From assembly GCF_002980495.1 (NCBI RefSeq), contig NZ_PVBR01000027.1, positions 1 to 64,000 of the forward strand: DNA of 64,000 bases. Reading direction: 5' to 3'. The first letter of the stretch is position 1; each line of letters opens with the position of its first letter. Source of the stretch: Phyllobacterium phragmitis. Lineage in GTDB: Bacteria > Pseudomonadota > Alphaproteobacteria > Rhizobiales > Rhizobiaceae. The notes below the pieces were generated by a model. That model searched no databases. It had not been told where the DNA came from and saw nothing but the letters and a program-made list of their open reading frames with translations. The position numbers were made by a program, and so were the translations under genes. Positions 1-64,000 of the stretch are shown here, one piece after another.

Positions 1-74
1 AAGTCGAAAACTCAAAGCCTGTCTCGAGGGCGAACTCTGCAACCGCCAGCGGCGCGCCGCCCTCGTTGTGGCGC

Positions 75-104
75 TATATACGGCCCCCAATCCCAAACTG
101 TCAA
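75..104 (-). promoter_or_regulatory. Strong sigma-70-type promoter reading out of the left edge
   Basis: On the minus strand a perfect -35 (TTGACA, 104-99) is followed after 18 bases by a -10 (TATATA, 80-75). Upstream of the -35, 105-140 is very A/T-rich in an otherwise GC-rich genome, like an UP element. No open frame starts in the remaining 74 bases. The promoter therefore probably drives a stable RNA (rRNA or tRNA) operon lying to the left of the window. The promoter is seen directly; the nature of its target is inferred. Confidence 0.7.
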
Positions 105-140
105 CTCCATAAAACCGCTTTTTTCCAAAAAAAATTCGCT

Positions 141-782
141 CGCCTATTCTGGCCCCGCCGCGTTGCCGTTCAGGGGCAACCGCTCCGTCATATTTCCGTC
201 GCATGGATATTGCGCAGGAAGAACCTTGTTGGATCAAGGAAGGCGGACGATCGGATGATAAGCGAGTGTTTGCATAATATAGGGACGAAGCACGGCGCTA
301 CAAGGGCAACCACGGCCCATCCGAATTCGGGGCCTGCTCGCAGGCTCCAAATCTTCAGTTCCCCTCGTCCCGTCATCGCTCCCCATGAATACGTGAATAT
401 GGACATGCAATCGCTCACATGATGGGCGCTCGTTTGTATCATATAGGAATGAAGCCGCCCGACATGGGGGTGGCCACAAACCTGCCCAATTCGAACCCTA
501 GCCCTTTCTTCGATTGCGCGTGATGTCACGTTCAGGACCTGTGTCGGCAAATTATGGTCAGCAAATTGTGGGGTATATCAGGGAAAGCCGCCTTACCCCC
601 GGTTCGGCGTTGGCTTCGCGTTGACTTCGGGGCTGGCGACAGGCAAAACTCGGGTTCACTCACGGGGCGAGCCCCTCATCACACAAGCATCATGTGCTTG
701 TTTCCAGCCTATAGGACTGGCCGGCGCGCGATCGGGCACGTTCGCACACACGGCACGATCCAGAGGACCGGCAGCTTACACG
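141..782. other. Gene-free region upstream of the M23 peptidase, with a degenerate duplication
   Basis: No convincing coding frame is present; the open frames here lack ribosome-binding sites and recognisable domains. The stretch at about 255-330 is repeated, at roughly 70% identity by eye, at about 417-492. The best conserved part is a block of about 29 bases (263-291 and 425-453) containing ATATAGG and GAAGC. A short perfect hairpin (GCCTGC/GCAGGC) lies near 332-345. The region must include the control sequences of the M23 gene, but no clear promoter could be assigned. Confidence 0.5.
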
Positions 783-2741
783 ATGAAGGAATACGAGCGG
801 CACGCGATCGACCCCGGCAACGAACCGCCGCTCATCACCGATGGGCGACGGGGACCGCCGGACCGCCGCGAGATTTCCGCCCGCTGGCTCGCCGGCACCT
901 TCCTGACCGGCATCACCTCCTGCATGCTCATGGGTGTTGCGCTGTTCGCCGCCCTCGACGGTCGAGAGCAATTGGCGACGCCGCCGGAATTGCTCGCGCA
1001 TGACGAAATGCAGGGCCCGGATTCCGATAGTGATACATCCAAGGGCGATCGCGTCGCCGCCACCACCGCCGTACAGAAGAACCACGACCGGCGGCGCTTC
1101 GACGTCTCGACGATGCAGAAGGTCGGCGAGCGCGAAGTCATCCGCACGCGCCCCTTCGAATATGTGCGCATGGCGCTTGCCGCCGACCATCCGGGCAGCC
1201 GGAAATATCCCGCATTCAACGCGCTCGCCATTTTCTCGGAAGGCGCGCCGCCGGCGCAGACCGCAAGCACCGGTCAGATATATGGCGCCAAGGTGGAAAG
1301 CGAAGTCAGCCTGCGGACAGAGGATTTCCCACTGGCGACGGCGAAGTTCGATTCATCCGCCGACCTCACCGCCGACGAGGTGGAGAATGTCGTCCGCAAC
1401 ACGGGGCTGCTGCTCACCGACGGCGACATGCAGGTCGCTTCGCTGCATTATGTGGACCCGCTGCGCTTCGGCAACAGCGAATCGCCCTATTCGCTGACCC
1501 CGCCGCTGGACGTCCGCATCACCCAGGAAAATGTCAGCATCGTCCCGCGCGCCGGACCGGATGCCGTCAGCAACGGCTTTTCGGAAGAGGTGATCCCGTT
1601 CCACAGCGATGAAGCGATAGCCGATACGCTGGCCAAGGCGGGCTATGACGGCGCCAATGCCGCCGATATGGCCGAAGCGCTGAGCAAGCTCATGAATTCG
1701 CCGCGCCTGAAGGCCGGCAGCGTCCTGCGCGTCGGCGTCGAATCGCATAATGACGAAGACCGCATCGTGCGCGCCAGCATCTATAATGGCACGACGCATC
1801 TCCTGACCGTCGCGCTCGATGACCGCGACCAATATGTCCCGTCGAACGAACCGGAAATGACGCCGCTCCTGCGCACCGCCTTCGACGGCAGCGCTCCCCC
1901 GCCGCGTATCCGTGGAAATCTCCCTTCCGTCTACGACGGCATCTGCCGTGCCGCTCTTGCCTATGGCATGACCGAAGCCATGACCACCCAACTCGTCAAG
2001 ATGCTGGCTTCGGACGTCGACCTGCAGGCAACGGTCACGCCGACCGACCAGCTGGAGGCGTTCTTCTCGCTGCCGGAAGATTCCGAGCGGGCGGGGGAGA
2101 ATTCGGAAATTCTCTATGTTGCCGCCACCTTCGGCGGAACGACCCGCAAATTCTATCGCTACCAGGCGCCGGACGGCACAACCGACTATTTCGACGAGAA
2201 CGGAAAAAGCGCCAAGCAGTTCCTGTTGCGCAAGCCGGTGCCCAACGGCGTCTTCAGCTCCCCCTTCGGCATGCGCCGCCACCCCATTCTCGGCTATCTC
2301 AGGATGCATCCCGGCGTCGACTGGGCCGCGCCGCGCGGCACGCCGATCATCGCCGCCGGCAATGGCGTGGTCGAAAAGGCGGGCTGGACCAACGGCTACG
2401 GCAACCAGACGATCATTCGCCATGCCAACGGCTACGAGACCAGCTACAATCACCAGAACGCCATCGCGCGCGGCATCACTCCCGGCGCTCGCGTCCGACA
2501 AGGTCAGGTCATCGGTTTCGTGGGCTCGACCGGACTTTCGACGGGCGCCCATCTTCATTACGAGCTGATCGTCAACGGCACCAAGGTCGACCCGATGCGC
2601 ATCCGCCTGCCGGACAACAAGGCACTGAAAGGCGAGGAACTGGAAGCTTTCAAGCGTGAGCGTGAGCGCATCGACCGGTTGCTGAACGACCAGAAGGACA
2701 ATGGCACCAAAATTGCGGCAACCGGTTCGCCCAACGGCTGA
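783..2741 (+). CDS. M23 family murein metalloendopeptidase, membrane-anchored
   Basis: This is a predicted peptidoglycan endopeptidase of 652 residues. One N-terminal membrane segment (about residues 36-60) would anchor it in the inner membrane with the rest in the periplasm. A long middle region is followed by a C-terminal LytM/M23 domain (about 485-610). That domain carries the zinc motifs HPGVD (H509, D513) and HLH (H590, H592), so it looks catalytically competent rather than a degenerate activator. The frame is open from 621, but codons before 783 read as low-quality sequence, and the ATG at 783 begins a charged cytoplasmic tail just before the membrane segment. It converges on an L,D-transpeptidase gene, another cell-wall enzyme. 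The family is certain; the exact role (division, elongation or cross-link turnover) is unknown. Confidence 0.9.
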   Translation: MKEYERHAIDPGNEPPLITDGRRGPPDRREISARWLAGTFLTGITSCMLMGVALFAALDGREQLATPPELLAHDEMQGPDSDSDTSKGDRVAATTAVQKNHDRRRFDVSTMQKVGEREVIRTRPFEYVRMALAADHPGSRKYPAFNALAIFSEGAPPAQTASTGQIYGAKVESEVSLRTEDFPLATAKFDSSADLTADEVENVVRNTGLLLTDGDMQVASLHYVDPLRFGNSESPYSLTPPLDVRITQENVSIVPRAGPDAVSNGFSEEVIPFHSDEAIADTLAKAGYDGANAADMAEALSKLMNSPRLKAGSVLRVGVESHNDEDRIVRASIYNGTTHLLTVALDDRDQYVPSNEPEMTPLLRTAFDGSAPPPRIRGNLPSVYDGICRAALAYGMTEAMTTQLVKMLASDVDLQATVTPTDQLEAFFSLPEDSERAGENSEILYVAATFGGTTRKFYRYQAPDGTTDYFDENGKSAKQFLLRKPVPNGVFSSPFGMRRHPILGYLRMHPGVDWAAPRGTPIIAAGNGVVEKAGWTNGYGNQTIIRHANGYETSYNHQNAIARGITPGARVRQGQVIGFVGSTGLSTGAHLHYELIVNGTKVDPMRIRLPDNKALKGEELEAFKRERERIDRLLNDQKDNGTKIAATGSPNG

Positions 2742-2745
2742 AAAC

Positions 2746-3010
2746 CGAATGGTGGTGAATGGTGAATGAAAGTAGCGTCTTAGAGTATCCTGTCAGGGCT
2801 AGCTTGAAATAGCTTCCCCCTCGCCGTCATTCTCGGGCTTGTCCCGAGAATCTACGATGGCTGATCTGTCATGGCCGTATTGCTTCTCCTTTTACTTATG
2901 GCAGATTCTCGGGACAAGCCCGAGAATGACGGCAGGACATGGAGCGTTGTCCCGCCAATGTTTCAATTAAGCCATGAACACACCCTAGCTATTCACTATT
3001 CACCATTCAT
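2746..3010. repeat. Dispersed palindromic element (about 190 bp) framed by GTGAATG/CATTCAC arms
   Basis: This spacer between two convergent genes contains a perfect 31-base inverted repeat (2823-2853 and 2903-2933) with the core CTCGGGCTTGTCCCGAG. The wider block, about 2787-2990, closely matches 10573-10765, and shorter relatives lie at 22137-22220 and 36375-36490. It is bounded by short direct (2752-2766) and inverted (2995-3010) copies of a GTGAATG unit, so the whole spacer can fold on itself. It may act as a two-way transcription stop; that is inference. Confidence 0.8.
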
Positions 3011-3012
3011 TC

Positions 3013-4476
3013 TCATTCCATGAATTCGACCGTCACGCCCGGTTTCACCAGTTTTGCCAGTTCCTGGGCATCCCAATTCGTCAGGCGGACGCAGCCATGG
3101 CTCGATGTCTTGCCGATCCTGCTAGGCTCCGGCGTGCCGTGAATGCCGTATGTCGGCTTCGACAGGGCGATCCAGACTGTGCCGACCGGCCCGTTCGGCC
3201 CCGGCGGGATGGTCAGGACCTTGTCATTGTTGCCCTGCTTGAAATTGATCTTCGGATTATAGGTGTAATTGGGATTGATCGCGATGCGCTCGACCTGGAC
3301 GACGCCGGAAGGCGAAGGATTGTCGGATGAACCGATGGTCGAGGGATAGGCGACGACCAGCCTGCCGGTTTCATCATAGCCGCGCACCTGCTTTCGCCGC
3401 TTGTCGGCGACGATCCGCGCAACTTTGGCGGTCACAAGCCTGCCGACATTGGGGACGCGGATCACGGTGCCGGGCCGGCGAAAATCGGTTTCCGGATTGA
3501 GTTCCTGCAGATAGGCCTCATCGACATGAAAACGCTCGCCCAGCATTTCGCGCACCGAGGTGAAGGCCATGCTGGGAAGCTGCGCCTTCTCGCTGTAATC
3601 CGCCGGCACCGACGCGATATAAGGCTGCGCCGCATCCTCGTCGGTGATCGTATAATCGATGAAGGCCGGCCCGCCCGTCGCCTCGAGTTCTGCGTTGATG
3701 GCCGCCTCGTTCGAGGGATCGAGATATTTGCCGGTCAGTTCGCCATAAGCCGCGGCCGCCTTGTCGACATTGCTGCCCGAACGCCCATCGATGACGCCAG
3801 GCGATGCGCCGGTGCGGTCGAGCAGGACCTGATAAGCGGCTATCTTGGCCTTTGAACCCGCGCCCTTCGGCATTTCGATCGCCGGAGCCATGTCGTCGGG
3901 AGCCGGCAGCGCTGCCGCGGGTGGTTCGATGGCGGGCCGTCGCGAATCATCCTCGATCGAAGCGGAGGTATCAGCTGGCGGCAATTCCGAACGCTCTATC
4001 TGCCCGTCGCGGTTTCCATCATAGGTCCCGACAGCCGGGTCGTCATAATAGGGATCGGGAGGCGGTGCGTCCGGATAGCGAGCATAGGGATCTTCCGGGG
4101 CGTTGCCGAACCCGTCATAAGGCGCCCCGCCGTCGACGGGGCCGTCCAGCGTCCAATTGTCCTCCGGCGCCGGGACGCGGCGCACGCGCCTGTCGTGACG
4201 CGTCGGTTCTTCGATCGACAGGATGCGGCCGCGCCGGTCCATCGTGATCCGCCGCCCGGCCGGATCGATATAGATGCGGATGCGGCCATCGCGATAGACC
4301 TCCTCGCCGGGATCGTAGAGTTGCGCGAGCTGGATGCCGCCGGCGTCATCGTCGCGCACCCGTAGCCGATCCGCCTGTGCTGCCTCGCCCAGGGCTGAAA
4401 AGCCGGACACGGAAAGCGCTGTACCGGTTGTGGAAGCAAGCAATGCGAGGCGAAAGAATGAAGGGATACGCGGCAT
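3013..4476 (-). CDS. L,D-transpeptidase (YkuD domain), exported
   Basis: This is a periplasmic enzyme of 487 residues predicted to form 3-3 cross-links in peptidoglycan or to attach proteins to it. The first 35 residues form a signal peptide. A proline/aspartate-rich, low-complexity stretch follows (about 100-190), then a putative peptidoglycan-binding region (about 205-250), then the C-terminal YkuD domain. The catalytic signature SHGCVRL is intact (His about 460, Cys about 462), preceded by the conserved HGT (His about 443). The ATG at 4476 is preferred over an upstream GTG (4485) because AGGTG sits 8 bases before it. It ends face to face with the M23 peptidase gene. The substrate is not readable from the sequence. 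Confidence 0.92.
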   Translation of the reverse strand: MPRIPSFFRLALLASTTGTALSVSGFSALGEAAQADRLRVRDDDAGGIQLAQLYDPGEEVYRDGRIRIYIDPAGRRITMDRRGRILSIEEPTRHDRRVRRVPAPEDNWTLDGPVDGGAPYDGFGNAPEDPYARYPDAPPPDPYYDDPAVGTYDGNRDGQIERSELPPADTSASIEDDSRRPAIEPPAAALPAPDDMAPAIEMPKGAGSKAKIAAYQVLLDRTGASPGVIDGRSGSNVDKAAAAYGELTGKYLDPSNEAAINAELEATGGPAFIDYTITDEDAAQPYIASVPADYSEKAQLPSMAFTSVREMLGERFHVDEAYLQELNPETDFRRPGTVIRVPNVGRLVTAKVARIVADKRRKQVRGYDETGRLVVAYPSTIGSSDNPSPSGVVQVERIAINPNYTYNPKINFKQGNNDKVLTIPPGPNGPVGTVWIALSKPTYGIHGTPEPSRIGKTSSHGCVRLTNWDAQELAKLVKPGVTVEFME

Positions 4477-4559
4477 GAATGACACCTAAAAGAGCGAACG
4501 AATCGTAGTCTACCTGACGATTCTATCCGATTCTTTCCATGCCAGATGAACTGGACATG

Positions 4560-4599
4560 AAAATGGCCGCCCGAATGCGGAAAATCAGGCGGCCATTTT
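4560..4599 (-). terminator. Rho-independent terminator after clpB
   Basis: A perfect 12-bp stem (AAAATGGCCGCC, 4560-4571, paired with 4588-4599) lies just downstream of the clpB stop on the minus strand. It ends in a run of four T. Confidence 0.75.
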
Positions 4600-4625
4600 C
4601 GGATAAATAATCCTCGACCGACCGG

Positions 4626-7229
4626 TCAGGCGGCTTCGACCGTTTCAGCCGGCGCCTTGGCGCGGAAATTGAGGCGGTCGGAACCGGCCGTGATCTTCAC
4701 GGTCGAACCATCGAGGATATCGCCCAGCAGGATGCGCTCGGCGAGTGGATCCTGGACTTGCCTCTGGATGACCCGTTTCAGCGGCCGCGCCCCATAGGCG
4801 GGATCATAGCCCCTTTGCGCCAGCCAGTTGCGGGCTTCGTCGTCGATCTCGATCTGGATTTTGCGATCCGTCAGAAGCGACTGCAGCCGCTGCAGCTGGA
4901 TATCGACGATGGCGCCCATCTCGTTGCGCTTCAGCCGATGGAACAGGATGATCTCATCGACGCGGTTGAGGAACTCCGGACGGAACGCCGCCCTGACCAC
5001 CGACATCACCTCGTCGCGCACAACCTCCACATCCTGATCCTCGCCAAGCCCGACCAGATATTCCGCGCCAAGATTGGAGGTCATGATGATCACGGTATTG
5101 CGGAAATCGACCGTGCGGCCCTGGCCATCGGTCAGCCGCCCGTCATCGAGCACCTGCAGGAGCACGTTGAACACGTCAGGATGCGCTTTCTCGATCTCGT
5201 CGAAAAGGATGACCTGATAGGGCCGCCGTCGCACCGCTTCCGTCAGCGCGCCGCCTTCCTCATAGCCGACATAGCCGGGAGGCGCACCGATGAGCCGCGC
5301 CACCGAGTGCTTCTCCATATATTCCGACATGTCGATACGCACCATCGCCGTCTCGTCGGAAAACAGGAACGCCGCCAGCGCCTTGGTCAGTTCGGTCTTG
5401 CCGACGCCGGTGGGGCCGAGAAAGATGAACGAACCGATGGGGCGGTTCGGATCCTGAAGCCCGGCGCGCGCACGGCGGACCGCTTTCGAAACCGCCTGCA
5501 CGGCCTCGCCCTGGCCGATGACCCGCTTGGCGATCTCGTCTTCCATACGCAACAATTTTTCGCGCTCGCCTTCCAGCATCCGGTCGACGGGAATGCCCGT
5601 CCAGCGCGAGATGACCTGGGCGATATGATCCGACGTCACGGCTTCCTCGAGAAGGGAACCGCGGCTATCCCTGCTTTCGGCTTCGACAAGCTGCTTTTCA
5701 AGCTGCGGGATCGTGCCGTAAGCCAGTTCGCCGGCGCGCTGGAATTCACCGTTGCGCTGAGCGCTGGCGAGCGCATTGCGCGCTTCGTCGAGCTGCTTCT
5801 TCAGATCGGCGGCGAGGCCGAGTTTCTGTTTCTCCGCCTGCCATGAGCTGGTCAGACGCGCCGATTCCTCTTCGAGATCGACAAGTTCCTTTTCCAGCCG
5901 TCCGAGACGGTCCTTCGACGCTTCGTCCTTTTCGACCTTGAGCGCCTCGCGCTCGATCTTGAGCTGCATGATGCGGCGATCGATTTCGTCGAGTTCCTCC
6001 GGCTTGGAATCGACCTGCATTCTCAGCCGCGATGCGGCTTCGTCGACGAGATCGATGGCCTTGTCGGGCAGAAAGCGATCGGAGATATAACGGTTCGACA
6101 GCGTCGCCGCCGCCACCAGCGCCGAATCGGAGACGCGCACCTTGTGGTGCTGCTCATATTTTTCCTTGAGCCCGCGCAGGATGGAAATCGTATCGTCCAC
6201 GCTGGGTTCATCGACGAAGACCGGCTGGAACCGGCGGGCAAGCGCCGCGTCCTTCTCCACATATTTGCGGTATTCGTCGAGCGTCGTCGCGCCGATGCAG
6301 TGCAGTTCGCCGCGCGCCAGCGCCGGCTTCAGCAAATTGGAGGCATCCATGGCGCCATCCGCCTTGCCCGCGCCGACCAGCGTGTGCATTTCATCGATGA
6401 ACAGGATGATCTGGCCCGCAGCCGACGTGACTTCCGAAAGCACGGCCTTCAGCCGCTCTTCGAACTCGCCGCGATATTTCGCGCCGGCGATCAGCGAGCC
6501 CATATCGAGCGCCATCAACTGCTTGTCTTTCAGTGATTCGGGCACGTCACCATTGATGATGCGGATCGCCAGCCCTTCGGCGATGGCGGTTTTGCCGACG
6601 CCCGGTTCACCGATCAGCACCGGATTGTTCTTGGTGCGGCGCGACAGGACCTGGATGGTGCGGCGGATTTCGTCGTCGCGGCCGATCACCGGATCGAGCT
6701 TGCCCGCCCGCGCATCGGCGGTGAGGTCGCGCGCATATTTCTTCAACGCATCATAGCTGCTCTCGGCCGAGGCCGAATCGGCAGTCCGCCCCTTGCGGAC
6801 CTCATTGATGACCTGGTTGAGCGCCGCAGGGGTGACACCGGCGCGGGCGAGAATATCGGCGGTCTTGGCGGATTTCTCGATGGCGAGCGCGGTCAGCAGG
6901 CGCTCGACGGTGACGAAGCTGTCGCCGGCCTTCTTGGCGAGTTCCTCGGCAGTGGCGAAAACCTTGGCCAGCGGCTGCGACAGGTAAAGCTGGTCGTTGC
7001 CGCCCGTCACTTTCGGCAGGGCATCGAGTGCGGCCTGAAGTCCGAGGCGCACATCGGCGATCCGCCCGCCGGCCCGCTCGATCAGCGATGTGGCAAGCCC
7101 CTCCTCATCATCGACGAGAACCTTGAGCAGATGCTCCGGCGTGAATTGCTGATTGTTCGCAGAAAGCGCGAAGGTCTGGGCAGACTGGATGAAACCGCGC
7201 ACGCGCTCGGTATATTTTTCAATATTCAT
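4626..7229 (-). CDS. clpB: ATP-dependent disaggregase chaperone ClpB
   Basis: ClpB is the cytoplasmic Hsp100 disaggregase that works with DnaK/DnaJ/GrpE to rescue aggregated proteins after heat stress. The 867 residues are the usual length. In order they show the Clp N-domain repeats (about 1-150), AAA domain 1 with Walker A GEPGVGKT (about 205), the long coiled-coil middle domain that separates ClpB from ClpA (about 400-520), and AAA domain 2 with Walker A GPTGVGKT (about 610). The ATG at 7229 has a strong AAGGAGA seven bases upstream. No convincing heat-shock (RpoH) promoter was found in the 160 bases upstream. A palindromic terminator follows the gene. Confidence 0.98.
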
Positions 7230-7321
7230 ATCTGTCTCCTTTTCTACCCGGCCCTATCTAACAGGCACCGGCGAAGGCACTGGTGACGAACTCCCTTATT
7301 TACAACACCGCACGCTCTTCA

Positions 7322-7342
7322 TCAGACGCGCAAAGGACGCTG
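7322..7342. repeat. Partial copy of a dispersed repeat upstream of clpB
   Basis: The stretch GACGCGCAAAGG followed by ACGCTGTA resembles one arm of the hairpin element at 55010-55049. Only one arm is present here. Its position between DUF4167 and clpB suggests a repeat remnant rather than a control site. Confidence 0.4.
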
Positions 7343-7424
7343 TAACAATTTGGCGAGTCCAATGTCCCGAATGATATGGGAAAGGCGATCAGAACCCGCA
7401 AGACGCATCAAAAGAAGCAGAAAT

Positions 7425-7466
7425 AAAATAATAAAAAACGAACGGCGCGGGATGATTCCCGCGCCG
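7425..7466 (-). terminator. Rho-independent terminator after the DUF4167 gene
   Basis: On the minus strand a 9-bp perfect stem (GGCGCGGGA, 7444-7452, paired with 7457-7465) with a 4-base loop is followed within a few bases by a T-rich tract (7428-7440). It lies 35 bases past the stop codon. Confidence 0.85.
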
Positions 7467-7500
7467 CTCGTCAATAATCCGGAAAGCATCCGGTAGCCGA

Positions 7501-8316
7501 TCAGGCGTCGGAACTGGCCTCGACGCGGGCAGCCGGTGTTTCCGCGGGCTTTGCGGCATCGCCGTCCTTGGCATCGTTGCCGCTATCGCCGGTTTCAGCG
7601 GCAGCAGCGCTCGCCGTGCGGCGTGGACGCGCCGGACGGCGCGGGCGACGGGTTTCCGCTGCAGGCGTTGCATCGGCTTCAGCGTTTGCTGCGCCATTCG
7701 TCCCGGCTTTGACCGGAGCAGGGGTCTCGTCCGAGGCGGCTGTCGGCTGCGTTGGTTCAGCGTTTGCCTCAGCTTCGATCGGAGCGGGCGCGGCGCCCTC
7801 AGGGCGCTCATTGCGCGGACGGCGCGGACGGTTCTGGTTGCGGCCCTGGCCGCGTCCGCGATCCGCAGGCTGCTTCTGGTTTTCCGCTCCGCCCTCGCCG
7901 AATACCACTTCGGCAGGCGTACCGTCTATGACCGGCTGCGGTCCGGTTCCGTTGACGGGCTTCGGCGCGGGCGCCGCTGCTGCGGCGGCTGGCTGCTCGA
8001 AGCCTTCCTCGTCATCGTCTCCATCGTCATCAAAATTGTCGTCGCGCTGGAACTGCGTTGCCGCCTGCGCCTGCGCCGCCATGATGATGCGGTTATAATG
8101 TTCGGCATGCTGGAGATAGTTTTCGGCTATGACACGATCGCCGGAAGCCTGGGCATCCCGGGCCAAAGTCGTGTATTTTTCCGCGACGTGCTGGGCATTG
8201 CCCCTGATCTTCACATCGGGTCCGTTGCTCTCATAGTTGCGCGATAGAGGATTCGGTCCCTTGCGGTTGTTGTTCCCCCGTCCACGCATGCGCCTGTTCT
8301 GCTGTCCTGGCCTCAT
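7501..8316 (-). CDS. DUF4167 domain protein, disordered C-terminal half
   Basis: This is a 271-residue protein of a family almost confined to alphaproteobacteria. The first 90 residues form the DUF4167 region: a very basic, Asn/Arg-rich start (RRMRGRGNNNR) typical of RNA-contacting tails, then a helical segment around NAQHVAEKY, ARDAQASGD and ENYLQHAEHYNRI. From about residue 100 to the end the protein is Ala/Pro/Glu-rich with Arg-rich patches (RGRGQGRNQNRPRRPRNE), so it is probably disordered. RNA binding is an inference from composition. The gene is single with its own terminator. The start at 8316 follows a weak GAAGAG. The function is not established. Confidence 0.85.
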   Translation of the reverse strand: MRPGQQNRRMRGRGNNNRKGPNPLSRNYESNGPDVKIRGNAQHVAEKYTTLARDAQASGDRVIAENYLQHAEHYNRIIMAAQAQAATQFQRDDNFDDDGDDDEEGFEQPAAAAAAPAPKPVNGTGPQPVIDGTPAEVVFGEGGAENQKQPADRGRGQGRNQNRPRRPRNERPEGAAPAPIEAEANAEPTQPTAASDETPAPVKAGTNGAANAEADATPAAETRRPRRPARPRRTASAAAAETGDSGNDAKDGDAAKPAETPAARVEASSDA

Positions 8317-8616
8317 ACTCTTCTCTTTTCAGATTAAGGGGCGCAGATCCCCACGGCCTGAATTGGCCTTTGGGTCTCGCTTGTTATGTGACGAACTGGA
8401 GCGCGCCCCGCACTACCATCGTATAAAATCTCTAAAAGTTGCGTGCTGCCGTACGAACCACTCCGACAGGAGTAACGGTGTCAAACACCACAAAGCAGAT
8501 TTACCGCCTTGGCGATACGCGAAACAAAAGCCTGCTTGGCTTTATACGGTGCGTGGAAACTAAACGCCTTCTCCATAAATTCCAAGCTTTTTTTGGCGCT
8601 CTTGGTAATCAAAAAC
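8317..8616. other. Spacer between prmC and the DUF4167 gene
   Basis: No gene is supported in these 300 bases. The stretch is less GC-rich than the flanking genes and includes poly-T/poly-A tracts near 8586-8592. A small palindrome (GGTGT/ACACC) lies near 8478-8492. The promoter of the DUF4167 gene should lie here, but no clear -35/-10 pair stands out. Confidence 0.4.
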
Positions 8617-9477
8617 TCAAAGCCTGAAAAGAAGAGCGCGGTCGTGTCCACCAAGATCCTGCGCGACTTCGGCCAGATGAAAACCCCGCTCCGCAAAAAT
8701 GCTTTTCACCTCGGCCAGCTGCCCTGCGCCGATCTCGACGCCAACTGCACCCCTACCATATAGGTGAGAACCGCTGTCGCTTGCAAGAGCCCTGTAAAAA
8801 TCAAGCCCGTCCTCGCCGCCATCCAATGCCACAAGCGGATCGTGCTCGCGCACTTCCCTGTCGAGCGTGGCGATCACATGCCGCGGAATATAGGGCGGAT
8901 TTGAGACGATCAGATCGAATTTGCCCGTGACCACGGCGCACCAGTCGCTCTTCAGCGTCGCAAAACGCCTGGAAACACCGGCCATTCGTGCATTCTCCCA
9001 CGCGGTGTCGAGCGCACCTTGCGCGATATCGACGCCGATGGCGCGCAGCTTTTCCAACCGGCTCAAAAGCGCGATCGCGATCGCCCCTGTCCCTGTTCCA
9101 AGATCGATGGCGTCGGCTATGCCGTTCTCTTTGATCCGCTGCGTCACAAAAGGCAGGACCAGATCGACGAGGGCCTCCGTGTCGGGACGTGGTTCCAGCG
9201 TTTCCCGCGAAAGCCGGAATCCGAGACCATAAAACGAGCGTTCGCCCATGATCCGGTGCACCGGCTCTCCCGCCAGCCGCCGCTCGATCGCCCCATCGAG
9301 TATCCCGGCTGCTTCATCCGGGATGATTCGCTCCGGCGCGCTCAGCGCATCGAGGCGGGTGGTGCCGGTCGCCCATTCGACGAGAAACCGCGCATCGAGA
9401 TCGGGCGTCGCGGCTCCAGAGCCACGCAAGGTCTTGCGTGCCCGGGCGTGAAGCGCGGCAAGTGTCTCGCCGCCCAT
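8617..9477 (-). CDS. prmC: Release factor glutamine methyltransferase PrmC (HemK)
   Basis: PrmC methylates the glutamine of the GGQ motif in release factors RF1 and RF2 and acts on free release factor in the cytoplasm. The protein has 286 residues: an N-terminal helical domain (1-90), then a Rossmann methyltransferase fold with the SAM-binding DLGTGTG (125-131) and the substrate-binding NPPY (193-196). The C-terminal DLGGHDRALL is also typical. Its ATG shares one base with the TGA of prfA (TGATG at 9479-9475), so the enzyme and its substrate are translationally coupled. Confidence 0.97.
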   Translation of the reverse strand: MGGETLAALHARARKTLRGSGAATPDLDARFLVEWATGTTRLDALSAPERIIPDEAAGILDGAIERRLAGEPVHRIMGERSFYGLGFRLSRETLEPRPDTEALVDLVLPFVTQRIKENGIADAIDLGTGTGAIAIALLSRLEKLRAIGVDIAQGALDTAWENARMAGVSRRFATLKSDWCAVVTGKFDLIVSNPPYIPRHVIATLDREVREHDPLVALDGGEDGLDFYRALASDSGSHLYGRGAVGVEIGAGQLAEVKSIFAERGFHLAEVAQDLGGHDRALLFRL

Positions 9478-10556
9478 CAGGCGTTTTCGCCCATTTCGGT
9501 AAGCAGCGCCGCCTGATGATCGGAGATCAGCGCATCGACCAATTCGTCCAGATCCCCTTCCACGATCCGGTCGAGCTTGTAGAGCGTCAGGTTGATCCGG
9601 TGATCGGTGACGCGCCCTTGCGGAAAATTATAGGTGCGGATGCGCTCGGAACGATCGCCGGAACCGACCTGGCTGCGCCGCCGCGCCGAGCGCTCGCTGT
9701 CGGCCCGCTGCCGCTCCATGTCGTAAAGCCTGGCGCGCAGGATCTGCATGGCCCGGGCCCGATTCTGGTGCTGCGATTTTTCCGCCTGGACGACCATGGT
9801 GCCGGTCGGGATATGGGTGATGCGCACGGCCGAATCGGTGGTGTTGACGTGCTGCCCTCCCGATCCGGATGCCCGCATCGTATCGATGCGGATATCTTCA
9901 GGCCGGATGTCGATGTCGATATCTGCCGCCTCCGGCAGAACAGCAACGGTGGCCGCGGAGGTATGGATGCGTCCGCTCGCCTCGGTTTCCGGCACGCGCT
10001 GCACGCGGTGCACGCCCGATTCGAACTTCAGCTTTGAAAAGACGCCCCTGCCGGAAACCATGGCGATGATTTCCTTGTAGCCGCCGGCCTCGCCTTCGCT
10101 CGCCGAGACGACCTCCACACGCCAGCCCTTGAGGGAGGCATAGCGTTCATACATGCGAAAGAGATCGCCGGCAAAGAGTGCTGCTTCCGAGCCGCCGGTT
10201 CCAGCACGGATTTCGAGGATGGCATTCTTTTCATCGGCCTCGTCCTTCGGCAGGAGCAGGATCTGCACATCCTTCTCCATCTCCTCGATGCGCTCCTGCA
10301 CCTCGGGCAATTCGCTCGTGGCCAGCGACCGCATTTCGGCGTCGACTGACGAATCATCGCGCATGGCGACGAGATCGGCCGCCTCCTGGCGCGCAGCCAT
10401 CAGCGCGCGGATTTTGGCGACGACTTCTTCCAGATCGGAATATTCCGAAGCAAGCTTTACATAGGTGTCGGAATCCGGGTTCCCCGCCATCTGCGCCTCG
10501 ATCAACGAGAAGCGCTTCAGCAGTTGGTCCATCCGGTCCTGTGGCAATGCGATCAT
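9477..10556 (-). CDS. prfA: Peptide chain release factor 1
   Basis: RF1 recognises UAA and UAG stop codons and triggers peptide release on the ribosome. The 359 residues carry the anticodon-like PxT motif as PET (about residue 183, in [14 protein letters not shown]) and the catalytic GGQ (about 230, in GSGGQHVN). Both are essential and intact. The start at 10556 is the natural family start. prmC follows with a one-base overlap, and a dispersed palindromic element separates prfA from ptsP upstream, which suggests prfA-prmC is transcribed from its own promoter or by reading through the repeat. Confidence 0.98.
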
Positions 10557-10572
10557 TCGGTAGATTTCCTAA

Positions 10573-10765
10573 AGCTTGTCAGAACTAACTTGAAACAGCT
10601 TCCACTCTGGCCGTCATTCTCGGGCTTGTCCCGAGAATCTACAACGGCACGATCTGTCAGAACGGAAATTGCTTTTCTTTTCCTTGTCGCAGATTCTCGG
10701 GACAAGCTCGAGAATGACGGCAGGAGAAGGTGCGTTGTCCTGCCAGCGTTCGATTAAGCCATAAC
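10573..10765. repeat. Second full copy of the ~190-bp palindromic element
   Basis: This block matches 2787-2990 along nearly its whole length. Its 31-base arms (10610-10640 and 10691-10721) differ from perfect pairing at one base. It fills the spacer between ptsP and prfA, which point the same way. Confidence 0.8.
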
Positions 10766-10769
10766 AACC

Positions 10770-13040
10770 CTAAAGCGGTATGCCGTTATCCTCGGCGAAG
10801 CCGCTCAAGACCTCGCGCAGCGAGTGGGAGCCGTTCGGCTTGTGCAGCGCCTCGAGGAGAAGCGCATTGAGCTTGGCCATGTCGAGCGCGCCAAGCATCG
10901 CCTTCACCGGGCCGATCGAGGCAGGCGACATCGATATCTGCCTGAATCCGAGCCCGATCAGCGTCATGGCGGTCAGCGGCTTGCCGGCCATCTCGCCGCA
11001 TAATGTCACCGGCGTATCGTTGCGTGTCCCTGCTTCGACGATCTGCCGGAGTACCCGCAGGAAAGGTGGCGACAGCTGATCGAAACGGTTGGAGATGATC
11101 GAATTGCCGCGGTCCACCGCCATGAGGAACTGGAACAGATCGTTCGACCCCACCGAGACGAAATCCACCACCGCCATCAGTTCGTCGAGCTGCCAGAGCA
11201 GCGACGGCACCTCGACCATGGCTCCCAGCCGCAGACGGGTCGGCAGGCTGTAGGCGAAGCGCGACAGATGCCGTACCTCGCGCTCGATGATCTCACGTGC
11301 GGCGCGAACTTCGCCGACCTCCGTCACCATCGGCAGCATCAGCCGCAATTCACGTCCGCCGGCGGCCTTCAAAAGCGCGCGCAACTGCGTGCGCAACAGG
11401 CCCGGACGATCAAGCGTCAGGCGGATGGCGCGCCAGCCCATCGCCGGATTTTCCTCGCGGCCGGAATTGCGAAAATAAGGCAGCACCTTGTCGCCGCCGA
11501 TATCGAGCGTGCGGAAGGTCACCGGGCGATCATCGGCGGCATCCAGTACCGAACGGTAGAGACGCTCCTGCTGTTCGGCGCGTGGAAAGGTCGAGGCAAT
11601 CATGAATTGCAGCTCGGTGCGGAAGAGGCCGATGCCGACAGCGCCCGATTCCACCAATTGCGGCAGGTCGACCAGAAGCCCGGCATTCATCAGCAGCGAG
11701 ATTTCGACCCCGTCCTTGGTAACCGAAGGCTCGTCGCGCAACTCACGGTAAAGCGCCTGCCGCCTTGCCCGGAAGCGTACCTTCTCCGCATAGGCGGTCT
11801 CGATATCCACCTGCGGACGCAGATGTACCTTGCCGTCGTCGCCGTCGACGATGGCCGCATCATTGTTCTCCGCCATGGAGACCACGCCCTTGACCTGGCC
11901 GACGACCGGAATGCCCATGGCCCGCGCGACGATGACCACATGGCTCGTCGGCGCGCCATCCTCGAGCACCACGCCGCGCAGCCGCTCGCGCGGATAATCG
12001 AGCAATTCGGCGGCGCCCATCGAGCGGGCGATGATGATCGCATCCTTGACGAGCGATTCGGCAACCGTCTTGACGTCGCGCCCCATCAATTGGCGCAGCA
12101 GCCGGTTGGCCAGATCGTCGAAATCGCTGAGCCGCTCGCGCATATAGGGATCGGTCAGGTGCATCATGCGGGCGCGGGTGTCGCTCTGCACCTTCTCCAC
12201 GGCCGCTTCCGCCGTCAGCCCGTTATGGATGGCTTCCTCGAGACGCCGCACCCAGCCGCGATCATGCGCGAACATGCGGTAGGCTTCGAGCACGGCGCGG
12301 TGCTCGCCCTCGGCCGCGACATCGCGGCGCGACAGCATGTCGTCAATGGAGATGCGCAGCGATCCGATCGCTTCCTGCAGCCGTTCCAGTTCGCGCTGCG
12401 AATCCTCATTGAACAGATTGGTGACGACGATGCGCGGCTCGTGCAGCACGACATGGCCAAGGCCGACGCCGTCATTGAACGAATTGCCGGAGAAACTCAT
12501 CGGTTTTCCAAGATCGAGTTCGACGCCAGGCCGCGTCAGCCTGGTGAGATCACCCGTAGCGACCATTTCGGCCAGAACCATGGCAGTGGTTTCGAGCGCC
12601 TCCAGTTCATCCTCGCGATAGGCCCGCTTGGTCCGGTTCTGCACGACGAGTACCCCGAGCGTGCGGCCTGCGCGCAGGATCGGCACGCCGAGAAAGGAAT
12701 TATAGACCTCTTCACCCGTCTCGGGCAGATAGGTGAATGCCGGATGCGTCTGCGCGTCGGTCAGGTTGAGCGGCCGTGCGCTCGCCGCGATGGTGCCGAC
12801 CAGACCCTGGCCGAGACGCAATTGCGCCAGATGCACCGCCTGCGGGTTGAGGCCTTCCGTGGCGTAGAGTTCGAGCACGCCGTCGGAACGCAACACGTAG
12901 AAGGAGCAGACTTCCGCGACCATGTTCTGCGCGATCTCTCGGACGATCCGGTCAAGCCGCTCCTGTGGCTCGAGCACCTCCGCCATCAATTCGCGGAGAC
13001 GTCTGAGCAGGACACGGGGGCCGGTGGTCAGCTCACGCAT
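10770..13040 (-). CDS. ptsP: Nitrogen-type phosphotransferase enzyme I (PtsP, EI-Ntr)
   Basis: EI-Ntr takes phosphate from phosphoenolpyruvate and passes it to the regulatory PTS-Ntr chain (NPr, then EIIA-Ntr) that senses nitrogen and potassium state. The 756 residues show an N-terminal GAF domain (about 20-165), the PEP-utiliser N domain, the swivelling phosphohistidine domain with APTSHVV (His about 367), and the C-terminal PEP-binding barrel. All expected parts are present, so it should be active. The ATG at 13040 lies about 10 bases after GGAGC. lysC lies upstream in the same direction, 240 bases away. The partner genes (ptsO, ptsN) are not in this window. Confidence 0.97.
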   Translation of the reverse strand: MRELTTGPRVLLRRLRELMAEVLEPQERLDRIVREIAQNMVAEVCSFYVLRSDGVLELYATEGLNPQAVHLAQLRLGQGLVGTIAASARPLNLTDAQTHPAFTYLPETGEEVYNSFLGVPILRAGRTLGVLVVQNRTKRAYREDELEALETTAMVLAEMVATGDLTRLTRPGVELDLGKPMSFSGNSFNDGVGLGHVVLHEPRIVVTNLFNEDSQRELERLQEAIGSLRISIDDMLSRRDVAAEGEHRAVLEAYRMFAHDRGWVRRLEEAIHNGLTAEAAVEKVQSDTRARMMHLTDPYMRERLSDFDDLANRLLRQLMGRDVKTVAESLVKDAIIIARSMGAAELLDYPRERLRGVVLEDGAPTSHVVIVARAMGIPVVGQVKGVVSMAENNDAAIVDGDDGKVHLRPQVDIETAYAEKVRFRARRQALYRELRDEPSVTKDGVEISLLMNAGLLVDLPQLVESGAVGIGLFRTELQFMIASTFPRAEQQERLYRSVLDAADDRPVTFRTLDIGGDKVLPYFRNSGREENPAMGWRAIRLTLDRPGLLRTQLRALLKAAGGRELRLMLPMVTEVGEVRAAREIIEREVRHLSRFAYSLPTRLRLGAMVEVPSLLWQLDELMAVVDFVSVGSNDLFQFLMAVDRGNSIISNRFDQLSPPFLRVLRQIVEAGTRNDTPVTLCGEMAGKPLTAMTLIGLGFRQISMSPASIGPVKAMLGALDMAKLNALLLEALHKPNGSHSLREVLSGFAEDNGIPL

Positions 13041-13097
13041 GGACAGTCGATTGCTCCTTCATGCCGCCGGCCCAGGATGGGATCGGACGATTCGCGC

Positions 13098-13203
13098 TAG
13101 AGCATGATCCCGAAAAGTTGCAGACTTCCAGGTAAGATCATGCGGCTAAAATAACACCTTAAAGCAGGATACCCGCTTCGACTTAATTGCATCCTGCTTT
13201 AGG
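13098..13203. repeat. Two adjacent dispersed hairpin elements between lysC and ptsP
   Basis: The first (13100-13147) starts GAGCATGATCCCGAAAAG, a motif familiar from Rhizobiales intergenic repeats, and closes with GATCATGC. The second (13161-13201) has perfect 10-base arms, AAAGCAGGAT and ATCCTGCTTT. Neither is followed by a T-run, so neither looks like a classical terminator. Confidence 0.7.
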
Positions 13204-13279
13204 GCCGGAACAACCTCCGGCTTATTCTTTGTGAGCATTTTTAATGCGTGCGTCTAGGGTATAAAACCCTATGCGGGCA

Positions 13280-14533
13280 TTAATGTTTATCCAGCCCGTA
13301 TACCGAGTGGAGCGTGCGCACGGCCAGTTCGGCATATGGCCCGTCGATCAGGATCGAAATCTTGATTTCCGACGTGGTGATGGCGCGGATGTTGATGCCC
13401 TTTTCAGCCAATGCCATGAAGGCGGTGGCGGCGACGCCCGCATGGCTGCGCATGCCGATGCCGATAACCGAAACCTTGACCAGGCCCGCTTCCGACTGGA
13501 TCGCATCGAAGCCGACTTCGACCTTCGCCTTTTCAAGAACGGCGACCGCCTTGTCGAGGTCGCCGGTCGGCACGGTGAAGGTCATGTCCGTCTTCGAGCC
13601 GTCCTCGGAGATGTTCTGCACGATCATGTCGACATTGATGTGCGTTTCGGCGAGCGGCCCGAAGATCGCCGCCGACACGCCGGGCCTGTCGGCCACGCGC
13701 CTCAGCGATATCTGCGCTTCGTCCTTCGCATAGGCGATACCGGTGACGACCTGCTGTTCCACGATTTCTTCCTCGTCGCAAATGAGCGTTCCGGGCGGGT
13801 TGATCGGATCACCCATGCCCGGCGCATCGGGGTCTTCGAAACTGGAGCGTACGAAGGTACGCACCTTGTGTACCATGGCAAGCTCGACGGAGCGAACCTG
13901 CAGCACCTTGGCGCCGAGCGAGGCCATCTCCAGCATTTCCTCGAAGGAAATCTTGGCAAGACGCCGCGCTTTCGGCTCGACGCGCGGATCGGTGGTGTAG
14001 ACGCCATCGACATCGGTATAGATATCGCACCTGTCTGCTCTCACTGCCGCCGCGATCGCCACCGCGCTGGTGTCCGAGCCGCCGCGCCCCAGCGTCGCGA
14101 TGCGGTTGTCCGGCCCCAGTCCCTGAAAGCCGGCGATGACCGCCACCTGGCCTTCGCCGAAGCGCTCAACCAGGAACGAACCGTCGATCTCGATGATACG
14201 CGCCGCGCCATGCGCATTGTCGGTACGGATCGGGACCTGCCAGCCCTGCCAGGAGCGGGCATGGATGCCCATCGATTGCAGCGTGATCGCCAGAAGCCCC
14301 GCGGTCACCTGCTCGCCGGACGCCACGACGGCATCATATTCGCGCGCGTCGTGCATCGGCGACGCGGCGCGCGTCCAGGTGACGAGTTCATTGGTCTTTC
14401 CGGCCATCGCCGAGACGACGACGGCGACCTCGTGGCCTGCCTCGACCTCGCGTTTGACGTGACGCGCCACATTCCGGATGCGGTCGATATCGGCCACCGA
14501 AGTGCCGCCGAATTTCATCACGATGCGCGCCAT
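13280..14533 (-). CDS. lysC: Aspartate kinase
   Basis: This enzyme phosphorylates aspartate, the first committed step to lysine, threonine, methionine and diaminopimelate. The 417 residues include the kinase signature KFGGTSVAD (7-15), the catalytic domain to about 245, and two C-terminal ACT domains (about 265-335 and 345-410) that usually bind the feedback inhibitors lysine and threonine. The frame extends upstream to 14629, but the family start is the ATG at 14533; upstream codons do not resemble the family. It is divergent from ubiG. asd and lysA of the same pathway are elsewhere in the window, so the pathway genes are scattered. Confidence 0.97.
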   Translation of the reverse strand: MARIVMKFGGTSVADIDRIRNVARHVKREVEAGHEVAVVVSAMAGKTNELVTWTRAASPMHDAREYDAVVASGEQVTAGLLAITLQSMGIHARSWQGWQVPIRTDNAHGAARIIEIDGSFLVERFGEGQVAVIAGFQGLGPDNRIATLGRGGSDTSAVAIAAAVRADRCDIYTDVDGVYTTDPRVEPKARRLAKISFEEMLEMASLGAKVLQVRSVELAMVHKVRTFVRSSFEDPDAPGMGDPINPPGTLICDEEEIVEQQVVTGIAYAKDEAQISLRRVADRPGVSAAIFGPLAETHINVDMIVQNISEDGSKTDMTFTVPTGDLDKAVAVLEKAKVEVGFDAIQSEAGLVKVSVIGIGMRSHAGVAATAFMALAEKGINIRAITTSEIKISILIDGPYAELAVRTLHSVYGLDKH

Positions 14534-14710
14534 TATAGGATTTGTCCCGAGAGGCTTGAGAATTGCTACCAATCTCTGCCGGATTACCCAGCAGAGGAAC
14601 CGCGCGTCACATAGCCAAAATGCGGACAAACCGCAAGCAGACGCGATGATTTGCGACTTGACTTTACTGCTGACGCGGTCGACTCCAGGAGCGACAGGAA
14701 GGAAACCGCC

Positions 14711-15454
14711 ATGGCCGAGACCGCCCGCACCACCATCGATTCCGCCGAGGTCGAACGTTTTTCACGCATCGCCGCCGAATGGTGGAACCCGCAAGGCAAG
14801 TTCCGGCCGCTGCACAAATTCAACCCGACCCGCCTCACCTACATCAAGCAAGAGATCTGCGCCGCATTCGGGCGCGATCCGCTTGCTCCCCGCCCGCTCA
14901 TAGGTCTGCGCCTGCTCGATATAGGCTGCGGCGGTGGCCTTCTCTGCGAGCCTATGGCGCGGCTGGGCGCAACCGTGATCGGCGCCGACGCCTCGCAGAC
15001 CAATATCGAGGTGGCCAAAATCCATGCCGCGACAAGCGGCCTCGATATCGACTACCGCGCCACCACGGCGGAAGCGCTGGCCGAGGCGGGCGAGATGTTC
15101 GATGTCGTCCTCAACATGGAAGTGGTCGAGCATGTCGCCGATGTCGATCTCTTCATCTCCGCCTGCGGCGCGATGGTCAAACCCGGCGGCCTGATGTTCG
15201 TCGCCACGATCAACCGCACGCTGAAAGCGCTGGGCCTCGCCATCATCGGCGCGGAATATCTCCTGCGCTGGCTACCGCGCGGCACCCATCAATATGAAAA
15301 GCTGGTGCGTCCGGAAGAGCTGGAAAAGGCCCTCCAGACCGCCGGACTGAAGATCACCGACCGGCAAGGCGTCACCTATAATCCGCTGACCGACAGCTGG
15401 AGCCGCTCGCGCGACATGGATGTCAATTATATGGTGCTGGCGAGGAAAGAGTGA
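14711..15454 (+). CDS. ubiG: Ubiquinone biosynthesis O-methyltransferase UbiG
   Basis: UbiG performs both O-methylations of the ubiquinone ring on the membrane face of the cytoplasm. The protein has 247 residues. It shows the UbiG-type N-terminus ([17 protein letters not shown]) and the SAM-binding DIGCGGG (about 68-74). The C-terminal segment [13 protein letters not shown] lies where UbiG contacts the membrane. The ATG at 14711 has AGGAAGGAA upstream. The stop codon TGA lies inside the first unit of a GTGAATG tandem repeat, so repeat length changes would not alter the protein. Confidence 0.96.
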
Positions 15455-15513
15455 ATGGTGAATGGTGAATGGTGAATGGTGAATGGTGAATGGTGAATGG
15501 TGAATGGTGAATG
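15451..15513. repeat. Tandem 7-bp microsatellite (GTGAATG)x9
   Basis: Nine exact head-to-tail copies of GTGAATG begin at the last codon of ubiG. Two inverted copies (CATTCAC) lie at 15570-15583, before the stop of the convergent DUF1178 gene. The same unit frames the convergent spacer at 2746-3010. Copy number probably varies between strains by slippage, but that needs comparison of strains. Confidence 0.95.
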
Positions 15514-15589
15514 GAAGAAAATCACCAACGCCGTGCACGGCAATAGTTGTTTACTATTCACTATTTAACCATTCACCATTCACTCTCTT

Positions 15590-16015
15590 TCAATTCCGAT
15601 CCTCGGGAAACACCGGTAACGGCATGATCTCGACGCCCTCGTCGACCAGCGCCGTCACCTCCTCGCGTGTCGCCTCGCCATAGATGCCGCGCGGATCGGT
15701 TTCGCCGAAATGAATCTTGCGCGCTTCCTCTGCGAATTTGTCGCCGACAAAATCAGCACCCTCGCGCACCTTCCGGCTCAACTCGCGCATTTGCTCGATG
15801 AGCGCGCGCTGCGCCTCGCCCATGCCGACGGCGATCTTCTCGTTAGCCCGCGACGTCGAAACGGAAGGCGCCATCAGGGCCTTCTCGACCTTCAGTGAAC
15901 CGCAGACCGGACAGGAAACGAGCTTGCGCGCCGCCTGGGCGTCGAAATCCTCGTTGTTGCGGAACCAGCCTTCGAATTCGTGTTCCTGATCGCAAAGAAG
16001 CGTGAAATGAATCAT
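15590..16015 (-). CDS. DUF1178 family protein, probable zinc ribbon
   Basis: This 141-residue protein of unknown role is conserved in alpha- and betaproteobacteria. It opens MIHFTLLC and has Cys8 plus a CPVC knuckle (Cys35, Cys38), suggesting one bound zinc. The middle is helical and charged, and the C-terminus is acidic (GVEIMPLP). Its ATG overlaps the stop of the upstream nitrilase gene by four bases (ATGA, 16012-16015), so the two are translationally coupled. The neighbouring nitrilase and glutaredoxin are small redox or repair functions; a joint role is only a guess. Confidence 0.9.
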   Translation of the reverse strand: MIHFTLLCDQEHEFEGWFRNNEDFDAQAARKLVSCPVCGSLKVEKALMAPSVSTSRANEKIAVGMGEAQRALIEQMRELSRKVREGADFVGDKFAEEARKIHFGETDPRGIYGEATREEVTALVDEGVEIMPLPVFPEDRN

Positions 16016-16884
16016 GACGCCGCAATGCTCTCTTTCTTCTTTTCCACCTGCGCCTCAGCGATGCGGAGGCCGAAGGCACGCGCATTTTTCAGATTGGGCA
16101 CCTTGCGCCGTGCCGCAGCACTTTGGGCAATATCGATATCGGCGACGATCACCGCCGGCTCGTCATGGTCGGCCTCGGCCAGGATCTCGCCCCATGGCGA
16201 AACGATCAGCGAATGGCCATAGGTCTCGCGTCCGTCCTCATGCAGCCCGCCTTGCGCGGCGGAGATGACGAACGCGCCGTTCTCGATGGCGCGGGCGCGC
16301 TGCAGGACATGCCAATGCGCCTCGCCGGTCTGCCGGGTGAAGGCCGCCGGCGCCGTCAGGATCGAAGCGCCCGCTTCCACCTGCGCCCGGAAGAGCTGCG
16401 GAAAACGGATATCGTAGCAGATCGCCAGCCCCATCCGTCCGAAAGGCAGATCGGCAAGCACCGTATCGACGCCCGCCGCATAGACCGCCGATTCACGCCA
16501 GCTCTCGCCATTGTCGAGATCGACGTCGAACATGTGGATCTTGTCGTAGCTGGTGATCTTCTTTCCATCCGGGCCGAACAGGAAAGCCCGGTTGGCGATC
16601 CGGCCGTCGTCGGCCGCGATCGCCGTCGAGCCGATATGCAGATAGATGCCGTGGCGCGCCGAAAGCTGCGACGCCGCCTTGACGACGAGATCGTTCTCCT
16701 CGTCGCGCAACACGGCGGCAAGCCCCTCGCGGCTGCGCTGCACGGCACCCGTCATCTCGGGCGTCTGCACGTAATGCGCGCCCTGTGCCGCGGCATCGCC
16801 GACAAGGCGGTCGAGTGTCGCTACATTGCCTTGCGGATCGATGCCCGAACGCATCTGGATGGCGGCAGCGCGGAAAGTGCTCAT
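16012..16884 (-). CDS. Carbon-nitrogen hydrolase (Nit-type amidase)
   Basis: This is a cytoplasmic nitrilase-superfamily amidase of 290 residues with the full catalytic triad: Glu43 (TPEMT), Lys115 (YDKIHMFD) and Cys156 (ICYDIRFP). Motifs and length fit the Nit1/Nit2 branch, whose members hydrolyse deaminated glutathione or omega-amides. That would be metabolite repair, and a glutaredoxin gene lies directly upstream. The start at 16884 is 12 bases after the grxC stop, so the order grxC-nit-DUF1178 looks like one operon. The exact substrate is inferred. Confidence 0.92.
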   Translation of the reverse strand: MSTFRAAAIQMRSGIDPQGNVATLDRLVGDAAAQGAHYVQTPEMTGAVQRSREGLAAVLRDEENDLVVKAASQLSARHGIYLHIGSTAIAADDGRIANRAFLFGPDGKKITSYDKIHMFDVDLDNGESWRESAVYAAGVDTVLADLPFGRMGLAICYDIRFPQLFRAQVEAGASILTAPAAFTRQTGEAHWHVLQRARAIENGAFVISAAQGGLHEDGRETYGHSLIVSPWGEILAEADHDEPAVIVADIDIAQSAAARRKVPNLKNARAFGLRIAEAQVEKKKESIAAS

Positions 16885-16896
16885 GCTTTCAATCCT

Positions 16897-17163
16897 TTAA
16901 ACAAGTTCGCCCGTGATCAGGAGATTACCGAGACGGCCCTCGCGCTCCAGCGCATGAAGCTCGTCGCAGCCGCCCACATGCACGTCGCCGACGAAGATCT
17001 GCGGAAACGTCATTCGTCCCGACCGCTGTATCATCTCCTGGCGGAATTCAGGCGACACGGTCGCGTCATGTTCGGTATAGGCCACGCCCTTTTTCTCGAG
17101 CAGGCGCTTGGCCGCCGTGCAGAAACCGCACATCTGGCGCGTATAGATCGTCACATCAACCAT
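16897..17163 (-). CDS. grxC: Glutaredoxin 3
   Basis: This is a small glutathione-dependent thiol reductase (88 residues) of the cytoplasm. The dithiol active site is CGFC (Cys12, Cys15), with the glutathione-binding TFPQIF cis-proline segment and the GGCDEL motif downstream. The open frame extends upstream to 17319, but the ATG at 17163 has a GGAGAG eight bases before it and gives the normal family length. It is followed closely by the nitrilase and DUF1178 genes. Confidence 0.95.
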   Translation of the reverse strand: MVDVTIYTRQMCGFCTAAKRLLEKKGVAYTEHDATVSPEFRQEMIQRSGRMTFPQIFVGDVHVGGCDELHALEREGRLGNLLITGELV

Positions 17164-17266
17164 GAAACTCTCCAACTTCCGACAGTCTATATAAGCGCCG
17201 GAAGTCTTTGCCGAAAGCCCCCCGGCTAACAAGTTCGGGCGAAGATCGCCCCTCTCCATATCGCGC

Positions 17267-18025
17267 CTACATATCGGGCAGAACCCGGCTGAAGGTGAGG
17301 ATATCGACGGAAGCGGCATGGGCGCGCAACAGCGCCCGCGTCGCCGCCTTCACCGTAGCGCCTGTGGTATAGACGTCGTCGATCAGCAATATGTTCCGGC
17401 CGCTGATCTTGATTGCCTCGGCTTGCGGAACGCGAAAGGCCCCGCTCACATTGCGCTGCCGCTCGGTGGTGGCAAGGCCGACCTGCTGGCGCGTGCGCTT
17501 GACGCGCAACAACGCCTCCGGTTCGAACGGCTTGTCCGTCTGGCGGGCAACTGCACGGGCAAGCTCCGCCGCCTGGTTGAAGCGCCGCGCCCAGAAGCGG
17601 AAAGCGTGGAGCGGTACGGGCACGATGACATCGCAATCCGCGATCAGTTCGCCGCCGGCACGCACCATCCATCTTGCCATCCACGGCGCCAGATTGGTCT
17701 GATCGTGATATTTAAGCCCGACGACCATGCGGCGCGGCACGCCGTCATGAACAACTGCCGCCCGCACCCGCTGGAAGGGCGGCGGATCGGCGATGGCCTC
17801 CGCCGACAGGAAATTCTCGCCGAGATCATGCGCGAACGGCGTCCCCATCACCGCGCAATAGGGACGATCGATGAAGCGCAGCCGCGACCAGCATGTACCG
17901 CACACCGTTCCCGGATCAGACACTTCGCGGCCGCAGCCGGAACATTGCGGCGGAAACAGCAGCCCCGCCACCTGCTCCGCCAAAAACCCGGCAATCCCGC
18001 GCGGGGCCTTCCCCGGGCCGTTCAT
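17267..18025 (-). CDS. ComF family protein (phosphoribosyltransferase fold)
   Basis: The 252-residue protein has an N-terminal double-CxxC zinc finger (Cys28, Cys31, Cys42, Cys45) and a C-terminal phosphoribosyltransferase fold with the PRPP loop DDVYTTGAT (about 215-223). ComF in naturally competent bacteria helps handle incoming single-stranded DNA; in other bacteria the role is unclear. The ATG at 18025 is the first in frame. It lies 103 bases upstream of grxC in the same direction and diverges from a methyltransferase gene. Confidence 0.9.
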   Translation of the reverse strand: MNGPGKAPRGIAGFLAEQVAGLLFPPQCSGCGREVSDPGTVCGTCWSRLRFIDRPYCAVMGTPFAHDLGENFLSAEAIADPPPFQRVRAAVVHDGVPRRMVVGLKYHDQTNLAPWMARWMVRAGGELIADCDVIVPVPLHAFRFWARRFNQAAELARAVARQTDKPFEPEALLRVKRTRQQVGLATTERQRNVSGAFRVPQAEAIKISGRNILLIDDVYTTGATVKAATRALLRAHAASVDILTFSRVLPDM

Positions 18026-18038
18026 TGCCCTTCACCCC

Positions 18039-18065
18039 CATCATGCCCATCATGCCCATCATGCA
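18039..18065. repeat. Three copies of a 9-bp unit between comF and a methyltransferase
   Basis: CATCATGCC is repeated three times head to tail, with one change in the last copy. It lies in the shared upstream region of two divergent genes, so a change in copy number could alter promoter spacing. Confidence 0.8.
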
Positions 18066-18167
18066 TTGCAATCGCCCCCGTTCGGACGCATTTAGTGCTC
18101 GTCACGCACGCAAATGCGTGCACGCATCATGCCGGAATGCACGGACAAGGGAAAGACAGGCAATCGC

Positions 18168-19070
18168 ATGCAGGAAAACGCTCTGTTCGACCGCAAGCTG
18201 ATCCAGCTTCACCGCAGGCGCGCCCTGGCGAAATTCGCCCCCGGCACGGATTTCCTGCTGGCGCGCGCGGCGGACGATCTCGAAGACCGCCTTGCCCCCG
18301 TCGAACGCCGCTTTCCCATCGCTGTCGATCTGGGCGGCCATACGGGACTTGGCGCGCAAGCCATCGCGCGGTCCGGCAAGGCCGACGAGATCATCCGCAT
18401 CGAACAGGATCGAGCCTTTCTGCGCGGACCCTTCCCCGCCATCGTCGCCGATGACGAAGCGCTGCCGCTTGGGGCCGCCAGCGCCGATCTGATCGTTTCG
18501 CTCCTGTCCCTGCAACTGACCAACGACACACCAGGCGCATTTTTCCAGATCCGCCATGCGCTAAAGCCGGACGGGCTTTTCCTTGGTGCGATGGCCGGCG
18601 GCGGCACGCTCGGCGAACTGCGTGAAAGCCTGCTTGCAGCGGAAGTGGAGCAGGCCGGCGGTGCATCGCCCCGCGTCGCGCCGTTCGCCGATGTGCGCGA
18701 TGTAGGTAGCCTTTTGCAGCGGGCGGGCTTCGCCCTTCCCGTCACCGATGTCGAAAGCTTCACGGTCCGCTACGATAACATGTTCGCGCTGATCGCCGAT
18801 TTGCGCGCCATGGGCATGCAGAACAGCCTTCTCGGGCGGTCGCGCAAGCCGGTATCGCAGCGCTTCTTCCTGCGCGCCGCCGATATCTATGCCGAACGGT
18901 TCAGCGATCCGGATGGACGCATCCGCGCCACCTTCTCCATCGTCTGGATGTCCGGCTGGGCGCCGCATGCTTCACAGCAGAAGCCCCTGAAGCCCGGCTC
19001 AGCCAAAGCATCGCTGGCCGCGGCTCTCGAAGAGGCGGAAAAATCGGAAAAGCCCGACGAAAACACCTGA
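18168..19070 (+). CDS. SAM-dependent methyltransferase (BioC/NDUFAF5-like)
   Basis: This is a class I methyltransferase-fold protein of 300 residues. It begins FDRKLIQLHRRRA, typical of alphaproteobacterial relatives of the mitochondrial complex I assembly factor NDUFAF5. A DLGGHTG glycine loop (about 68-74) would bind SAM. The frame is open from 18114; the ATG at 18168 is preferred because alignment to the family begins there. An assembly role in respiratory complex I is inferred from the family. A BioC role is less likely as no biotin gene is near. Confidence 0.85.
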   Translation: MQENALFDRKLIQLHRRRALAKFAPGTDFLLARAADDLEDRLAPVERRFPIAVDLGGHTGLGAQAIARSGKADEIIRIEQDRAFLRGPFPAIVADDEALPLGAASADLIVSLLSLQLTNDTPGAFFQIRHALKPDGLFLGAMAGGGTLGELRESLLAAEVEQAGGASPRVAPFADVRDVGSLLQRAGFALPVTDVESFTVRYDNMFALIADLRAMGMQNSLLGRSRKPVSQRFFLRAADIYAERFSDPDGRIRATFSIVWMSGWAPHASQQKPLKPGSAKASLAAALEEAEKSEKPDENT

Positions 19071-19120
19071 ATCAGGCTTGGTTTTCTTCGAGTTATGGGA
19101 AGAAAACGGCGTCCTGTTTC

Positions 19121-19444
19121 TCAGCAATCATCGCTCTTGGTACCGTCCGAATGGATGATGCAGACGGTCTGCGGCGAAGCCTGCAGCACACTCTTGCGCA
19201 CGGTATAGGCACGCGAATTCCGGATCGATCCCGTCGAGATCGAATCCACGCCACTCGGGAACAGCGTTTGCGACGCGACGTCATTGGAACGGTTGTTGAG
19301 AATGGGAACGAGGATCAGCGCCAGCGCGATCGCGGCGGAACCGAACAGCAGCGCGATCCGCAATGCGCCGGAACGCGCTCCCGCAATGGAATTCGGGTAA
19401 TATTCACTGTGATCCGTTTTAAAGGAATGGTCGTCAAAACCCAT
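19121..19444 (-). CDS. Hypothetical single-pass membrane protein
   Basis: I do not recognise this 107-residue protein. It has a polar N-terminus (1-27), one clear membrane helix (about 28-48, ALRIALLFGSAAIALALILV), then a polar tail of about 55 residues rich in Ser/Arg ending CIIHSDGTKSDDC. The two cysteines (94, 107) could form a disulfide if the tail is periplasmic. GGAG lies 9 bases before the ATG. Codon use matches its neighbours, so it is probably a native gene. It stands alone between mutT and the methyltransferase gene. Confidence 0.75.
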   Translation of the reverse strand: MGFDDHSFKTDHSEYYPNSIAGARSGALRIALLFGSAAIALALILVPILNNRSNDVASQTLFPSGVDSISTGSIRNSRAYTVRKSVLQASPQTVCIIHSDGTKSDDC

Positions 19445-19554
19445 ACTGGCAAACTCCGGTCCCGTCCGGCCCTGAAGATGCCGTATCCTGGTGAAAGATC
19501 GATTAACGGAAGCCGGCTTTCAGAGCGGAATTCAGTCAGAAAACCGGTGGAAAT

Positions 19555-19974
19555 TCAGAGAAGATCGATCAGGAACGGGATGAGCGGCTCGTCGGCCGGC
19601 GGCATCGGATAATCGCGCATGTCGCGCGGCCGCACCCATTTCAGCGCCTGGCCTTCCAGCGGACGCGCAATCCCTTCATAGCGCCGGCAGATATAGAGCG
19701 GCATCAGGAGATGGAAATCGTCATAGGAGTGGCTGGCGAAGGTAAGCGGCGCCAGGCAGGCGGGCTTGGTGATGATGCCGATCTCTTCCTCGAGTTCTCG
19801 GATCAGCGTCGCCTCAGGCGTCTCGCCATGCTCGACCTTGCCGCCCGGAAATTCCCAGAGCCCGGCGAGCGGCTTGCCTTCGGGGCGCTGCGCCAGAAGA
19901 ACGCGCCCATCCGCATCGACCAATGCGCAGGCTGCAACGACGAGAATGCGGCGCGCCGGCCTTTCGCTCTTCAT
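19555..19974 (-). CDS. mutT: Nudix hydrolase, MutT (8-oxo-dGTP diphosphatase)
   Basis: MutT removes 8-oxo-dGTP from the nucleotide pool and so prevents A:T to C:G transversions. The Nudix box GGKVEHGETPEATLIRELEEE is complete (about 44-64 of 139 residues). The LLAQRPEGKPLAGLWEFPGG context is that of the MutT branch. I start at the ATG at 19974, preceded by AAGGACG; the ATG at 19992 is also possible. The open frame extends much further upstream only because it overlaps the GNAT gene. The GNAT gene ends 25 bases upstream and reads the same way. Confidence 0.9.
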   Translation of the reverse strand: MKSERPARRILVVAACALVDADGRVLLAQRPEGKPLAGLWEFPGGKVEHGETPEATLIRELEEEIGIITKPACLAPLTFASHSYDDFHLLMPLYICRRYEGIARPLEGQALKWVRPRDMRDYPMPPADEPLIPFLIDLL

Positions 19975-19999
19975 GATCGCTTCGTCCTTCATGATCGGC

Positions 20000-20755
20000 T
20001 CATGATTCGGGGCTTTCCCGGTAAGCATAGCGATAGATTTCCCCAAAGCCGAAGCCTTCATAGAGCGCCCGGCCCGGTGCATTGGCCGTCTCGATCTGCA
20101 GCCAGGCGGTCTTCGCGCCATGCTTGCTCGCCCATTTGAGCGCGGAGGCGACGACGGCGCGTGCATGGCCGTTCCTGCGGCTTTTGCTCGAGGTGCCGAT
20201 GTCGAAAAGCCCGGCCATCGCGCCGTCGTGAACGCAAAGCGCCACCGAAACCGGCCGCCCGTCATCCTCGATCACGAACATGCCCTTGACCGGACGGATT
20301 CCGTTGAGCAGTTCCGAGAGCCCGGGGCGCAGCGCCGGGTCGCGTTCGTGCACCTTGAGCGAGGCATCGACGAAGCGTCCGACGTCCCGCAGGGGAATCT
20401 GGTCAATCGTCGCGGTGAAATCCATTGCGGCCAGATCGGCGGTCATCACGATGGTTTCATCGAAACGCCCCCAACCCTTGCTCGCGAGATAATCGTCGAG
20501 TTCCGGCGGAGACAGCGGAGACAGCCTGAAGACCGGACGCCGTCCATAGGCCCGGAACCGCTGCGCTGCGCGTTCGACACGCACCGGAATATCGCGGATA
20601 TCGGCCGGGTCGAGCGGATTGATCGAATTGAGCCGCTTCGACGGGTGCGCCGCGGTCATGCGGATCGCCCATGTTCCGTCATAATGCACCGACGTGGCCG
20701 GCCATGCGCGGAAGCCGACGGCCTCGATCTGCCGCACCGTTGCGAGATCCGGCAT
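20000..20755 (-). CDS. GNAT family N-acetyltransferase
   Basis: The 251-residue protein has the C-terminal half of a GNAT fold: strand, then an acetyl-CoA loop around GTSSKSRRNGHARAVV (about 195-210), then the terminal QIETANAPGRALYEGFGF typical of family members with a final Tyr/Phe. The N-terminal 120 residues look like a degenerate second GNAT domain. The ATG at 20755 is chosen over a TTG at 20761 because GGGG lies at proper spacing. It probably shares a transcript with mutT. The substrate is unknown. Confidence 0.88.
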   Translation of the reverse strand: MPDLATVRQIEAVGFRAWPATSVHYDGTWAIRMTAAHPSKRLNSINPLDPADIRDIPVRVERAAQRFRAYGRRPVFRLSPLSPPELDDYLASKGWGRFDETIVMTADLAAMDFTATIDQIPLRDVGRFVDASLKVHERDPALRPGLSELLNGIRPVKGMFVIEDDGRPVSVALCVHDGAMAGLFDIGTSSKSRRNGHARAVVASALKWASKHGAKTAWLQIETANAPGRALYEGFGFGEIYRYAYRESPES

Positions 20756-20769
20756 CAGCAAGTCCCCTT

Positions 20770-20872
20770 AGAGCAAATCCGGGAAAAGTGCGAAGCGGTT
20801 TTCCGTCCGGATTTGCGTAAAAACAAAGAATGAGAGCGGTTCCCCGTTTCCATCAAAACAGGAACCGCTCTG
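20770..20872. repeat. Two dispersed hairpin elements upstream of the GNAT gene
   Basis: The first has arms GCAAATCCGG/CCGGATTTGC (20772-20781, 20807-20816) around AAGTGCGAAGCGGTTTTCC. Relatives occur at 50186-50240 and 61083-61140. The second (20833-20872) has arms AGAGCGGTTCC/GGAACCGCTCT and shares its right arm with 34913-34941 and 48835-48863. They fill the spacer between argJ and the GNAT gene. Confidence 0.75.
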
Positions 20873-20884
20873 GCGATCCACGAC

Positions 20885-22126
20885 CTAGCTACGGTAATCG
20901 CCATTGATCGCCACATATTCTTTCGTCAGGTCGCAGGTCCAGACCGTCGCCTTGCCGCGGCCAAGCCCGATATCGACGTGGATCCTGATATCCTCGTTCT
21001 TCATATAGGCGGAGGTGTCGGCCTCGGAATAAGTCGGATCGCGCTCGCCCTGATGGGCGACGCGGATATCGCCGAACCAGATCGCCAGGAGATCGCGGTC
21101 GGCTGGTTCGCCGGCCTTGCCGACCGCCATGACGACGCGGCCCCAATTGGCGTCTTCGCCGGCAACCGCCGTCTTCACCAGGGGCGAGTTGGCGACCGAG
21201 AGCGCGATGCGCTTGGCCGATGCCGCCGATTTGGCGCCGCTCACATGCACTTCAACCATCTTGCGCGCGCCTTCGCCGTCACGCACCAACTGCAGCGCCA
21301 GCGAATGCAGGACGCGGCCGAGCGCTTTGGCAAAATCGGCAAGCCGCTTGTCGCCGAGCTCGGTGACGGCGGGCGCGCCACGTGTCGCCGCTCTTCCCGT
21401 CGAAAACAGCATCAGCGTGTCGGAGGTCGAGGTATCGCTGTCGACCGTCACGCAATTGAAGCTTCCGCCAACCGCTTTGTTGAGAAGCGCCTGCAGGACC
21501 GGGGCCGCGATCGGTGCGTCGGTCACCACGAAAGACAGCATCGTCGCCATATCGGGTGCGATCATTCCCGCCCCCTTGGCGATGCCGTTGATCGTCACCG
21601 GCACACCGCCGAAAAGCACGGTCTCGGTCGCCACCTTCGGATAGGTATCGGTGGTCATGATCGCCTTTGCGGCATCGAGCCAGCGATCGGCTCCAGCGTC
21701 CTTCGCCATACCGCCGAGGAGATGGGAAAATTTGCCTGCATCGAGCGGTTCGCCGATCACGCCCGTCGATGCCAGGAAGATCTCGCCGGATGTGCAGCCG
21801 ACCGCAGCCGATGCGGCAGCGGCGGTCGCAGCCGTCGATTCGCGCCCCTTCTTGCCGGTGAAGGCATTGGCGTTTCCCGAATTGACCACCACGGCGCGCG
21901 CCTTGCCGGCGGCAAGATTCCGCCGGCAGAAATCAACCGGCGCCGAGGGACATTTCGAGCGGGTGAACACGCCGGCCGCTTCCGCTTCGCTGTCGAACAC
22001 GAGGAGCAGCACATCCGTGCGCCCCTTATATTTGATGCCCGCCTCGGCGGTGGCGATGCGCACGCCCTCTATGGCGGGCATCGCCGGATAGTGTTTTGGA
22101 GCAAGAGGAGAAACGGACGCCGACAT
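20885..22126 (-). CDS. argJ: Bifunctional ornithine acetyltransferase/N-acetylglutamate synthase
   Basis: ArgJ moves the acetyl group from N-acetylornithine back to glutamate and so recycles acetyl in arginine synthesis; many members also make N-acetylglutamate from acetyl-CoA. The 413-residue precursor cleaves itself at the conserved [14 protein letters not shown] site, before Thr of ATML (about residue 195), to give alpha and beta chains. The site is intact. The start at 22126 is typical. argH of the same pathway lies far away at 58017. Whether this copy is bifunctional cannot be told by eye. Confidence 0.97.
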
Positions 22127-22136
22127 GAATGCCTCT

Positions 22137-22220
22137 AGAAGCTGTCAGAACTAACTTGAAACAACTCCCTCTCAGACCGTCATTCTCGGGCTTGTCCCGA
22201 GAATGACGGTAAGACAAGAA
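22137..22220. repeat. Short copy of the palindromic element between the isomerase and argJ
   Basis: The left flank (CTGTCAGAACTAACTTGAAAC) matches the copy at 10573-10765, but only one arm remains. That arm is itself a perfect 15-bp stem with a 5-base loop (22176-22210). It lies just upstream of the argJ start, in the transcript if the two genes are co-transcribed. Confidence 0.8.
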
Positions 22221-22251
22221 GCATATCGAAAGGATGAAATGCCCAAGCGGC

Positions 22252-23172
22252 TTACTGCTTCGGCGCTTCCCCGGCAGGGGCTGCCTCTCCTTCGCCATTT
22301 GCCTGCTTCATCGCCTTTTCGGTCGCCGGATCGGCATAGGTCACCTTGAGACCATCCCGCAGCTTCTTCACCAGGTCGACATAGCGCTCGCGCATGATGA
22401 CCGAACGCACCTGATCCTTGACCTGATCGAATGCCGGAGGCTGCTGGGTGCGCTTGTCCTCGAGCTTGATCACATGGAAGCCGAACTGCGTCTTCACCGG
22501 CTCCTTGGTATAGGAACCCGGCTCCAGCGCGAAAGCGGCCTTTTCGAACTCGGGCACCATCTGGCCCTGGCCGAAATAGCCGAGATCGCCGCCCTGCGCG
22601 GCGGAGCCGTCGGTCGAGCTTTCCTTGGCCAGATCCTCGAATTTCGCGCCGCCGTCGAGTTTCTTGATGATGGCCTCGGCTTCTTCCTTGGTCTTCACCA
22701 GGATATGACGGGCGCGGATCTCGTTTTTCGGCGGCGTCGCGGCGATCTCCTTGTCGTAGCGGGCGTGAACATCCGCATCGGTGATCTTGTCGACGATCTC
22801 TTTCTTGAAATATTCATTGTGCAGGGCACGGTCGTTGAGGAAAGCCATGCGCTGCTTGAACGCGTCCGTCTGGTCGAGCTTCTCGGCTTTGCCCTGGGTG
22901 GCGAGCGCCTTGATGTCGATGAGCGCGGCAAGTGCGGCAAGCCGGCGCTGTTCGTCGGGCAGGCGCGAGAACTGCGGATCGAGATCGTTCGATGCCTGGT
23001 CCACCTCTCCCTGCGTGATGGTTTCGCCATTGACGGTCGCCAGAACCTTGGCAGGATCGTTGGCGGCGTCGGCGGCGCCTGCCGCCTTGTCCTGGGCGGA
23101 TGCGCCATATGTCGCGGTCGCGATCAGAACGGTTGCAGCGAAAGCGGAAAGGGCTTTACGATAATGGGTCAT
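22252..23172 (-). CDS. Periplasmic parvulin-type peptidyl-prolyl isomerase
   Basis: This is an exported PpiC/SurA-type foldase of 306 residues. It has a signal peptide (1-27, ending ASAQD) and an N-terminal helical chaperone region (about 35-140). One parvulin domain (about 150-245) carries the signature RARHILVKTKEEAEAI and the GGDLGYFGQGQMVPEFEKAAF core. It probably helps fold outer-membrane and secreted proteins. The gene diverges from secA, whose product exports such clients. AAGGAG sits 6 bases before the ATG. A 68-codon ORF ends just 4 bases upstream of this start. Confidence 0.93.
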   Translation of the reverse strand: MTHYRKALSAFAATVLIATATYGASAQDKAAGAADAANDPAKVLATVNGETITQGEVDQASNDLDPQFSRLPDEQRRLAALAALIDIKALATQGKAEKLDQTDAFKQRMAFLNDRALHNEYFKKEIVDKITDADVHARYDKEIAATPPKNEIRARHILVKTKEEAEAIIKKLDGGAKFEDLAKESSTDGSAAQGGDLGYFGQGQMVPEFEKAAFALEPGSYTKEPVKTQFGFHVIKLEDKRTQQPPAFDQVKDQVRSVIMRERYVDLVKKLRDGLKVTYADPATEKAMKQANGEGEAAPAGEAPKQ

Positions 23173-23176
23173 AGGG

Positions 23177-23383
23177 TCACTCCTTCGAAGGCCTTACGGC
23201 CCCATGAATGCGGCGGAATTTTGCCTGGAACGTTTCCGTTACGGCGGTTCGACCGAAAAGGAAACGTCCCATCGTTGGATAGAGAGAGCGCATTTTCCCT
23301 TGATCGGACGGTTCGTCCGGCCCGGAATGCGCCGAGGGAACAAAGCGCGGAGAGGTTTCCGCCCGATGCTTCAACGTTGACAT
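23177..23383 (-). CDS. Possible small protein or upstream ORF before the isomerase gene
   Basis: This 68-codon frame has an unusually strong ribosome-binding site (GAGGGGGG, 7 bases before the ATG at 23383). It ends so close to the isomerase gene that its last codons contain that gene's AAGGAG. The peptide is basic, with no signal peptide, membrane segment or domain that I recognise. It may be a small protein, a coupled regulatory upstream ORF or chance. Conservation in related genomes would decide. Confidence 0.35.
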   Translation of the reverse strand: MSTLKHRAETSPRFVPSAHSGPDEPSDQGKMRSLYPTMGRFLFGRTAVTETFQAKFRRIHGAVRPSKE

Positions 23384-23555
23384 CGCTCGACCCCCCTCTT
23401 ATCTGTCCATCGGCTTTGCGTCCAGAGAGATTGCCGGAAGACGTGCGCCCGGATGAGTGGTCAGGCCAGCACTTTTCTTGCAAATGTTTCGATGAGAGTG
23501 AATAAAGCCTTCGACAATGCCGGATACCGGCTGAACGGATGAGAAAGGACCAGTG

Positions 23556-26282
23556 ATGGTCAGCTTCGGCGGTCTAGCCCGCAAGATTTTCGGTTCTTCC
23601 AATGACCGTCGCGTCAAAGGCCTGCGTCCGCGCGCCGATGAGATCACCGCGCTCGAAAAGGACTATGAGGCCCTGACCGACGACGAGCTCAAGGCCAAGA
23701 CGGCGGAATTCCGCGCAGCACTCGAAAATGGCCGAAAGCTCGACGATCTCCTGCCGCAGGCCTTCGCCACCGCGCGTGAGGCCGCCAAGCGCGTTCTGGA
23801 GATGCGCCCCTTCGACGTGCAGCTCATCGGCGGCATGGTGCTGCATAATCGCGGCATCGCCGAAATGCGCACCGGCGAAGGCAAGACGCTGATGGCGACC
23901 CTGCCCGTCTATCTCAACGCGCTCGAGGGCAAAGGCGTCCACGTCATTACCGTCAACGACTACCTGGCGAGCCGCGACGCGGAATGGATGGGCCGTCTCT
24001 ACAATTTCCTCGGGCTTACCGTCGGCGTCATCGTCCACGGCCTCGACGACGATCAGCGTCGCGAAGCCTATGCCTGCGACATCACCTACGGCACGAACAA
24101 CGAATTCGGCTTCGATTATCTGCGCGACAATATGAAGTATGAGCGCGCCCAGATGTGCCAGCGCGGCCACAATTATGCGATCGTCGACGAGGTCGATTCG
24201 ATCCTGATCGACGAGGCCCGCACGCCACTCATCATTTCCGGCCCGCTCGAGGACCGTTCCGATTTCTACAACCTCATCGACACCTTCATTCCGCGGCTCG
24301 AACCTGCGGATTATGAAATCGACGAGAAGCAGAAGACGGCGACCTTCACCGAAGAAGGCACCGAGAAGCTCGAAAACCTGCTTCAGGAAGCCGGCCACCT
24401 CAAAGGTGAAGGGCTTTACGATATCGAGAACGTCGCCATCGTCCACCATGTCAACAATGCGCTGCGCGCCCATACCCTGTTCCAGCGCGACAAGGATTAT
24501 ATCGTCCGCAACGACGAGATCGTCATCATCGACGAATTCACCGGCCGCATGATGCCGGGCCGGCGCTATTCCGAGGGATTGCATCAGGCGCTGGAAGCCA
24601 AGGAACACGTCACCATCCAGCCGGAAAACCAGACGCTGGCCTCGATCACCTTCCAGAACTATTTCCGCATGTACAACAAGCTTTCCGGCATGACCGGCAC
24701 GGCCAACACCGAAGCGGAAGAGTTCGGCAACATCTACGGCCTGGAAGTGACCGAGATCCCGACCAACCTTCCCGTCCGCCGTATCGATGAGGACGACGAG
24801 GTCTATCGGACTGTCGAGGAGAAGTACAAGGCCATCGTCAGGGACATCCGCGAGGCGAGTGCCAAGAACCAGCCCATACTGGTCGGAACCACTTCCATCG
24901 AGAAGTCGGAACATCTGGCCGAACGGCTGCGCCAGGATGGGATCGAGAACTTCCAGGTGCTCAACGCCCGCTACCACGAGCAGGAAGCTTTCATCATCGC
25001 CCAGGCCGGTGTTCCCGGCGCCATCACCATCGCCACCAACATGGCGGGCCGCGGCACCGACATCCAGCTCGGCGGCAATGTCGAGATGCGCGTTCGCCAG
25101 GAACTGGCCGATATGCCGGAAGGCCCTGAGCGCGATGTCAAGATAGAGGCGATCAAGGCCGATATCGCCAGGCTGAAAGAGCTGGCGCTTGCCGGAGGCG
25201 GACTTTACGTCCTGGCGACGGAACGCCACGAAAGCCGCCGCATCGACAATCAGCTGCGCGGCCGTTCGGGCCGCCAGGGTGACCCCGGCCGCTCGAAATT
25301 CTTCCTGTCTCTGCAGGACGATCTCATGCGCATCTTCGGCTCCGACCGTATGGACGGCATGCTGCAGAAGCTCGGCCTCAAGGAGGGCGAGGCCATCGTC
25401 CACCCCTGGATCAACAAGGCGCTGGAAAAGGCCCAGAAGAAGGTCGAGGCGCGCAACTTCGAAATCCGCAAGAACCTGCTCAAATATGACGATGTGATGA
25501 ACGATCAGCGCAAGGTGATCTTCGAGCAGCGTCTGGAGCTGATGGATGGCGAGAGCCTCAGCGAAACCGTCGCGGAGATGCGCCAGGAAGTGGTCGAGGA
25601 TCTGGTTCGCACCCATATTCCGGAAAATGCCTATGCGGAAAAGTGGGATATCGACGGGCTCAAGGAAGCCGTCCGCACCCAGCTCAATCTCGACCTGCCG
25701 GTCCATGAATGGGCCCAGGAGGAAGGCATCGCCGAGGAAGAGATCCTTACCCGGCTGAGCGAGGCCACGGAAAAGGCGGCCGCCGAGCGTGCGGAACGCT
25801 TCGGTCCGCAGGTCATGGCCTATGTCGAGAAATCCGTCATCCTGCAGACCGTCGATCATCTGTGGCGCGAGCATCTGGTCAATCTCGACCATCTGCGCTC
25901 CGTCGTCGGTTTCCGCGGCTATGCCCAGCGCGACCCGCTGAACGAATACAAGACCGAAGCTTTCGAGCTCTTCCAGAGCATGCTCGGCAATCTCAGGCAG
26001 GCCGTCACCGCACAGCTCATGCGTGTCGAGATCGTGCGTGAGGCCGCAGAGGCGCCGGAGCCGAGCCCTCCGCCGATGTTCGGCCAACATATCGACGGCA
26101 CCACCGGCGAAAACGACTTCAGCGATGGCGAACTGCTGGTGCGGCACGAAGATGCGCGTACCGTCGATCCGGCGGAACGCAACCCGACCGATCCCTCCAC
26201 CTGGGGCAAGGTCGGGCGTAACGAGCCCTGCCCCTGCGGATCGGGCAAGAAATACAAGCATTGTCACGGCACGTTCGCCTGA
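23556..26282 (+). CDS. secA: Preprotein translocase ATPase SecA
   Basis: SecA is the motor that drives unfolded preproteins through SecYEG. The 908 residues carry the full architecture: NBD1 with Walker A (GEGKT, about 107), DEVDS (Walker B), the preprotein cross-linking domain, NBD2, helical scaffold and wing domains. The C-terminal zinc-binding tail [14 protein letters not shown] binds SecB. The ATG at 23556 is preferred over a GTG three bases upstream because AAAGGA has better spacing. It is divergent from the parvulin gene and followed by a terminator. Confidence 0.98.
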
Positions 26283-26302
26283 CACGCCCGTTCGACGCAA
26301 TG

Positions 26303-26330
26303 AAAAGCCGCGTATGATGGGCGGCTTTTT
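26303..26330 (+). terminator. Rho-independent terminator after secA
   Basis: An 8-bp stem (AAAGCCGC, 26304-26311, with GCGGCTTT, 26321-26328) is followed by TT and lies 21 bases past the secA stop. Confidence 0.85.
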
Positions 26331-26465
26331 GCCATGGTTGCCCTGTATATAGCCGCCCTATGATCACCTTATCGTCGCGGCGTCAAACGGGCGGAAACCT
26401 GGCGAACCGTTTTTAAAGATTCTTGCCCTAGCCTGTGTCGGTTCGACTGGCGGAGAACTATTCCT

Positions 26466-27887
26466 TTGCGTTTTTCTGCGGCTACAGCAGCAGACCGGCT
26501 CCTGCCGGAAAGATTCTCGTTGCGCCTCCGTCCGCTGACGGAGCGCGTCGATATGCTGTTGGCTGCCTCCAACCCGCAGGCGGCCGCCCAGCGCTCCTCG
26601 CTGACGGCCTTTTCCGTGCGCATCGTCAGCGCGGCGATCGCGCTTGCCGCGCAGATCATCCTGGCCCGCTGGATGGGCGAATTCGAATACGGCATCTTCG
26701 TCTTGGTCTGGCTCACCGCCATCATCATCGGCAATCTGTCCTGCCTCGGCTTTCACACCACCATCATCCGCTACGTACCCGAATATTTCGAGCGCAACCT
26801 GGTCGATGAGGTCCGCGGCATCCTGTGGACCGGTCGGGTCTTCGGCATCGCAGCCTCGACCCTGGTGGCGCTCGCCGGCGCTCTCGGTGTTTTTCTCCTG
26901 CGCGACCACATGGAGAACTATTATGTCGTGCCGTTCTATCTCGGGCTGGTCTGCGTGCCGATGATCGCGCTCGGCGACATGCTGGACGGCACGGCGCGGT
27001 CGCGCTCATGGGTGCTGACGGCGCTGACGCCGACCTATATCGCAAGGCCCCTCCTCTCCCTCCTGTTCATGGTGGCAGCGGTCCTGATCGGCTTCGCGCC
27101 GACGGCGGTGACCGCACTCCTCGCCGCGATCCTGGCAACCTATGTGACGACGGTCTGCCAGCTCACCATCGTCAGCGGCAGCCTTGCCAGGATCATCCCG
27201 GCCGGCGCGCGCAGCCTGCATCTGCGCGAGTGGTTCGTCGTCTCCGTGCCCATCTTCCTGGTCGAAGGCTTCTTCTTCCTGCTCATCAATGTCGACGTGC
27301 TGATGGTCGGCCATTTCATGGACCCCGGCCATGTCGCGGTCTATTTCGCCACCGTCAAGATCCTGGCGCTGGCGCATTTCGTCTATTTCGCCGTGAAGGC
27401 CGGCGTCGCCCAGCGCTATTCGCAGCTGCTGCATGGCGGCGACCATGATCGTTTCGCCCGGTTCGTCCGGGATTCGGTCAAATGGACCTTCTGGCCGACA
27501 CTCGTCATCGGCGTCGTCCTGCTCCTCCTCGGCAAACCGCTCCTGTGGCTGTTCGGCCCCTCCTTCGCTGAGGGCTATCCGCTGCTCTTCGTGCTGATCA
27601 TCGGCGTCATCGCGCGCGCCAGCGTCGGGCCGACCGAAAGCCTGCTCAACATGTCGGGCAATCAGAATATCTGCGCAGCACTTTATGCCGTCGCGCTCTG
27701 CATCAACGTCGCGCTCAATATTCTGCTCATTCCGCGTTTCGGCCTGTTCGGCGCGGCGATCGCAACGGCGGTCGCCATGGCATTCGAGGCCTCGTCCCTT
27801 TCCCTGACGGTGTATCGCCGCCTCGGCGTTCCCATGTTCATCTTCGCCCCCGCGGCGAAAATCTCCCGACCGGAGGAACAATTCTGA
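26466..27887 (+). CDS. Oligosaccharide flippase family membrane protein
   Basis: This is a polytopic inner-membrane protein of 473 residues with about 12-14 helices. The pattern fits the MOP/flippase (Wzx-like) superfamily that moves lipid-linked sugars across the membrane. Helices run from about residue 47 (SVRIVSAAIALAAQIILA) to about 450. The chosen start is a TTG at 26466 with GGAG ten bases upstream; the first ATG in frame is at 26553, which would remove a basic N-terminal tail. Its stop shares one base with the next start (TGATG), so it is coupled to the acetyltransferase gene. No glycosyltransferase is near, so the sugar substrate is unknown. Confidence 0.88.
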   Translation: MRFSAATAADRLLPERFSLRLRPLTERVDMLLAASNPQAAAQRSSLTAFSVRIVSAAIALAAQIILARWMGEFEYGIFVLVWLTAIIIGNLSCLGFHTTIIRYVPEYFERNLVDEVRGILWTGRVFGIAASTLVALAGALGVFLLRDHMENYYVVPFYLGLVCVPMIALGDMLDGTARSRSWVLTALTPTYIARPLLSLLFMVAAVLIGFAPTAVTALLAAILATYVTTVCQLTIVSGSLARIIPAGARSLHLREWFVVSVPIFLVEGFFFLLINVDVLMVGHFMDPGHVAVYFATVKILALAHFVYFAVKAGVAQRYSQLLHGGDHDRFARFVRDSVKWTFWPTLVIGVVLLLLGKPLLWLFGPSFAEGYPLLFVLIIGVIARASVGPTESLLNMSGNQNICAALYAVALCINVALNILLIPRFGLFGAAIATAVAMAFEASSLSLTVYRRLGVPMFIFAPAAKISRPEEQF

Positions 27888-29173
27888 TGGTAGCCATTCC
27901 CATTCTCGAAGAAGCAGCGGGAGGATCCACCGCACGTCTCGTCTCCGAACTCGCCGAGACCGATGCAATGGGCGATGTCGCCAAGAAGCTGGAGGAAAGC
28001 CTCGGGCCGCGCGACATCCCCCGCAAACTCTCGATCTATGGCGCATCGGCCGGCTTCGAGCTTCTCGAAGAGCTCGAATATCTCACCTACCGCACGATCG
28101 AGCCCAACATCTTCTTCAATCCGAGCTTCCTCGCACCGGCCATGCCGCGCCTTGATGACCGCCAGGTGCGGTTCATGGTCATGCGCGACGAAAACGAGGT
28201 GAGAAGCCGTCTGCGCTTCCTGATGCCCTATACGATCGAGCGCCCCGGCATCACCGTTTCGGCACCGATCATCCGCGCCTGGGCCACGCCTTTCGGCCCG
28301 CAAGGCACGCCGCTGATCGACCGCGACGATCCGGTCAGCGTCCTGGAGGATTTGTTCGACATCCTTTCGCGCAAGCATCTCAAGATGCCCGAAGTGCTGG
28401 TCCTGCCCGATATGCGCGCCAACGGCCCGGTCGCGCAGCTCATCCGCAGCATCGCCATCGGCCGCAACCTGCCGCTCGCATCCATCGAGCGCGCGCAGCG
28501 TCCCTTCCTGGAAAGTCAGATGGAGGGCGACAATTACCTGCAGAACGCCGTCGGCTCGCATCATCGCCGCGACTACAAGCGGCTGTGGAGAAAGCTCGCC
28601 GGCCAGGGAACCCTCACCTACAGCGTCGCCCGCAGCCCTGACGAGATCCGCCAGCGTTTCGAGGATTTCCTCGCGCTCGAAGCCAAGGGCTGGAAGGGCA
28701 AGCGCGGCAGCGCCATGGCCGTCGACCGCTACCGCGCCGCCTTTGCCCGCGAGGCCGTCAACCGTCTGGCCGAGCGCGACCTCGCCCGCATCCATACGCT
28801 CGAATTCGAAGGCAAGGTCATCGCCATCCTCATCGTCTTCATCGAATCGGGCGAGGCCTGGACATGGAAAACCGCCTATGACGAGAGCCTGCGCGCCTAT
28901 TCACCCGGCACATTGCTGATGATCGAGGTGCTGAAGAACCATCTGGACGATCCCAATATCGCCCGCACCGATTCCTGCGCCGTCCCCGATCACCCCGTCA
29001 TGTCGCGTCTCTTCCACGAGCGTGAACCCATCGAGACGCTGGTGATCGGCCTCCATCCCGGAGCTAATCGCGCAGCGCAGCAGGCCGCATCGCAGATCCA
29101 TCTCTACCGGCGCACGCTCGACCTCGCCCGCATCGTCCGCAACCGCATCCGGAATCTTACGGGGAGGCATTAG
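27887..29173 (+). CDS. CelD/BcsL-like GNAT acetyltransferase
   Basis: The 428-residue cytoplasmic protein contains a GNAT-type acyltransferase domain (about 190-370) of the CelD/BcsL branch, often found with exopolysaccharide genes. The domain shows RRDYKRLWRKLA, the LEAKGWKGKRGSAM motif and the C-terminal AYSPGTLLMIEVLK acetyl-CoA region. The N-terminal 50 residues are polar and poorly conserved. It is translationally coupled to the flippase. The likely job is acylation of a surface sugar that the flippase exports; this is inference from the pairing. Confidence 0.85.
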   Translation: MVAIPILEEAAGGSTARLVSELAETDAMGDVAKKLEESLGPRDIPRKLSIYGASAGFELLEELEYLTYRTIEPNIFFNPSFLAPAMPRLDDRQVRFMVMRDENEVRSRLRFLMPYTIERPGITVSAPIIRAWATPFGPQGTPLIDRDDPVSVLEDLFDILSRKHLKMPEVLVLPDMRANGPVAQLIRSIAIGRNLPLASIERAQRPFLESQMEGDNYLQNAVGSHHRRDYKRLWRKLAGQGTLTYSVARSPDEIRQRFEDFLALEAKGWKGKRGSAMAVDRYRAAFAREAVNRLAERDLARIHTLEFEGKVIAILIVFIESGEAWTWKTAYDESLRAYSPGTLLMIEVLKNHLDDPNIARTDSCAVPDHPVMSRLFHEREPIETLVIGLHPGANRAAQQAASQIHLYRRTLDLARIVRNRIRNLTGRH

Positions 29174-29238
29174 CTCCGCAGGCTGGCGCCTTCTGCGTCT
29201 CGTTGCACCTCTTGAAATACTAATGACCACGGAGAGGC

Positions 29239-29994
29239 TCACGGAGTAGCCGACACTCCTAATTGGCTTAGCCTGCTCAGGGCGAGCACAAACAGTACCC
29301 CTACTATCATAAAGACTAGGCGCTTAGTGAAGGCGAGAGGAGGAGCCACCATTACGACAATCAAGCCACAAATAACCGCAAATGCACCGGCGATCACAAT
29401 TGAGGCTGCCTCAGATACATTGGATTGCCCTCCTGCATGTACGGAATATCCAAAGATATAGCTGAAGACCAGCATACAAGCCGCTACCATAAGAGAACAC
29501 CATAACGGCCATCCCCGCAAGCCAATGATAATTGCCACGCAATACATCGCATGGCCAAAAATAATGAACCCATACGGAAAACGAGCGATTATGGGAGCTA
29601 TCGTCGGTGTTGAAAGAGCAAGCGCTACTAGAATTCCATCCGCGATGTATACAACTACACCCAAAAGCACCCTAATGTTAAGGAGGTTACTCCGGCGAAT
29701 TGGCCAGTCCTCGTAAGCATTTTGCCTAAACTGATTTTCGACCCGCGCACCAATCGCAATGGTGCTGACAAATATCGCCATTGCTATCATCGCGGTTGCC
29801 CCTGCTGTGACTTGAATACCTGAAAGCCCAACCAGTCCTGATATCAGCGGTGTTATAAGCGCGCTCCATTTAGCGGTAAGCCAATTAGCCCATTGAGCTA
29901 AATCTAAAATCCCCTGCAGATTTGAAACCAGCGTCAGAGCGCCACCGCAAATCCCCAGCCATGTCAAGATCGAATGCCTAACCGCCTGAAACAT
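29239..29994 (-). CDS. Hypothetical polytopic membrane protein in a low-GC insert
   Basis: I do not recognise this 251-residue protein. It has about seven hydrophobic helices, one near the N-terminus (10-30) and the rest between 45 and 245. They are separated by a polar loop at about 85-105 (GARVENQFRQNAYEDWPIRR). By hand counts its GC content is about 47%, against about 60% for flanking genes, and it uses A/T-ending codons. The gene abuts a tRNA-Gly gene, a common integration spot, so recent acquisition is likely. No integrase, partner toxin or nuclease domain is visible. A purine-rich AGAGGGGGGA precedes the ATG. Confidence 0.75.
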   Translation of the reverse strand: MFQAVRHSILTWLGICGGALTLVSNLQGILDLAQWANWLTAKWSALITPLISGLVGLSGIQVTAGATAMIAMAIFVSTIAIGARVENQFRQNAYEDWPIRRSNLLNIRVLLGVVVYIADGILVALALSTPTIAPIIARFPYGFIIFGHAMYCVAIIIGLRGWPLWCSLMVAACMLVFSYIFGYSVHAGGQSNVSEAASIVIAGAFAVICGLIVVMVAPPLAFTKRLVFMIVGVLFVLALSRLSQLGVSATP

Positions 29995-30112
29995 GGTCCC
30001 CCCCTCTATGGTCGCCCCCGACCGTCTAATTCAGGCAAAATTGCTGTTGCCTGAGGATACCATTGTGATCCCGCAACAGCCCAAAATGGTGGGAAAATGA
30101 ACTCCAGATAAG

Positions 30113-30140
30113 CAAAAAGCCCCGCAATGCGGGGCTTTTG
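30113..30140 (-). terminator. Rho-independent terminator after tRNA-Gly
   Basis: On the minus strand a perfect stem AAAGCCCCGC / GCGGGGCTTT with a small loop runs into a five-T tract. It lies 14 bases past the tRNA 3' end. Confidence 0.9.
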
Positions 30141-30153
30141 AAGTGCGAGAAAC

Positions 30154-30228
30154 TGGAGCGGGCGAAGGGATTCGAACCCTCGACCCCAACCTTGGCAAGG
30201 TTGTGCTCTACCCCTGAGCTACACCCGC
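30154..30228 (-). tRNA. tRNA-Gly (anticodon GCC)
   Basis: The 75-base gene folds as a full cloverleaf: acceptor GCGGGTG pairing with CGCCCGC, D arm with AGCTCAGGGGTAGAGC, anticodon loop TTGCCAA, T loop GGTTCGAATCC, and an encoded CCA end. A plausible promoter (TTGCAT, 17 bases, CATATA) lies 25-65 bases upstream on the minus strand. A strong terminator follows. The low-GC membrane gene starts 160 bases beyond the 3' end. Confidence 0.97.
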
Positions 30229-30543
30229 TCGCGCCAGCTAGTCGCCTAAGCCGGGCCTATATGGCGCAACAACCTGCCGAATGCAACAGAAAATCGACAG
30301 GGAAATGCAATTGTTTCGCCTGTCGTGAATTCCCCGGAATTTGCCCGAAAAAATGCAGCAGCCATATGCGCCGACACGCATATCGGTTCCCGCAATCGCC
30401 GGAATCGCGCCGAAATGGCGGGCATCCGCATAAATGGCGGTCCTCAATCCCACAGACTCCGCCGGAAAATGATTCCGTTTTGCCGGATCATGCTGTAGAC
30501 CTGTCACATCCGACCATTCCCCTGATGAAGACCGCAAGTTCCC
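30229..30543. other. Spacer between tRNA-Gly and the deacylase gene
   Basis: The first 60 bases hold the probable tRNA promoter on the minus strand. The remainder (about 250 bases) is less GC-rich and has no supported gene or strong hairpin. The promoter of the deacylase gene should lie here. Confidence 0.4.
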
Positions 30544-31062
30544 ATGCCCAAAACACCTGATGAACTCTTCGCCTTCCTCGACCAACTCAGGATCAAGGTG
30601 AAAACGGTGACGCACCCGCCGCTTTTCACTGTCGCCGATTCGCAATCGCTGCGCGGCGAGATCGAAGGCGGGCACACCAAGAACCTCTTCCTCAAGGACA
30701 AGAAGGACAATTTCTTCCTCGTCACGGTCGAGGAAGACGCCGTCGTCGACCTGAAGACGGTGCATACGCTGATCGGCGCGGCGAGCCGCGTCTCGTTCGG
30801 CAGACCCGAGAAGCTGATGGAATATCTGGGCCTGCTCCCGGGTTCGGTCAGCACGCTCGGCGCCATCAACGATACGCAGGAGAAGGTGAAAATCATTCTC
30901 GACGAGGCGTTGATGCGGCATGATATCATCAATGCCCATCCGCTGACCAATGAGGCGACCACATCGATCGGCCGCGACGATCTGGTCCGCTTCCTGCGCG
31001 CCACCGGACACGAGCCGGAAATCCTGCCGGTCGCCACCCCAGCGGATGCGCTGACGCAGTAG
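30544..31062 (+). CDS. Trans-editing aminoacyl-tRNA deacylase (YbaK/ProX family)
   Basis: This is a free-standing editing domain of 172 residues related to the insertion domain of prolyl-tRNA synthetase. Members such as ProXp-ala hydrolyse mischarged tRNA, for example Ala-tRNA-Pro, in the cytoplasm. Supporting motifs are HPPLFTVADS (substrate pocket), the catalytic-type Lys in GGHTKNLFLKDKK (about 42-54) and the GSVSTLGAIND segment (about 99-109). The length is typical. The start has only a weak ribosome-binding site. Alphaproteobacterial ProRS usually lacks the editing insertion, which would explain a separate editor. The exact tRNA is inferred. Confidence 0.88.
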   Translation: MPKTPDELFAFLDQLRIKVKTVTHPPLFTVADSQSLRGEIEGGHTKNLFLKDKKDNFFLVTVEEDAVVDLKTVHTLIGAASRVSFGRPEKLMEYLGLLPGSVSTLGAINDTQEKVKIILDEALMRHDIINAHPLTNEATTSIGRDDLVRFLRATGHEPEILPVATPADALTQ

Positions 31063-31215
31063 GATTCGGGAATAAAACGATCGGGCGAGGCTTGAAACGC
31101 CGGAGCCCGGACACGAACTGACCAGTTGAAGGAATTCGGCGCCGGAGAGGTCGCGATAAACGCCGACACCCGGCTCCCCGCAACCCGCAACCCGCAACCC
31201 GCAAAGGGATGGACG

Positions 31216-32193
31216 ATGAGCAGTGAAAGCAACCCGTTCGCCGGCATGGGCGGCCAGATGAGTGCAAGCGTTTCCTATGGAAGTGCACCGGGGCCCGCAA
31301 ACGGTGCGACACCCGCCGGCGGTCTGATCAAGGAAACGACAACAGCGGCGTTTCCGGCGGATGTCATCGCCGAATCGCGCAATCAGCCGGTGCTCGTCGA
31401 TTTCTGGGCGCCATGGTGCGGCCCCTGCAAGCAATTGACGCCGGTTCTGGAGAAGGTCGTCACCGAGGCTGGTGGAAGCGTCAAGCTGGTCAAGATGAAC
31501 ATCGACGATCACCCGGCCATCGCCGGCCAGCTCGGCATCCAGTCGATCCCAGCCGTCATCGCCTTTGTCGATGGCCAGCCGGTCGATGGCTTCATGGGCG
31601 CACTGCCGGAATCCAAGGTGAAGGAATTCATCGCCAAGATCGCAGGCCCCGGCGGCGGAAAGGAAGCGGCGATAGAAGAAGCGCTTGCCGCCGCAGCCGA
31701 GCTTGCCGGCCACGCGGATTTTGCCCAGGCCGCGCAGATCTATTCCGCCGTTCTGCAGGAAGCGCCCGACAATGTCGCCGCCATGGCCGGACTGGCGAAC
31801 TGCCTGTTTGAAGCAGGCGATACCGAAAAGGCGCGCCAGGTGCTGGACCAGGTACCTGACGACAAGAAGGAGGACGCGGCGATCCGTGCCGTGGAAGCCA
31901 AGATGGCGCTGGCCGAACAGGTCGCCACCCTTGGCGATCCCGTCGCGCTCGAAGCAAGGCTGGCAAAGGACCCGGGCGACCATCAGGCGCGGTTCGACCT
32001 CGCCATGATCCGCAATGCGCAAGGCAACCGCATGGAAGCCGCCGACGCGCTTCTGGCGATCATGAAGGCGGATCGCGCCTGGAACGATGATGGCGCACGC
32101 AAGCAATTGCTACAGTTCTTCGATGCCTGGGGGCCGACCGACGCGGCAACGCTCAGTGCACGCCGGAAATTGTCTTCGCTGCTTTTCTCCTGA
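31216..32193 (+). CDS. cnoX: Thioredoxin-TPR co-chaperone CnoX (YbbN)
   Basis: This 325-residue protein joins a thioredoxin domain (about 45-150) to TPR-like repeats (about 165-320). That is the CnoX/YbbN architecture, which protects clients from oxidation and passes them to GroEL or DnaK. The redox motif is WCGPC (Cys68, Cys71), so unlike E. coli CnoX this one should be an active thioredoxin. A disordered Gly/Ala/Pro-rich N-terminus of about 40 residues precedes the domain. The ATG at 31216 follows AAAGGGATGG; the frame is open from 31126. It lies directly before the LON-domain gene. Confidence 0.93.
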   Translation: MSSESNPFAGMGGQMSASVSYGSAPGPANGATPAGGLIKETTTAAFPADVIAESRNQPVLVDFWAPWCGPCKQLTPVLEKVVTEAGGSVKLVKMNIDDHPAIAGQLGIQSIPAVIAFVDGQPVDGFMGALPESKVKEFIAKIAGPGGGKEAAIEEALAAAAELAGHADFAQAAQIYSAVLQEAPDNVAAMAGLANCLFEAGDTEKARQVLDQVPDDKKEDAAIRAVEAKMALAEQVATLGDPVALEARLAKDPGDHQARFDLAMIRNAQGNRMEAADALLAIMKADRAWNDDGARKQLLQFFDAWGPTDAATLSARRKLSSLLFS

Positions 32194-32335
32194 CAGGCAC
32201 GGATAAGACAGTGGAAAACCGATGGACGATACGGCTTGAGTTTGTGCCGTTGCGCCCCATCTCTTGGGTAGAAATCACGGATATGCCGCTCGAACGATCG
32301 AAACGATCGGGCCGGCGGCTTTGGGAGTGGCATTC

Positions 32336-33022
32336 ATGCAGGCGGGCAACGCCCATTACCGCACAATGAAGGATATCCCGGAAATCATTCCGGTCTTTCC
32401 GCTGAAGGCGGCGCTGCTTTTGCCCAACGGGCAGATGCCGCTCAATATTTTCGAGCCGCGCTATCTCGAGATGCTCGATGCGGCGATGGCCGGAAAACGC
32501 ATCATCGGCATGATCCAGCCCTGCCTCGATGGCGACCGGAAAGCCGGCGCGCGAAAGGAACGCAAAGTGCCCGATCTCTGCGAAGTCGGCTGCATGGGCA
32601 GGATCACCACTTATGCCGAGACCGGCGACGGCCGCATTCTGATCACTCTGCAGGGCATCTGCCGGTTTCGCGTTCTCGACGAGATGGTGAACCGCCTGCC
32701 CTTCCGCCAATGCCGCATCGCGCCTTTCCTTGCCGATCTCGAAGAGACTGCCGGAGCCGAGGAGATAAACCGCCAGGCACTGCTCAAAGCCTTTCGCGAC
32801 TATCTCGACGCCAACAATCTCGACGCCGACTGGGACGGCATCTCGCGCGCCGGCAACGAGACATTGGTCAACGCGCTGGCGATGATGTCGCCCTTCGGGC
32901 CAGCGGAAAAGCAGGCGCTGCTCGAAGCCGCCGATCTCAAGACGCGCGCCGAAACGCTGATCGCGCTCACCGAAATCGCACTGGCCAGGGAAAACGACGA
33001 TTTCGGCTCCAGTCTCCAATAG
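32336..33022 (+). CDS. LON substrate-binding domain protein (no protease)
   Basis: The 228-residue protein consists of the N-terminal substrate-binding domain of Lon (about 17-215; VFPLKAALLLPNGQMPLNIFEPRY) without ATPase or protease parts. Such stand-alone LonN proteins are widespread, and their function is not settled; an adaptor or sensor role is often suggested. GGGAG precedes the ATG at 32336. It lies between cnoX and a Trm112-like gene, all in one direction with gaps of about 140 and 57 bases, so a protein-quality operon is plausible. Confidence 0.9.
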   Translation: MQAGNAHYRTMKDIPEIIPVFPLKAALLLPNGQMPLNIFEPRYLEMLDAAMAGKRIIGMIQPCLDGDRKAGARKERKVPDLCEVGCMGRITTYAETGDGRILITLQGICRFRVLDEMVNRLPFRQCRIAPFLADLEETAGAEEINRQALLKAFRDYLDANNLDADWDGISRAGNETLVNALAMMSPFGPAEKQALLEAADLKTRAETLIALTEIALARENDDFGSSLQ

Positions 33023-33079
33023 CCGGCCTTCAATAAACCGGCATGCAGTGACGGCACCGTTCCTCAAGGAAACATCGAT

Positions 33080-33271
33080 ATGAGCCCAGCCAGACAACCA
33101 CACGCCATCGACCCGAAGCTCCTCGACCTTCTTGTCTGCCCCCTGACCAAGGGGCGCCTCACCTATGATAAGGAGCATGGCGAGCTCATTTCGGAAAAAG
33201 CCAAACTCGCCTATCCCGTACGCGACGGCATTCCCATCATGCTGCCTTCGGAAGCCCGCAGCATCGAATGA
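33080..33271 (+). CDS. Trm112 family (YcaR/UPF0434) small protein
   Basis: This is a 63-residue zinc-ribbon-like protein. The conserved [14 protein letters not shown] start and the [18 protein letters not shown] end match the Trm112/UPF0434 family. In eukaryotes Trm112 activates several methyltransferases; bacterial members are less understood. Only one cysteine remains in the first knuckle, so zinc may not be bound. AAGGAAA precedes the ATG. Confidence 0.92.
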
Positions 33272-33336
33272 CGGAGCGCCGCTACAGCCGTTTCGATTTT
33301 GAGTTGCCATGCCTCAACGATGCCCTGATTGCTGCG

Positions 33337-33393
33337 ATGGAAATATGGGGGCTGTTATTGCTCCATCTCAATCCTCACATCCAGCGCAGTTGA
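33337..33393 (+). CDS. Candidate leucine leader peptide for leuB
   Basis: An 18-codon ORF (MEIWGLLLLHLNPHIQRS) lies between the Trm112-like gene and leuB, ending 64 bases before the leuB start. It holds four Leu codons in a row (CTG, TTA, TTG, CTC) and a fifth two codons later; TTA is rare in this high-GC genome. This is what a leucine attenuator peptide looks like. No good ribosome-binding site precedes the ATG, and I do not see a clean terminator hairpin, so it remains a candidate. Confidence 0.4.
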   Translation: MEIWGLLLLHLNPHIQRS

Positions 33394-33457
33394 AATGCCG
33401 CCGCCGCTTGGTCTATGACACGCCGGAAATCCTTTTCTCCAGCGAAGGCGCGACATC

Positions 33458-34570
33458 ATGGCATCCAGAAAACTTCTCCTCCTGCCTGGCGACGGCATCG
33501 GCCCCGAAGCAATGGCGGAGGTCCGCAAGATCATTGCCTATTTCAATGCGGATCTGGGCTTGGACTTCGAACTCGATGAGGGGCTGGTCGGCGGCTCCGC
33601 CTATGATGCGCATGGCAAGGCGATCTCGGAAGAAGACATGGGCAAGGCGCTCGCCGCCGACGCCGTGCTGTTCGGCGCGGTGGGCGGCCCGAAATGGGAC
33701 AGCGTCGCTTACGATGTGCGCCCCGAGGCCGGGCTTTTGCGCCTGCGCAAGGACATGGCGCTGTTCGCCAATCTGCGCCCGGCGATCTGCTATCCAGCCC
33801 TCGCCGCGTCTTCCTCGCTCAAGCCGGAAGTCGTCGAGGGTCTCGATATCCTCATCGTCCGCGAACTGACCGGTGGCGTCTATTTCGGCGAGCCGAAGGA
33901 GATCATCGATCTCGGCAACAGCCAGAAGCGCGGTATCGACACGCAAATCTATGACACTTTCGAGATCGAGCGCATCGCCGGCGTCGCCTTCGAGCTTGCC
34001 CGCGCGCGCGGCAACAAGGTCACCTCCATGGAAAAGCGCAATGTCATGAAATCGGGCGTTCTGTGGAACGAGGTGGTCACCGCTACGCATAAAGCGCGTT
34101 ATTCCGACGTCCAGCTCGACCATATGCTGGCCGATGCCGGCGGCATGCAGCTCGTGCGCTGGCCCAAGCAGTTCGACGTCATCGTCACCGACAATCTGTT
34201 CGGCGACATGCTGTCGGATGTGGCGGCCATGCTCACCGGCTCGCTCGGAATGCTGCCGTCAGCCTCGCTGGGCGCGCCCGACGCCAAGACCGGCGCCCGC
34301 AAGGCGCTCTATGAGCCGGTGCACGGCTCCGCCCCGGATATATCAGGCAAGGGCATCGCCAACCCCATCGCCATGATCGCCTCACTCGCCATGTGCCTGC
34401 GTTATTCGTTCAACCTGATCGCCGAGGCCGACCGCCTGGAAGCTGCGATCTCCGGCGTTCTCGACGACGGCCTGCGCACCGCTGACATATGGTCGCAAGG
34501 CTCGACAAAGATCGGCACCACTGAAATGGGCGACGCGATCCTTGGCAAGTTCAAGGCGCTTTCCGCGTAA
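33458..34570 (+). CDS. leuB: 3-isopropylmalate dehydrogenase
   Basis: LeuB oxidises and decarboxylates 3-isopropylmalate with NAD in leucine synthesis. The 370 residues are full length. They show the [10 protein letters not shown] start, the [13 protein letters not shown] substrate loop, the conserved [12 protein letters not shown], and the [27 protein letters not shown] metal/NAD signature (about 246-272). GAAGG lies before the ATG. The upstream spacer carries a Leu-rich mini-ORF, and a terminator follows. leuD is 2.5 kb away on the other strand. Confidence 0.97.
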
Positions 34571-34587
34571 TTCCTTCCATGAAACAG

Positions 34588-34621
34588 AAGGCCCGGCGCG
34601 AACGATCGCACCGGGCCTTTT
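34588..34621 (+). terminator. Rho-independent terminator after leuB
   Basis: A 9-bp stem (AAGGCCCGG, 34588-34596, with CCGGGCCTT, 34611-34619) runs into TTT. It begins 17 bases past the leuB stop. Confidence 0.8.
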
Positions 34622-34943
34622 AGAGCGGTTCACTTTCAGATGAAAACGATGCGTTCAGGCGTTCCTCACTCTTGACGGTGGCAAACACCCTATTCCAACC
34701 GTAGCAACAGCGGCATTGTTGAGACATGGATTCCTGTGACAAGCACAGGAATGACGGAAATGGAGATGGCTTCGCCCCTATAACAACCGTTCTGCAGCGG
34801 AAACGCCTGCGATTGACTGCCCGCACCTAAACTTCCGTCATTCCTGTGCTCGTCACAGGATTCCATGCCTCGTCATCTCCACAGTTCCGGCGGTGCAGAA
34901 TGGTAAGGCTAGACGATTCCATCAAAACAGGAACCGCTCTATT
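34621..34943. repeat. Composite dispersed repeat after leuB
   Basis: Bases 34621-34832 match the reverse complement of 48621-48836 over about 210 bases with only scattered differences. The block includes ATTCCTGTGACAAGCACAGG as one palindrome. A second, inverted arm follows at 34833-34870, and the right end (34913-34941) is the AGGAACCGCTCT element also found at 20846-20872. No coding capacity is evident. It may be a non-autonomous mobile element, but no terminal duplication could be defined by eye. Confidence 0.85.
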
Positions 34944-35038
34944 ATCAGCGGATTTGGCGATCGGTCGCTGGAGACCAATGCCATACAGGGCTGCTCAACC
35001 CAGTTTGAAGCCCGGCCGATCGGCGAGCAAGAGGGCAA

Positions 35039-35066
35039 TTGACTCTTTCCAGAAACGGGGTACAAG
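35039..35066 (+). promoter_or_regulatory. Promoter of the asd leader transcript
   Basis: A -35 of TTGACT (35039-35044) is followed after 16 bases by a -10 of TACAAG (35061-35066). Transcription would start near 35073, about 20 bases before the leader ORF, leaving just room for its AAGGAG site. This tight spacing is typical of attenuated operons. Confidence 0.55.
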
Positions 35067-35092
35067 CACCAACGGACAAGGAGAACTCCCGC

Positions 35093-35224
35093 GTGTATCG
35101 CGTAATTGCTGCGCCAGCTATGTCTCATCTCTCCGGCCTTGCCGCCGGATGTGGGCGCATGTTCTCCCTTTCCACGAACTTCACGGCCAAAACCACCACG
35201 AAAACGACCGCCAAAACGGTCTGA
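35093..35224 (+). CDS. Candidate Thr/Lys leader peptide upstream of asd
   Basis: A 43-codon ORF starts with GTG at 35093, nine bases after a strong AAGGAG, and ends with TGA at 35222-35224, 109 bases before asd. Its last 15 codons read NFTAKTTTKTTAKTV: seven Thr and three Lys. Threonine and lysine are end products of the pathway that Asd feeds. The rest (VYRVIAAPAMSHLSGLAAG and on) resembles no domain I know. A leader peptide whose translation senses charged tRNA-Thr and tRNA-Lys is the best explanation. Confidence 0.6.
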   Translation: MYRVIAAPAMSHLSGLAAGCGRMFSLSTNFTAKTTTKTTAKTV

Positions 35225-35234
35225 TTTCCCTTGG

Positions 35235-35324
35235 CCTGCTCGCCCTCTCCCCGGGTCTGGTCTTGGGGACAAGAGCAACCCGCATGGCCACCGGGTTCGT
35301 GTCTGAAAAGCGGAGAGGGACAGG
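35235..35324 (+). promoter_or_regulatory. Mutually exclusive hairpins between the leader ORF and asd
   Basis: Between leader stop and asd start, CCTG + CCCTCTCC (35235-35238, 35243-35250) can pair with GGAGAGGG + CAGG (35312-35319, 35321-35324). The last bases belong to the asd ribosome-binding site, CAGGAG. Inside, CGGGT (35252-35256) can pair with ACCCG, or AACCCG (35277-35282) with CGGGTT (35292-35297), but not both. GGCCAA in the Thr-codon region (35185-35190) also pairs with TTGGCC (35231-35236). There is no T-run, so control of asd translation is more likely than transcription termination. The direction of the switch is not settled. Confidence 0.45.
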
Positions 35325-35333
35325 AGAAAGCAA

Positions 35334-36368
35334 ATGGGTTTCAAGATTGCGGTTGTCGGCGCCACCGGTAGTGTGGGCCGCGAAATGCTCAATATCCTCG
35401 ATGAACGCGGCTTCCCCGCCGATGAGGTCGTGGCGCTCGCCTCGCGCCGCAGCCAGGGCACGGAAGTCTCCTATGGCGACCGGACACTGAAGGTGAAGGC
35501 GCTCGACGCCTATGATTTCTCCGATACCGACATCTGCCTGATGTCGGCCGGCGGATCGATTTCAAAGGAATGGTCGCCGAAGATCGCCGCGCAGGGCTGC
35601 GTCGTCATCGATAATTCGTCGGCCTGGCGCTACGATCAGGATGTGCCGCTGATCGTGCCGGAAGTGAACCCCGACGCCATCGAGGGCTTCCGCAAGCGCA
35701 ACATCATCGCCAACCCGAACTGCTCGACGGCGCAGCTCGTCGTGGCGCTGAAGCCGCTGCATGACGCGGCCACGATCGAGCGCGTCGTCGTCTCGACCTA
35801 TCAGTCGGTATCGGGCGCCGGCAAGGAAGGCATGGACGAGCTGTTCGAGCAGTCGCGCGGCGTGTTCGTGGCCGATCCGATCACCACGAAGAAGTTCACC
35901 AAGCGCATCGCCTTCAACGTCATCCCGCATATCGACGAATTCATGGAGGACGGCTATACCAAGGAAGAGTGGAAGATGGTGGCCGAAACCAAGAAGATGC
36001 TCGATCCGAAGATCAAGCTGACGGCAACGGCTGTGCGCGTGCCGGTCTTCATCGGCCATTCCGAAGCCGTCAACATCGAGTTCGAAAAGCCGATTTCGGC
36101 CGAGGAGGCACGGGAAATCCTGCGCGATGCGCCGGGCTGCCAGGTGATCGACAAGCATGAAGACGGCGGCTATATCACGCCCTACGAATCCGCCGGCGAG
36201 GATGCCACCTTCATCTCCCGCATCCGCGAGGACATCACGGTGGAGAACGGCCTTGCCATGTGGATCGTCTCGGACAATCTGCGCAAGGGCGCCGCCCTCA
36301 ACACCATCCAGATCGCCGAACTGCTGATCACCCGCGGATTGGTCAAGCCGAAGGCGCTTGCCGCATAA
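35334..36368 (+). CDS. asd: Aspartate-semialdehyde dehydrogenase
   Basis: Asd reduces aspartyl phosphate to aspartate semialdehyde with NADPH, the branch point to lysine/diaminopimelate and to threonine, methionine and isoleucine. The 344 residues show the NADP loop VGATGSVGRE (8-17), the catalytic Cys130 in NPNCST, and the GHSEAVNIEFE substrate motif. CAGGAG lies 8 bases before the ATG. The upstream 110 bases carry alternative hairpins and a Thr/Lys-rich leader ORF. It supplies the cell wall with diaminopimelate and so should be essential. Confidence 0.98.
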   Translation: MGFKIAVVGATGSVGREMLNILDERGFPADEVVALASRRSQGTEVSYGDRTLKVKALDAYDFSDTDICLMSAGGSISKEWSPKIAAQGCVVIDNSSAWRYDQDVPLIVPEVNPDAIEGFRKRNIIANPNCSTAQLVVALKPLHDAATIERVVVSTYQSVSGAGKEGMDELFEQSRGVFVADPITTKKFTKRIAFNVIPHIDEFMEDGYTKEEWKMVAETKKMLDPKIKLTATAVRVPVFIGHSEAVNIEFEKPISAEEAREILRDAPGCQVIDKHEDGGYITPYESAGEDATFISRIREDITVENGLAMWIVSDNLRKGAALNTIQIAELLITRGLVKPKALAA

Positions 36369-36374
36369 AACGTT

Positions 36375-36490
36375 TCTCCGTCATCCTCGGGCTTGTCCCG
36401 AGGATGACGGAGAAAATCGGGCAGAGTGGCGGTAAGCCCTTGAAATTGCAAGGACAGTAGATCCTCGGGACAAGCCCGAGGATGACGGCG
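36375..36490. repeat. Pair of palindromic elements between convergent asd and a peptidase gene
   Basis: 36375-36412 is a near-perfect hairpin with core CCTCGGGCTTGTCCCGAGG. 36459-36490 is an inverted copy of the same core. Both are variants of the element at 2823-2933. Placed seven bases past asd, the first hairpin may terminate transcription from both sides. Confidence 0.75.
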
Positions 36491-36534
36491 GATTTGCGGG
36501 AGCGCTGCCTTGCCGATGTTCCAACGAAATCCGA

Positions 36535-36957
36535 TTACTCCGCGCTTGCCTCGATCTTTTCCATGTCGTCGTCGGAAAGGCCGAAATGATGGCCGATCTC
36601 ATGGATCAGCACATGCGTGACGATATCGCCCAGGGCCTCCTCGTTTTCGGCCCAATAGTCGAGGATGGCGCGGCGATAGAGCGTGATCTTGTTCGGGTCG
36701 TCGCCGGTCATCATCGTGAAGCGTTCGCCGATGCCGCGCCCTTCGAAAAGGCCCAGGAGATCGAACGGCGTCTCCAACCCCATATCGTCGACGATCTGGT
36801 CTTCGGGGAAATCGGCGATCTGGATGACGATATCGCCGCAAAGGCTGCGAAACTGCTCGGGCAGATGCGCCAAAGCCTCGATCGTCAATGATTCCATTTC
36901 ATCGAGCGAGGGTGAAAACCGCTTAGCCCAATCGCCGGTCTGATCGGAGCGGGCCAT
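36535..36957 (-). CDS. Small metallopeptidase-like protein (zincin, DUF1025 type)
   Basis: This 140-residue protein has the zinc-binding HEIGHHFG motif near its C-terminus (His119, Glu120, His123), after the conserved ITLYRRAILDYW helix and the VTHVLIHE lead-in. The family is a minimal zincin of unknown substrate, found in many alphaproteobacteria and actinobacteria. The N-terminal part is acidic. The ATG at 36957 has an excellent AAGGAGA; upstream codons in the frame are unlikely to be used. It is cytoplasmic, as no signal peptide is seen. Confidence 0.9.
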   Translation of the reverse strand: MARSDQTGDWAKRFSPSLDEMESLTIEALAHLPEQFRSLCGDIVIQIADFPEDQIVDDMGLETPFDLLGLFEGRGIGERFTMMTGDDPNKITLYRRAILDYWAENEEALGDIVTHVLIHEIGHHFGLSDDDMEKIEASAE

Positions 36958-37035
36958 GTATTCTCCTTTTCGTCTGGCACCGCTCACATATCGGTGGCGG
37001 TGCCAGGAATGTGGCGATGAAAAGCTCATGCCAAA

Positions 37036-37078
37036 AAATCAGGCCCCAAGCTCAGGCCCCAAACTCAGGCCCAAGGCC
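37036..37078. repeat. 13-bp tandem repeat across the leuD stop codon
   Basis: AGGCCCCAAGCTC and AGGCCCCAAACTC follow each other at 37041-37066, with a third partial unit to 37077 that lies in the last codons of leuD. On the minus strand the array ends in six T (37036-37031), so it may form a weak terminator for leuD. Confidence 0.6.
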
Positions 37079-37670
37079 GTTTTTCGGCGTTCTGCACCTC
37101 GAACCGGGCGATGCTGGGCGCCTTTTCCATCGTCAGGCCGATGTCGTCGAGACCATTGAGCAGGCAATGGCGCTTGAAATCGTCGAGATCGAATGTGATC
37201 GAGCCGCCATCGGGGCCGCTGATTTCCTTGGTTTCCAGATCGATGGTCAGCGTTGCATTGGCGCCGCGCGAGGCATCGTCCATCAGCTTGTCGAGATCGT
37301 CCTGGGTGACGGTGATCGGCAGAATGCCGTTCTTGAAGCAGTTATTGTAGAAGATATCGGCGAACGAGGTCGAGATGACACAGCGAATGCCGAAATCGAG
37401 AAGCGCCCATGGCGCATGCTCGCGGGACGAGCCGCAACCGAAATTATCGCCGGCGACAAGGATCTGCGCCTTGCGGTAGGCGGGCTTGTTGAGCACGAAA
37501 TCCGGGTTTTCCGAACCGTCGTCGAGATAACGCATTTCCGCGAAAAGCCCCGTGCCGAGCCCGGTGCGCTTGATCGTCTTCAGGTAATCCTTGGGGATGA
37601 TCATGTCCGTATCGACATTGATGATCGGCAACGGAGCGGCAACGCCGGTGAGCTTGGTGAACTTGTCCAT
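37065..37670 (-). CDS. leuD: 3-isopropylmalate dehydratase small subunit
   Basis: LeuD pairs with LeuC to isomerise 2- to 3-isopropylmalate in leucine synthesis. The 201 residues are full length with the typical [14 protein letters not shown] start and the signature [15 protein letters not shown] (about 75-89). The partner leuC is not in the window. The ribosome-binding site (ACAGG) is weak and lies next to a hairpin. The transcript would begin with a Leu-rich mini-ORF ending 42 bases before the start, pointing to attenuation. The gene diverges from the CitE-like lyase. Confidence 0.97.
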
Positions 37671-37684
37671 AATCTGACCTGTCG

Positions 37685-37747
37685 GCTTGATATTCTTTCC
37701 AAGCGCAACGCTTTACACCAGCTTGGCGCGGAGTAAAAGTCCCAAGC
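37685..37747 (-). promoter_or_regulatory. Candidate leucine attenuator upstream of leuD
   Basis: On the minus strand four short segments occur in order: GCTTGG (37747-37742, inside the Leu codons), CCAAGC (37726-37721), GCTTGG (37704-37699) and CAAGC (37689-37685). Segments 1:2, 2:3 and 3:4 can pair in mutually exclusive ways, as in classical attenuators. The 3:4 hairpin lies just before the leuD ribosome-binding site. Stems are only 5-6 bp, so the structure needs testing. Confidence 0.45.
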
Positions 37748-37832
37748 GCCCGGCGGCAACGCTGGCGAGGATTCGTGGGGTCCGGCGGCGGGCGCTTTCC
37801 CGCCCCACGGTCAGATAGACGAACAGGCGCAC
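37713..37832 (-). CDS. Candidate leucine leader peptide for leuD
   Basis: A 39-codon frame starts with GTG at 37832 and ends with TAA 42 bases before leuD. Its end reads GRLGLLLRAKLV, with Leu codons TTG, CTT, TTA, CTC and CTG clustered in 10 codons; TTA is rare here. The N-terminal part is basic and has no domain. The ribosome-binding site is weak, and an internal start is possible. Together with the hairpins over the Leu codons this suggests a leader peptide. Confidence 0.4.
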   Translation of the reverse strand: MRLFVYLTVGRESARRRTPRILASVAAGRLGLLLRAKLV

Positions 37833-37898
37833 GCTTTCAAGAGAGCGGAATCCATCGGCTCGACGCTTGCGCAGCACGACGGATGAAGGCAAAAAGCA

Positions 37899-38804
37899 AT
37901 GATGAAGAAGATTTCGCGTCCGCGCCGTTCCGTGCTCTATGTTCCAGCTTCCAATCCAAGGGCAATGCAGAAATCCGTCACGCTTGCGGCCGATGCCATC
38001 ATCTTCGATCTCGAGGATTCGGTGGCGCCCGAAGCGAAGGCCGAGGCCCGCGAAGCGCTGCGGGCGCATTTCCGCGAGCACCCCGTCGCTGCCTTTGAGC
38101 GCATCATCCGTATCAATCCCCTTGTCTCGCAATGGGGCGGGGAAGACATTCTCGCCGCGCGCGCCTGCAATCCGGATGCGATCCTGCTCCCCAAGGTCGA
38201 TCATCCGCGCAACCTGATCGAGGCGGCGACCGCACTCGACGAAGCCGATGCCGCCTACACGATGGAGCTCTGGGCGATGATCGAGACGCCGCGCGGCATA
38301 CTCAACGCCGACGAGGTGGCGCGGCTCGGCTCGCATTCCTCGGCACGGCTTGGCTGTTTCGTCATCGGTCCCAACGATATCGCCCGCGAGACAGGCGTGG
38401 ATCTCACCGGCGGGCGCATGTTCCTGGTGCCCTGGCTGATGCAGATCGTGCTGGCCGCGCGCGCCGGCGGGCTCGATGTCCTCGATGGCGTCTACAATGA
38501 TTTCGGCGATGCCGAAGGTTTCGCGCGCGAGTGCCGGCAGGGTGCCGCGATGGGCTTTGACGGCAAGACGCTCATCCACCCCTCGCAGGTCGATGCGGCG
38601 AACCGTTCGTTCTCGCCCGATGAAACGGAGATCGCCGAGGCCCGCGCCATCGTCGAACTTTTCATGCGGCCGGAAAACGCCGATAAGGGCGTCCTGTCTT
38701 TCGACGGCCGGATGGTCGAGCGGCTGCATCTCGCCCAGGCCGAAAGGCTCCTGGCAAAGGCAAATATGATCGCAACGCCAGATAAGGATATCCAGAGAAG
38801 ATGA
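37899..38804 (+). CDS. HpcH/HpaI aldolase family CoA ester lyase (CitE-like)
   Basis: This 301-residue TIM-barrel protein belongs to the citrate lyase beta / malyl-CoA lyase group. It shows RRSVLYVPASNPRAM at the start, the acidic DLEDSVAPEAK metal segment (about 41-51), the catalytic RINPLVSQWG, MIETPRGIL, and GKTLIHPSQ near the end. Members cleave or hydrolyse malyl-, mesaconyl- or citramalyl-CoA; which applies cannot be told from sequence. Other citrate lyase subunits are absent. It overlaps the next gene by four bases (ATGA). Confidence 0.92.
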   Translation: MMKKISRPRRSVLYVPASNPRAMQKSVTLAADAIIFDLEDSVAPEAKAEAREALRAHFREHPVAAFERIIRINPLVSQWGGEDILAARACNPDAILLPKVDHPRNLIEAATALDEADAAYTMELWAMIETPRGILNADEVARLGSHSSARLGCFVIGPNDIARETGVDLTGGRMFLVPWLMQIVLAARAGGLDVLDGVYNDFGDAEGFARECRQGAAMGFDGKTLIHPSQVDAANRSFSPDETEIAEARAIVELFMRPENADKGVLSFDGRMVERLHLAQAERLLAKANMIATPDKDIQRR

Positions 38805-39007
38805 AGCTCTACCGATTTATCACCGGACCCGACGATTCCCAGTTCTGCCACCGCGTCACGGCGGCCTTGAACAAGGGCTGGCAACTGCATGGAACGCCGG
38901 CCTACACCTTCAACGCCGCAACCGGCACGCTGCATTGCGGCCAGGCCGTGATGAAGGAAGTCGAAGGTGTCGATTATACGCCGGAGATTAGGTTGGGCGA
39001 ATATTAA
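38801..39007 (+). CDS. DUF1737 family small protein
   Basis: The 68-residue protein matches the DUF1737 pattern: MKLYRFITGPDD, then LNKGWQLHGTPAYTFN, then a Cys (HCGQAV). No role is known. Its ATG overlaps the stop of the CitE-like lyase gene (ATGA, 38801-38804), so the two are coupled. That suggests a partner or regulator of the lyase, but it is inference. Confidence 0.9.
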   Translation: MKLYRFITGPDDSQFCHRVTAALNKGWQLHGTPAYTFNAATGTLHCGQAVMKEVEGVDYTPEIRLGEY

Positions 39008-39026
39008 GTTAGAATGGCGCCGAGCG

Positions 39027-39155
39027 CCCTCGTCCTTCGAGGCTTCATTTCGCTTCGCTCCACTACGCACCTCAGGATGAGAGCTACTTGGAGCGCCGCC
39101 TTCCTTCACCCTCATGGTGAGGTGCGAAGCGAAGCGGAGCCTCGAACCACGAGGG
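39027..39155. repeat. Imperfect inverted repeat of another dispersed family
   Basis: The left arm (39027-39081) and right arm (39111-39155) are imperfect reverse complements containing CGAGGCTTC/GCCTCG and CACCTCAGGATGAG/CTCATGGTGAGGTG. Such CTCATGGTGAGGTGCGAAGC elements are common in Rhizobiales genomes by my recollection. It lies between convergent genes and may stop transcription from both. Confidence 0.75.
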
Positions 39156-39172
39156 TGAAGGGCATTACGCCC

Positions 39173-41224
39173 TCAACCCAACCCACGTTTCGCAATCATC
39201 GCGTCCGGTGTCGGCATCTTGCCGCGAAAGGCCTTGTAGAGGTTTTCGGGGTCGCGTGAACCGCCAGCCGAATAGATATATTGTTTCAACCGCGCGGCGA
39301 GTTCCGGATTGAAAGCGTCGCCGGTCTCCTCGAAGGCGCTGAACGCGTCGGCGTCGAGCACCTCCGACCACATGTAGGAATAATAGCCCGCCGCATAACC
39401 GCCGCCGGAAAACACATGGGTGAAATGCGGCGTGCGGTGGCGCATGATGATCGCATCGGGCATCGAGAGTTTCTTCAGCGTCTCGGCCTCGAAGGCCAGC
39501 GGGTCCGTCACCGGTTCGCCGCCCGCATGAAACGCCATGTCCACCAGCGCCGACGCGGTGAACTCCACCGTGTCGAAACCGGCATTGAATGTCTTCGCCG
39601 CCAGCATCTTGTCGAGAAGCGCCTTGGGCATCGGCTCGCCGGTGCGGTAGTGCAGCGCGTATGTCTCCAGCACCTCCGGCACTGTCAGCCAATGCTCGTA
39701 AAGCTGCGACGGCAGTTCGACGAAATCCCGCGAAACCGCGGTGCCTGATATGGCCGGCCACGTCACATCGGACAACAGCCCGTGCAGCGCGTGGCCGAAT
39801 TCGTGGAACAGCGTGCGCGCCCCGTCGAGCGACAGCAAGGCCGGCTCGCCCTTCGGTGGCTTGGCGAAATTCATGACATTGTAGATCATCGGCTCAGCAA
39901 AGCCATCGAGCTTGTGCTGTGACTGCAGCGCGCTCATCCACGCACCCGACCGCTTCGACTGGCGGGAAAAATAATCGCCCATGAACAGGCCGCGGCGGCT
40001 GCCGTCGGGGTTTTTCACTTCCCAGACACGCACGTCCGGGTGCCATGTCGGGATGTCCTTCTTTTCCTCGAAATGGATGCCGAACAACCGGGTCGCGACG
40101 GCGAACGACGCCTCGATGATCTTTTCCAGCTGGAGATAGGGCTTCAGTTCCGCCTCATCGAAAGCGAAACGTTCGGCGCGGCGCTTTTCCGCATAATAGC
40201 GCCAGTCCCACGGCGCCACCTTATGATTGCGGCCTTCAGCGGCGATCAGCCGTTCGAGTTCGGCCTCGTCTTGCGCTGCGCGTGCCCGCGCCTTTTCCCA
40301 CACCGGTTCGAGCAGTTCCATCACCGCTTCGGGCGTTTTCGCCATGGTGTCGTCGAGCTTGTAGGCGGCAAAGCTTTCATAGCCGAGCAGCTTCGCCATT
40401 TCGGCCCGCAGTGCCACCGTCTCAGCCACGATGGCGCGGTTATCCGATGAACCGCCATTCTCGCCACGCTTGGCAAAGGCATGGAACGCCTTTTCGCGCA
40501 ATGTGCGGTTTTCCGAAAACGACAGGAACGGCTCGATAATGGAGCGCGCCAATATCACCGCCCAGGCATCCGGCCGTCCCCGCTCCTCGGCAGCGCCGCG
40601 CATCGCATGGCGCACGAAGTCAGGCAGCCCGGCAAGATCGGCCTCGTCGGTGATGAACAAGGCCCAATCGGCCTCGTCCTTCAGCACATTCTGTCCGAAC
40701 TGCGCGCCGAGCGCCGCCAGCTTCTCGTTGATATCGGCGAGCAGCATTTTGCCCGCATCGTCGAGTTTCGCGCCGCTGCGCACGAAGCGCTTCCAGATCT
40801 TTTCCAGGACGCGCAGCGTTTCCTCATCGAGATCGAGCGTGTCGCGCGCCGCGTAAAGCGCATCGATGCGGCCGAACAGGCGGCTGTCCATCATGATCTT
40901 CGAATAATGCCGTGAAAGCTTCGGCGCGATCTCGCGCTCCATGGCCTGGATTGTCTCGTTGGTATACGCCCCGGCGCGCAGCCAGAAGATCGCGGAGACG
41001 TGTTCGAGCGCCTTGCCGGTAAGCTGCAGCGCCTTCAGCGTATTATCGATATCGGGCTTTTCCGTGGCTGCGGCAATCGCTTCGATCTCGGCCAGATCCC
41101 CGGCAAGTGCGGCATCGAAGGCAGGCCCGAAATCATCGTCGGAAAAGGCGGTGAAATCCGGAAGGCCGAGAGGCCCGGACCAATTGGAGAGAGCGGTATT
41201 GACGGCGGCTTTCGTGTCGGACAT
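39173..41224 (-). CDS. M3 family oligopeptidase
   Basis: This is a cytoplasmic zinc peptidase of 683 residues of the thimet oligopeptidase / peptidyl-dipeptidase group that degrades short peptides left by proteases. The zinc motif is HEFGHALHG (His474, Glu475, His478). Conserved lead-ins are GDYFSRQSKRSGAWM and LFHEF, and near the end FSGGGYAAGYYSYMWSEVLDADAF. No signal peptide is present. The ATG at 41224 follows GGAG at good spacing; a TTG at 41239 is less likely. It is divergent from mgtE. Confidence 0.95.
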   Translation of the reverse strand: MSDTKAAVNTALSNWSGPLGLPDFTAFSDDDFGPAFDAALAGDLAEIEAIAAATEKPDIDNTLKALQLTGKALEHVSAIFWLRAGAYTNETIQAMEREIAPKLSRHYSKIMMDSRLFGRIDALYAARDTLDLDEETLRVLEKIWKRFVRSGAKLDDAGKMLLADINEKLAALGAQFGQNVLKDEADWALFITDEADLAGLPDFVRHAMRGAAEERGRPDAWAVILARSIIEPFLSFSENRTLREKAFHAFAKRGENGGSSDNRAIVAETVALRAEMAKLLGYESFAAYKLDDTMAKTPEAVMELLEPVWEKARARAAQDEAELERLIAAEGRNHKVAPWDWRYYAEKRRAERFAFDEAELKPYLQLEKIIEASFAVATRLFGIHFEEKKDIPTWHPDVRVWEVKNPDGSRRGLFMGDYFSRQSKRSGAWMSALQSQHKLDGFAEPMIYNVMNFAKPPKGEPALLSLDGARTLFHEFGHALHGLLSDVTWPAISGTAVSRDFVELPSQLYEHWLTVPEVLETYALHYRTGEPMPKALLDKMLAAKTFNAGFDTVEFTASALVDMAFHAGGEPVTDPLAFEAETLKKLSMPDAIIMRHRTPHFTHVFSGGGYAAGYYSYMWSEVLDADAFSAFEETGDAFNPELAARLKQYIYSAGGSRDPENLYKAFRGKMPTPDAMIAKRGLG

Positions 41225-41572
41225 GGGGCGAGACTCCAATCAGTTCGGCGGATATGATGCGCTTTACCATCTCAGAGTCTGTTTGAAAACGGATTGGGCC
41301 CTGCCACAAGATGGGACGCCTGCCGCGCGAGGCCCCGATGCCGCAGCATCAGGCAGATATGCGACCCTTGACTTTGACGGGGCTCGGGAGCAAATCAAGC
41401 CGGTGCTGCCGCTGCGTTCCGTGGTGGCCGTTTTTTAACCGGAGTTCGACTCTCATGCCAAGCGACAGTCACAGTCGATTGTCTCAGCCGTCATCGGCAG
41501 ATGTGATCTGATCGCCTGCGATCGGTTTGTCACGATCTGCCCATGACGGCGGATCGACGGAAAGGCAACCCG
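41225..41572 (+). other. Intergenic region and leader upstream of mgtE
   Basis: This divergent spacer of 348 bases has no supported gene. A small stem-loop (GATGC/GCATC) lies near 41337-41352, and a terminator-like hairpin at 41408-41436 reads toward mgtE. Because the upstream neighbour points away, a plus-strand terminator here can only belong to the mgtE leader or to a small RNA. I could not match a known magnesium riboswitch. Confidence 0.4.
41408..41436 (+). terminator. Terminator-like hairpin inside the mgtE leader
   Basis: GCCGCTGCG (41408-41416) pairs with CGTGGTGGC (41420-41428), using three G-U pairs, around a 3-base loop. Two bases later comes a run of six T (41431-41436). It lies 137 bases before the mgtE start. 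Confidence 0.45.
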
Positions 41573-42973
41573 ATGACCCCAAATAGCTTCTCCCCGGACG
41601 TCACCCCACCGGAATTCCGCGATATCGCCGATCTTCCGGCGGCGGCGATGGCACACCGCCTCGCCGGAATGCGTCCCGCCGATGCGATCGAGATCCTCAA
41701 TGATCTCGACATCGACGTCGCCATCGCGGCAATCGCCCATTTGCCACATGAGCAGGCCGTACGCCTGCTCGACCAGCCGGAGCTTCGCAGGACCGGCGAA
41801 ATCCTCGAGTATCTGCCGCTGCATCTGGCCGGCAGTTTTCTCGACGCCATGTCGGCGGACCGCGTGACGGATATCTTCCAGGAACTGGAGGACCCTACCC
41901 GCACGCGCCTTTTCGCCATTCTCGGCACGGAGACCAAGGCCGCGCTGAAAAAGCTGCTGCACTATCCGCCCGATACCGCCGGCAGCCTGATGACGACCGA
42001 ATTCATCTCCGTGCCCGCCATCTGGACGGTTTCCCGGACGCTGAAACACATCCGTGAGGTGGAGCGCACGCGCGAGACGGTTTACGCCATCTATGTCGTC
42101 GACCCCGAGACCAAGGTGCTGCAGCGCGTCGTGACATTGCGCCGCCTCATCACCAGCGAACCGGATGCTCCCATCATCTCGGTTGGACGCGACGAGAAGC
42201 CCGTTGCCATTTCGCCCCTGACCGATCGCGAGGACGTCGCCCGGCTCTTCCGCAAGCATGATCTGCTCGCCGTGCCGGTGGTCGGTGACGACAATCATGT
42301 CATCGGCATCGTCACCGTCGACGACGTGCTCGACGCCATGACCCAGGAGATGACCGAGGATGCGTATAAGTTCGGCGGTCTCGAGGCGATCACCAAGCCC
42401 TATATGGAGATCGGCTTCGTCGAGATGCTGAGAAAGCGCGGCGGCTGGCTCTGCGTGCTTTTCCTCAGCGAGATGCTTACCGCGAGCGCCATGCAATATT
42501 TCGAGGTGGAGCTGGAAAAAGCCGTGGTGCTGGCGTTGTTCATCCCGCTCGTCATGAGCTCGGGCGGCAATTCCGGGTCCCAGGCGACGTCGCTGCTGAT
42601 CCGCGCGCTGGCGCTTCAGGACATCAAATTGCGCGACTGGTGGAAAGTCGCGCTGCGGGAACTGCCGACCGGGGTCGCGCTCGGTGCGCTGCTCGGCATC
42701 ATCTGCGTGATCCGCATCGCCACATGGCAGATGCTCGGCTTCTATGATTACGGGCCGCACTGGATGCTGATCGCCGCCACCATCGCCGCAGCATTGGTCG
42801 GCATCGTCACCTTCGGCTCGCTGTCGGGATCGATGCTGCCCTTCATCCTGCAAAGGCTGGGTTTCGATCCCGCAAGTGCTTCGGCGCCCTTCGTCGCGAC
42901 GCTGGTCGACGTCACCGGACTGGTCATCTATTTCAGCGTGGCCTTGATCTTTCTGTCCGGCACATTACTTTAA
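41573..42973 (+). CDS. mgtE: Magnesium transporter MgtE
   Basis: MgtE is a dimeric inner-membrane magnesium channel gated by cytoplasmic magnesium. The 466 residues show the N-terminal MgtE superhelical domain (about 15-130), a CBS pair (about 130-255) and five membrane helices (about 280-465). The transport motif PLVMSSGGNSGSQAT is the conserved pore region. The start at 41573 has AAAGG at correct spacing; an ATG at 41543 is in frame but lacks one. A hairpin plus T-run in the leader suggests control before the gene. Confidence 0.95.
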   Translation: MTPNSFSPDVTPPEFRDIADLPAAAMAHRLAGMRPADAIEILNDLDIDVAIAAIAHLPHEQAVRLLDQPELRRTGEILEYLPLHLAGSFLDAMSADRVTDIFQELEDPTRTRLFAILGTETKAALKKLLHYPPDTAGSLMTTEFISVPAIWTVSRTLKHIREVERTRETVYAIYVVDPETKVLQRVVTLRRLITSEPDAPIISVGRDEKPVAISPLTDREDVARLFRKHDLLAVPVVGDDNHVIGIVTVDDVLDAMTQEMTEDAYKFGGLEAITKPYMEIGFVEMLRKRGGWLCVLFLSEMLTASAMQYFEVELEKAVVLALFIPLVMSSGGNSGSQATSLLIRALALQDIKLRDWWKVALRELPTGVALGALLGIICVIRIATWQMLGFYDYGPHWMLIAATIAAALVGIVTFGSLSGSMLPFILQRLGFDPASASAPFVATLVDVTGLVIYFSVALIFLSGTLL

Positions 42974-43184
42974 GGTCAGTTCAGGAAAAGCGGGAACGGC
43001 TCCCCCAGGGGGATCTTACCCAAGAAAAAACCCGATCTCCCCGGATGCTCCATGCGCCGGGCAAGTTCCCGCTAACCTATAAATGCGCCGCCCCCTTTCG
43101 CAGACGCGTAAAACCCTGTATGCAGCGCGGCAAATGACAATGGCGTTCGCATGGCGGCGTCCTAACCCCATACAGAGAACCTTT

Positions 43185-45017
43185 ATGCAACTGCGCAACA
43201 TCGCGATCATCGCCCACGTCGATCATGGGAAAACCACCCTCGTCGACGAGCTCCTGAAACAGTCCGGCTCGTTCCGCGAGAACCAGCGCGTTGCAGAACG
43301 CGTCATGGATTCGAACGATCTGGAAAAGGAGCGCGGCATCACGATCCTCGCCAAGGCGACTTCGGTCGAGTGGAAGGGTGTGCGCATCAATATCGTCGAC
43401 ACCCCCGGCCACGCCGACTTCGGCGGCGAAGTCGAGCGTATCCTCTCGATGGTCGATGGCGCGATCGTTCTGGTCGATGCGTCCGAAGGCCCGATGCCGC
43501 AGACCAAATTCGTGGTCGGCAAGGCGCTGAAGGTCGGCCTGAAACCCATCGTCGCCATCAACAAGATCGACCGTCCGGACGGCCGCCATGAAGAAGTCAT
43601 CAACGAAGTCTTCGATCTCTTCGCCAATCTCGACGCCACCGACGACCAGCTCGATTTCCCGATCCTCTACGGCTCGGGCCGCGATGGCTGGATGAACGTC
43701 AACCCCGAGGGACCGAAGGACCAGGGCCTGGCCCCGCTGCTCGATCTCGTGCTCAAGCACGTTCCGGAGCCTGATGTCGGCGACGAAGACGGCGCGTTCC
43801 GCATGATCGGCACGCTGCTCGAGGCCAACCCTTTCCTCGGCCGTATCATTACCGGCCGCATCCATTCCGGTTCCATCAAGCCGAACCAGCCGGTCAAGGT
43901 ACTGGCCCAGGACGGCAAGACCGTCGAAACCGGGCGTATCTCCAAGATTCTCGCCTTCCGTGGCATCGAGCGTACGCCGATCGATGAAGCGCACGCGGGC
44001 GATATCGTCGCCATCGCCGGCCTGTCCAAGGGCACCGTCGCCGACACGTTCTGCGACGCTACAGTCACTGAGGCGCTTCATGCCCAGCCGATTGATCCGC
44101 CCACCGTCACCATGTCGTTCATCGTCAACGATAGCCCGCTGGCCGGCACCGAAGGCGACAAGGTGACGAGCCGCGTCATCCGCGACCGCCTGTTCAAGGA
44201 AGCCGAAGGCAATGTCGCGCTGAAGATCGAAGAAGCCGAGGGCAAGGATTCGTTCTACGTTTCCGGGCGCGGCGAATTGCAGTTGGCCGTTCTCATCGAG
44301 ACCATGCGCCGCGAAGGCTTCGAGCTCGCCGTTTCCCGTCCGCGCGTCGTCATGCACAAGGACGAAAACGGCACGCTGATGGAGCCGATCGAGGAAGTCG
44401 TCATCGATGTCGATGAAGAGCATTCCGGTGTGGTCGTGCAGAAGATGTCCGAACGCAAGGCCGAAATGGCTGAGCTTCGCCCCTCGGGCGGCAATCGCGT
44501 TCGCCTGGTGTTCTTCGCGCCGACCCGTGGCCTGATCGGCTACCAGTCGGAGCTTTTGACCGACACCCGCGGCACGGCGATCATGAACCGTCTGTTCCAC
44601 GATTATCAGCCCTATAAGGGCCCGATCGGCGGCCGCAGCAACGGCGTGCTGTTGTCCAACGCGTCGGGCGAGGCGGTTGCCTATGCCATGTTCAACCTGG
44701 AAGATCGCGGCCCGATGATCATCGAGCCGGGCGAAAAGGTCTATGCCGGCATGATCATCGGCATTCACAGCCGGGACAACGACCTCGAAGTCAACGTGCT
44801 GAAAGGCAAGCAGCTCACCAACATCCGCTCTGCCGGAAAGGACGAGAGCGTAAGGCTGACCCCGCCGATCCGCATGACGCTCGATCGTGCGCTGTCCTGG
44901 ATTCAGGATGACGAACTGATGGAAGTGACGCCGAAGAACATCCGGTTGCGCAAGACCTATCTCGACGCCAACGACCGCAAGCGCTTCGGAAAGAGCCGCA
45001 CCGCCGGCGCCGCATAA
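43185..45017 (+). CDS. typA: Translational GTPase TypA (BipA)
   Basis: TypA/BipA is a ribosome-associated GTPase that helps ribosome assembly and growth under cold or stress. The 610 residues have the G domain with [12 protein letters not shown] (G1, about 10-21), RGITI (G2), DTPGHADF (G3) and NKIDR (G4). EF-G-like domains follow, then the TypA-specific C-terminal domain. The frame is open from 43083, but the family start [16 protein letters not shown] is at 43185. A terminator follows the gene. Confidence 0.97.
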
Positions 45018-45047
45018 ATCGCAGCATGACGACATGAATAAGAGACG

Positions 45048-45078
45048 ACGGCGCCATGATCCGGCGCCGTTTTCTTTT
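45048..45078 (+). terminator. Rho-independent terminator after typA
   Basis: An 8-bp GC-rich stem (ACGGCGCC, 45048-45055, with GGCGCCGT, 45063-45070) leads into TTTTCTTTT. It begins 31 bases past the stop. Confidence 0.88.
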
Positions 45079-45178
45079 GTCCCGATACCGTCCCTGCTTT
45101 ACGGCAGCTTCACCAGCTTGGGGATTGCATTGTCTTTTTCATTGCCGCTCATGGCGGCTGTGCGTATGGTTAGGAGCC

Positions 45179-45685
45179 ATGACGACACTGTCCATCGATA
45201 TAAGGCGAGCCGCCCTCAACGACGCGATAGCGATCGCGGACGTGCACGTTGAAGCCTGGCGCGGCGCTTATGCCGGAATCATCCCGCACAAGGCGCTCAA
45301 CACCATGTTGCAGCGCCGCAGGGCGGAATGGTGGGCGCGCGCCATCCGCCGTTCCACGCAGATATTGGTCTCCGAGGTCGGCGGCGAAGTCGTCGGCTAC
45401 GCGACGCTCGGCCCGAACCGGGCGCGCCAGCTCGCCCAGAAGGGCGAGATCTACGAGCTTTACATCAAGCCCGAATATCAGGGCATCGGCCTTGGCGGCC
45501 GGCTGCTCGGCACCGCCCGCCGCTGCCTTGCCGATATGGGCCTCAAAGGCACCGTCGTCTGGGCGCTCGAGGACAACACGCTCGCCCTTTCCTTCTATCG
45601 CGGCGCCGGCGGCCGCGATATTGCCGAAGGTGTCGAATGCTTCGACGGCAAGACGCTGAAGAAGATCGCTTTCGTCTGGAATTAA
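45179..45685 (+). CDS. GNAT family N-acetyltransferase
   Basis: This is a single-domain GNAT of 168 residues. It begins IDIRRAALNDAIAIADVHVEAW, carries the acetyl-CoA binding segment ELYIKPEYQGIGLGGRLL (about 93-110), and ends with LSFYRGAGG. The group includes acetyltransferases of the RimI/YhbS type; the substrate is unknown. The AGGAG before the ATG is unusually close (2 bases), so the start is not fully certain. It stands alone between typA and ppa. Confidence 0.88.
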   Translation: MTTLSIDIRRAALNDAIAIADVHVEAWRGAYAGIIPHKALNTMLQRRRAEWWARAIRRSTQILVSEVGGEVVGYATLGPNRARQLAQKGEIYELYIKPEYQGIGLGGRLLGTARRCLADMGLKGTVVWALEDNTLALSFYRGAGGRDIAEGVECFDGKTLKKIAFVWN

Positions 45686-45823
45686 GGGAGTATATTTCTT
45701 TTAACCTATTCCCTTACTCCCCTATGCCCCTAATCCCTTTTTATCCCCTTTCCAGCCCGTTTCGTTTTTGTTGCGCCGCGACATGAAACCCGTTATCAGG
45801 GCGCGAAACGAAAGGATGTCTCC

Positions 45824-46360
45824 ATGAATATCGATGCCATCTCAATCGGCTCCAACCCTCCCGATGACGTCAATGTCATCATCGAAGTGCCGGTTGGCGG
45901 TCAGCCGATCAAGTACGAAATGGACAAGAAGGCCGGCGCGCTCATCGTCGACCGCTTTCTCTACACCCCGATGACTTATCCGGGAAATTACGGCTTCGTG
46001 CCGCATACGCTTTCCGAAGATGGCGATCCGATCGATGTTCTGGTCTGCAACACGCGCCAGCTAGTGCCGGGCTGCGTTATCAATGTGCGCCCCATCGGCG
46101 TGCTCGTCATGGAAGACAATTCCGGCAAGGACGAGAAGATCATCGCCGTCCCCGCGCCGCACCTGACGCAGCGCTATGAGAAGGTGCACAATTATACCGA
46201 TCTGCCGGAGATCACGCTCAAGCAGATCGCTCATTTCTTCGAGCACTACAAGGATCTGGAACCCGGCAAATGGGTCAAGATCGGCGATTGGGGCGATGAG
46301 GATTATGCCCGCCAGTTCATCACCGAAGCCATCGAGCGCGCCAAGACCAAGCAGGCCTGA
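45824..46360 (+). CDS. ppa: Inorganic pyrophosphatase
   Basis: This soluble family I pyrophosphatase hydrolyses the PPi made by biosynthesis and so drives those reactions. The 178 residues include the metal-binding signature DGDPIDVLV (Asp66, Asp68, Asp71) and the conserved [11 protein letters not shown] before it. AAAGGA precedes the ATG. A terminator follows the stop within 25 bases. Confidence 0.97.
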
Positions 46361-46384
46361 GCGTTCTTGTCGGCTGATTTGTAT

Positions 46385-46410
46385 AAAGCCCGTCTAACGA
46401 CGGGCTTTTC
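46385..46410 (+). terminator. Rho-independent terminator after ppa
   Basis: A perfect 10-bp stem (AAAGCCCGTC, 46385-46394, with GACGGGCTTT, 46399-46408) with a 4-base loop continues into T. The convergent DUF167 gene ends 7 bases further on, so it probably serves both strands. Confidence 0.88.
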
Positions 46411-46416
46411 GCTTTT

Positions 46417-46758
46417 TCAGCCTGTTTGATTCCTTGCTGCTTCGGTCAAGCCAAGCGCCTCAAGCTTCCGGAGCAACACGGCGGAATCCCCCGTCACACG
46501 CACCTGTTTCAGCCTGGACGTCGCCCCGCTTGTCACCGCGACGCTGCCGCCGGCCACGCCGAGCGCCTTGGCGAGCAGCTTTTCCAGCGCCTTGTTCGCC
46601 TTGCCGTCCTCGGGCACGGCGCGGACCCGCGCCAGAATATGGCGCCGCCCGTCCGCGGCCTCTCCGACCCCTTCCACCGCATCCCTGGCTGATTTCGGCG
46701 TCAGCCGCACGAAGACGGTGATGCCGTCCTTTGTCGCGCGGAAGCAGCTTTCCGTCAA
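46417..46758 (-). CDS. DUF167 (YggU) family protein
   Basis: The 113-residue protein matches the YggU family: [19 protein letters not shown], then [24 protein letters not shown], then [16 protein letters not shown]. The role is unknown; yggT and yggU neighbour each other in many bacteria. No ATG lies at the family start. I use a TTG at 46758 that overlaps the yggT stop (TTGA), which suggests coupling; a TTG at 46785 is the alternative. Confidence 0.85.
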
Positions 46759-47045
46759 ATCAGCATCGGCGCGATCGTCGTCCAAAGAAGCTGGCGGATG
46801 AAAAAGATGATCAGGAGAAGGACGATGGGTGAGATATCGATCCCGCCCAGATTGGGCAGGAGATTGCGGATCGGCCGGAACGCCGGCTCCGTCGCCCGGT
46901 AGAGGAAATCACCGATAGATGCCACGAAGCGGTTGCTGGAATTGATGACATTGAAGGCATAGAGCCACGAAAACACCGCACTGGCGATGATGATCCAGGT
47001 ATAGATGCTGAGAGCCAGGTCGACGGTGCGGATCAGTGCGAGCAT
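46755..47045 (-). CDS. YggT family membrane protein
   Basis: This 96-residue inner-membrane protein has two hydrophobic helices (about 8-30 and 70-92) around the conserved [24 protein letters not shown] loop. Relatives have been linked to osmotic stress tolerance and to chloroplast and cell division, but no precise role is settled. AAGGAGA precedes the ATG. It is upstream of and coupled to the DUF167 gene. Confidence 0.92.
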
Positions 47046-47244
47046 GAATATCTCCTTGAAGTCATCGACATGTAGCGGCTGCGGGTTTCGAGGACAAGGC
47101 CAAACGGAGAGAACGCTTATCGGGAAATTAAAGCCCGCGGGAAAGGCAGATAGGGAATTGCGATCAATGAGTAGAGCAAAAACACGGCTCGCCGATCCCT
47201 ACTCACTATTCACTCCGCCACTGCCCGATCGACACACATCATTC

Positions 47245-47273
47245 TTGACAGCGCCCCGTCACCGCCCCTAAAT
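47245..47273 (+). promoter_or_regulatory. Promoter of tRNA-Ala
   Basis: A consensus -35 (TTGACA, 47245-47250), a 17-base spacer and a -10 of CTAAAT (47268-47273) lie 20 bases before the mature tRNA. Confidence 0.8.
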
Positions 47274-47292
47274 GCCGCTCGCATCGGTGGAC

Positions 47293-47368
<76 letters not shown>

Positions 47369-47456
47369 ATGCCGTTCCGGCTTCTGGAAACGCCGATGAT
47401 CGCGCTCGGCAGGAAAATGGGAAATTCCCTGCAGGGGCGACTGGTCCCGCAAAATA

Positions 47457-47497
47457 GCTGAGACCGTTCTTGTCTCGTCAACTCAGCGTTCTTTTTT
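47457..47497 (+). terminator. Possible terminator of the tRNA-Ala transcript
   Basis: GCTGAG (47457-47462) can pair with CTCAGC (47482-47487), with an inner GAGAC/GTCTC alternative. A T-run begins at 47492. The loop is long, and the tRNA ends 90 bases earlier, so this is tentative. Confidence 0.4.
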
Positions 47498-47617
47498 CAT
47501 CTGGACCATCTTTTGGATTTTTATTCCAAAGGATGCTTCACATGCGAACAGCCGCAACTAGGTTTTTCCGCGCATTCGCCATATTATCGGAACAGAAAAA
47601 ATCAGGGAGACGACCTC

Positions 47618-48604
<987 letters not shown>

Positions 48605-48620
48605 CCGCTGGAGCAGCGGC

Positions 48621-48863
48621 AGTTTAGTTATTGGCGATCAATTGCAGGCGTTTCCGCCCGCAGAACGGTTGCTTCTAGGGACAAAAACATCTCATTTCCG
48701 TCATTCCTGTGCTTGTCACAGGAATCCATGCCTCACCGATGCCGCTGTTGCTACGGTTGGAATAGGGTGTTTGCCACCGTCAAGAGTAAGGAACGCCTGA
48801 ACGCATCGTTTCCGCCTGAAAATGAACTGCTCTAGACGATTCCACCAAAGCAGGAACCGCTCT
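48621..48863. repeat. Inverted copy of the composite repeat after cysK
   Basis: Bases 48621-48836 are the reverse complement of 34621-34832. The copy includes TTCCTGTGCTTGTCACAGGAA and a block containing CCGTAGCAACAGCGGC in the other orientation. The end (48835-48863) carries the AGGAACCGCTCT element in the same orientation as at 34913-34941, so the parts have been shuffled. Confidence 0.85.
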
Positions 48864-48868
48864 CATGG

Positions 48869-48903
48869 AAAAAGGCCGGAGCATTGCCGCTCCGGCCTTT
48901 TTC
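48869..48903. terminator. Two-way Rho-independent terminator
   Basis: A perfect stem of about 14 bp (AAAAAGGCCGGAGC with GCTCCGGCCTTTTT) around a 6-base loop gives T-runs on both strands. It can end cysK transcription from one side and the small minus-strand ORF at 48930-49058 from the other. Confidence 0.9.
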
Positions 48904-48929
48904 CACTTTATTCCGTCGGGATGCTCCGC

Positions 48930-49058
48930 TCAGTGACGCAAACGCCCGGCGCAGGCCGGGCCCGGTCCGCGCATATAGTGGCGCTCGGGCCGATAAGTCG
49001 GCACCAGAAATTCACGAATGAGGGTCGCGCTGTGACGCAGTTGAACGAGAATGCTCAT
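48930..49058 (-). CDS. Candidate 42-residue small basic protein
   Basis: A 42-codon frame begins MSILVQLRHSATLIREFLVP and ends PACAGRLRH. It is followed 27 bases later by a strong terminator on its own strand, as a real short transcript would be. Upstream, an 8-bp perfect hairpin (CTTGGAGC/GCTCCAAG, about 49096-49116) lies in the probable leader. The ribosome-binding site is weak. The peptide is basic and amphipathic at its N-terminus, with no domain known to me. Confidence 0.45.
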   Translation of the reverse strand: MSILVQLRHSATLIREFLVPTYRPERHYMRGPGPACAGRLRH

Positions 49059-49202
49059 CGGCCTGTACCTGAAATTTGTAATTCATATCTGCCGTCTTGG
49101 AGCGGCTGGCTCCAAGACTGATTTAAAGACAAATTTAACGGATAAAGGTGAATACGGCGTGAACGCGGAGGGTTAAAATATCGTGAATGCCGTCAGCGGC
49201 CC

Positions 49203-50084
49203 CTATCGCGTCGGCACGGGGTGCTCGCCGCGATAGTCGTAGAAGCCGCGGCCGGCCTTGCGGCCAAGCCATCCGGCCTCGACATATTTCACCAGGAGCG
49301 GGCATGGCCGGTATTTCGAATCGGCCAGTCCCTCATAGAGCACCTGCATGATCGACAGGCAGGTGTCGAGCCCGATGAAATCGGCGAGCTGCAGCGGCCC
49401 CATCGGATGGTTGGCGCCCAGCTTCATCGCCGTGTCGATAGCGTCGACCGAGCCGACGCCCTCATAAAGCGTATAGATCGCCTCGTTGATCATCGGCAGC
49501 AGGATGCGATTGACGATGAAGGCCGGGAAATCCTCGGCAACCGTGATCGTCTTGTCGAGGCTGGCGACAAAGGCGCGGGCGGCTTCGAATGTCACATCCT
49601 CGGTGGCGATGCCGCGTACCAGTTCGACCAGCTTCATCACCGGAACCGGATTCATGAAATGGATGCCGATGAAGCGTTCGGGGCGATCGGTCGTGGAGGC
49701 AAGGCGGGTGATCGAGATGGAGGAGGTGTTGGTGGCCAGAAACGCTTCCGGATTGAGGCTCGGGCAAAGCTGCGCGAAGATCTTGCGCTTGACGGTCTCG
49801 TCCTCGGTCGCCGCCTCGATGGCGAGATCGACGCCGGCGAGATCCTCCATGCGGTCCGCCATGCGGATCCGCGTCATGGCTTCGCGATGGTCCTTCTCGT
49901 CGAGCTTGCCGGAGGAAACCTGCCGGGCCATATTGCCGTTGATCGTCGCGATGCCGTTTTCCAGCCGTTCCGATGAAGCATCGTGCAGAAGCACGTCATA
50001 GCCGGCAAGCGCACAGACATGGGCGATGCCGCTACCCATCTGCCCCGCGCCGATGATCCCGATCTTCTTGATTGTCGCGCCCAT
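49203..50084 (-). CDS. 3-hydroxybutyryl-CoA dehydrogenase
   Basis: This NAD-dependent enzyme interconverts 3-hydroxybutyryl-CoA and acetoacetyl-CoA in fatty-acid, butyrate or polyhydroxybutyrate metabolism. The 293 residues have the NAD loop [13 protein letters not shown] (8-20), the catalytic [14 protein letters not shown] (His about 141) and the C-terminal [14 protein letters not shown] signature. GGTGG lies before the ATG at 50084; two upstream ATGs are in frame. It follows etfB and etfA in the same direction, a conserved Rhizobiales order. A strong hairpin separates it from etfA, so expression may be uncoupled. Confidence 0.95.
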
Positions 50085-50125
50085 ATTTCCACCCATCTTG
50101 TTTTGTTTTGTGCAGTGCAAAGTAA

Positions 50126-50158
50126 ATGGCCGGGGTAGAGTTCGTCTACCCCGGCCAT
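50126..50158 (-). terminator. Strong hairpin between etfA and the dehydrogenase gene
   Basis: A perfect 14-bp stem (ATGGCCGGGGTAGA, 50126-50139, with 50145-50158) and a 5-base loop lie 42 bases before the dehydrogenase start. On the minus strand only TTTACTTT follows, so termination may be partial. A 14-bp palindrome, TAATCGATCGATTA (50166-50179), lies just upstream and could be a protein-binding site. Confidence 0.5.
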
Positions 50159-50185
50159 CATAATTTAATCGATCGATTATTAAAG

Positions 50186-50240
50186 CCTCAAAGCAAGTCC
50201 AGGAAAAGTGTGAAGCGGTTTTCCCAAGGCTTGCGCTAAA
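50186..50240. repeat. Dispersed hairpin element after etfA
   Basis: AAGCAAGTCCAGGAAAAGTG and GAAGCGGTTTTCC match the element at 20770-20816. The arms GCAAG...CTTGC can pair. It sits 9 bases past the etfA stop. Confidence 0.7.
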
Positions 50241-50248
50241 GCGCGCCC

Positions 50249-51178
50249 CTAAAGCGCCTTTTCGAGTTGCGGCAGGATTTCGAAGAGGTCGCCGACAATG
50301 CCGTAATCGGCAACCTGGAAGATGGGCGCTTCCTCGTCCTTGTTGATGGCGACGATGATCTTGCTGTCCTTCATGCCGGCGAGATGCTGGATCGCGCCGG
50401 AGATGCCGCAGGCGATGTAGAGGTCGGGCGCAACCACCTTGCCGGTCTGGCCGACCTGCCAGTCGTTCGGCGCATAGCCCGCATCGACGGCGGCGCGCGA
50501 CGCGCCGACGGCAGCGCCCAGCTTGTCGGCGACGGGCAGGATCACTTCCTTGAATTTCTCCGACGAGCCGAGCGCACGCCCGCCCGAGATGATGATCTTG
50601 GCCGATGTCAGTTCCGGACGGTCGCCGCCGGAAAGCTTTGCCTCGACGAAGGACGAAAGACCCGGATCACCGGCAGCGCTGACGCTCTCGACCGCAGCAG
50701 AGCCGCCTGTCTCCGCGGACTGGAACGACGATGTGCGCACCGTGATCACCTTCTTGGCGTCATTTGCCTGCACCGTCTGAATGGCGTTTCCGGCATAGAT
50801 CGGACGCTTGAAGGTGTCTGACGACACCACTTCGATGACATCGGAAATCTGCATCACGTCGAGAAGGGCCGCGACGCGCGGCAGGATATTCTTGCCGTTG
50901 GTGGTCGCCGGCGCGATGATCGTGTCGTAATTGCCGGCGAGCGAAACGATGAGCGCCGCGGTCGGCTCGGCCAGGCGGTTTTCCAGCTCGGGGCTGTCGG
51001 CAAGCAGAACCTTGGTGACGCCCTTGAGCTTCGCCGCCTGGTCGGCAACGGCTTTCGCGCCCCGGCCTGCCACCAGCACATGCACGTCGGAGCCGATGGC
51101 AAGAGCCGCGGTCAGCGCCTTGGCGGTCTGGTCGGAAAGGTGCTGGTTGTCGTGTTCGGCAAAAAGAAGAATGGCCAT
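50249..51178 (-). CDS. etfA: Electron transfer flavoprotein alpha subunit
   Basis: EtfA binds the FAD of the ETF heterodimer that takes electrons from acyl-CoA and other dehydrogenases and delivers them to ETF-ubiquinone oxidoreductase. The 309 residues have an N-terminal ETF domain (1-185). The C-terminal FAD domain carries SGGRALGS and the signature [19 protein letters not shown] (about 253-271). The ATG at 51178 is the family start; upstream codons come from a repeat. It lies downstream of etfB. Confidence 0.97.
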
Positions 51179-51206
51179 TGTTTTATCCTTTAAATTGCTC
51201 TGTCCC

Positions 51207-51328
51207 GGAAACCTGTCAGGGCCTGCCGAAAATGGTGGGGCGCGAGAACCGGAGCGGAGCGTACTTTTGGTACGTGAGCACCGGAAGCGCAGCGCCACAC
51301 CATTTGCAGGCGGGCCTCACGGGTTTCC
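51207..51328. repeat. Large imperfect inverted repeat between etfB and etfA
   Basis: The spacer folds back on itself over nearly its whole length. The left arm from GGAAACCTGTC (51207) pairs with the right arm ending GGGTTTCC (51328), centred on GTAC-TTTTG-GTAC near 51261-51273. It touches the etfB stop codon. A stable intercistronic stem of this kind could set the ratio of the two subunits or protect mRNA; that is inference. Confidence 0.75.
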
Positions 51329-52078
51329 CTAGAGAACGCCTGCTTCGTTCTTCAGCTTGTCGACCAGTTCGGCGACGGAGGCGACCTTGACGCCCGCCTT
51401 GCGGCCGCCCGGCTCCTCGGTCTTCAAGACCTTCAGGCGCGGCGCGGTATCGACGCCGTAATCGGCCGCCGTCTTTTCATCGAGCGGCTTCTTCTTCGCC
51501 TTCATGATGTTGGGCAGCGAGGCATAGCGCGGCTGGTTCAGGCGCAGATCCGTCGTGACGATGGCCGGCATCTTGATCTCGACCGTCTGCAGGCCGCCGT
51601 CGACTTCGCGGGTGACCTTCGCCGAGCCGTCTGTGATCTCGACCTTGGAAGCGAACGTGCCCTGGCTCCAGCCGAGCAGCGCCGAAAGCATCTGCCCCGT
51701 CTGGTTGGCGTCGTCGTCGATCGCCTGCTTGCCGAGGATCACCAGCTGCGGCTGTTCCGCCTCGACGACGCCCTTCAGGATCTTCGCCACCGCCAGCGGC
51801 TCGACCACATCGTCGACCTTGACCAGGATGCCGCGGTCGGCGCCCATGGCGAGCGCGGTGCGGATCGTTTCCTGCGACTGCGCCGGTCCGATCGACACCG
51901 CCACGATCTCCTCGACCTTGCCGGCCTCTTTCAGGCGGATAGCCTCTTCCACCGCGATCTCGTCGAACGGATTCATCGACATCTTGACATTGGCCAGCTC
52001 GACGCCCGAACCATCGCCCTTCACCCTGATCTTGACGTTGTAATCAACTACACGCTTAACAGCGACGAGCACCTTCAT
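51329..52078 (-). CDS. etfB: Electron transfer flavoprotein beta subunit
   Basis: EtfB binds AMP and completes the ETF heterodimer. The 249 residues show [18 protein letters not shown] at the start, the [17 protein letters not shown] signature (about 36-52), the [15 protein letters not shown] recognition region (about 122-136) and a lysine-rich IMKAKKK. The ATG at 52078 is the family start. The upstream 210 bases include a 24-bp perfect palindrome at 52250-52273 that may be the operator of the operon. Confidence 0.97.
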
Positions 52079-52249
52079 GCGTCTGACCCTCTCGAATGAA
52101 CTCTTTGACGGATATACCGTCCTGGACAACCGCCCACTTGCCGGAAGCCGACATGAAGGCACCGAAAATGGACCGTCCTGGGGTGCGGATGCGACATTGA
52201 ATGTATCCGTGCCCCTCAATCCGTGTTTGAACCGGGCGGGACCGTAATT

Positions 52250-52273
52250 GTGATTGACGTGCACGTCAATCAC
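52250..52273. promoter_or_regulatory. 24-bp perfect palindrome upstream of etfB (possible operator)
   Basis: GTGATTGACGTG followed by its exact reverse complement spans 52250-52273, 172 bases before the etfB start and 17 bases past the stop of the adenosyltransferase gene. The core TTGACGT-GC-ACGTCAA resembles operators of MerR-family regulators of branched-chain amino acid and acyl-CoA breakdown (LiuR type) as I recall them. ETF serves those dehydrogenases, so such control would make sense. Confidence 0.5.
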
Positions 52274-52289
52274 CGTTCTTTTGCTGGCT

Positions 52290-52871
52290 TCACCGGTTCT
52301 GGCCGGGCACCCACAACACGTCGCGCGCGCCATTGTCGTTGACCACGCGGGCGGCGACGAAAAGGAAATCGGAAACGCGGTTGATATATTGCAGTGCTTC
52401 CGTGGTCACCCGCTCGCCCGGCTTCTGCGCGAGTTCGACCATGATGCGCTCGGCGCGCCGCGAAACGGTACGCGCCAGATGCAGCGCGGCGGAGGCAGGC
52501 GTGCCGCCCGGCAGGACGAAGGAGCGCAGGGGACTGAGGCCGGCATTCAGCTGGTCGATCTCGCTTTCCACCCGCAGCACCTGCGCCTCGATGATGCGCA
52601 GCGGCTCGTAATCGAGGGCAATGCCGTCATCGGGCGTCGAAAGATCGGCTCCGAGATCGAACAGATCGTTCTGGATGCGCGACAGCATGGCGTCGAGCTC
52701 CGGATGGCTCTCGCCCGTATGAAGCCGCGCCAGGCCGACACAGGCATTGGCCTCGTCGACCGTGCCATAGGCTGCAACGCGCAGATCGCTTTTGACGCGC
52801 CGCTCGCCATTGCCCAGCCCCGTCGTCCCGTCATCGCCGGTGCGCGTATAGATCTTGTTCAATTTGACCAT
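52290..52871 (-). CDS. PduO-type cob(I)alamin adenosyltransferase
   Basis: The enzyme makes adenosylcobalamin from cob(I)alamin and ATP. The 193 residues carry the ATP motif [21 protein letters not shown] at the N-terminus, the [12 protein letters not shown] helix and the conserved [27 protein letters not shown] segment (about 116-142). This is the PduO family rather than CobA. It precedes etfB in the same direction at 211 bases. Adenosylcobalamin feeds methylmalonyl-CoA mutase, a neighbour of acyl-CoA metabolism. Its upstream gene is the twin-helix small protein, 21 bases away. Confidence 0.94.
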
Positions 52872-52892
52872 CTGCCCTCTCCCCTCCGTGGC

Positions 52893-53093
52893 TCAACCGC
52901 TCACATGGCGTCCGAAATAGATCGCAGCGACGATCAGCACGACGGCGATGAACTGCAGGAGCACGCGCAGCTGCATCATCTTGTTGGAAAAATTGGCGTC
53001 ACCGCCGCGCATCATATTGCGCAAGCCGACAAAGAGAACGCCTGCGACGGCGACGATGGCGACCATCGCTGCGATCTTGAACAGGAAGTCCAT
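52893..53093 (-). CDS. Twin transmembrane helix small protein (HIG1-like)
   Basis: The 66-residue protein consists of two hydrophobic helices (about 3-24 and 42-62) around a polar loop (MRGGDANFSNKMMQLR). The pattern matches the HIG_1_N family, whose mitochondrial members support respiratory complexes. TTTCC complement before the ATG gives a GGAAA site. It leads the adenosyltransferase gene by 21 bases, so the two share a transcript. Confidence 0.88.
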   Translation of the reverse strand: MDFLFKIAAMVAIVAVAGVLFVGLRNMMRGGDANFSNKMMQLRVLLQFIAVVLIVAAIYFGRHVSG

Positions 53094-53151
53094 TTCCGTT
53101 TCCTTTCAGTACTTCCGGCCAGTATTTCTGGAAGCCGTTATGCATTGCCGC

Positions 53152-54009
53152 TCAGGATTGGTCCGCAAGCATCCGGTAGAACATGCGGGCGGGCATCAGC
53201 CGCCGCGCCAGCGCGCCGAATTTCGCCGGCCGTGTCACCAGATAATGGGGCCGCGGTCGTGGATTTTCCAGCGCGTCACGCAATACCGCATAAACCGCCT
53301 CGGGGCCAAGCTTCGACTTCGATTTCGTGCCGCCGCTTTTCAGCTTCGCCAGCTGCCGCTCGTAATCGGCGTGATGCACGGAATTCGCCGTATCGATATT
53401 CTTCTCGACCCACTGCGCCGCATTGTAGGTAAAGCGTGATTCGATCGGCCCCGGCTCGATCAGCGAGACATGGACGCCCGATCCCTCGAGTTCCATCCGC
53501 TCGACCAGCGTCAGCCCTTCCAGCGCGAATTTCGAGGCGACATAGGCGCCGCGCCATTTCATCGGCACCAGCCCCAGAATGGAGGAGCAATGAACGATGC
53601 GGCCATGCCCCTGCCCCCGCATGACCGGAATGATCCGCCGCGTCAGATCGTGCCAGCCGAAGAAATTGGCTTCGAACTGTTCACGCAGCGCGTCGACGGG
53701 CAGATCCTCGACCGCGCCCGGCTGCGCATAGGCGCCGTTATTATAGAGCGCGTCGAGCCTGCCTCCCGTCTCGGTCAGGACGGCTTCGACCAGCGCCTCG
53801 ATTGATTCGGGCTCGCGATAATCGAGGTAATATGCCTCCAGGCCATCGCGCCGCAATGTCTCCAGGTCCTCCGGCTTGCGCGCAGTGGCGAAGACCCGCC
53901 ATCCGGCCTCCTTCAGTGCGCGGGCGCAAAACGCCCCGATGCCGGAGGAACATCCCGTGACAATGATCGTTCTGGGGATCGCTTCAGGCGTCGATATCGT
54001 CTGGTGCAC
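53152..54009 (-). CDS. Short-chain dehydrogenase/reductase
   Basis: This is a classical SDR of 285 residues. It has the cofactor motif VTGCSSGIG (17-25), NNGAYAQPG (NAG-type), the catalytic Ser in HCSSILG and YVASK (Tyr/Lys about 160). The substrate is unknown. I start with GTG at 54009, which has AGAGAGGG at good spacing and gives the family length; an ATG at 54087 would add 26 poorly conserved residues. It diverges from the YihY gene. Confidence 0.9.
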   Translation of the reverse strand: MHQTISTPEAIPRTIIVTGCSSGIGAFCARALKEAGWRVFATARKPEDLETLRRDGLEAYYLDYREPESIEALVEAVLTETGGRLDALYNNGAYAQPGAVEDLPVDALREQFEANFFGWHDLTRRIIPVMRGQGHGRIVHCSSILGLVPMKWRGAYVASKFALEGLTLVERMELEGSGVHVSLIEPGPIESRFTYNAAQWVEKNIDTANSVHHADYERQLAKLKSGGTKSKSKLGPEAVYAVLRDALENPRPRPHYLVTRPAKFGALARRLMPARMFYRMLADQS

Positions 54010-54135
54010 CGGACCCTCTCTTGCATCTCGCGTGGATGGAGCTATTGCAGGCTTCCCATATCGCAACACCCGTTGCAATCTGCGCATCCCTGTTGCCGGC
54101 CTCCCAATTGCCGACCTGAAAGGAAAAATCTGCCA

Positions 54136-54999
54136 ATGAGCAAAGTAAGGACGTTCCTGTGGCAGGTTTTATGCGATGCATTCGGCCATTTTAGTTCCGA
54201 TGACGGCTGGGCGTTTGCCAGTCATATAGCGCTTTCCGGGCTGATGGCGCTGTTTCCCTTCCTGATCTTCGCCACCTCGCTTGCCAGCTTCCTCGGCGCC
54301 AATGCCTTCGCCGACACCGCCGTCCACGTCATTTTCGACACCTGGCCGGAAGCCATCGCCCGGCCGATCGCACACGAGGTGATGAACGTGCTGACCGTCC
54401 AGCGCGGCGGCCTTCTGACCGTCAGCGTCATCGCAGCCGCCTATTTCGCCTCCAACGGCATCGAGGCGCTGCGCATCGCGCTCAACCGGGCATATCGCGT
54501 CAACGATACCCGTTCGATCATCTTCTGCCGCCTGCAAAGCCTCGGCTTCGTCATCATCGCCACGCTCGGCCTGATGGCCATCAGCGTGCTTCTCATTCTA
54601 GCCCCGCTCGCGGTCCGGCTTGCCGAACAATGGTTTCCGGCCATTGCCCCCTACACCGGAAGCATCGGCATCTGGCGCTATGTGATCGCGGTTGCGGTCC
54701 TGGTGACCGGCCTTCTCTGCGTCCATATCTGGCTGCCCGCGGGCAAGCGCGGTCTTCTCGATATCCTGCCGGGCATCGGCCTGACATTGCTCGCCTGGCT
54801 GGCCGGCTCCATTCTTTTCGCCAAATATCTCGAGAGCTTCGCCAATTACGTCTCGACCTATGCCGGCCTCGCATCGATCATGGTGGCGATCGTCTTCTTA
54901 TACATCATCGCGGCGATCTTCATCCTCGGCGCCGAAATCAACGCCGCGATCCTGCGCTATCGCAACCGCATGGCCTGGCGTGCAAAACGGAAGAATTGA
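54136..54999 (+). CDS. YihY/virulence factor BrkB family membrane protein
   Basis: The 287-residue inner-membrane protein has six helices (about 34-55, 95-115, 137-163, 180-205, 212-235, 245-270). It carries the family motifs SHIALSGLMALFPFLIF and AAYFASNGIEALRIALNRAY. The family was once called ribonuclease BN in error; its true role is unknown and may be transport. AAAGGAA precedes the ATG at 54136. A hairpin repeat follows, shared with the convergent EamA gene. Confidence 0.92.
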   Translation: MSKVRTFLWQVLCDAFGHFSSDDGWAFASHIALSGLMALFPFLIFATSLASFLGANAFADTAVHVIFDTWPEAIARPIAHEVMNVLTVQRGGLLTVSVIAAAYFASNGIEALRIALNRAYRVNDTRSIIFCRLQSLGFVIIATLGLMAISVLLILAPLAVRLAEQWFPAIAPYTGSIGIWRYVIAVAVLVTGLLCVHIWLPAGKRGLLDILPGIGLTLLAWLAGSILFAKYLESFANYVSTYAGLASIMVAIVFLYIIAAIFILGAEINAAILRYRNRMAWRAKRKN

Positions 55000-55008
55000 A
55001 AATTGCCG

Positions 55009-55105
55009 TTACAGCGCCGCGCGCCCTTTGGCGCGCAAAGGGCGCTGTAGCTTTATTGAATCTGCGCATCGTGCTTTCCGAAAGCCGGCACCGGTTTTCG
55101 GGCCG
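55009..55105. repeat. Two dispersed repeats between convergent genes, one coding
   Basis: The first (55010-55049) is a strong hairpin: TACAGCGCC with GGCGCTGTA outside and GCGCGCC with GGCGCGC inside, placed as a two-way terminator. The second (about 55070-55105) is the CCGAAAACCGG...CTTTCGGAAAGCACGA element, related to the GAGCATGATCCCGAAAAG family. It encodes the last residues of the EamA transporter on the minus strand. Confidence 0.8.
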
Positions 55106-55964
55106 ATGCGCGGACGGTAGCCAGCGCCACGCCGAAAGTCGTGATCGCCATGCCGATGAACTGGACAAGGCTCAGCGTCTCGCCGAAGAGCAGATAGGCC
55201 ATCAGCGCCGTCGTTCCCGGCACGAGATAGAACAGCGAGGCGACTTTCGACACAGCGCCTTGCCGGATCAGCACCATCAAGAGCAGCACCGCACCGATCG
55301 ACAGCACCAGCACCAGCCAGGTCATGGCGAAAAGCAGCCAGGGCGACCAGATGACTTGATGGTCCTCCAGGAAGAATGAGGCGATGCCGGTCAGAACGGC
55401 GGCGGCCAGATATTGGATGGTCGCGCCGGTTTTCAGATCGACCTGCCCGACAAAGCGCTTCTGCCACACCGTGCCCGTGCTGATGGCAAGCACCGACAGG
55501 AACACAGCACCAATGGTGACGGCGTTGATCCCGCCGGAAGCGAGCGAGAATTTCGGCCACAGCACCATGACGACGCCGATGAAGCCGATGGCGAGACCGA
55601 TCCAATGCCGCCGCTCGATCCTTTCGCCGAGCGTCGCACCGGCGATCAGCGTGGTGATGAGCGGCTGCAGCCCGACGACCAGCGCCGACATGCCGGCGGG
55701 CAATCCGCGGTGCACCGCCCAAAAAACGCCTGAGAGATAGATGCCGTGGATCAGGCAGCCGGCGACAGCGGCATGAAACGCACCGCGGCGGTTTGGCCAG
55801 GGACTGCCGCCGACCAGCGCCCACACGCCCAGAATGGCCGCCGCGATGGCAAACCGCACCGTCATGAAGCCGAATGGTTCAGCATAGGGCATCGCATAAC
55901 CGGCGCCGATGAAGCCGGTGGCCCAGAGCAGGACGAAAAGCGCGGGGAAATATTTGACGGGCAT
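55053..55964 (-). CDS. EamA family drug/metabolite exporter
   Basis: The 303-residue protein has ten membrane helices in two EamA repeats (about 5-130 and 145-285), the DMT superfamily pattern. Members export amino acids or other metabolites; the substrate here is unknown. The ATG at 55964 is chosen because the first helix starts at once (MPVKYFPALFVLLWATGFIGA). The last 15 residues (KPVPAFGKHDAQIQ) are encoded by a dispersed palindromic repeat, so the C-terminus was probably extended when the repeat inserted. Confidence 0.92.
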   Translation of the reverse strand: MPVKYFPALFVLLWATGFIGAGYAMPYAEPFGFMTVRFAIAAAILGVWALVGGSPWPNRRGAFHAAVAGCLIHGIYLSGVFWAVHRGLPAGMSALVVGLQPLITTLIAGATLGERIERRHWIGLAIGFIGVVMVLWPKFSLASGGINAVTIGAVFLSVLAISTGTVWQKRFVGQVDLKTGATIQYLAAAVLTGIASFFLEDHQVIWSPWLLFAMTWLVLVLSIGAVLLLMVLIRQGAVSKVASLFYLVPGTTALMAYLLFGETLSLVQFIGMAITTFGVALATVRASARKPVPAFGKHDAQIQ

Positions 55965-56100
55965 GGTTTCTTCCAGAGATTCGCCCCTGCCTTTATTCCG
56001 CTCCGGCCCTGCAGGCCAGTTCATTATTTTGATCGCAGCATTCATTTGAAGAATAACGTGCGCCTTGCAACACCCGCCCGCCTCTGCCATCTGGTGGCGC

Positions 56101-56580
56101 ATGAGTGATCGATCCCGCCCCATCACCATCTATGTCGATGCCGATGCATGCCCGGTGAAGGCAGAGATCTACCGCGTCGCGGAACGCCATGGGGTGAAAG
56201 TCTATGTCGTCGCCAACGCCTTCATTGCAGTCCCCCGCGATCCGCTGATCGAGCGGGTGATCGTGCCGAGCGGTCTCGACGTCGCCGACGACTGGATTGC
56301 CGAGCGCGCGGGTCCTGGCGCCATCGTCGTCACCGCTGATATTCCGCTGGCCAGCCGGGTCGTCAATGCGGGCGCTGCGGCAATCGCGCCCAATGGCCGC
56401 GCCTTCACCGAGGCCTCCATCGGCAACACGCTCGCCACCCGCAATCTGATGGAGGAACTGCGCTCCGCGGGGCAGATCACCGGCGGCCCGCCGCCCTTTG
56501 CCGCCCGCGACCGTTCTGCCTTTCTCTCCGCGCTCGACCTCGCCATTAACAGGTTGAAGCGCGGCGGCTTCACCGCGTGA
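56101..56580 (+). CDS. YaiI/YqxD (DUF188) family protein
   Basis: The 159-residue protein shows the full DUF188 pattern: [23 protein letters not shown] at the start, [12 protein letters not shown], and the [28 protein letters not shown] block (about 94-121). The conserved aspartates suggest a PIN-like nuclease fold; the function is not established. The ATG at 56101 is chosen over one at 56065. It converges on the LysE-type exporter gene. Confidence 0.92.
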
Positions 56581-56587
56581 TCGGTTT

Positions 56588-57208
56588 TCAAGATGAACGC
56601 ATCGTGGCGGTGGCAACGCCTGCGCCGATCAAAAGCGTTCCGCCGGCGCGGTTGAAGATGCCGATGGCGCGCCGACTGCGGAAGACGCTCCGCGCCCGCG
56701 TCGCCGCAAGCGCATAACCGAACGCGTTGACGAAAGCCAGAACCAGGAACGTCGCCTCGAAGATCGCCAGCTGCGTCATGAAATCCAGGTTCGGATCGAG
56801 GAACTGCGGCAGGAAAGCCACGAAAAACGTGATGCTCTTGGGATTGAGCGCCGTCACCAGCCAGGCATGCGCCAGCATCCGCAATGGCGATGCCGCGCCC
56901 TGCCGCACCTCGGCCTCCATCGTGCCGCCGGCGCGGAAAAGCTTGATCCCAAGCCATATGAGATAGGCCGCACCCACCCATTTGACCGCTGTGAAGATCG
57001 TGGCGGACGCCGCCAGCAGCGCGCCGACGCCAAGCATCGAAAGCGTCATGGCGGTGAAATCGCCGAGCGCCACGCCGAAAGCCATGGGAAACGCCGTGCG
57101 CCATCCCTGGCCGAGCGCATAGGAAACGACGAGCAGCACGGTCGGTCCGGGAATGATCAGGAGAATTGCCGATGCCGCGGTAAAGGCGAGCCAGATTTCC
57201 AAGGTCAT
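56588..57208 (-). CDS. LysE family translocator
   Basis: This is a 206-residue inner-membrane exporter of the LysE/RhtB superfamily with six helices. It shows the N-terminal IIPGPTVLLVVSYALGQGWR motif (about 18-37) and AYLIWLGIKLFR. Members export basic amino acids, homoserine/threonine or similar; the substrate cannot be read from sequence. GGAG lies 8 bases before the ATG at 57208. The last 15 residues are rich in Thr/Ala/Arg. Confidence 0.92.
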   Translation of the reverse strand: MTLEIWLAFTAASAILLIIPGPTVLLVVSYALGQGWRTAFPMAFGVALGDFTAMTLSMLGVGALLAASATIFTAVKWVGAAYLIWLGIKLFRAGGTMEAEVRQGAASPLRMLAHAWLVTALNPKSITFFVAFLPQFLDPNLDFMTQLAIFEATFLVLAFVNAFGYALAATRARSVFRSRRAIGIFNRAGGTLLIGAGVATATMRSS

Positions 57209-57281
57209 GAACAACGCTCCGAATGGTCAGGAGCCAAGCAATCCATAGAAACTGCCGCCTGTCCAGAGCCTATTGCGTATC

Positions 57282-57974
57282 CTACTGGTTCATCGCCCTG
57301 GCCGCATCGACGAGCTTCTTCGCGTCGTCTCCGGCCCAATCGGCAGGACCGTTCATGGCCGCGATCTGGCAGCCATCCTTGTCGACGATCATCGTGACCG
57401 GCAGGCCGAAAGCGAGGTTCTTCCGCTTCAGCTCGTTGAAGACGCCCATTGTCGCGTCCCGATAGAATCCGAGCGAGTGGACGCCGATTTCCGAGAGAAA
57501 AGCCTTCGGCTTCGTATCGTCGCCCGTATCGATATTGATCGCGACGACCTGAAAATCATCGCCGCCTTGCGATGCCTGCAGCTGATCGAGCGCCGGCATC
57601 TCCTCGCGGCAGGGTGCGCACCAGGTGGCCCAGAGATTGACCAGCAGCGTCTTTCCCGCAAAATCGGCAAGTGTCATTTTACCGCCATCCGGCCCGGTGA
57701 AGGCGAGATCCTTCACCGATTGCGGCGTATCGGAGGCGCGCATCGCCGCGACCGAACCCGTCGCCGCCGCATCGAGAGATTTGGCGACATCCGCCTTCAT
57801 CGCACACTGCCCGCCATCCGCGGTAGCCTCGATCGACGCTGCGACATTGCCAGATGGCCGTTCCATCACGTATACCGCCACGGCACCGGCGATAAGGCCA
57901 GCGAGACCGGCAAGAAGGATGAGCCTTCCACTTCCGGATTTTCCAGCTTTGTCGTTTTCGCTGTCTGCTGCCAT
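57282..57974 (-). CDS. TlpA-like periplasmic thiol:disulfide reductase
   Basis: This is a 230-residue membrane-tethered thioredoxin-like protein: cytoplasmic tail (1-16), one helix (17-36), then a periplasmic TlpA domain. The active site is WCAPC (Cys119, Cys122), with the cis-Pro near GLPVTMIVDKDG. TlpA proteins in rhizobia reduce disulfides for cytochrome oxidase or cytochrome c assembly. The extra Cys57 lies outside the active site. It diverges from argH by 42 bases, a common Rhizobiales arrangement. Confidence 0.93.
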   Translation of the reverse strand: MAADSENDKAGKSGSGRLILLAGLAGLIAGAVAVYVMERPSGNVAASIEATADGGQCAMKADVAKSLDAAATGSVAAMRASDTPQSVKDLAFTGPDGGKMTLADFAGKTLLVNLWATWCAPCREEMPALDQLQASQGGDDFQVVAINIDTGDDTKPKAFLSEIGVHSLGFYRDATMGVFNELKRKNLAFGLPVTMIVDKDGCQIAAMNGPADWAGDDAKKLVDAARAMNQ

Positions 57975-58016
57975 ATCCGTTGATCTCTTTCACGTTTCCA
58001 TCCGAGGCATTCGACC

Positions 58017-59417
58017 ATGACCGAACAAAAGTCCAGCAATGAAATGTGGGGCGGGCGCTTCGCATCCGGTCCCGACGCGATCATGGAAGAGATCAACGCC
58101 TCGATCGGCTTCGACCGCAAGCTCTATGCCCAGGACATCCGCGGATCGCTCGCCCATGCCGCCATGCTCGCCAAGACCGGCATAATTGCGGCAGACGACC
58201 ACGACAAGATCGTAGACGGCCTGAACACGATATTGTCAGAGATCGAGAGCGGCAAATTCGCCTTCTCGCGCAAGCTCGAAGACATCCACATGAATATCGA
58301 AGCACGGCTGGCCGAGTTGATCGGCCCCGCCGCCGGACGCCTGCACACGGCGCGCTCGCGCAATGACCAAGTGGCGGTGGATTTCCGCCTTTGGGTCAAG
58401 GACGAATTGAGCAAGACGGCGTCCGCATTGAAAAAGCTGATCGAGGCTTTTCTCGAACGCGCCGAGGAGCACGCGGCAACGGTGATGCCGGGCTTCACCC
58501 ATCTCCAGACGGCGCAGCCGGTGACCTTCGGCCACCATTGCATGGCCTACGTCGAAATGTTCGGACGCGATTTGTCGCGGGTACGCGACGCCATCCAACG
58601 CCTCGACGAATCGCCGCTCGGCGCTGCAGCCCTTGCCGGAACCGGCTTCCCCATCGACCGTCATATGACGGCGAAGGCGTTGGGCTTCCGCGAGCCGACG
58701 CGCAATTCCATCGACAGCGTCTCGGACCGCGATTATGCGCTGGAATTTCTGAGCCTCGCCGCGATCTGCGCCACGCATCTGTCGCGTCTTGCCGAGGAGA
58801 TCGTCATCTGGTCGACGCCGCAATTCAATTTCATCCGGCTCTCCGACGCCTTTTCGACCGGCTCGTCGATCATGCCGCAGAAGAAGAACCCCGATGCCGC
58901 CGAACTGGTCCGCGCCAAGACCGGCCGCATCACCGGATCGCTGGTCGGCCTTCTCACCGTGATGAAAGGCCTGCCGCTCGCCTATTCCAAGGACATGCAG
59001 GAGGACAAGGAAGCCATCTTCGACGCCGCCGAGACGCTCGAACTGGCGCTTGCCGCGATGACCGGCATGGTCCGCGACCTGACCGTCAACACGGCATCGA
59101 TGAAGAAGGCCGCCGGCTCAGGCTATTCGACGGCCACCGATCTCGCCGATTGGCTGGTGCGCGAATTGGGATTGCCGTTCCGCGAAGCACACCACGCGAC
59201 GGGACGCGCCGTGGCACTTGCAGAAGCGAAGAAATGCGATCTGGCCAAACTGTCGCTGGAAGACATGCAATCCATCCATCCCGGCATAAGCGAAGCCGTC
59301 TTCGGATTCCTCACGGTGGATAAATCGGTCCGCAGCCGCCAGTCCTACGGCGGCACCGCCCCCCAGGAAGTGCGCCGCCAGATCAGGTTCTGGAAAAAGC
59401 GTCTGATCAGGCAATGA
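58017..59417 (+). CDS. argH: Argininosuccinate lyase
   Basis: ArgH cleaves argininosuccinate to arginine and fumarate, the last step of arginine synthesis. The 466 residues are full length and carry the HTARSRNDQ motif (about 107-115), the catalytic [13 protein letters not shown] loop (Ser about 283-284) and the [10 protein letters not shown] segment with its histidine. The start [15 protein letters not shown] is typical. It leads a run of lptM, lysA and the TIGR02302 gene on the same strand. Confidence 0.97.
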
Positions 59418-59578
59418 CAACGTTACCAAAAGGCATAAAATCCATATAGGACAGAGCATGGCAACGATACCAGAAACAAGTGGCATCGTTACCAAAAACG
59501 CGTTTACAAAGCGGGGTGCAATGCGCCCGCTTTTCCGCTAGACAAAGGCAACACCAACACGGGTTCAGGACCAACCGC

Positions 59579-59764
59579 ATGACAGGCCGTTCCTTCATCT
59601 CGACCCTTCTTCTTGCCGCAGCCCTTGGCAGCGCGCTCTCGGCCTGTGGCCGGCGCGGCGATCTCGAACCGCCGCCCGCCTCCATCGTCACCGACGAAAA
59701 CGGCCGGACCAGGGAGAAACCGGCCGAGGATAAACCTTTCATCCTCGACAAGCTGATCCAGTAG
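59579..59764 (+). CDS. lptM: LptM-like small lipoprotein
   Basis: This is a 61-residue lipoprotein. A short signal ends in the lipobox LSAC, with the acylated Cys23, followed by GRRGDLEPPP. That CGRRGxLxxP pattern and position between argH and lysA fit LptM (YifL), which helps the LptD/LptE outer-membrane translocon for LPS mature. AGGA precedes the ATG at 59579. Confidence 0.88.
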   Translation: MTGRSFISTLLLAAALGSALSACGRRGDLEPPPASIVTDENGRTREKPAEDKPFILDKLIQ

Positions 59765-59802
59765 CCGGCCCGAACCGGCGCTGTCAAAAGAGCATCAAGA
59801 CC

Positions 59803-61068
59803 TTGAACCATTTCGATTATCGTGACGGCGTTCTTCACGCCGAGAATGTCAGCGTCGCGGATATCGCGAGAGCGGTCGGCACGCCGTTCTACTGCTATTC
59901 GACCGCCACGCTGGCGCGCCATTACCGCGTCTTCTCCGAGGCCTTCGCCGATATGGATGTGTTGGTCTGCTATGCGCCCAAGGCCAATTCCAACCAGGCC
60001 GTACTGAAGACGCTGGCAAAGCTCGGTTCCGGCGCAGACGTGGTATCGGAAGGCGAATTGCGGCGCGCACTCGCCGCCGGCATCCCGGCCGACAGAATCG
60101 TCTTCTCCGGCGTCGGCAAGAAGGCGGACGAGATGGATTTCGCGCTCGCCGCCGGCATCCGCTGCTTCAACGTCGAATCCGAACCGGAGCTGGAGCTTCT
60201 TTCGGCGCGCGCCGTCGCGGCCGGAAAGACGGCACCGGTCTCGCTGCGCATCAACCCCGACGTCGATGCCAGGACGCACAGCAAGATCTCCACCGGCAAG
60301 GCCGAGAACAAGTTCGGCATTCCGCACCAGAAGGCGCGCGATGTCTACGCCAGAGCCGCGAGCCTGCCTGGCCTCGGCGTCACCGGCATCGACATGCATA
60401 TCGGCAGCCAGATCACCGAACTGCAGCCCTTCGACGATGCCTTCGCATTGCTGGCCAAGCTTGTCGCCCAATTGAAGGCCGACGGACACGCCATCGAGCA
60501 TGTCGATCTCGGCGGCGGGCTCGGCATCCCCTACCGCGCCGACAACAATCCGCCACCGCTACCCGATGCCTATTCGGCCATCGTGCGCAAGCATATCCGC
60601 CCGCTCGGCCTGAAGACGATCTTCGAGCCCGGCCGGCTGATCGTCGGCAATGCCGGCATTCTGGTTTGCGAAGTCATTTTCGTAAAGGAAGGCGACGCCA
60701 GGAATTTCATCATCGTCGATGCGGCGATGAATGACCTCATCCGCCCGACGCTTTATGACGCGTTTCACGATATCCGCCCCGTCGCGGCCCCTAAGGACGG
60801 CCAACGCCGCATCCGGGCGGACATCGTCGGTCCGGTCTGCGAAACGGGCGACTATCTCGGCCAGGACCGCGACATGCCATACCCGGCGCCGGGCGACCTT
60901 CTCGCCATCATGACGGCGGGCGCCTATGGCGCGGTTCAGTCGAGCACCTATAACAGCCGGCTCCTGGTGCCCGAAGTGCTGGTCGACGGCGACCGCTACC
61001 ATGTAGTGCGCCCGCGCACCGGCTATGATGCGCTGATCGATCTCGATTCCGTGCCCGACTGGCTCTAG
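59803..61068 (+). CDS. lysA: Diaminopimelate decarboxylase
   Basis: LysA decarboxylates meso-diaminopimelate to lysine, using PLP. The 421 residues show the PLP lysine in CYAPKANSN (Lys60), the HIGSQ motif (about 200), the glycine-rich DLGGGLGIPY and the EPGR phosphate site, and the C-terminal CETGDYLGQDR signature. The start is TTG at 59803; no ATG lies near the family start. It lies 38 bases after lptM, so argH-lptM-lysA are probably one operon feeding both amino acids and the cell wall. Confidence 0.95.
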   Translation: MNHFDYRDGVLHAENVSVADIARAVGTPFYCYSTATLARHYRVFSEAFADMDVLVCYAPKANSNQAVLKTLAKLGSGADVVSEGELRRALAAGIPADRIVFSGVGKKADEMDFALAAGIRCFNVESEPELELLSARAVAAGKTAPVSLRINPDVDARTHSKISTGKAENKFGIPHQKARDVYARAASLPGLGVTGIDMHIGSQITELQPFDDAFALLAKLVAQLKADGHAIEHVDLGGGLGIPYRADNNPPPLPDAYSAIVRKHIRPLGLKTIFEPGRLIVGNAGILVCEVIFVKEGDARNFIIVDAAMNDLIRPTLYDAFHDIRPVAAPKDGQRRIRADIVGPVCETGDYLGQDRDMPYPAPGDLLAIMTAGAYGAVQSSTYNSRLLVPEVLVDGDRYHVVRPRTGYDALIDLDSVPDWL

Positions 61069-61082
61069 CCCGAGCGGCTCCC

Positions 61083-61140
61083 AATTGAGCGGGGTGCGGG
61101 CGGAAAACCGCTTCACATATTTCTTCCTCCCGCTCTGACG
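61083..61140. repeat. Half copy of a dispersed hairpin element after lysA
   Basis: GGAAAACCGCTTCACA is the reverse complement of a segment in the elements at 20770-20816 and 50186-50240. The other arm is too diverged to define. Confidence 0.55.
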
Positions 61141-61258
61141 ACAGCGATTGACACATACGGTTGAACGGTTTTTTTCACGCAAAGTCTCGTCTTTGCCATG
61201 ATGAGTGCTATTCTAATGAAAATGCCGCCTATGCGCGGCCGATTGGAACGAGGCGAGC

Positions 61259-63865
61259 ATGGCAGATCCACGCGACGACATGCCCGAGACGCAAACCGTC
61301 GAAACGGAAGCTCTTGCGGCTATCCGCAGGGTCCGCCGCACCGCCTTCCTTTCGATGACATTCGAACGGCTGTGGCCGCTCGTCCTGCCGCTTGTGATCC
61401 TGGTAGCGCTCTTTGCCGCCACCTCCTGGTTCGGCCTCTTCCCGCGGATGCCGGGCTGGCTGCATATGGCCCTGCTTGCGGCGTTCGCCATCGCAGGCCT
61501 CGTGGCCCTTTATTTGCCGACGCGCCTGCGTATCCCGAAACGATCGGAAATCGACCACCGTCTGGAGGCAGCCAATCTGCTGGTCCATGAGCCGATTTCC
61601 GTCCAGGCCGATGCCATGGCTTCCGGGCAGCACGATCCTTTCGCCAAGGCGCTGTGGGAAGAGCATCGCCGCCGCATGGCCGACAAGTTGAAGGATCTGC
61701 AGGGCGGCGCACCACGCCCGCGCATTCCCGAACGCGATCCCTGGGGCCTGCGCGCCGGCGTTGCCCTGCTTTTCGTGACCGCGCTCGCCTATGCCAGCGG
61801 CCCATCCGGCGGCAGCCTTTCCGATGCCTTCCACATCCGCTACGGCGCGGGCGGCGTTCCGCCGCGCATCGACGCGTGGGTGACGCCGCCGCGTTATACC
61901 GGTCGCGCACCGATCTTCCTGACGGCGCAGACCAACAGCGAGAACACCAGCTTCACCGTTCCCCAGGGGAGTGTGGTCGCGGTGCGGGTCATCGGCGGCA
62001 GCGGCAACGAAACGCTGACCGCAACCGGGGCCGACGGAACCGGCCGGGATGTCCAGCCCGCGGAAAACGACGCGGCCACGCCATCGAACGGCCAGGCCCC
62101 CGCTGCATCCTCGCCTACGGGAGTGCAGAACGCCCGCAATTTCCAGTTTCCGCTGGAAAGCCAGACCGGGCTCACTCTTTCCGGCAGCGGCACGCTCGCC
62201 AAATGGTCTTTCGCCGTCATCCCCGATCAGCCGCCTCTCATCCGTTTCACCAAGGATCCGAGCCGCGCGCTGAACGGCACGCTTGAGCTTTCCTATTCGA
62301 TCGATGATGATTACGGTGCCGCCAAGGGGCGTGCCGACATCGTTCGGGCCGAAAAGCCGGCCGCCGCCGCCCACCCGCTCTACAAGGCCCCCGATGTGCC
62401 GCTTGTCCTGCCGCGGCGCGGCGCGGCCTCGAAGGAAGCGACAACCTCGAAAGATATCACCGAGCACCCATGGGCCGGATCGGAAGTGCGGCTGACGCTG
62501 GCCGCCACCGACGATGCCGGGCAGGAAGGGCGCAGCGAGACGAAGACCCTCGTCCTGCCCGAACGTCCTTTCTCAAACCCGCTGGCCCGTGCGGTCGTCG
62601 AGCAGCGGCGCATATTGGCGCTCGACGCCAATCAGCGCGACCATGTGCTCGACATGCTGAGCGCGATCACGCTGCGCCCGGAGGATACGATCAAGAACGC
62701 AACGCATTATCTCGCCCTGCGCAGCGTCTATTCCAGGCTCAAATTTGCCCGCAATGACGACCAGCTCCGCGATGTCGTGGCCTATATGTGGCAGGTGGCG
62801 CGCGGTATCGAGGACGGCCAGCTCACGGCGGCGGAAAGGCGGCTGCGGCAGGCCCAGGAAGCCTTGAAGCAGGCGATCCAGAATGGCGCCAGTCCCGAGG
62901 AGATCGAAAAGCTGATGGCCGAGCTGCGCCAGGCTATGCAGGACTTCCTGCGTGAATTCGCCCAGCGCCAGCAGCAAAACCCGAATGCCCAGCAAGCGCT
63001 CGACCCCAACATGCAGATGCTGACGCAAAAGGATCTCGACCGGATGATGGACCAGATCGAGAATCTCGCGAAACAGGGCTCGCGCGATCAGGCGCAGCAG
63101 CTTCTTTCGCAGCTCGAAAACATGATGAACAATCTGCAGATGGGCCAGAACCAGCAGGGGCAGCAAGGCCAGCAGGGACAACAGGGGCAGATGCGCCAGC
63201 AAATGAACAAGCTCGGCAACCTGATGCGTCGTCAGCAGGAGATGATGAACGAGACCTTCCGTCTGGATCAGCAGATGCAGGGACAACAGGGCCAGGAGGG
63301 CCAGGAGGGCGAGCAAGGCCGGCAGCAGGGCCAGAATGGGCAACAGGGCCAGAACGGTCAGATGACGCAGGAACAATTGGCTGAGGCCATGCGCAAGCTA
63401 CAACAGGGACAAGGCCAGCTCCAGTCGGAACTCCAGCAATTGATGGATGGTCTCAAGGGCATGGGCATGGAACCCGGCCAGGAGATGGGCGAAGCGGGTG
63501 ACTCGATGGGACGCGCCGGCGAAGCGCTCGGACGCGCCGAGGGCGGAGAAGCGACCGACCAGCAGGCCAATGCGCTCGATGCGCTGCGGCGCGGCGCGCG
63601 CAACATGATGCAGCAGATGCAGCAGGCCATGGGCGAAAATGGCCCCAACGGAAACCGCGGCCAGCAATCGCCTGACAATCGCGATCCGCTCGGCCGGCCG
63701 CGCACCAACACCGGCCCGGATTTCGGCGACAGCGTCAAGCTTCCCGGCGAGATCGATATCCAGCGCGCCCGGCAGATCCTCGAAGAAATCCGCCGCCGCC
63801 TCGGCAATTCACTGAGCCCGCAGGTCGAAAAGGACTATCTGGAACGGCTGCTCAAATTCGATTGA
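61259..63865 (+). CDS. TIGR02302 (DUF4175) family membrane protein with Gln-rich coiled coil
   Basis: This is an 868-residue protein of an alphaproteobacterial family of unknown function. Two N-terminal membrane helices (about 38-60 and 66-86) and a third near 165-180 are followed by a periplasmic domain (about 195-430). A long helical and Gln/Gly-rich stretch follows (about 520-770), with QQGQQGQQGQQGQ and GQEGQEGEQGRQQGQNGQQGQNGQ. A conserved end carries DFGDSVKLPGEIDIQRARQILEEIRRR. The family often sits beside lysA. It is probably an envelope scaffold, but this is inference. The start at 61259 lies after GAGG. Confidence 0.9.
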   Translation: MADPRDDMPETQTVETEALAAIRRVRRTAFLSMTFERLWPLVLPLVILVALFAATSWFGLFPRMPGWLHMALLAAFAIAGLVALYLPTRLRIPKRSEIDHRLEAANLLVHEPISVQADAMASGQHDPFAKALWEEHRRRMADKLKDLQGGAPRPRIPERDPWGLRAGVALLFVTALAYASGPSGGSLSDAFHIRYGAGGVPPRIDAWVTPPRYTGRAPIFLTAQTNSENTSFTVPQGSVVAVRVIGGSGNETLTATGADGTGRDVQPAENDAATPSNGQAPAASSPTGVQNARNFQFPLESQTGLTLSGSGTLAKWSFAVIPDQPPLIRFTKDPSRALNGTLELSYSIDDDYGAAKGRADIVRAEKPAAAAHPLYKAPDVPLVLPRRGAASKEATTSKDITEHPWAGSEVRLTLAATDDAGQEGRSETKTLVLPERPFSNPLARAVVEQRRILALDANQRDHVLDMLSAITLRPEDTIKNATHYLALRSVYSRLKFARNDDQLRDVVAYMWQVARGIEDGQLTAAERRLRQAQEALKQAIQNGASPEEIEKLMAELRQAMQDFLREFAQRQQQNPNAQQALDPNMQMLTQKDLDRMMDQIENLAKQGSRDQAQQLLSQLENMMNNLQMGQNQQGQQGQQGQQGQMRQQMNKLGNLMRRQQEMMNETFRLDQQMQGQQGQEGQEGEQGRQQGQNGQQGQNGQMTQEQLAEAMRKLQQGQGQLQSELQQLMDGLKGMGMEPGQEMGEAGDSMGRAGEALGRAEGGEATDQQANALDALRRGARNMMQQMQQAMGENGPNGNRGQQSPDNRDPLGRPRTNTGPDFGDSVKLPGEIDIQRARQILEEIRRRLGNSLSPQVEKDYLERLLKFD

Positions 63866-63866
63866 G

Positions 63867-63941
63867 CATCACCCCCCTCTGGCCTGCCGGCCATCTCCCC
63901 CACAAGGGTGGAGATGGCCGGCAGGCCAGAGGGGGGTGATG
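63867..63941. repeat. Perfect 32-bp inverted repeat after the TIGR02302 gene
   Basis: Arms of 32 bases (starting CATCACCCCCCTCTGGCC) pair exactly around an 11-base loop. No T-run follows, so it is not a classical terminator. It begins one base past the TIGR02302 stop. Similar CCCCCTCTGGCCTGCCGG elements recur in Rhizobiales genomes, by my recollection. Confidence 0.9.
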
Positions 63942-64000
63942 AAGCGCCGGCGCTAAAGTGGGCTGCTCAATCCCTCACCCAGCCGACGAACGGCAATTGC

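What the first reader, a model, noticed from the sequence alone, without database searches (positions are those of the whole stretch)
35039..35333. Thr/Lys-rich leader ORF with alternative hairpins upstream of asd
A promoter (TTGACT-16-TACAAG), a strong AAGGAG and a 43-codon GTG-started ORF lie in the spacer before asd. The last 15 codons hold seven Thr and three Lys, both end products made through Asd. Behind the stop, mutually exclusive hairpins and a long-range stem reach the asd ribosome-binding site. Amino-acid-specific leader peptides are well established for trp, leu, ilv, his, phe and thr operons in proteobacteria. I do not recall one described for asd in Hyphomicrobiales, nor one sensing two branches at once. 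No T-run is present, so the control would act on translation.
Basis: partly seen in the sequence, partly recalled or inferred. Interest (0 to 1): 0.72.

Follow-up and report, generated by a model that had tools for sequence, protein, structure and literature searches.

The report
Threonine/lysine leader peptide before asd
A short threonine- and lysine-rich reading frame followed by alternative RNA helices sits before the asd gene, which makes precursors of both amino acids; it recurs in most relatives examined and most likely lets ribosome stalling set asd output, a bacterial control of a known kind at a gene where only a brief 2023 suggestion was found.

Summary
A 43-codon GTG-started ORF (35093-35224) with promoter and Shine-Dalgarno site lies before asd (35334); its last 15 codons hold 7 Thr and 3 Lys. 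It is not chance: in surveys anchored on asd, not on the leader, an ORF with at least 7 Thr+Lys in its last 16 codons lies before asd in 54 of 68 family loci and 39 of 65 loci from other families of the order, against 0.3-0.4% in shuffles. Downstream RNA segments co-vary between divergent species: the post-stop segment with the segment holding the second hairpin's 3' arm (z -6.4 family; -4.4 order), more weakly the middle segment with the asd ribosome-binding region. No intrinsic terminator was listed. Best reading: ribosome-mediated attenuation of asd, probably at translation, sensing Thr and Lys. The switch's direction is inferred; equilibrium folding does not show it. Precedent: a 2023 Sinorhizobium meliloti Ribo-seq paper reports translated SEP5, with six Thr and three Lys codons, before an 'aspartate dehydrogenase' gene, as 'possibly a leader peptide', 'conserved only in Sinorhizobium'. 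New here: breadth, co-varying helices, short-leader variants.

The parts
35039..35066 (+). promoter of the leader transcript: TTGACT (35039-35044), 16 nt, TACAAG (35061-35066)
   Evidence: read; TTGAC box in 69 of 71 similarity-selected loci, in the printed rows usually followed by TA[C/A]AA[G/C]; not listed by the scan
35078..35083 (+). Shine-Dalgarno AAGGAG of the leader ORF
   Evidence: SD-like 4-mer before the start in 59 of 70 loci with a 36-44 codon leader
35093..35224 (+). leader ORF, 43 codons, GTG start, TGA stop; ends ..FTAKTTTKTTAKTV
   Evidence: the start is ATG at the same place in same-genus L006
35177..35221 (+). Thr/Lys run (last 15 codons: 7 Thr, 3 Lys)
35185..35190 (+). arm A (GGCCAA) inside the Thr/Lys run, complementary to arm B
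   Evidence: A x B swap test: z -5.2, p 0.0002 in 24 family representatives; nothing in the order outside the family, z 0.3
35206..35221 (+). hairpin H0 GACC..GGTC over the last codons, up to the stop codon
   Evidence: perfect 4-bp stem in 66 of 71 loci: GACC/GGTC 57, GACG/CGTC 5, CACC/GGTG 3, AACC/GGTT 1
35225..35236 (+). arm B, just behind the stop (TTTCCCTTGGCC); pairs with arm A or with the 3' arm of P2
   Evidence: B x D swap test z -6.4 (24 family reps) and z -4.4 (32 order reps), both p 0.0002; in the window itself this duplex has internal mismatches
35243..35250 (+). P1 5' arm CCCTCTCC, complementary to 35312-35319 next to the asd SD
   Evidence: M x S swap test p 0.0067 (family), 0.0050 (order), borderline for 12 segment pairs tested; pair counts, where slid controls come close
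35249..35268 (+). hairpin P2 (35249-35255 with 35262-35268)
   Evidence: pair counts; swap tests p 0.0005, 0.001, 0.02, 0.04 (order)
35277..35297 (+). hairpin P3 (AACCCG/CGGGTT, GGCC in the loop)
   Evidence: 89% of cells paired against 31-50% when slid; 20 double-changed cells, 0 of 500 shuffles but 16-23 at slides +1 to +3; swap test z -6.2
35312..35319 (+). P1 3' arm GGAGAGGG, 2 nt before the asd Shine-Dalgarno
35322..35326 (+). asd Shine-Dalgarno AGGAG
35334..36368 (+). asd, aspartate-semialdehyde dehydrogenase (344 aa); named from recall and the finding, no family search was run

Best explanation
The spacer is a ribosome-mediated attenuator of asd. A dedicated promoter starts a short leader mRNA; ribosomes translate the leader peptide, whose end is a run of Thr and Lys codons. 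Proposed working: when Thr- and Lys-tRNA are charged, the ribosome reaches the stop codon and masks arm B, so that P2, P3 and the long stem to the asd ribosome-binding region form and asd is poorly translated. When Thr or Lys runs short, the ribosome halts in the run over arm A, arm B stays free and pairs with the 3' arm of P2, which traps the P1 5' arm in a loop, frees the asd ribosome-binding region and raises Asd. If the leader is not translated, A pairs with B and asd stays off. Shown by sequence: the ORF, its Thr/Lys run, their conservation, and co-variation of A:B (family only), B with the P2 3' segment, P2, P3 and, weakly, P1. Inferred: stalling, the direction of the switch, and action on translation. 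The confidence given is for Thr/Lys attenuation of asd in general; this particular wiring I put at about 0.4. I lowered the figure slightly on rechecking because one support for the wiring is partly built into the method (see evidence against).
For: Asd-anchored survey: T+K of at least 7 in the last 16 codons in 54 of 68 family loci and 39 of 65 other-family loci of the order; shuffle null 0.37% and 0.31%. In the 54 positive family loci Thr is 37% and Lys 21% of the last 16 residues, Ile 3.5%, Met 1.6% (Thr and Lys were also the selection criterion). All 71 similarity-selected loci (the window included) have asd 95-141 nt behind the leader stop; indels in the ORF are mostly multiples of three. 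Promoter box, SD-like motif and start codon conserved. Swap tests, in which a species' own segments pair better than segments mixed between species: B x D z -6.4 in 24 family representatives and -4.4 in 32 from other families, sets without shared loci; A x B z -5.2 in the family; M x S p 0.0067 and 0.0050. When B:D is forced, the pre-SD region opens against the P2 state in 59 of 63 family and 33 of 38 order loci, and the SD in 50 of 63 family loci (p 5e-7). No + strand terminator listed; TTTT occurs between stop+25 and asd in only 7 of 54 family and 5 of 38 order positives. S. meliloti SEP5 is translated by Ribo-seq and tagged Western blot.
Against: Equilibrium folding of the RNA downstream of a ribosome boundary shows no switch: mean SD accessibility is 0.38-0.42 for every boundary before the stop and 0.41-0.48 from the stop to +30. 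The B:D state is less stable than the P2 state by a median 3.6 (family) and 5.7 (order) kcal/mol, lower in only 19 of 63 and 10 of 38. That forced B:D abolishes pairs from the post-stop region to the SD region (9.6 to 0.2 family; 8.5 to 0.4 order) is largely forced by excluding pseudoknots. SD opening is not significant in the order (20 of 38, p 0.19), and in the window's own sequence SD exposure falls (0.25 against 0.30). A:B co-variation is absent outside the family. With 12 segment pairs per test, M x S and M x D would not pass a strict correction. In the column counts, slid controls match P3 in double-changed cells, B:P2 in double-changed cells (10 against 11 at slide +2) and P1 in paired cells (89.2% at slide +2). 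Whole-leader stability is ordinary. 14 of 68 family and 26 of 65 order loci score below 7. No expression data were available.
Confidence: 0.75

Rival explanations
1. Same sensor, opposite wiring: pairing of arm B with the P2 3' arm releases the P1 5' arm (M) to pair with the asd ribosome-binding region, so B:D is the OFF state; a ribosome stalled on the last Thr/Lys codons masks B, P2 forms and asd is on, as in erm-type translational attenuators.
For: M:D and M:S use largely the same M bases (80% shared in the family, 88% in the order set, which held one family locus), B:D and, more weakly, M:S co-vary in both sets, and B:D with M:S is a possible pseudoknot. The Thr/Lys codons run to nearly the end of the ORF.
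Against: The state would be a pseudoknot, which the folding used cannot score; starvation would more often stall the ribosome at the first Thr codons, too far upstream to mask B (reasoning, not tested).
Confidence: 0.3
2. Transcriptional attenuation: P3, a GC-rich hairpin sometimes followed by U residues, or Rho acting on untranslated leader RNA, ends transcription before asd.
For: P3 is a well supported hairpin; GGGTTTT occurs in 12 of 59 aligned family leaders. Rho-dependent termination was not tested.
Against: No + strand terminator was listed in the window, where P3 is followed by CGTG; TTTT occurs between stop+25 and asd in only 7 of 54 family and 5 of 38 order positives; a stem reaching the asd SD would have no role.
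Confidence: 0.2
3. The ORF makes a small protein that acts in trans, like peTrpL of S. meliloti, with the Thr/Lys run part of that function.
For: SEP5 is stable enough to be seen as a tagged protein; a similar N-terminus (MRGLLMALFAFDFPGH) recurs in many of the loci.
Against: Outside the Thr/Lys tail the peptides differ widely, some are only about 10-14 codons long, and in the genus single-base codon differences are not dominated by silent ones (58 silent, 78 not).
Confidence: 0.1
4. Chance AC-rich stretch conserved only as DNA or RNA structure.
For: Some nucleotide constraint is clear (AAAACGGTCTGA block, H0 hairpin).
Against: The Thr/Lys content recurs in very different leaders of other families at a frequency far above shuffles; start codon and frame are kept in the family.
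Confidence: 0.02

Closest known systems
SEP5 sORF of Sinorhizobium meliloti (Hadjeras et al. 2023, PMC10117765; passages read)
   Same: Cluster of six Thr and three Lys codons near the 3' end, in the 5'-UTR of an 'aspartate dehydrogenase' gene (presumably aspartate-semialdehyde dehydrogenase); translation seen by Ribo-seq and by Western blot of a tagged fusion; proposed as a possible leader peptide.
   Different: Described as conserved only in Sinorhizobium, with no RNA structures in the passages read. Here the element is found in most family loci and more than half of the order loci examined, with co-varying alternative helices. The S. meliloti sequence was not obtained here, so identity of the two is inferred.
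thrL leader of the E. coli thr operon (recalled)
   Same: Leader peptide rich in end-product amino acids controlling aspartate-family biosynthesis; senses two amino acids (Thr and Ile).
   Different: Controls thrABC by an intrinsic terminator; here asd, Thr with Lys, no terminator listed.
trp attenuator and peTrpL of S. meliloti (passages; termination recalled)
   Same: Short leader ORF with regulatory codons in the same bacterial order.
   Different: Leaderless 14-aa ORF before trpE and transcription termination; other codons and other gene.
erm-type translational attenuators (recalled; listings)
   Same: Stalled ribosome in a leader ORF changes pairing of the downstream ribosome-binding site.
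   Different: Triggered by antibiotics, not by amino-acid shortage.

Membership tests
Amino-acid leader-peptide attenuator (ribosome-mediated) | short ORF with start codon and SD upstream of a biosynthetic gene | tested here: met
   translation itself was not testable and is reported only for SEP5
Amino-acid leader-peptide attenuator (ribosome-mediated) | cluster of codons for the pathway's end product(s), above chance and conserved | tested here: met
   54 of 68 and 39 of 65 loci against 0.3-0.4% in shuffles
Amino-acid leader-peptide attenuator (ribosome-mediated) | mutually exclusive RNA helices involving the leader ORF or its stop-proximal region | tested here: met
   B:D and M:D share about two thirds of D positions; B:D co-varies strongly in both sets, M:D strongly and weakly
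Amino-acid leader-peptide attenuator (ribosome-mediated) | ribosome position changes the outcome for the downstream gene | tested here: inconclusive
   equilibrium folding shows no switch; the forced-state comparison leans towards one but is partly built into pseudoknot-free folding
Amino-acid leader-peptide attenuator (ribosome-mediated) | expression responds to the cognate amino acids | not testable with these tools
   no expression data
Transcription attenuator with intrinsic terminator | GC hairpin followed by a U-run before the gene | tested here: not met
   none listed on the + strand in the window; TTTT in 7 of 54 family and 5 of 38 order positives
Known Rfam cis-regulatory family | match to a curated covariance model | tested here: not met
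   none here at gathering scores; at E up to 1 the only match in 34570-35400 is a microRNA model on the upstream palindromic repeat, not on the leader

The most novel reading that the evidence does not exclude
A single leader integrates both branches of the aspartate pathway (Lys and Thr) and sets asd translation through a four-arm RNA switch (B, M, D, S) kept across much of the order Hyphomicrobiales, with at least two leader designs (about 40-codon and about 12-codon) and Lys codons mostly AAA, against the preference for AAG in two neighbouring genes, possibly tuning the Lys sensitivity.
Probability: 0.5. Interest if true: 0.62.

Novelty: new member of a known kind. Interest (0 to 1): 0.5.

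Why it matters
Asd stands at the branch point to lysine/peptidoglycan and threonine/methionine/isoleucine (established pathway knowledge). The paper searches run here turned up only one short passage on control of this gene in rhizobia. A leader reading both Thr and Lys would be a compact two-input sensor, widespread in an order that includes plant symbionts, and directly testable with existing Ribo-seq data and simple reporters. It also extends a brief proposal for one genus to much of an order.

Tried and rejected
RNAalifold on the MAFFT alignment gave only 10 pairs: gaps blur the arms, so alignment-light swap tests were used. The first alternative tried, arm B with the P3 3' arm, looked good by pair fraction but shows no co-variation to speak of and was dropped; so was B with the P3 loop. 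B with the SD-proximal segment, seen in several order minimum-energy folds (output partly cut), does not co-vary. The equilibrium boundary scan was negative. For homoserine dehydrogenase in the own genome, L343 shows no T/K-rich ORF upstream (best score 2); for L344 and for dapA (L345) the script may have picked a wrong ORF or start, so they say nothing.

Limits: the 71 first loci were selected by DNA similarity to the leader and cannot show breadth. The family survey used 68 of 69 genomes with asd (one truncated match dropped; the window is one of the 68). The order survey used 67 of 96 outside-family genomes with asd (the best-scoring 27 plus 40 picked), 65 usable. Class outside the order: 29 of 52, 3 with a T/K score of at least 7. 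Alignment A1 holds 59 of 71 loci: near-duplicates removed, and L044 left out for an insertion. The 'order' set wrongly held one family locus (L103); one search repeats it without (38 positives, 32 representatives), and its numbers are the ones given.

Literature: searches of an open-access library surfaced no other report of a Thr/Lys leader at asd (listings only, capped lists); Vitreschak et al. 2004 was not read. PMC10117765, PMC1273637 and PMC4117421 were seen as passages only (the last matched only 'aSD', anti-Shine-Dalgarno); all others as listings.

Full report
What is there. The window's asd gene (35334-36368) is preceded by a promoter-like TTGACT-16-TACAAG (35039-35066), AAGGAG (35078-35083) and a 43-codon ORF from GTG 35093 to TGA 35222-35224, ending NFTAKTTTKTTAKTV. 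Of 74 long ATG ORFs in the window (not all genes), asd alone has such an ORF upstream (score 11 Thr+Lys in the last 16 codons; the next best 6).

Conservation. A DNA search finds the leader in 6 of 6 genus genomes, the window's own included, and in 140 of 297 family genomes, 57 of 109 genera. All of 71 loci taken from these searches (L002 is the window) have asd directly behind it, and each has an ORF whose last 16 codons hold 6 to 13 Thr+Lys, with tails such as TKTTAKTTTKTV. Because that set was selected by similarity, I also anchored on asd itself: 54 of 68 family loci and 39 of 65 loci from other families of the order carry an ORF with at least 7 Thr+Lys in its last 16 codons; dinucleotide shuffles do so in 0.37% and 0.31%. 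Outside the order 3 of 29 loci do. Of the 14 family loci below 7, eight end in a short leader such as MSTRSPIKTTII or MTIRSLTKTSIS (L082, L132, L137, L143, L151, L152, L155, L161), L136 has a long one scoring 6, and five show nothing clear.

Coding evidence. 70 of 71 loci have a start codon 36-44 codons before the stop (46 ATG, 17 GTG, 7 TTG), 59 of them with an SD-like motif; a TTGAC box lies upstream in 69 of 71. Within the genus, substitutions fall on codon positions 1, 2, 3 in numbers 107, 74, 110, and single-base codon differences are 58 silent to 78 not, so the body of the peptide is not under strong selection: what is kept is the Thr/Lys tail. In the 54 positive family loci Lys codons are AAA 145, AAG 33, while asd and the preceding ORF 33458-34570 (leuB-like, named from recall) use AAA 4, AAG 38.

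RNA. Behind the stop lie arm B, a middle segment M with the P1 and P2 5' arms, segment D with the P2 3' arm, hairpin P3, and segment S with the P1 3' arm and the asd Shine-Dalgarno. Swap tests ask whether segments of one species pair better with each other than with those of other species. In 24 divergent family representatives B x D gives z -6.4, A x B z -5.2, M x S p 0.0067, M x D p 0.02; in 32 representatives from other families B x D z -4.4, M x S p 0.0050, M x D p 0.037, and A x B and B x S nothing. Also positive but not interpreted: B x M (adjoining, overlapping windows) and, in the order, D x E z -3.4. Column counts on 59 sequences exceed shuffles for P3, P1, P2 and B:P2-3' and hardly for B:P3, but some slid controls come close. 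H0, a 4-bp hairpin over the last codons, is perfect in 66 of 71 loci with exchanged pairs. No Rfam family covers the leader, and no terminator was listed on this strand.

Function. This is the anatomy of a ribosome-mediated attenuator. Forcing B:D opens the region before the asd Shine-Dalgarno in 59 of 63 family loci and 33 of 38 order loci, which suggests that B:D is the ON state, reached when a ribosome stalled on Thr or Lys leaves B free. Part of this is built in, since folding without pseudoknots forbids M from pairing outwards once B:D is forced. Against it: B:D is predicted less stable than P2 by a median 3.6 and 5.7 kcal/mol, an equilibrium scan shows no switch, the Shine-Dalgarno itself does not open significantly in the order, and in the window's own sequence its exposure does not rise. 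The opposite wiring, with B:D freeing M to mask the SD, remains possible. Kinetics or a pseudoknot, which these programs do not treat, may decide.

Prior work. Passages of Hadjeras et al. 2023 (PMC10117765) describe SEP5 of S. [quoted passage not shown] This is probably the same element, although the S. meliloti sequence was not fetched here. Six paper searches gave nothing further on a leader at asd in their listings.

Host.

Noticed in passing
window 34698-34894: Imperfect inverted repeat (71-nt arms, 76% complementary) containing a palindromic unit CGTCATTCCTGTGCTYGTCACAGGAATCCA; 28 places in the genome match the unit at up to 3 mismatches, 14 on each strand: a dispersed palindromic repeat just upstream of the asd promoter.
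   Followed up: partly
window 36379-36487: Two facing copies of a second palindrome (TCCTCGGGCTTGTCCCGAGGATGACGG) just behind asd; the forward unit is found at 5 places in the genome at up to 2 mismatches.
   Followed up: partly
leaders in L023-L067: Many loci share a similar leader N-terminus (MRGLLMALFAFDFPGH...) although the middle varies; whether this is peptide or RNA constraint is open.
   Followed up: no
L117, L130, L132, L137, L143, L148, L151-L155, L161: Short leaders of about 10-14 codons such as MRTTIKTKTTI, often with Ile, also an aspartate-family product.
   Followed up: partly
L319, L335, L340: T/K-rich ORFs (TTTKKTKTVA, ATTKTATKTAGKTTGV, STKTLTTKKTLA) 112-143 nt before asd in other orders of the class: 3 of 29 loci.
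   Followed up: no
window 35180-35221 and relatives: Lys in the last 16 codons is AAA 145 of 178 times in 54 family leaders, against 4 of 42 in asd plus the preceding leuB-like ORF of the window.
   Followed up: partly
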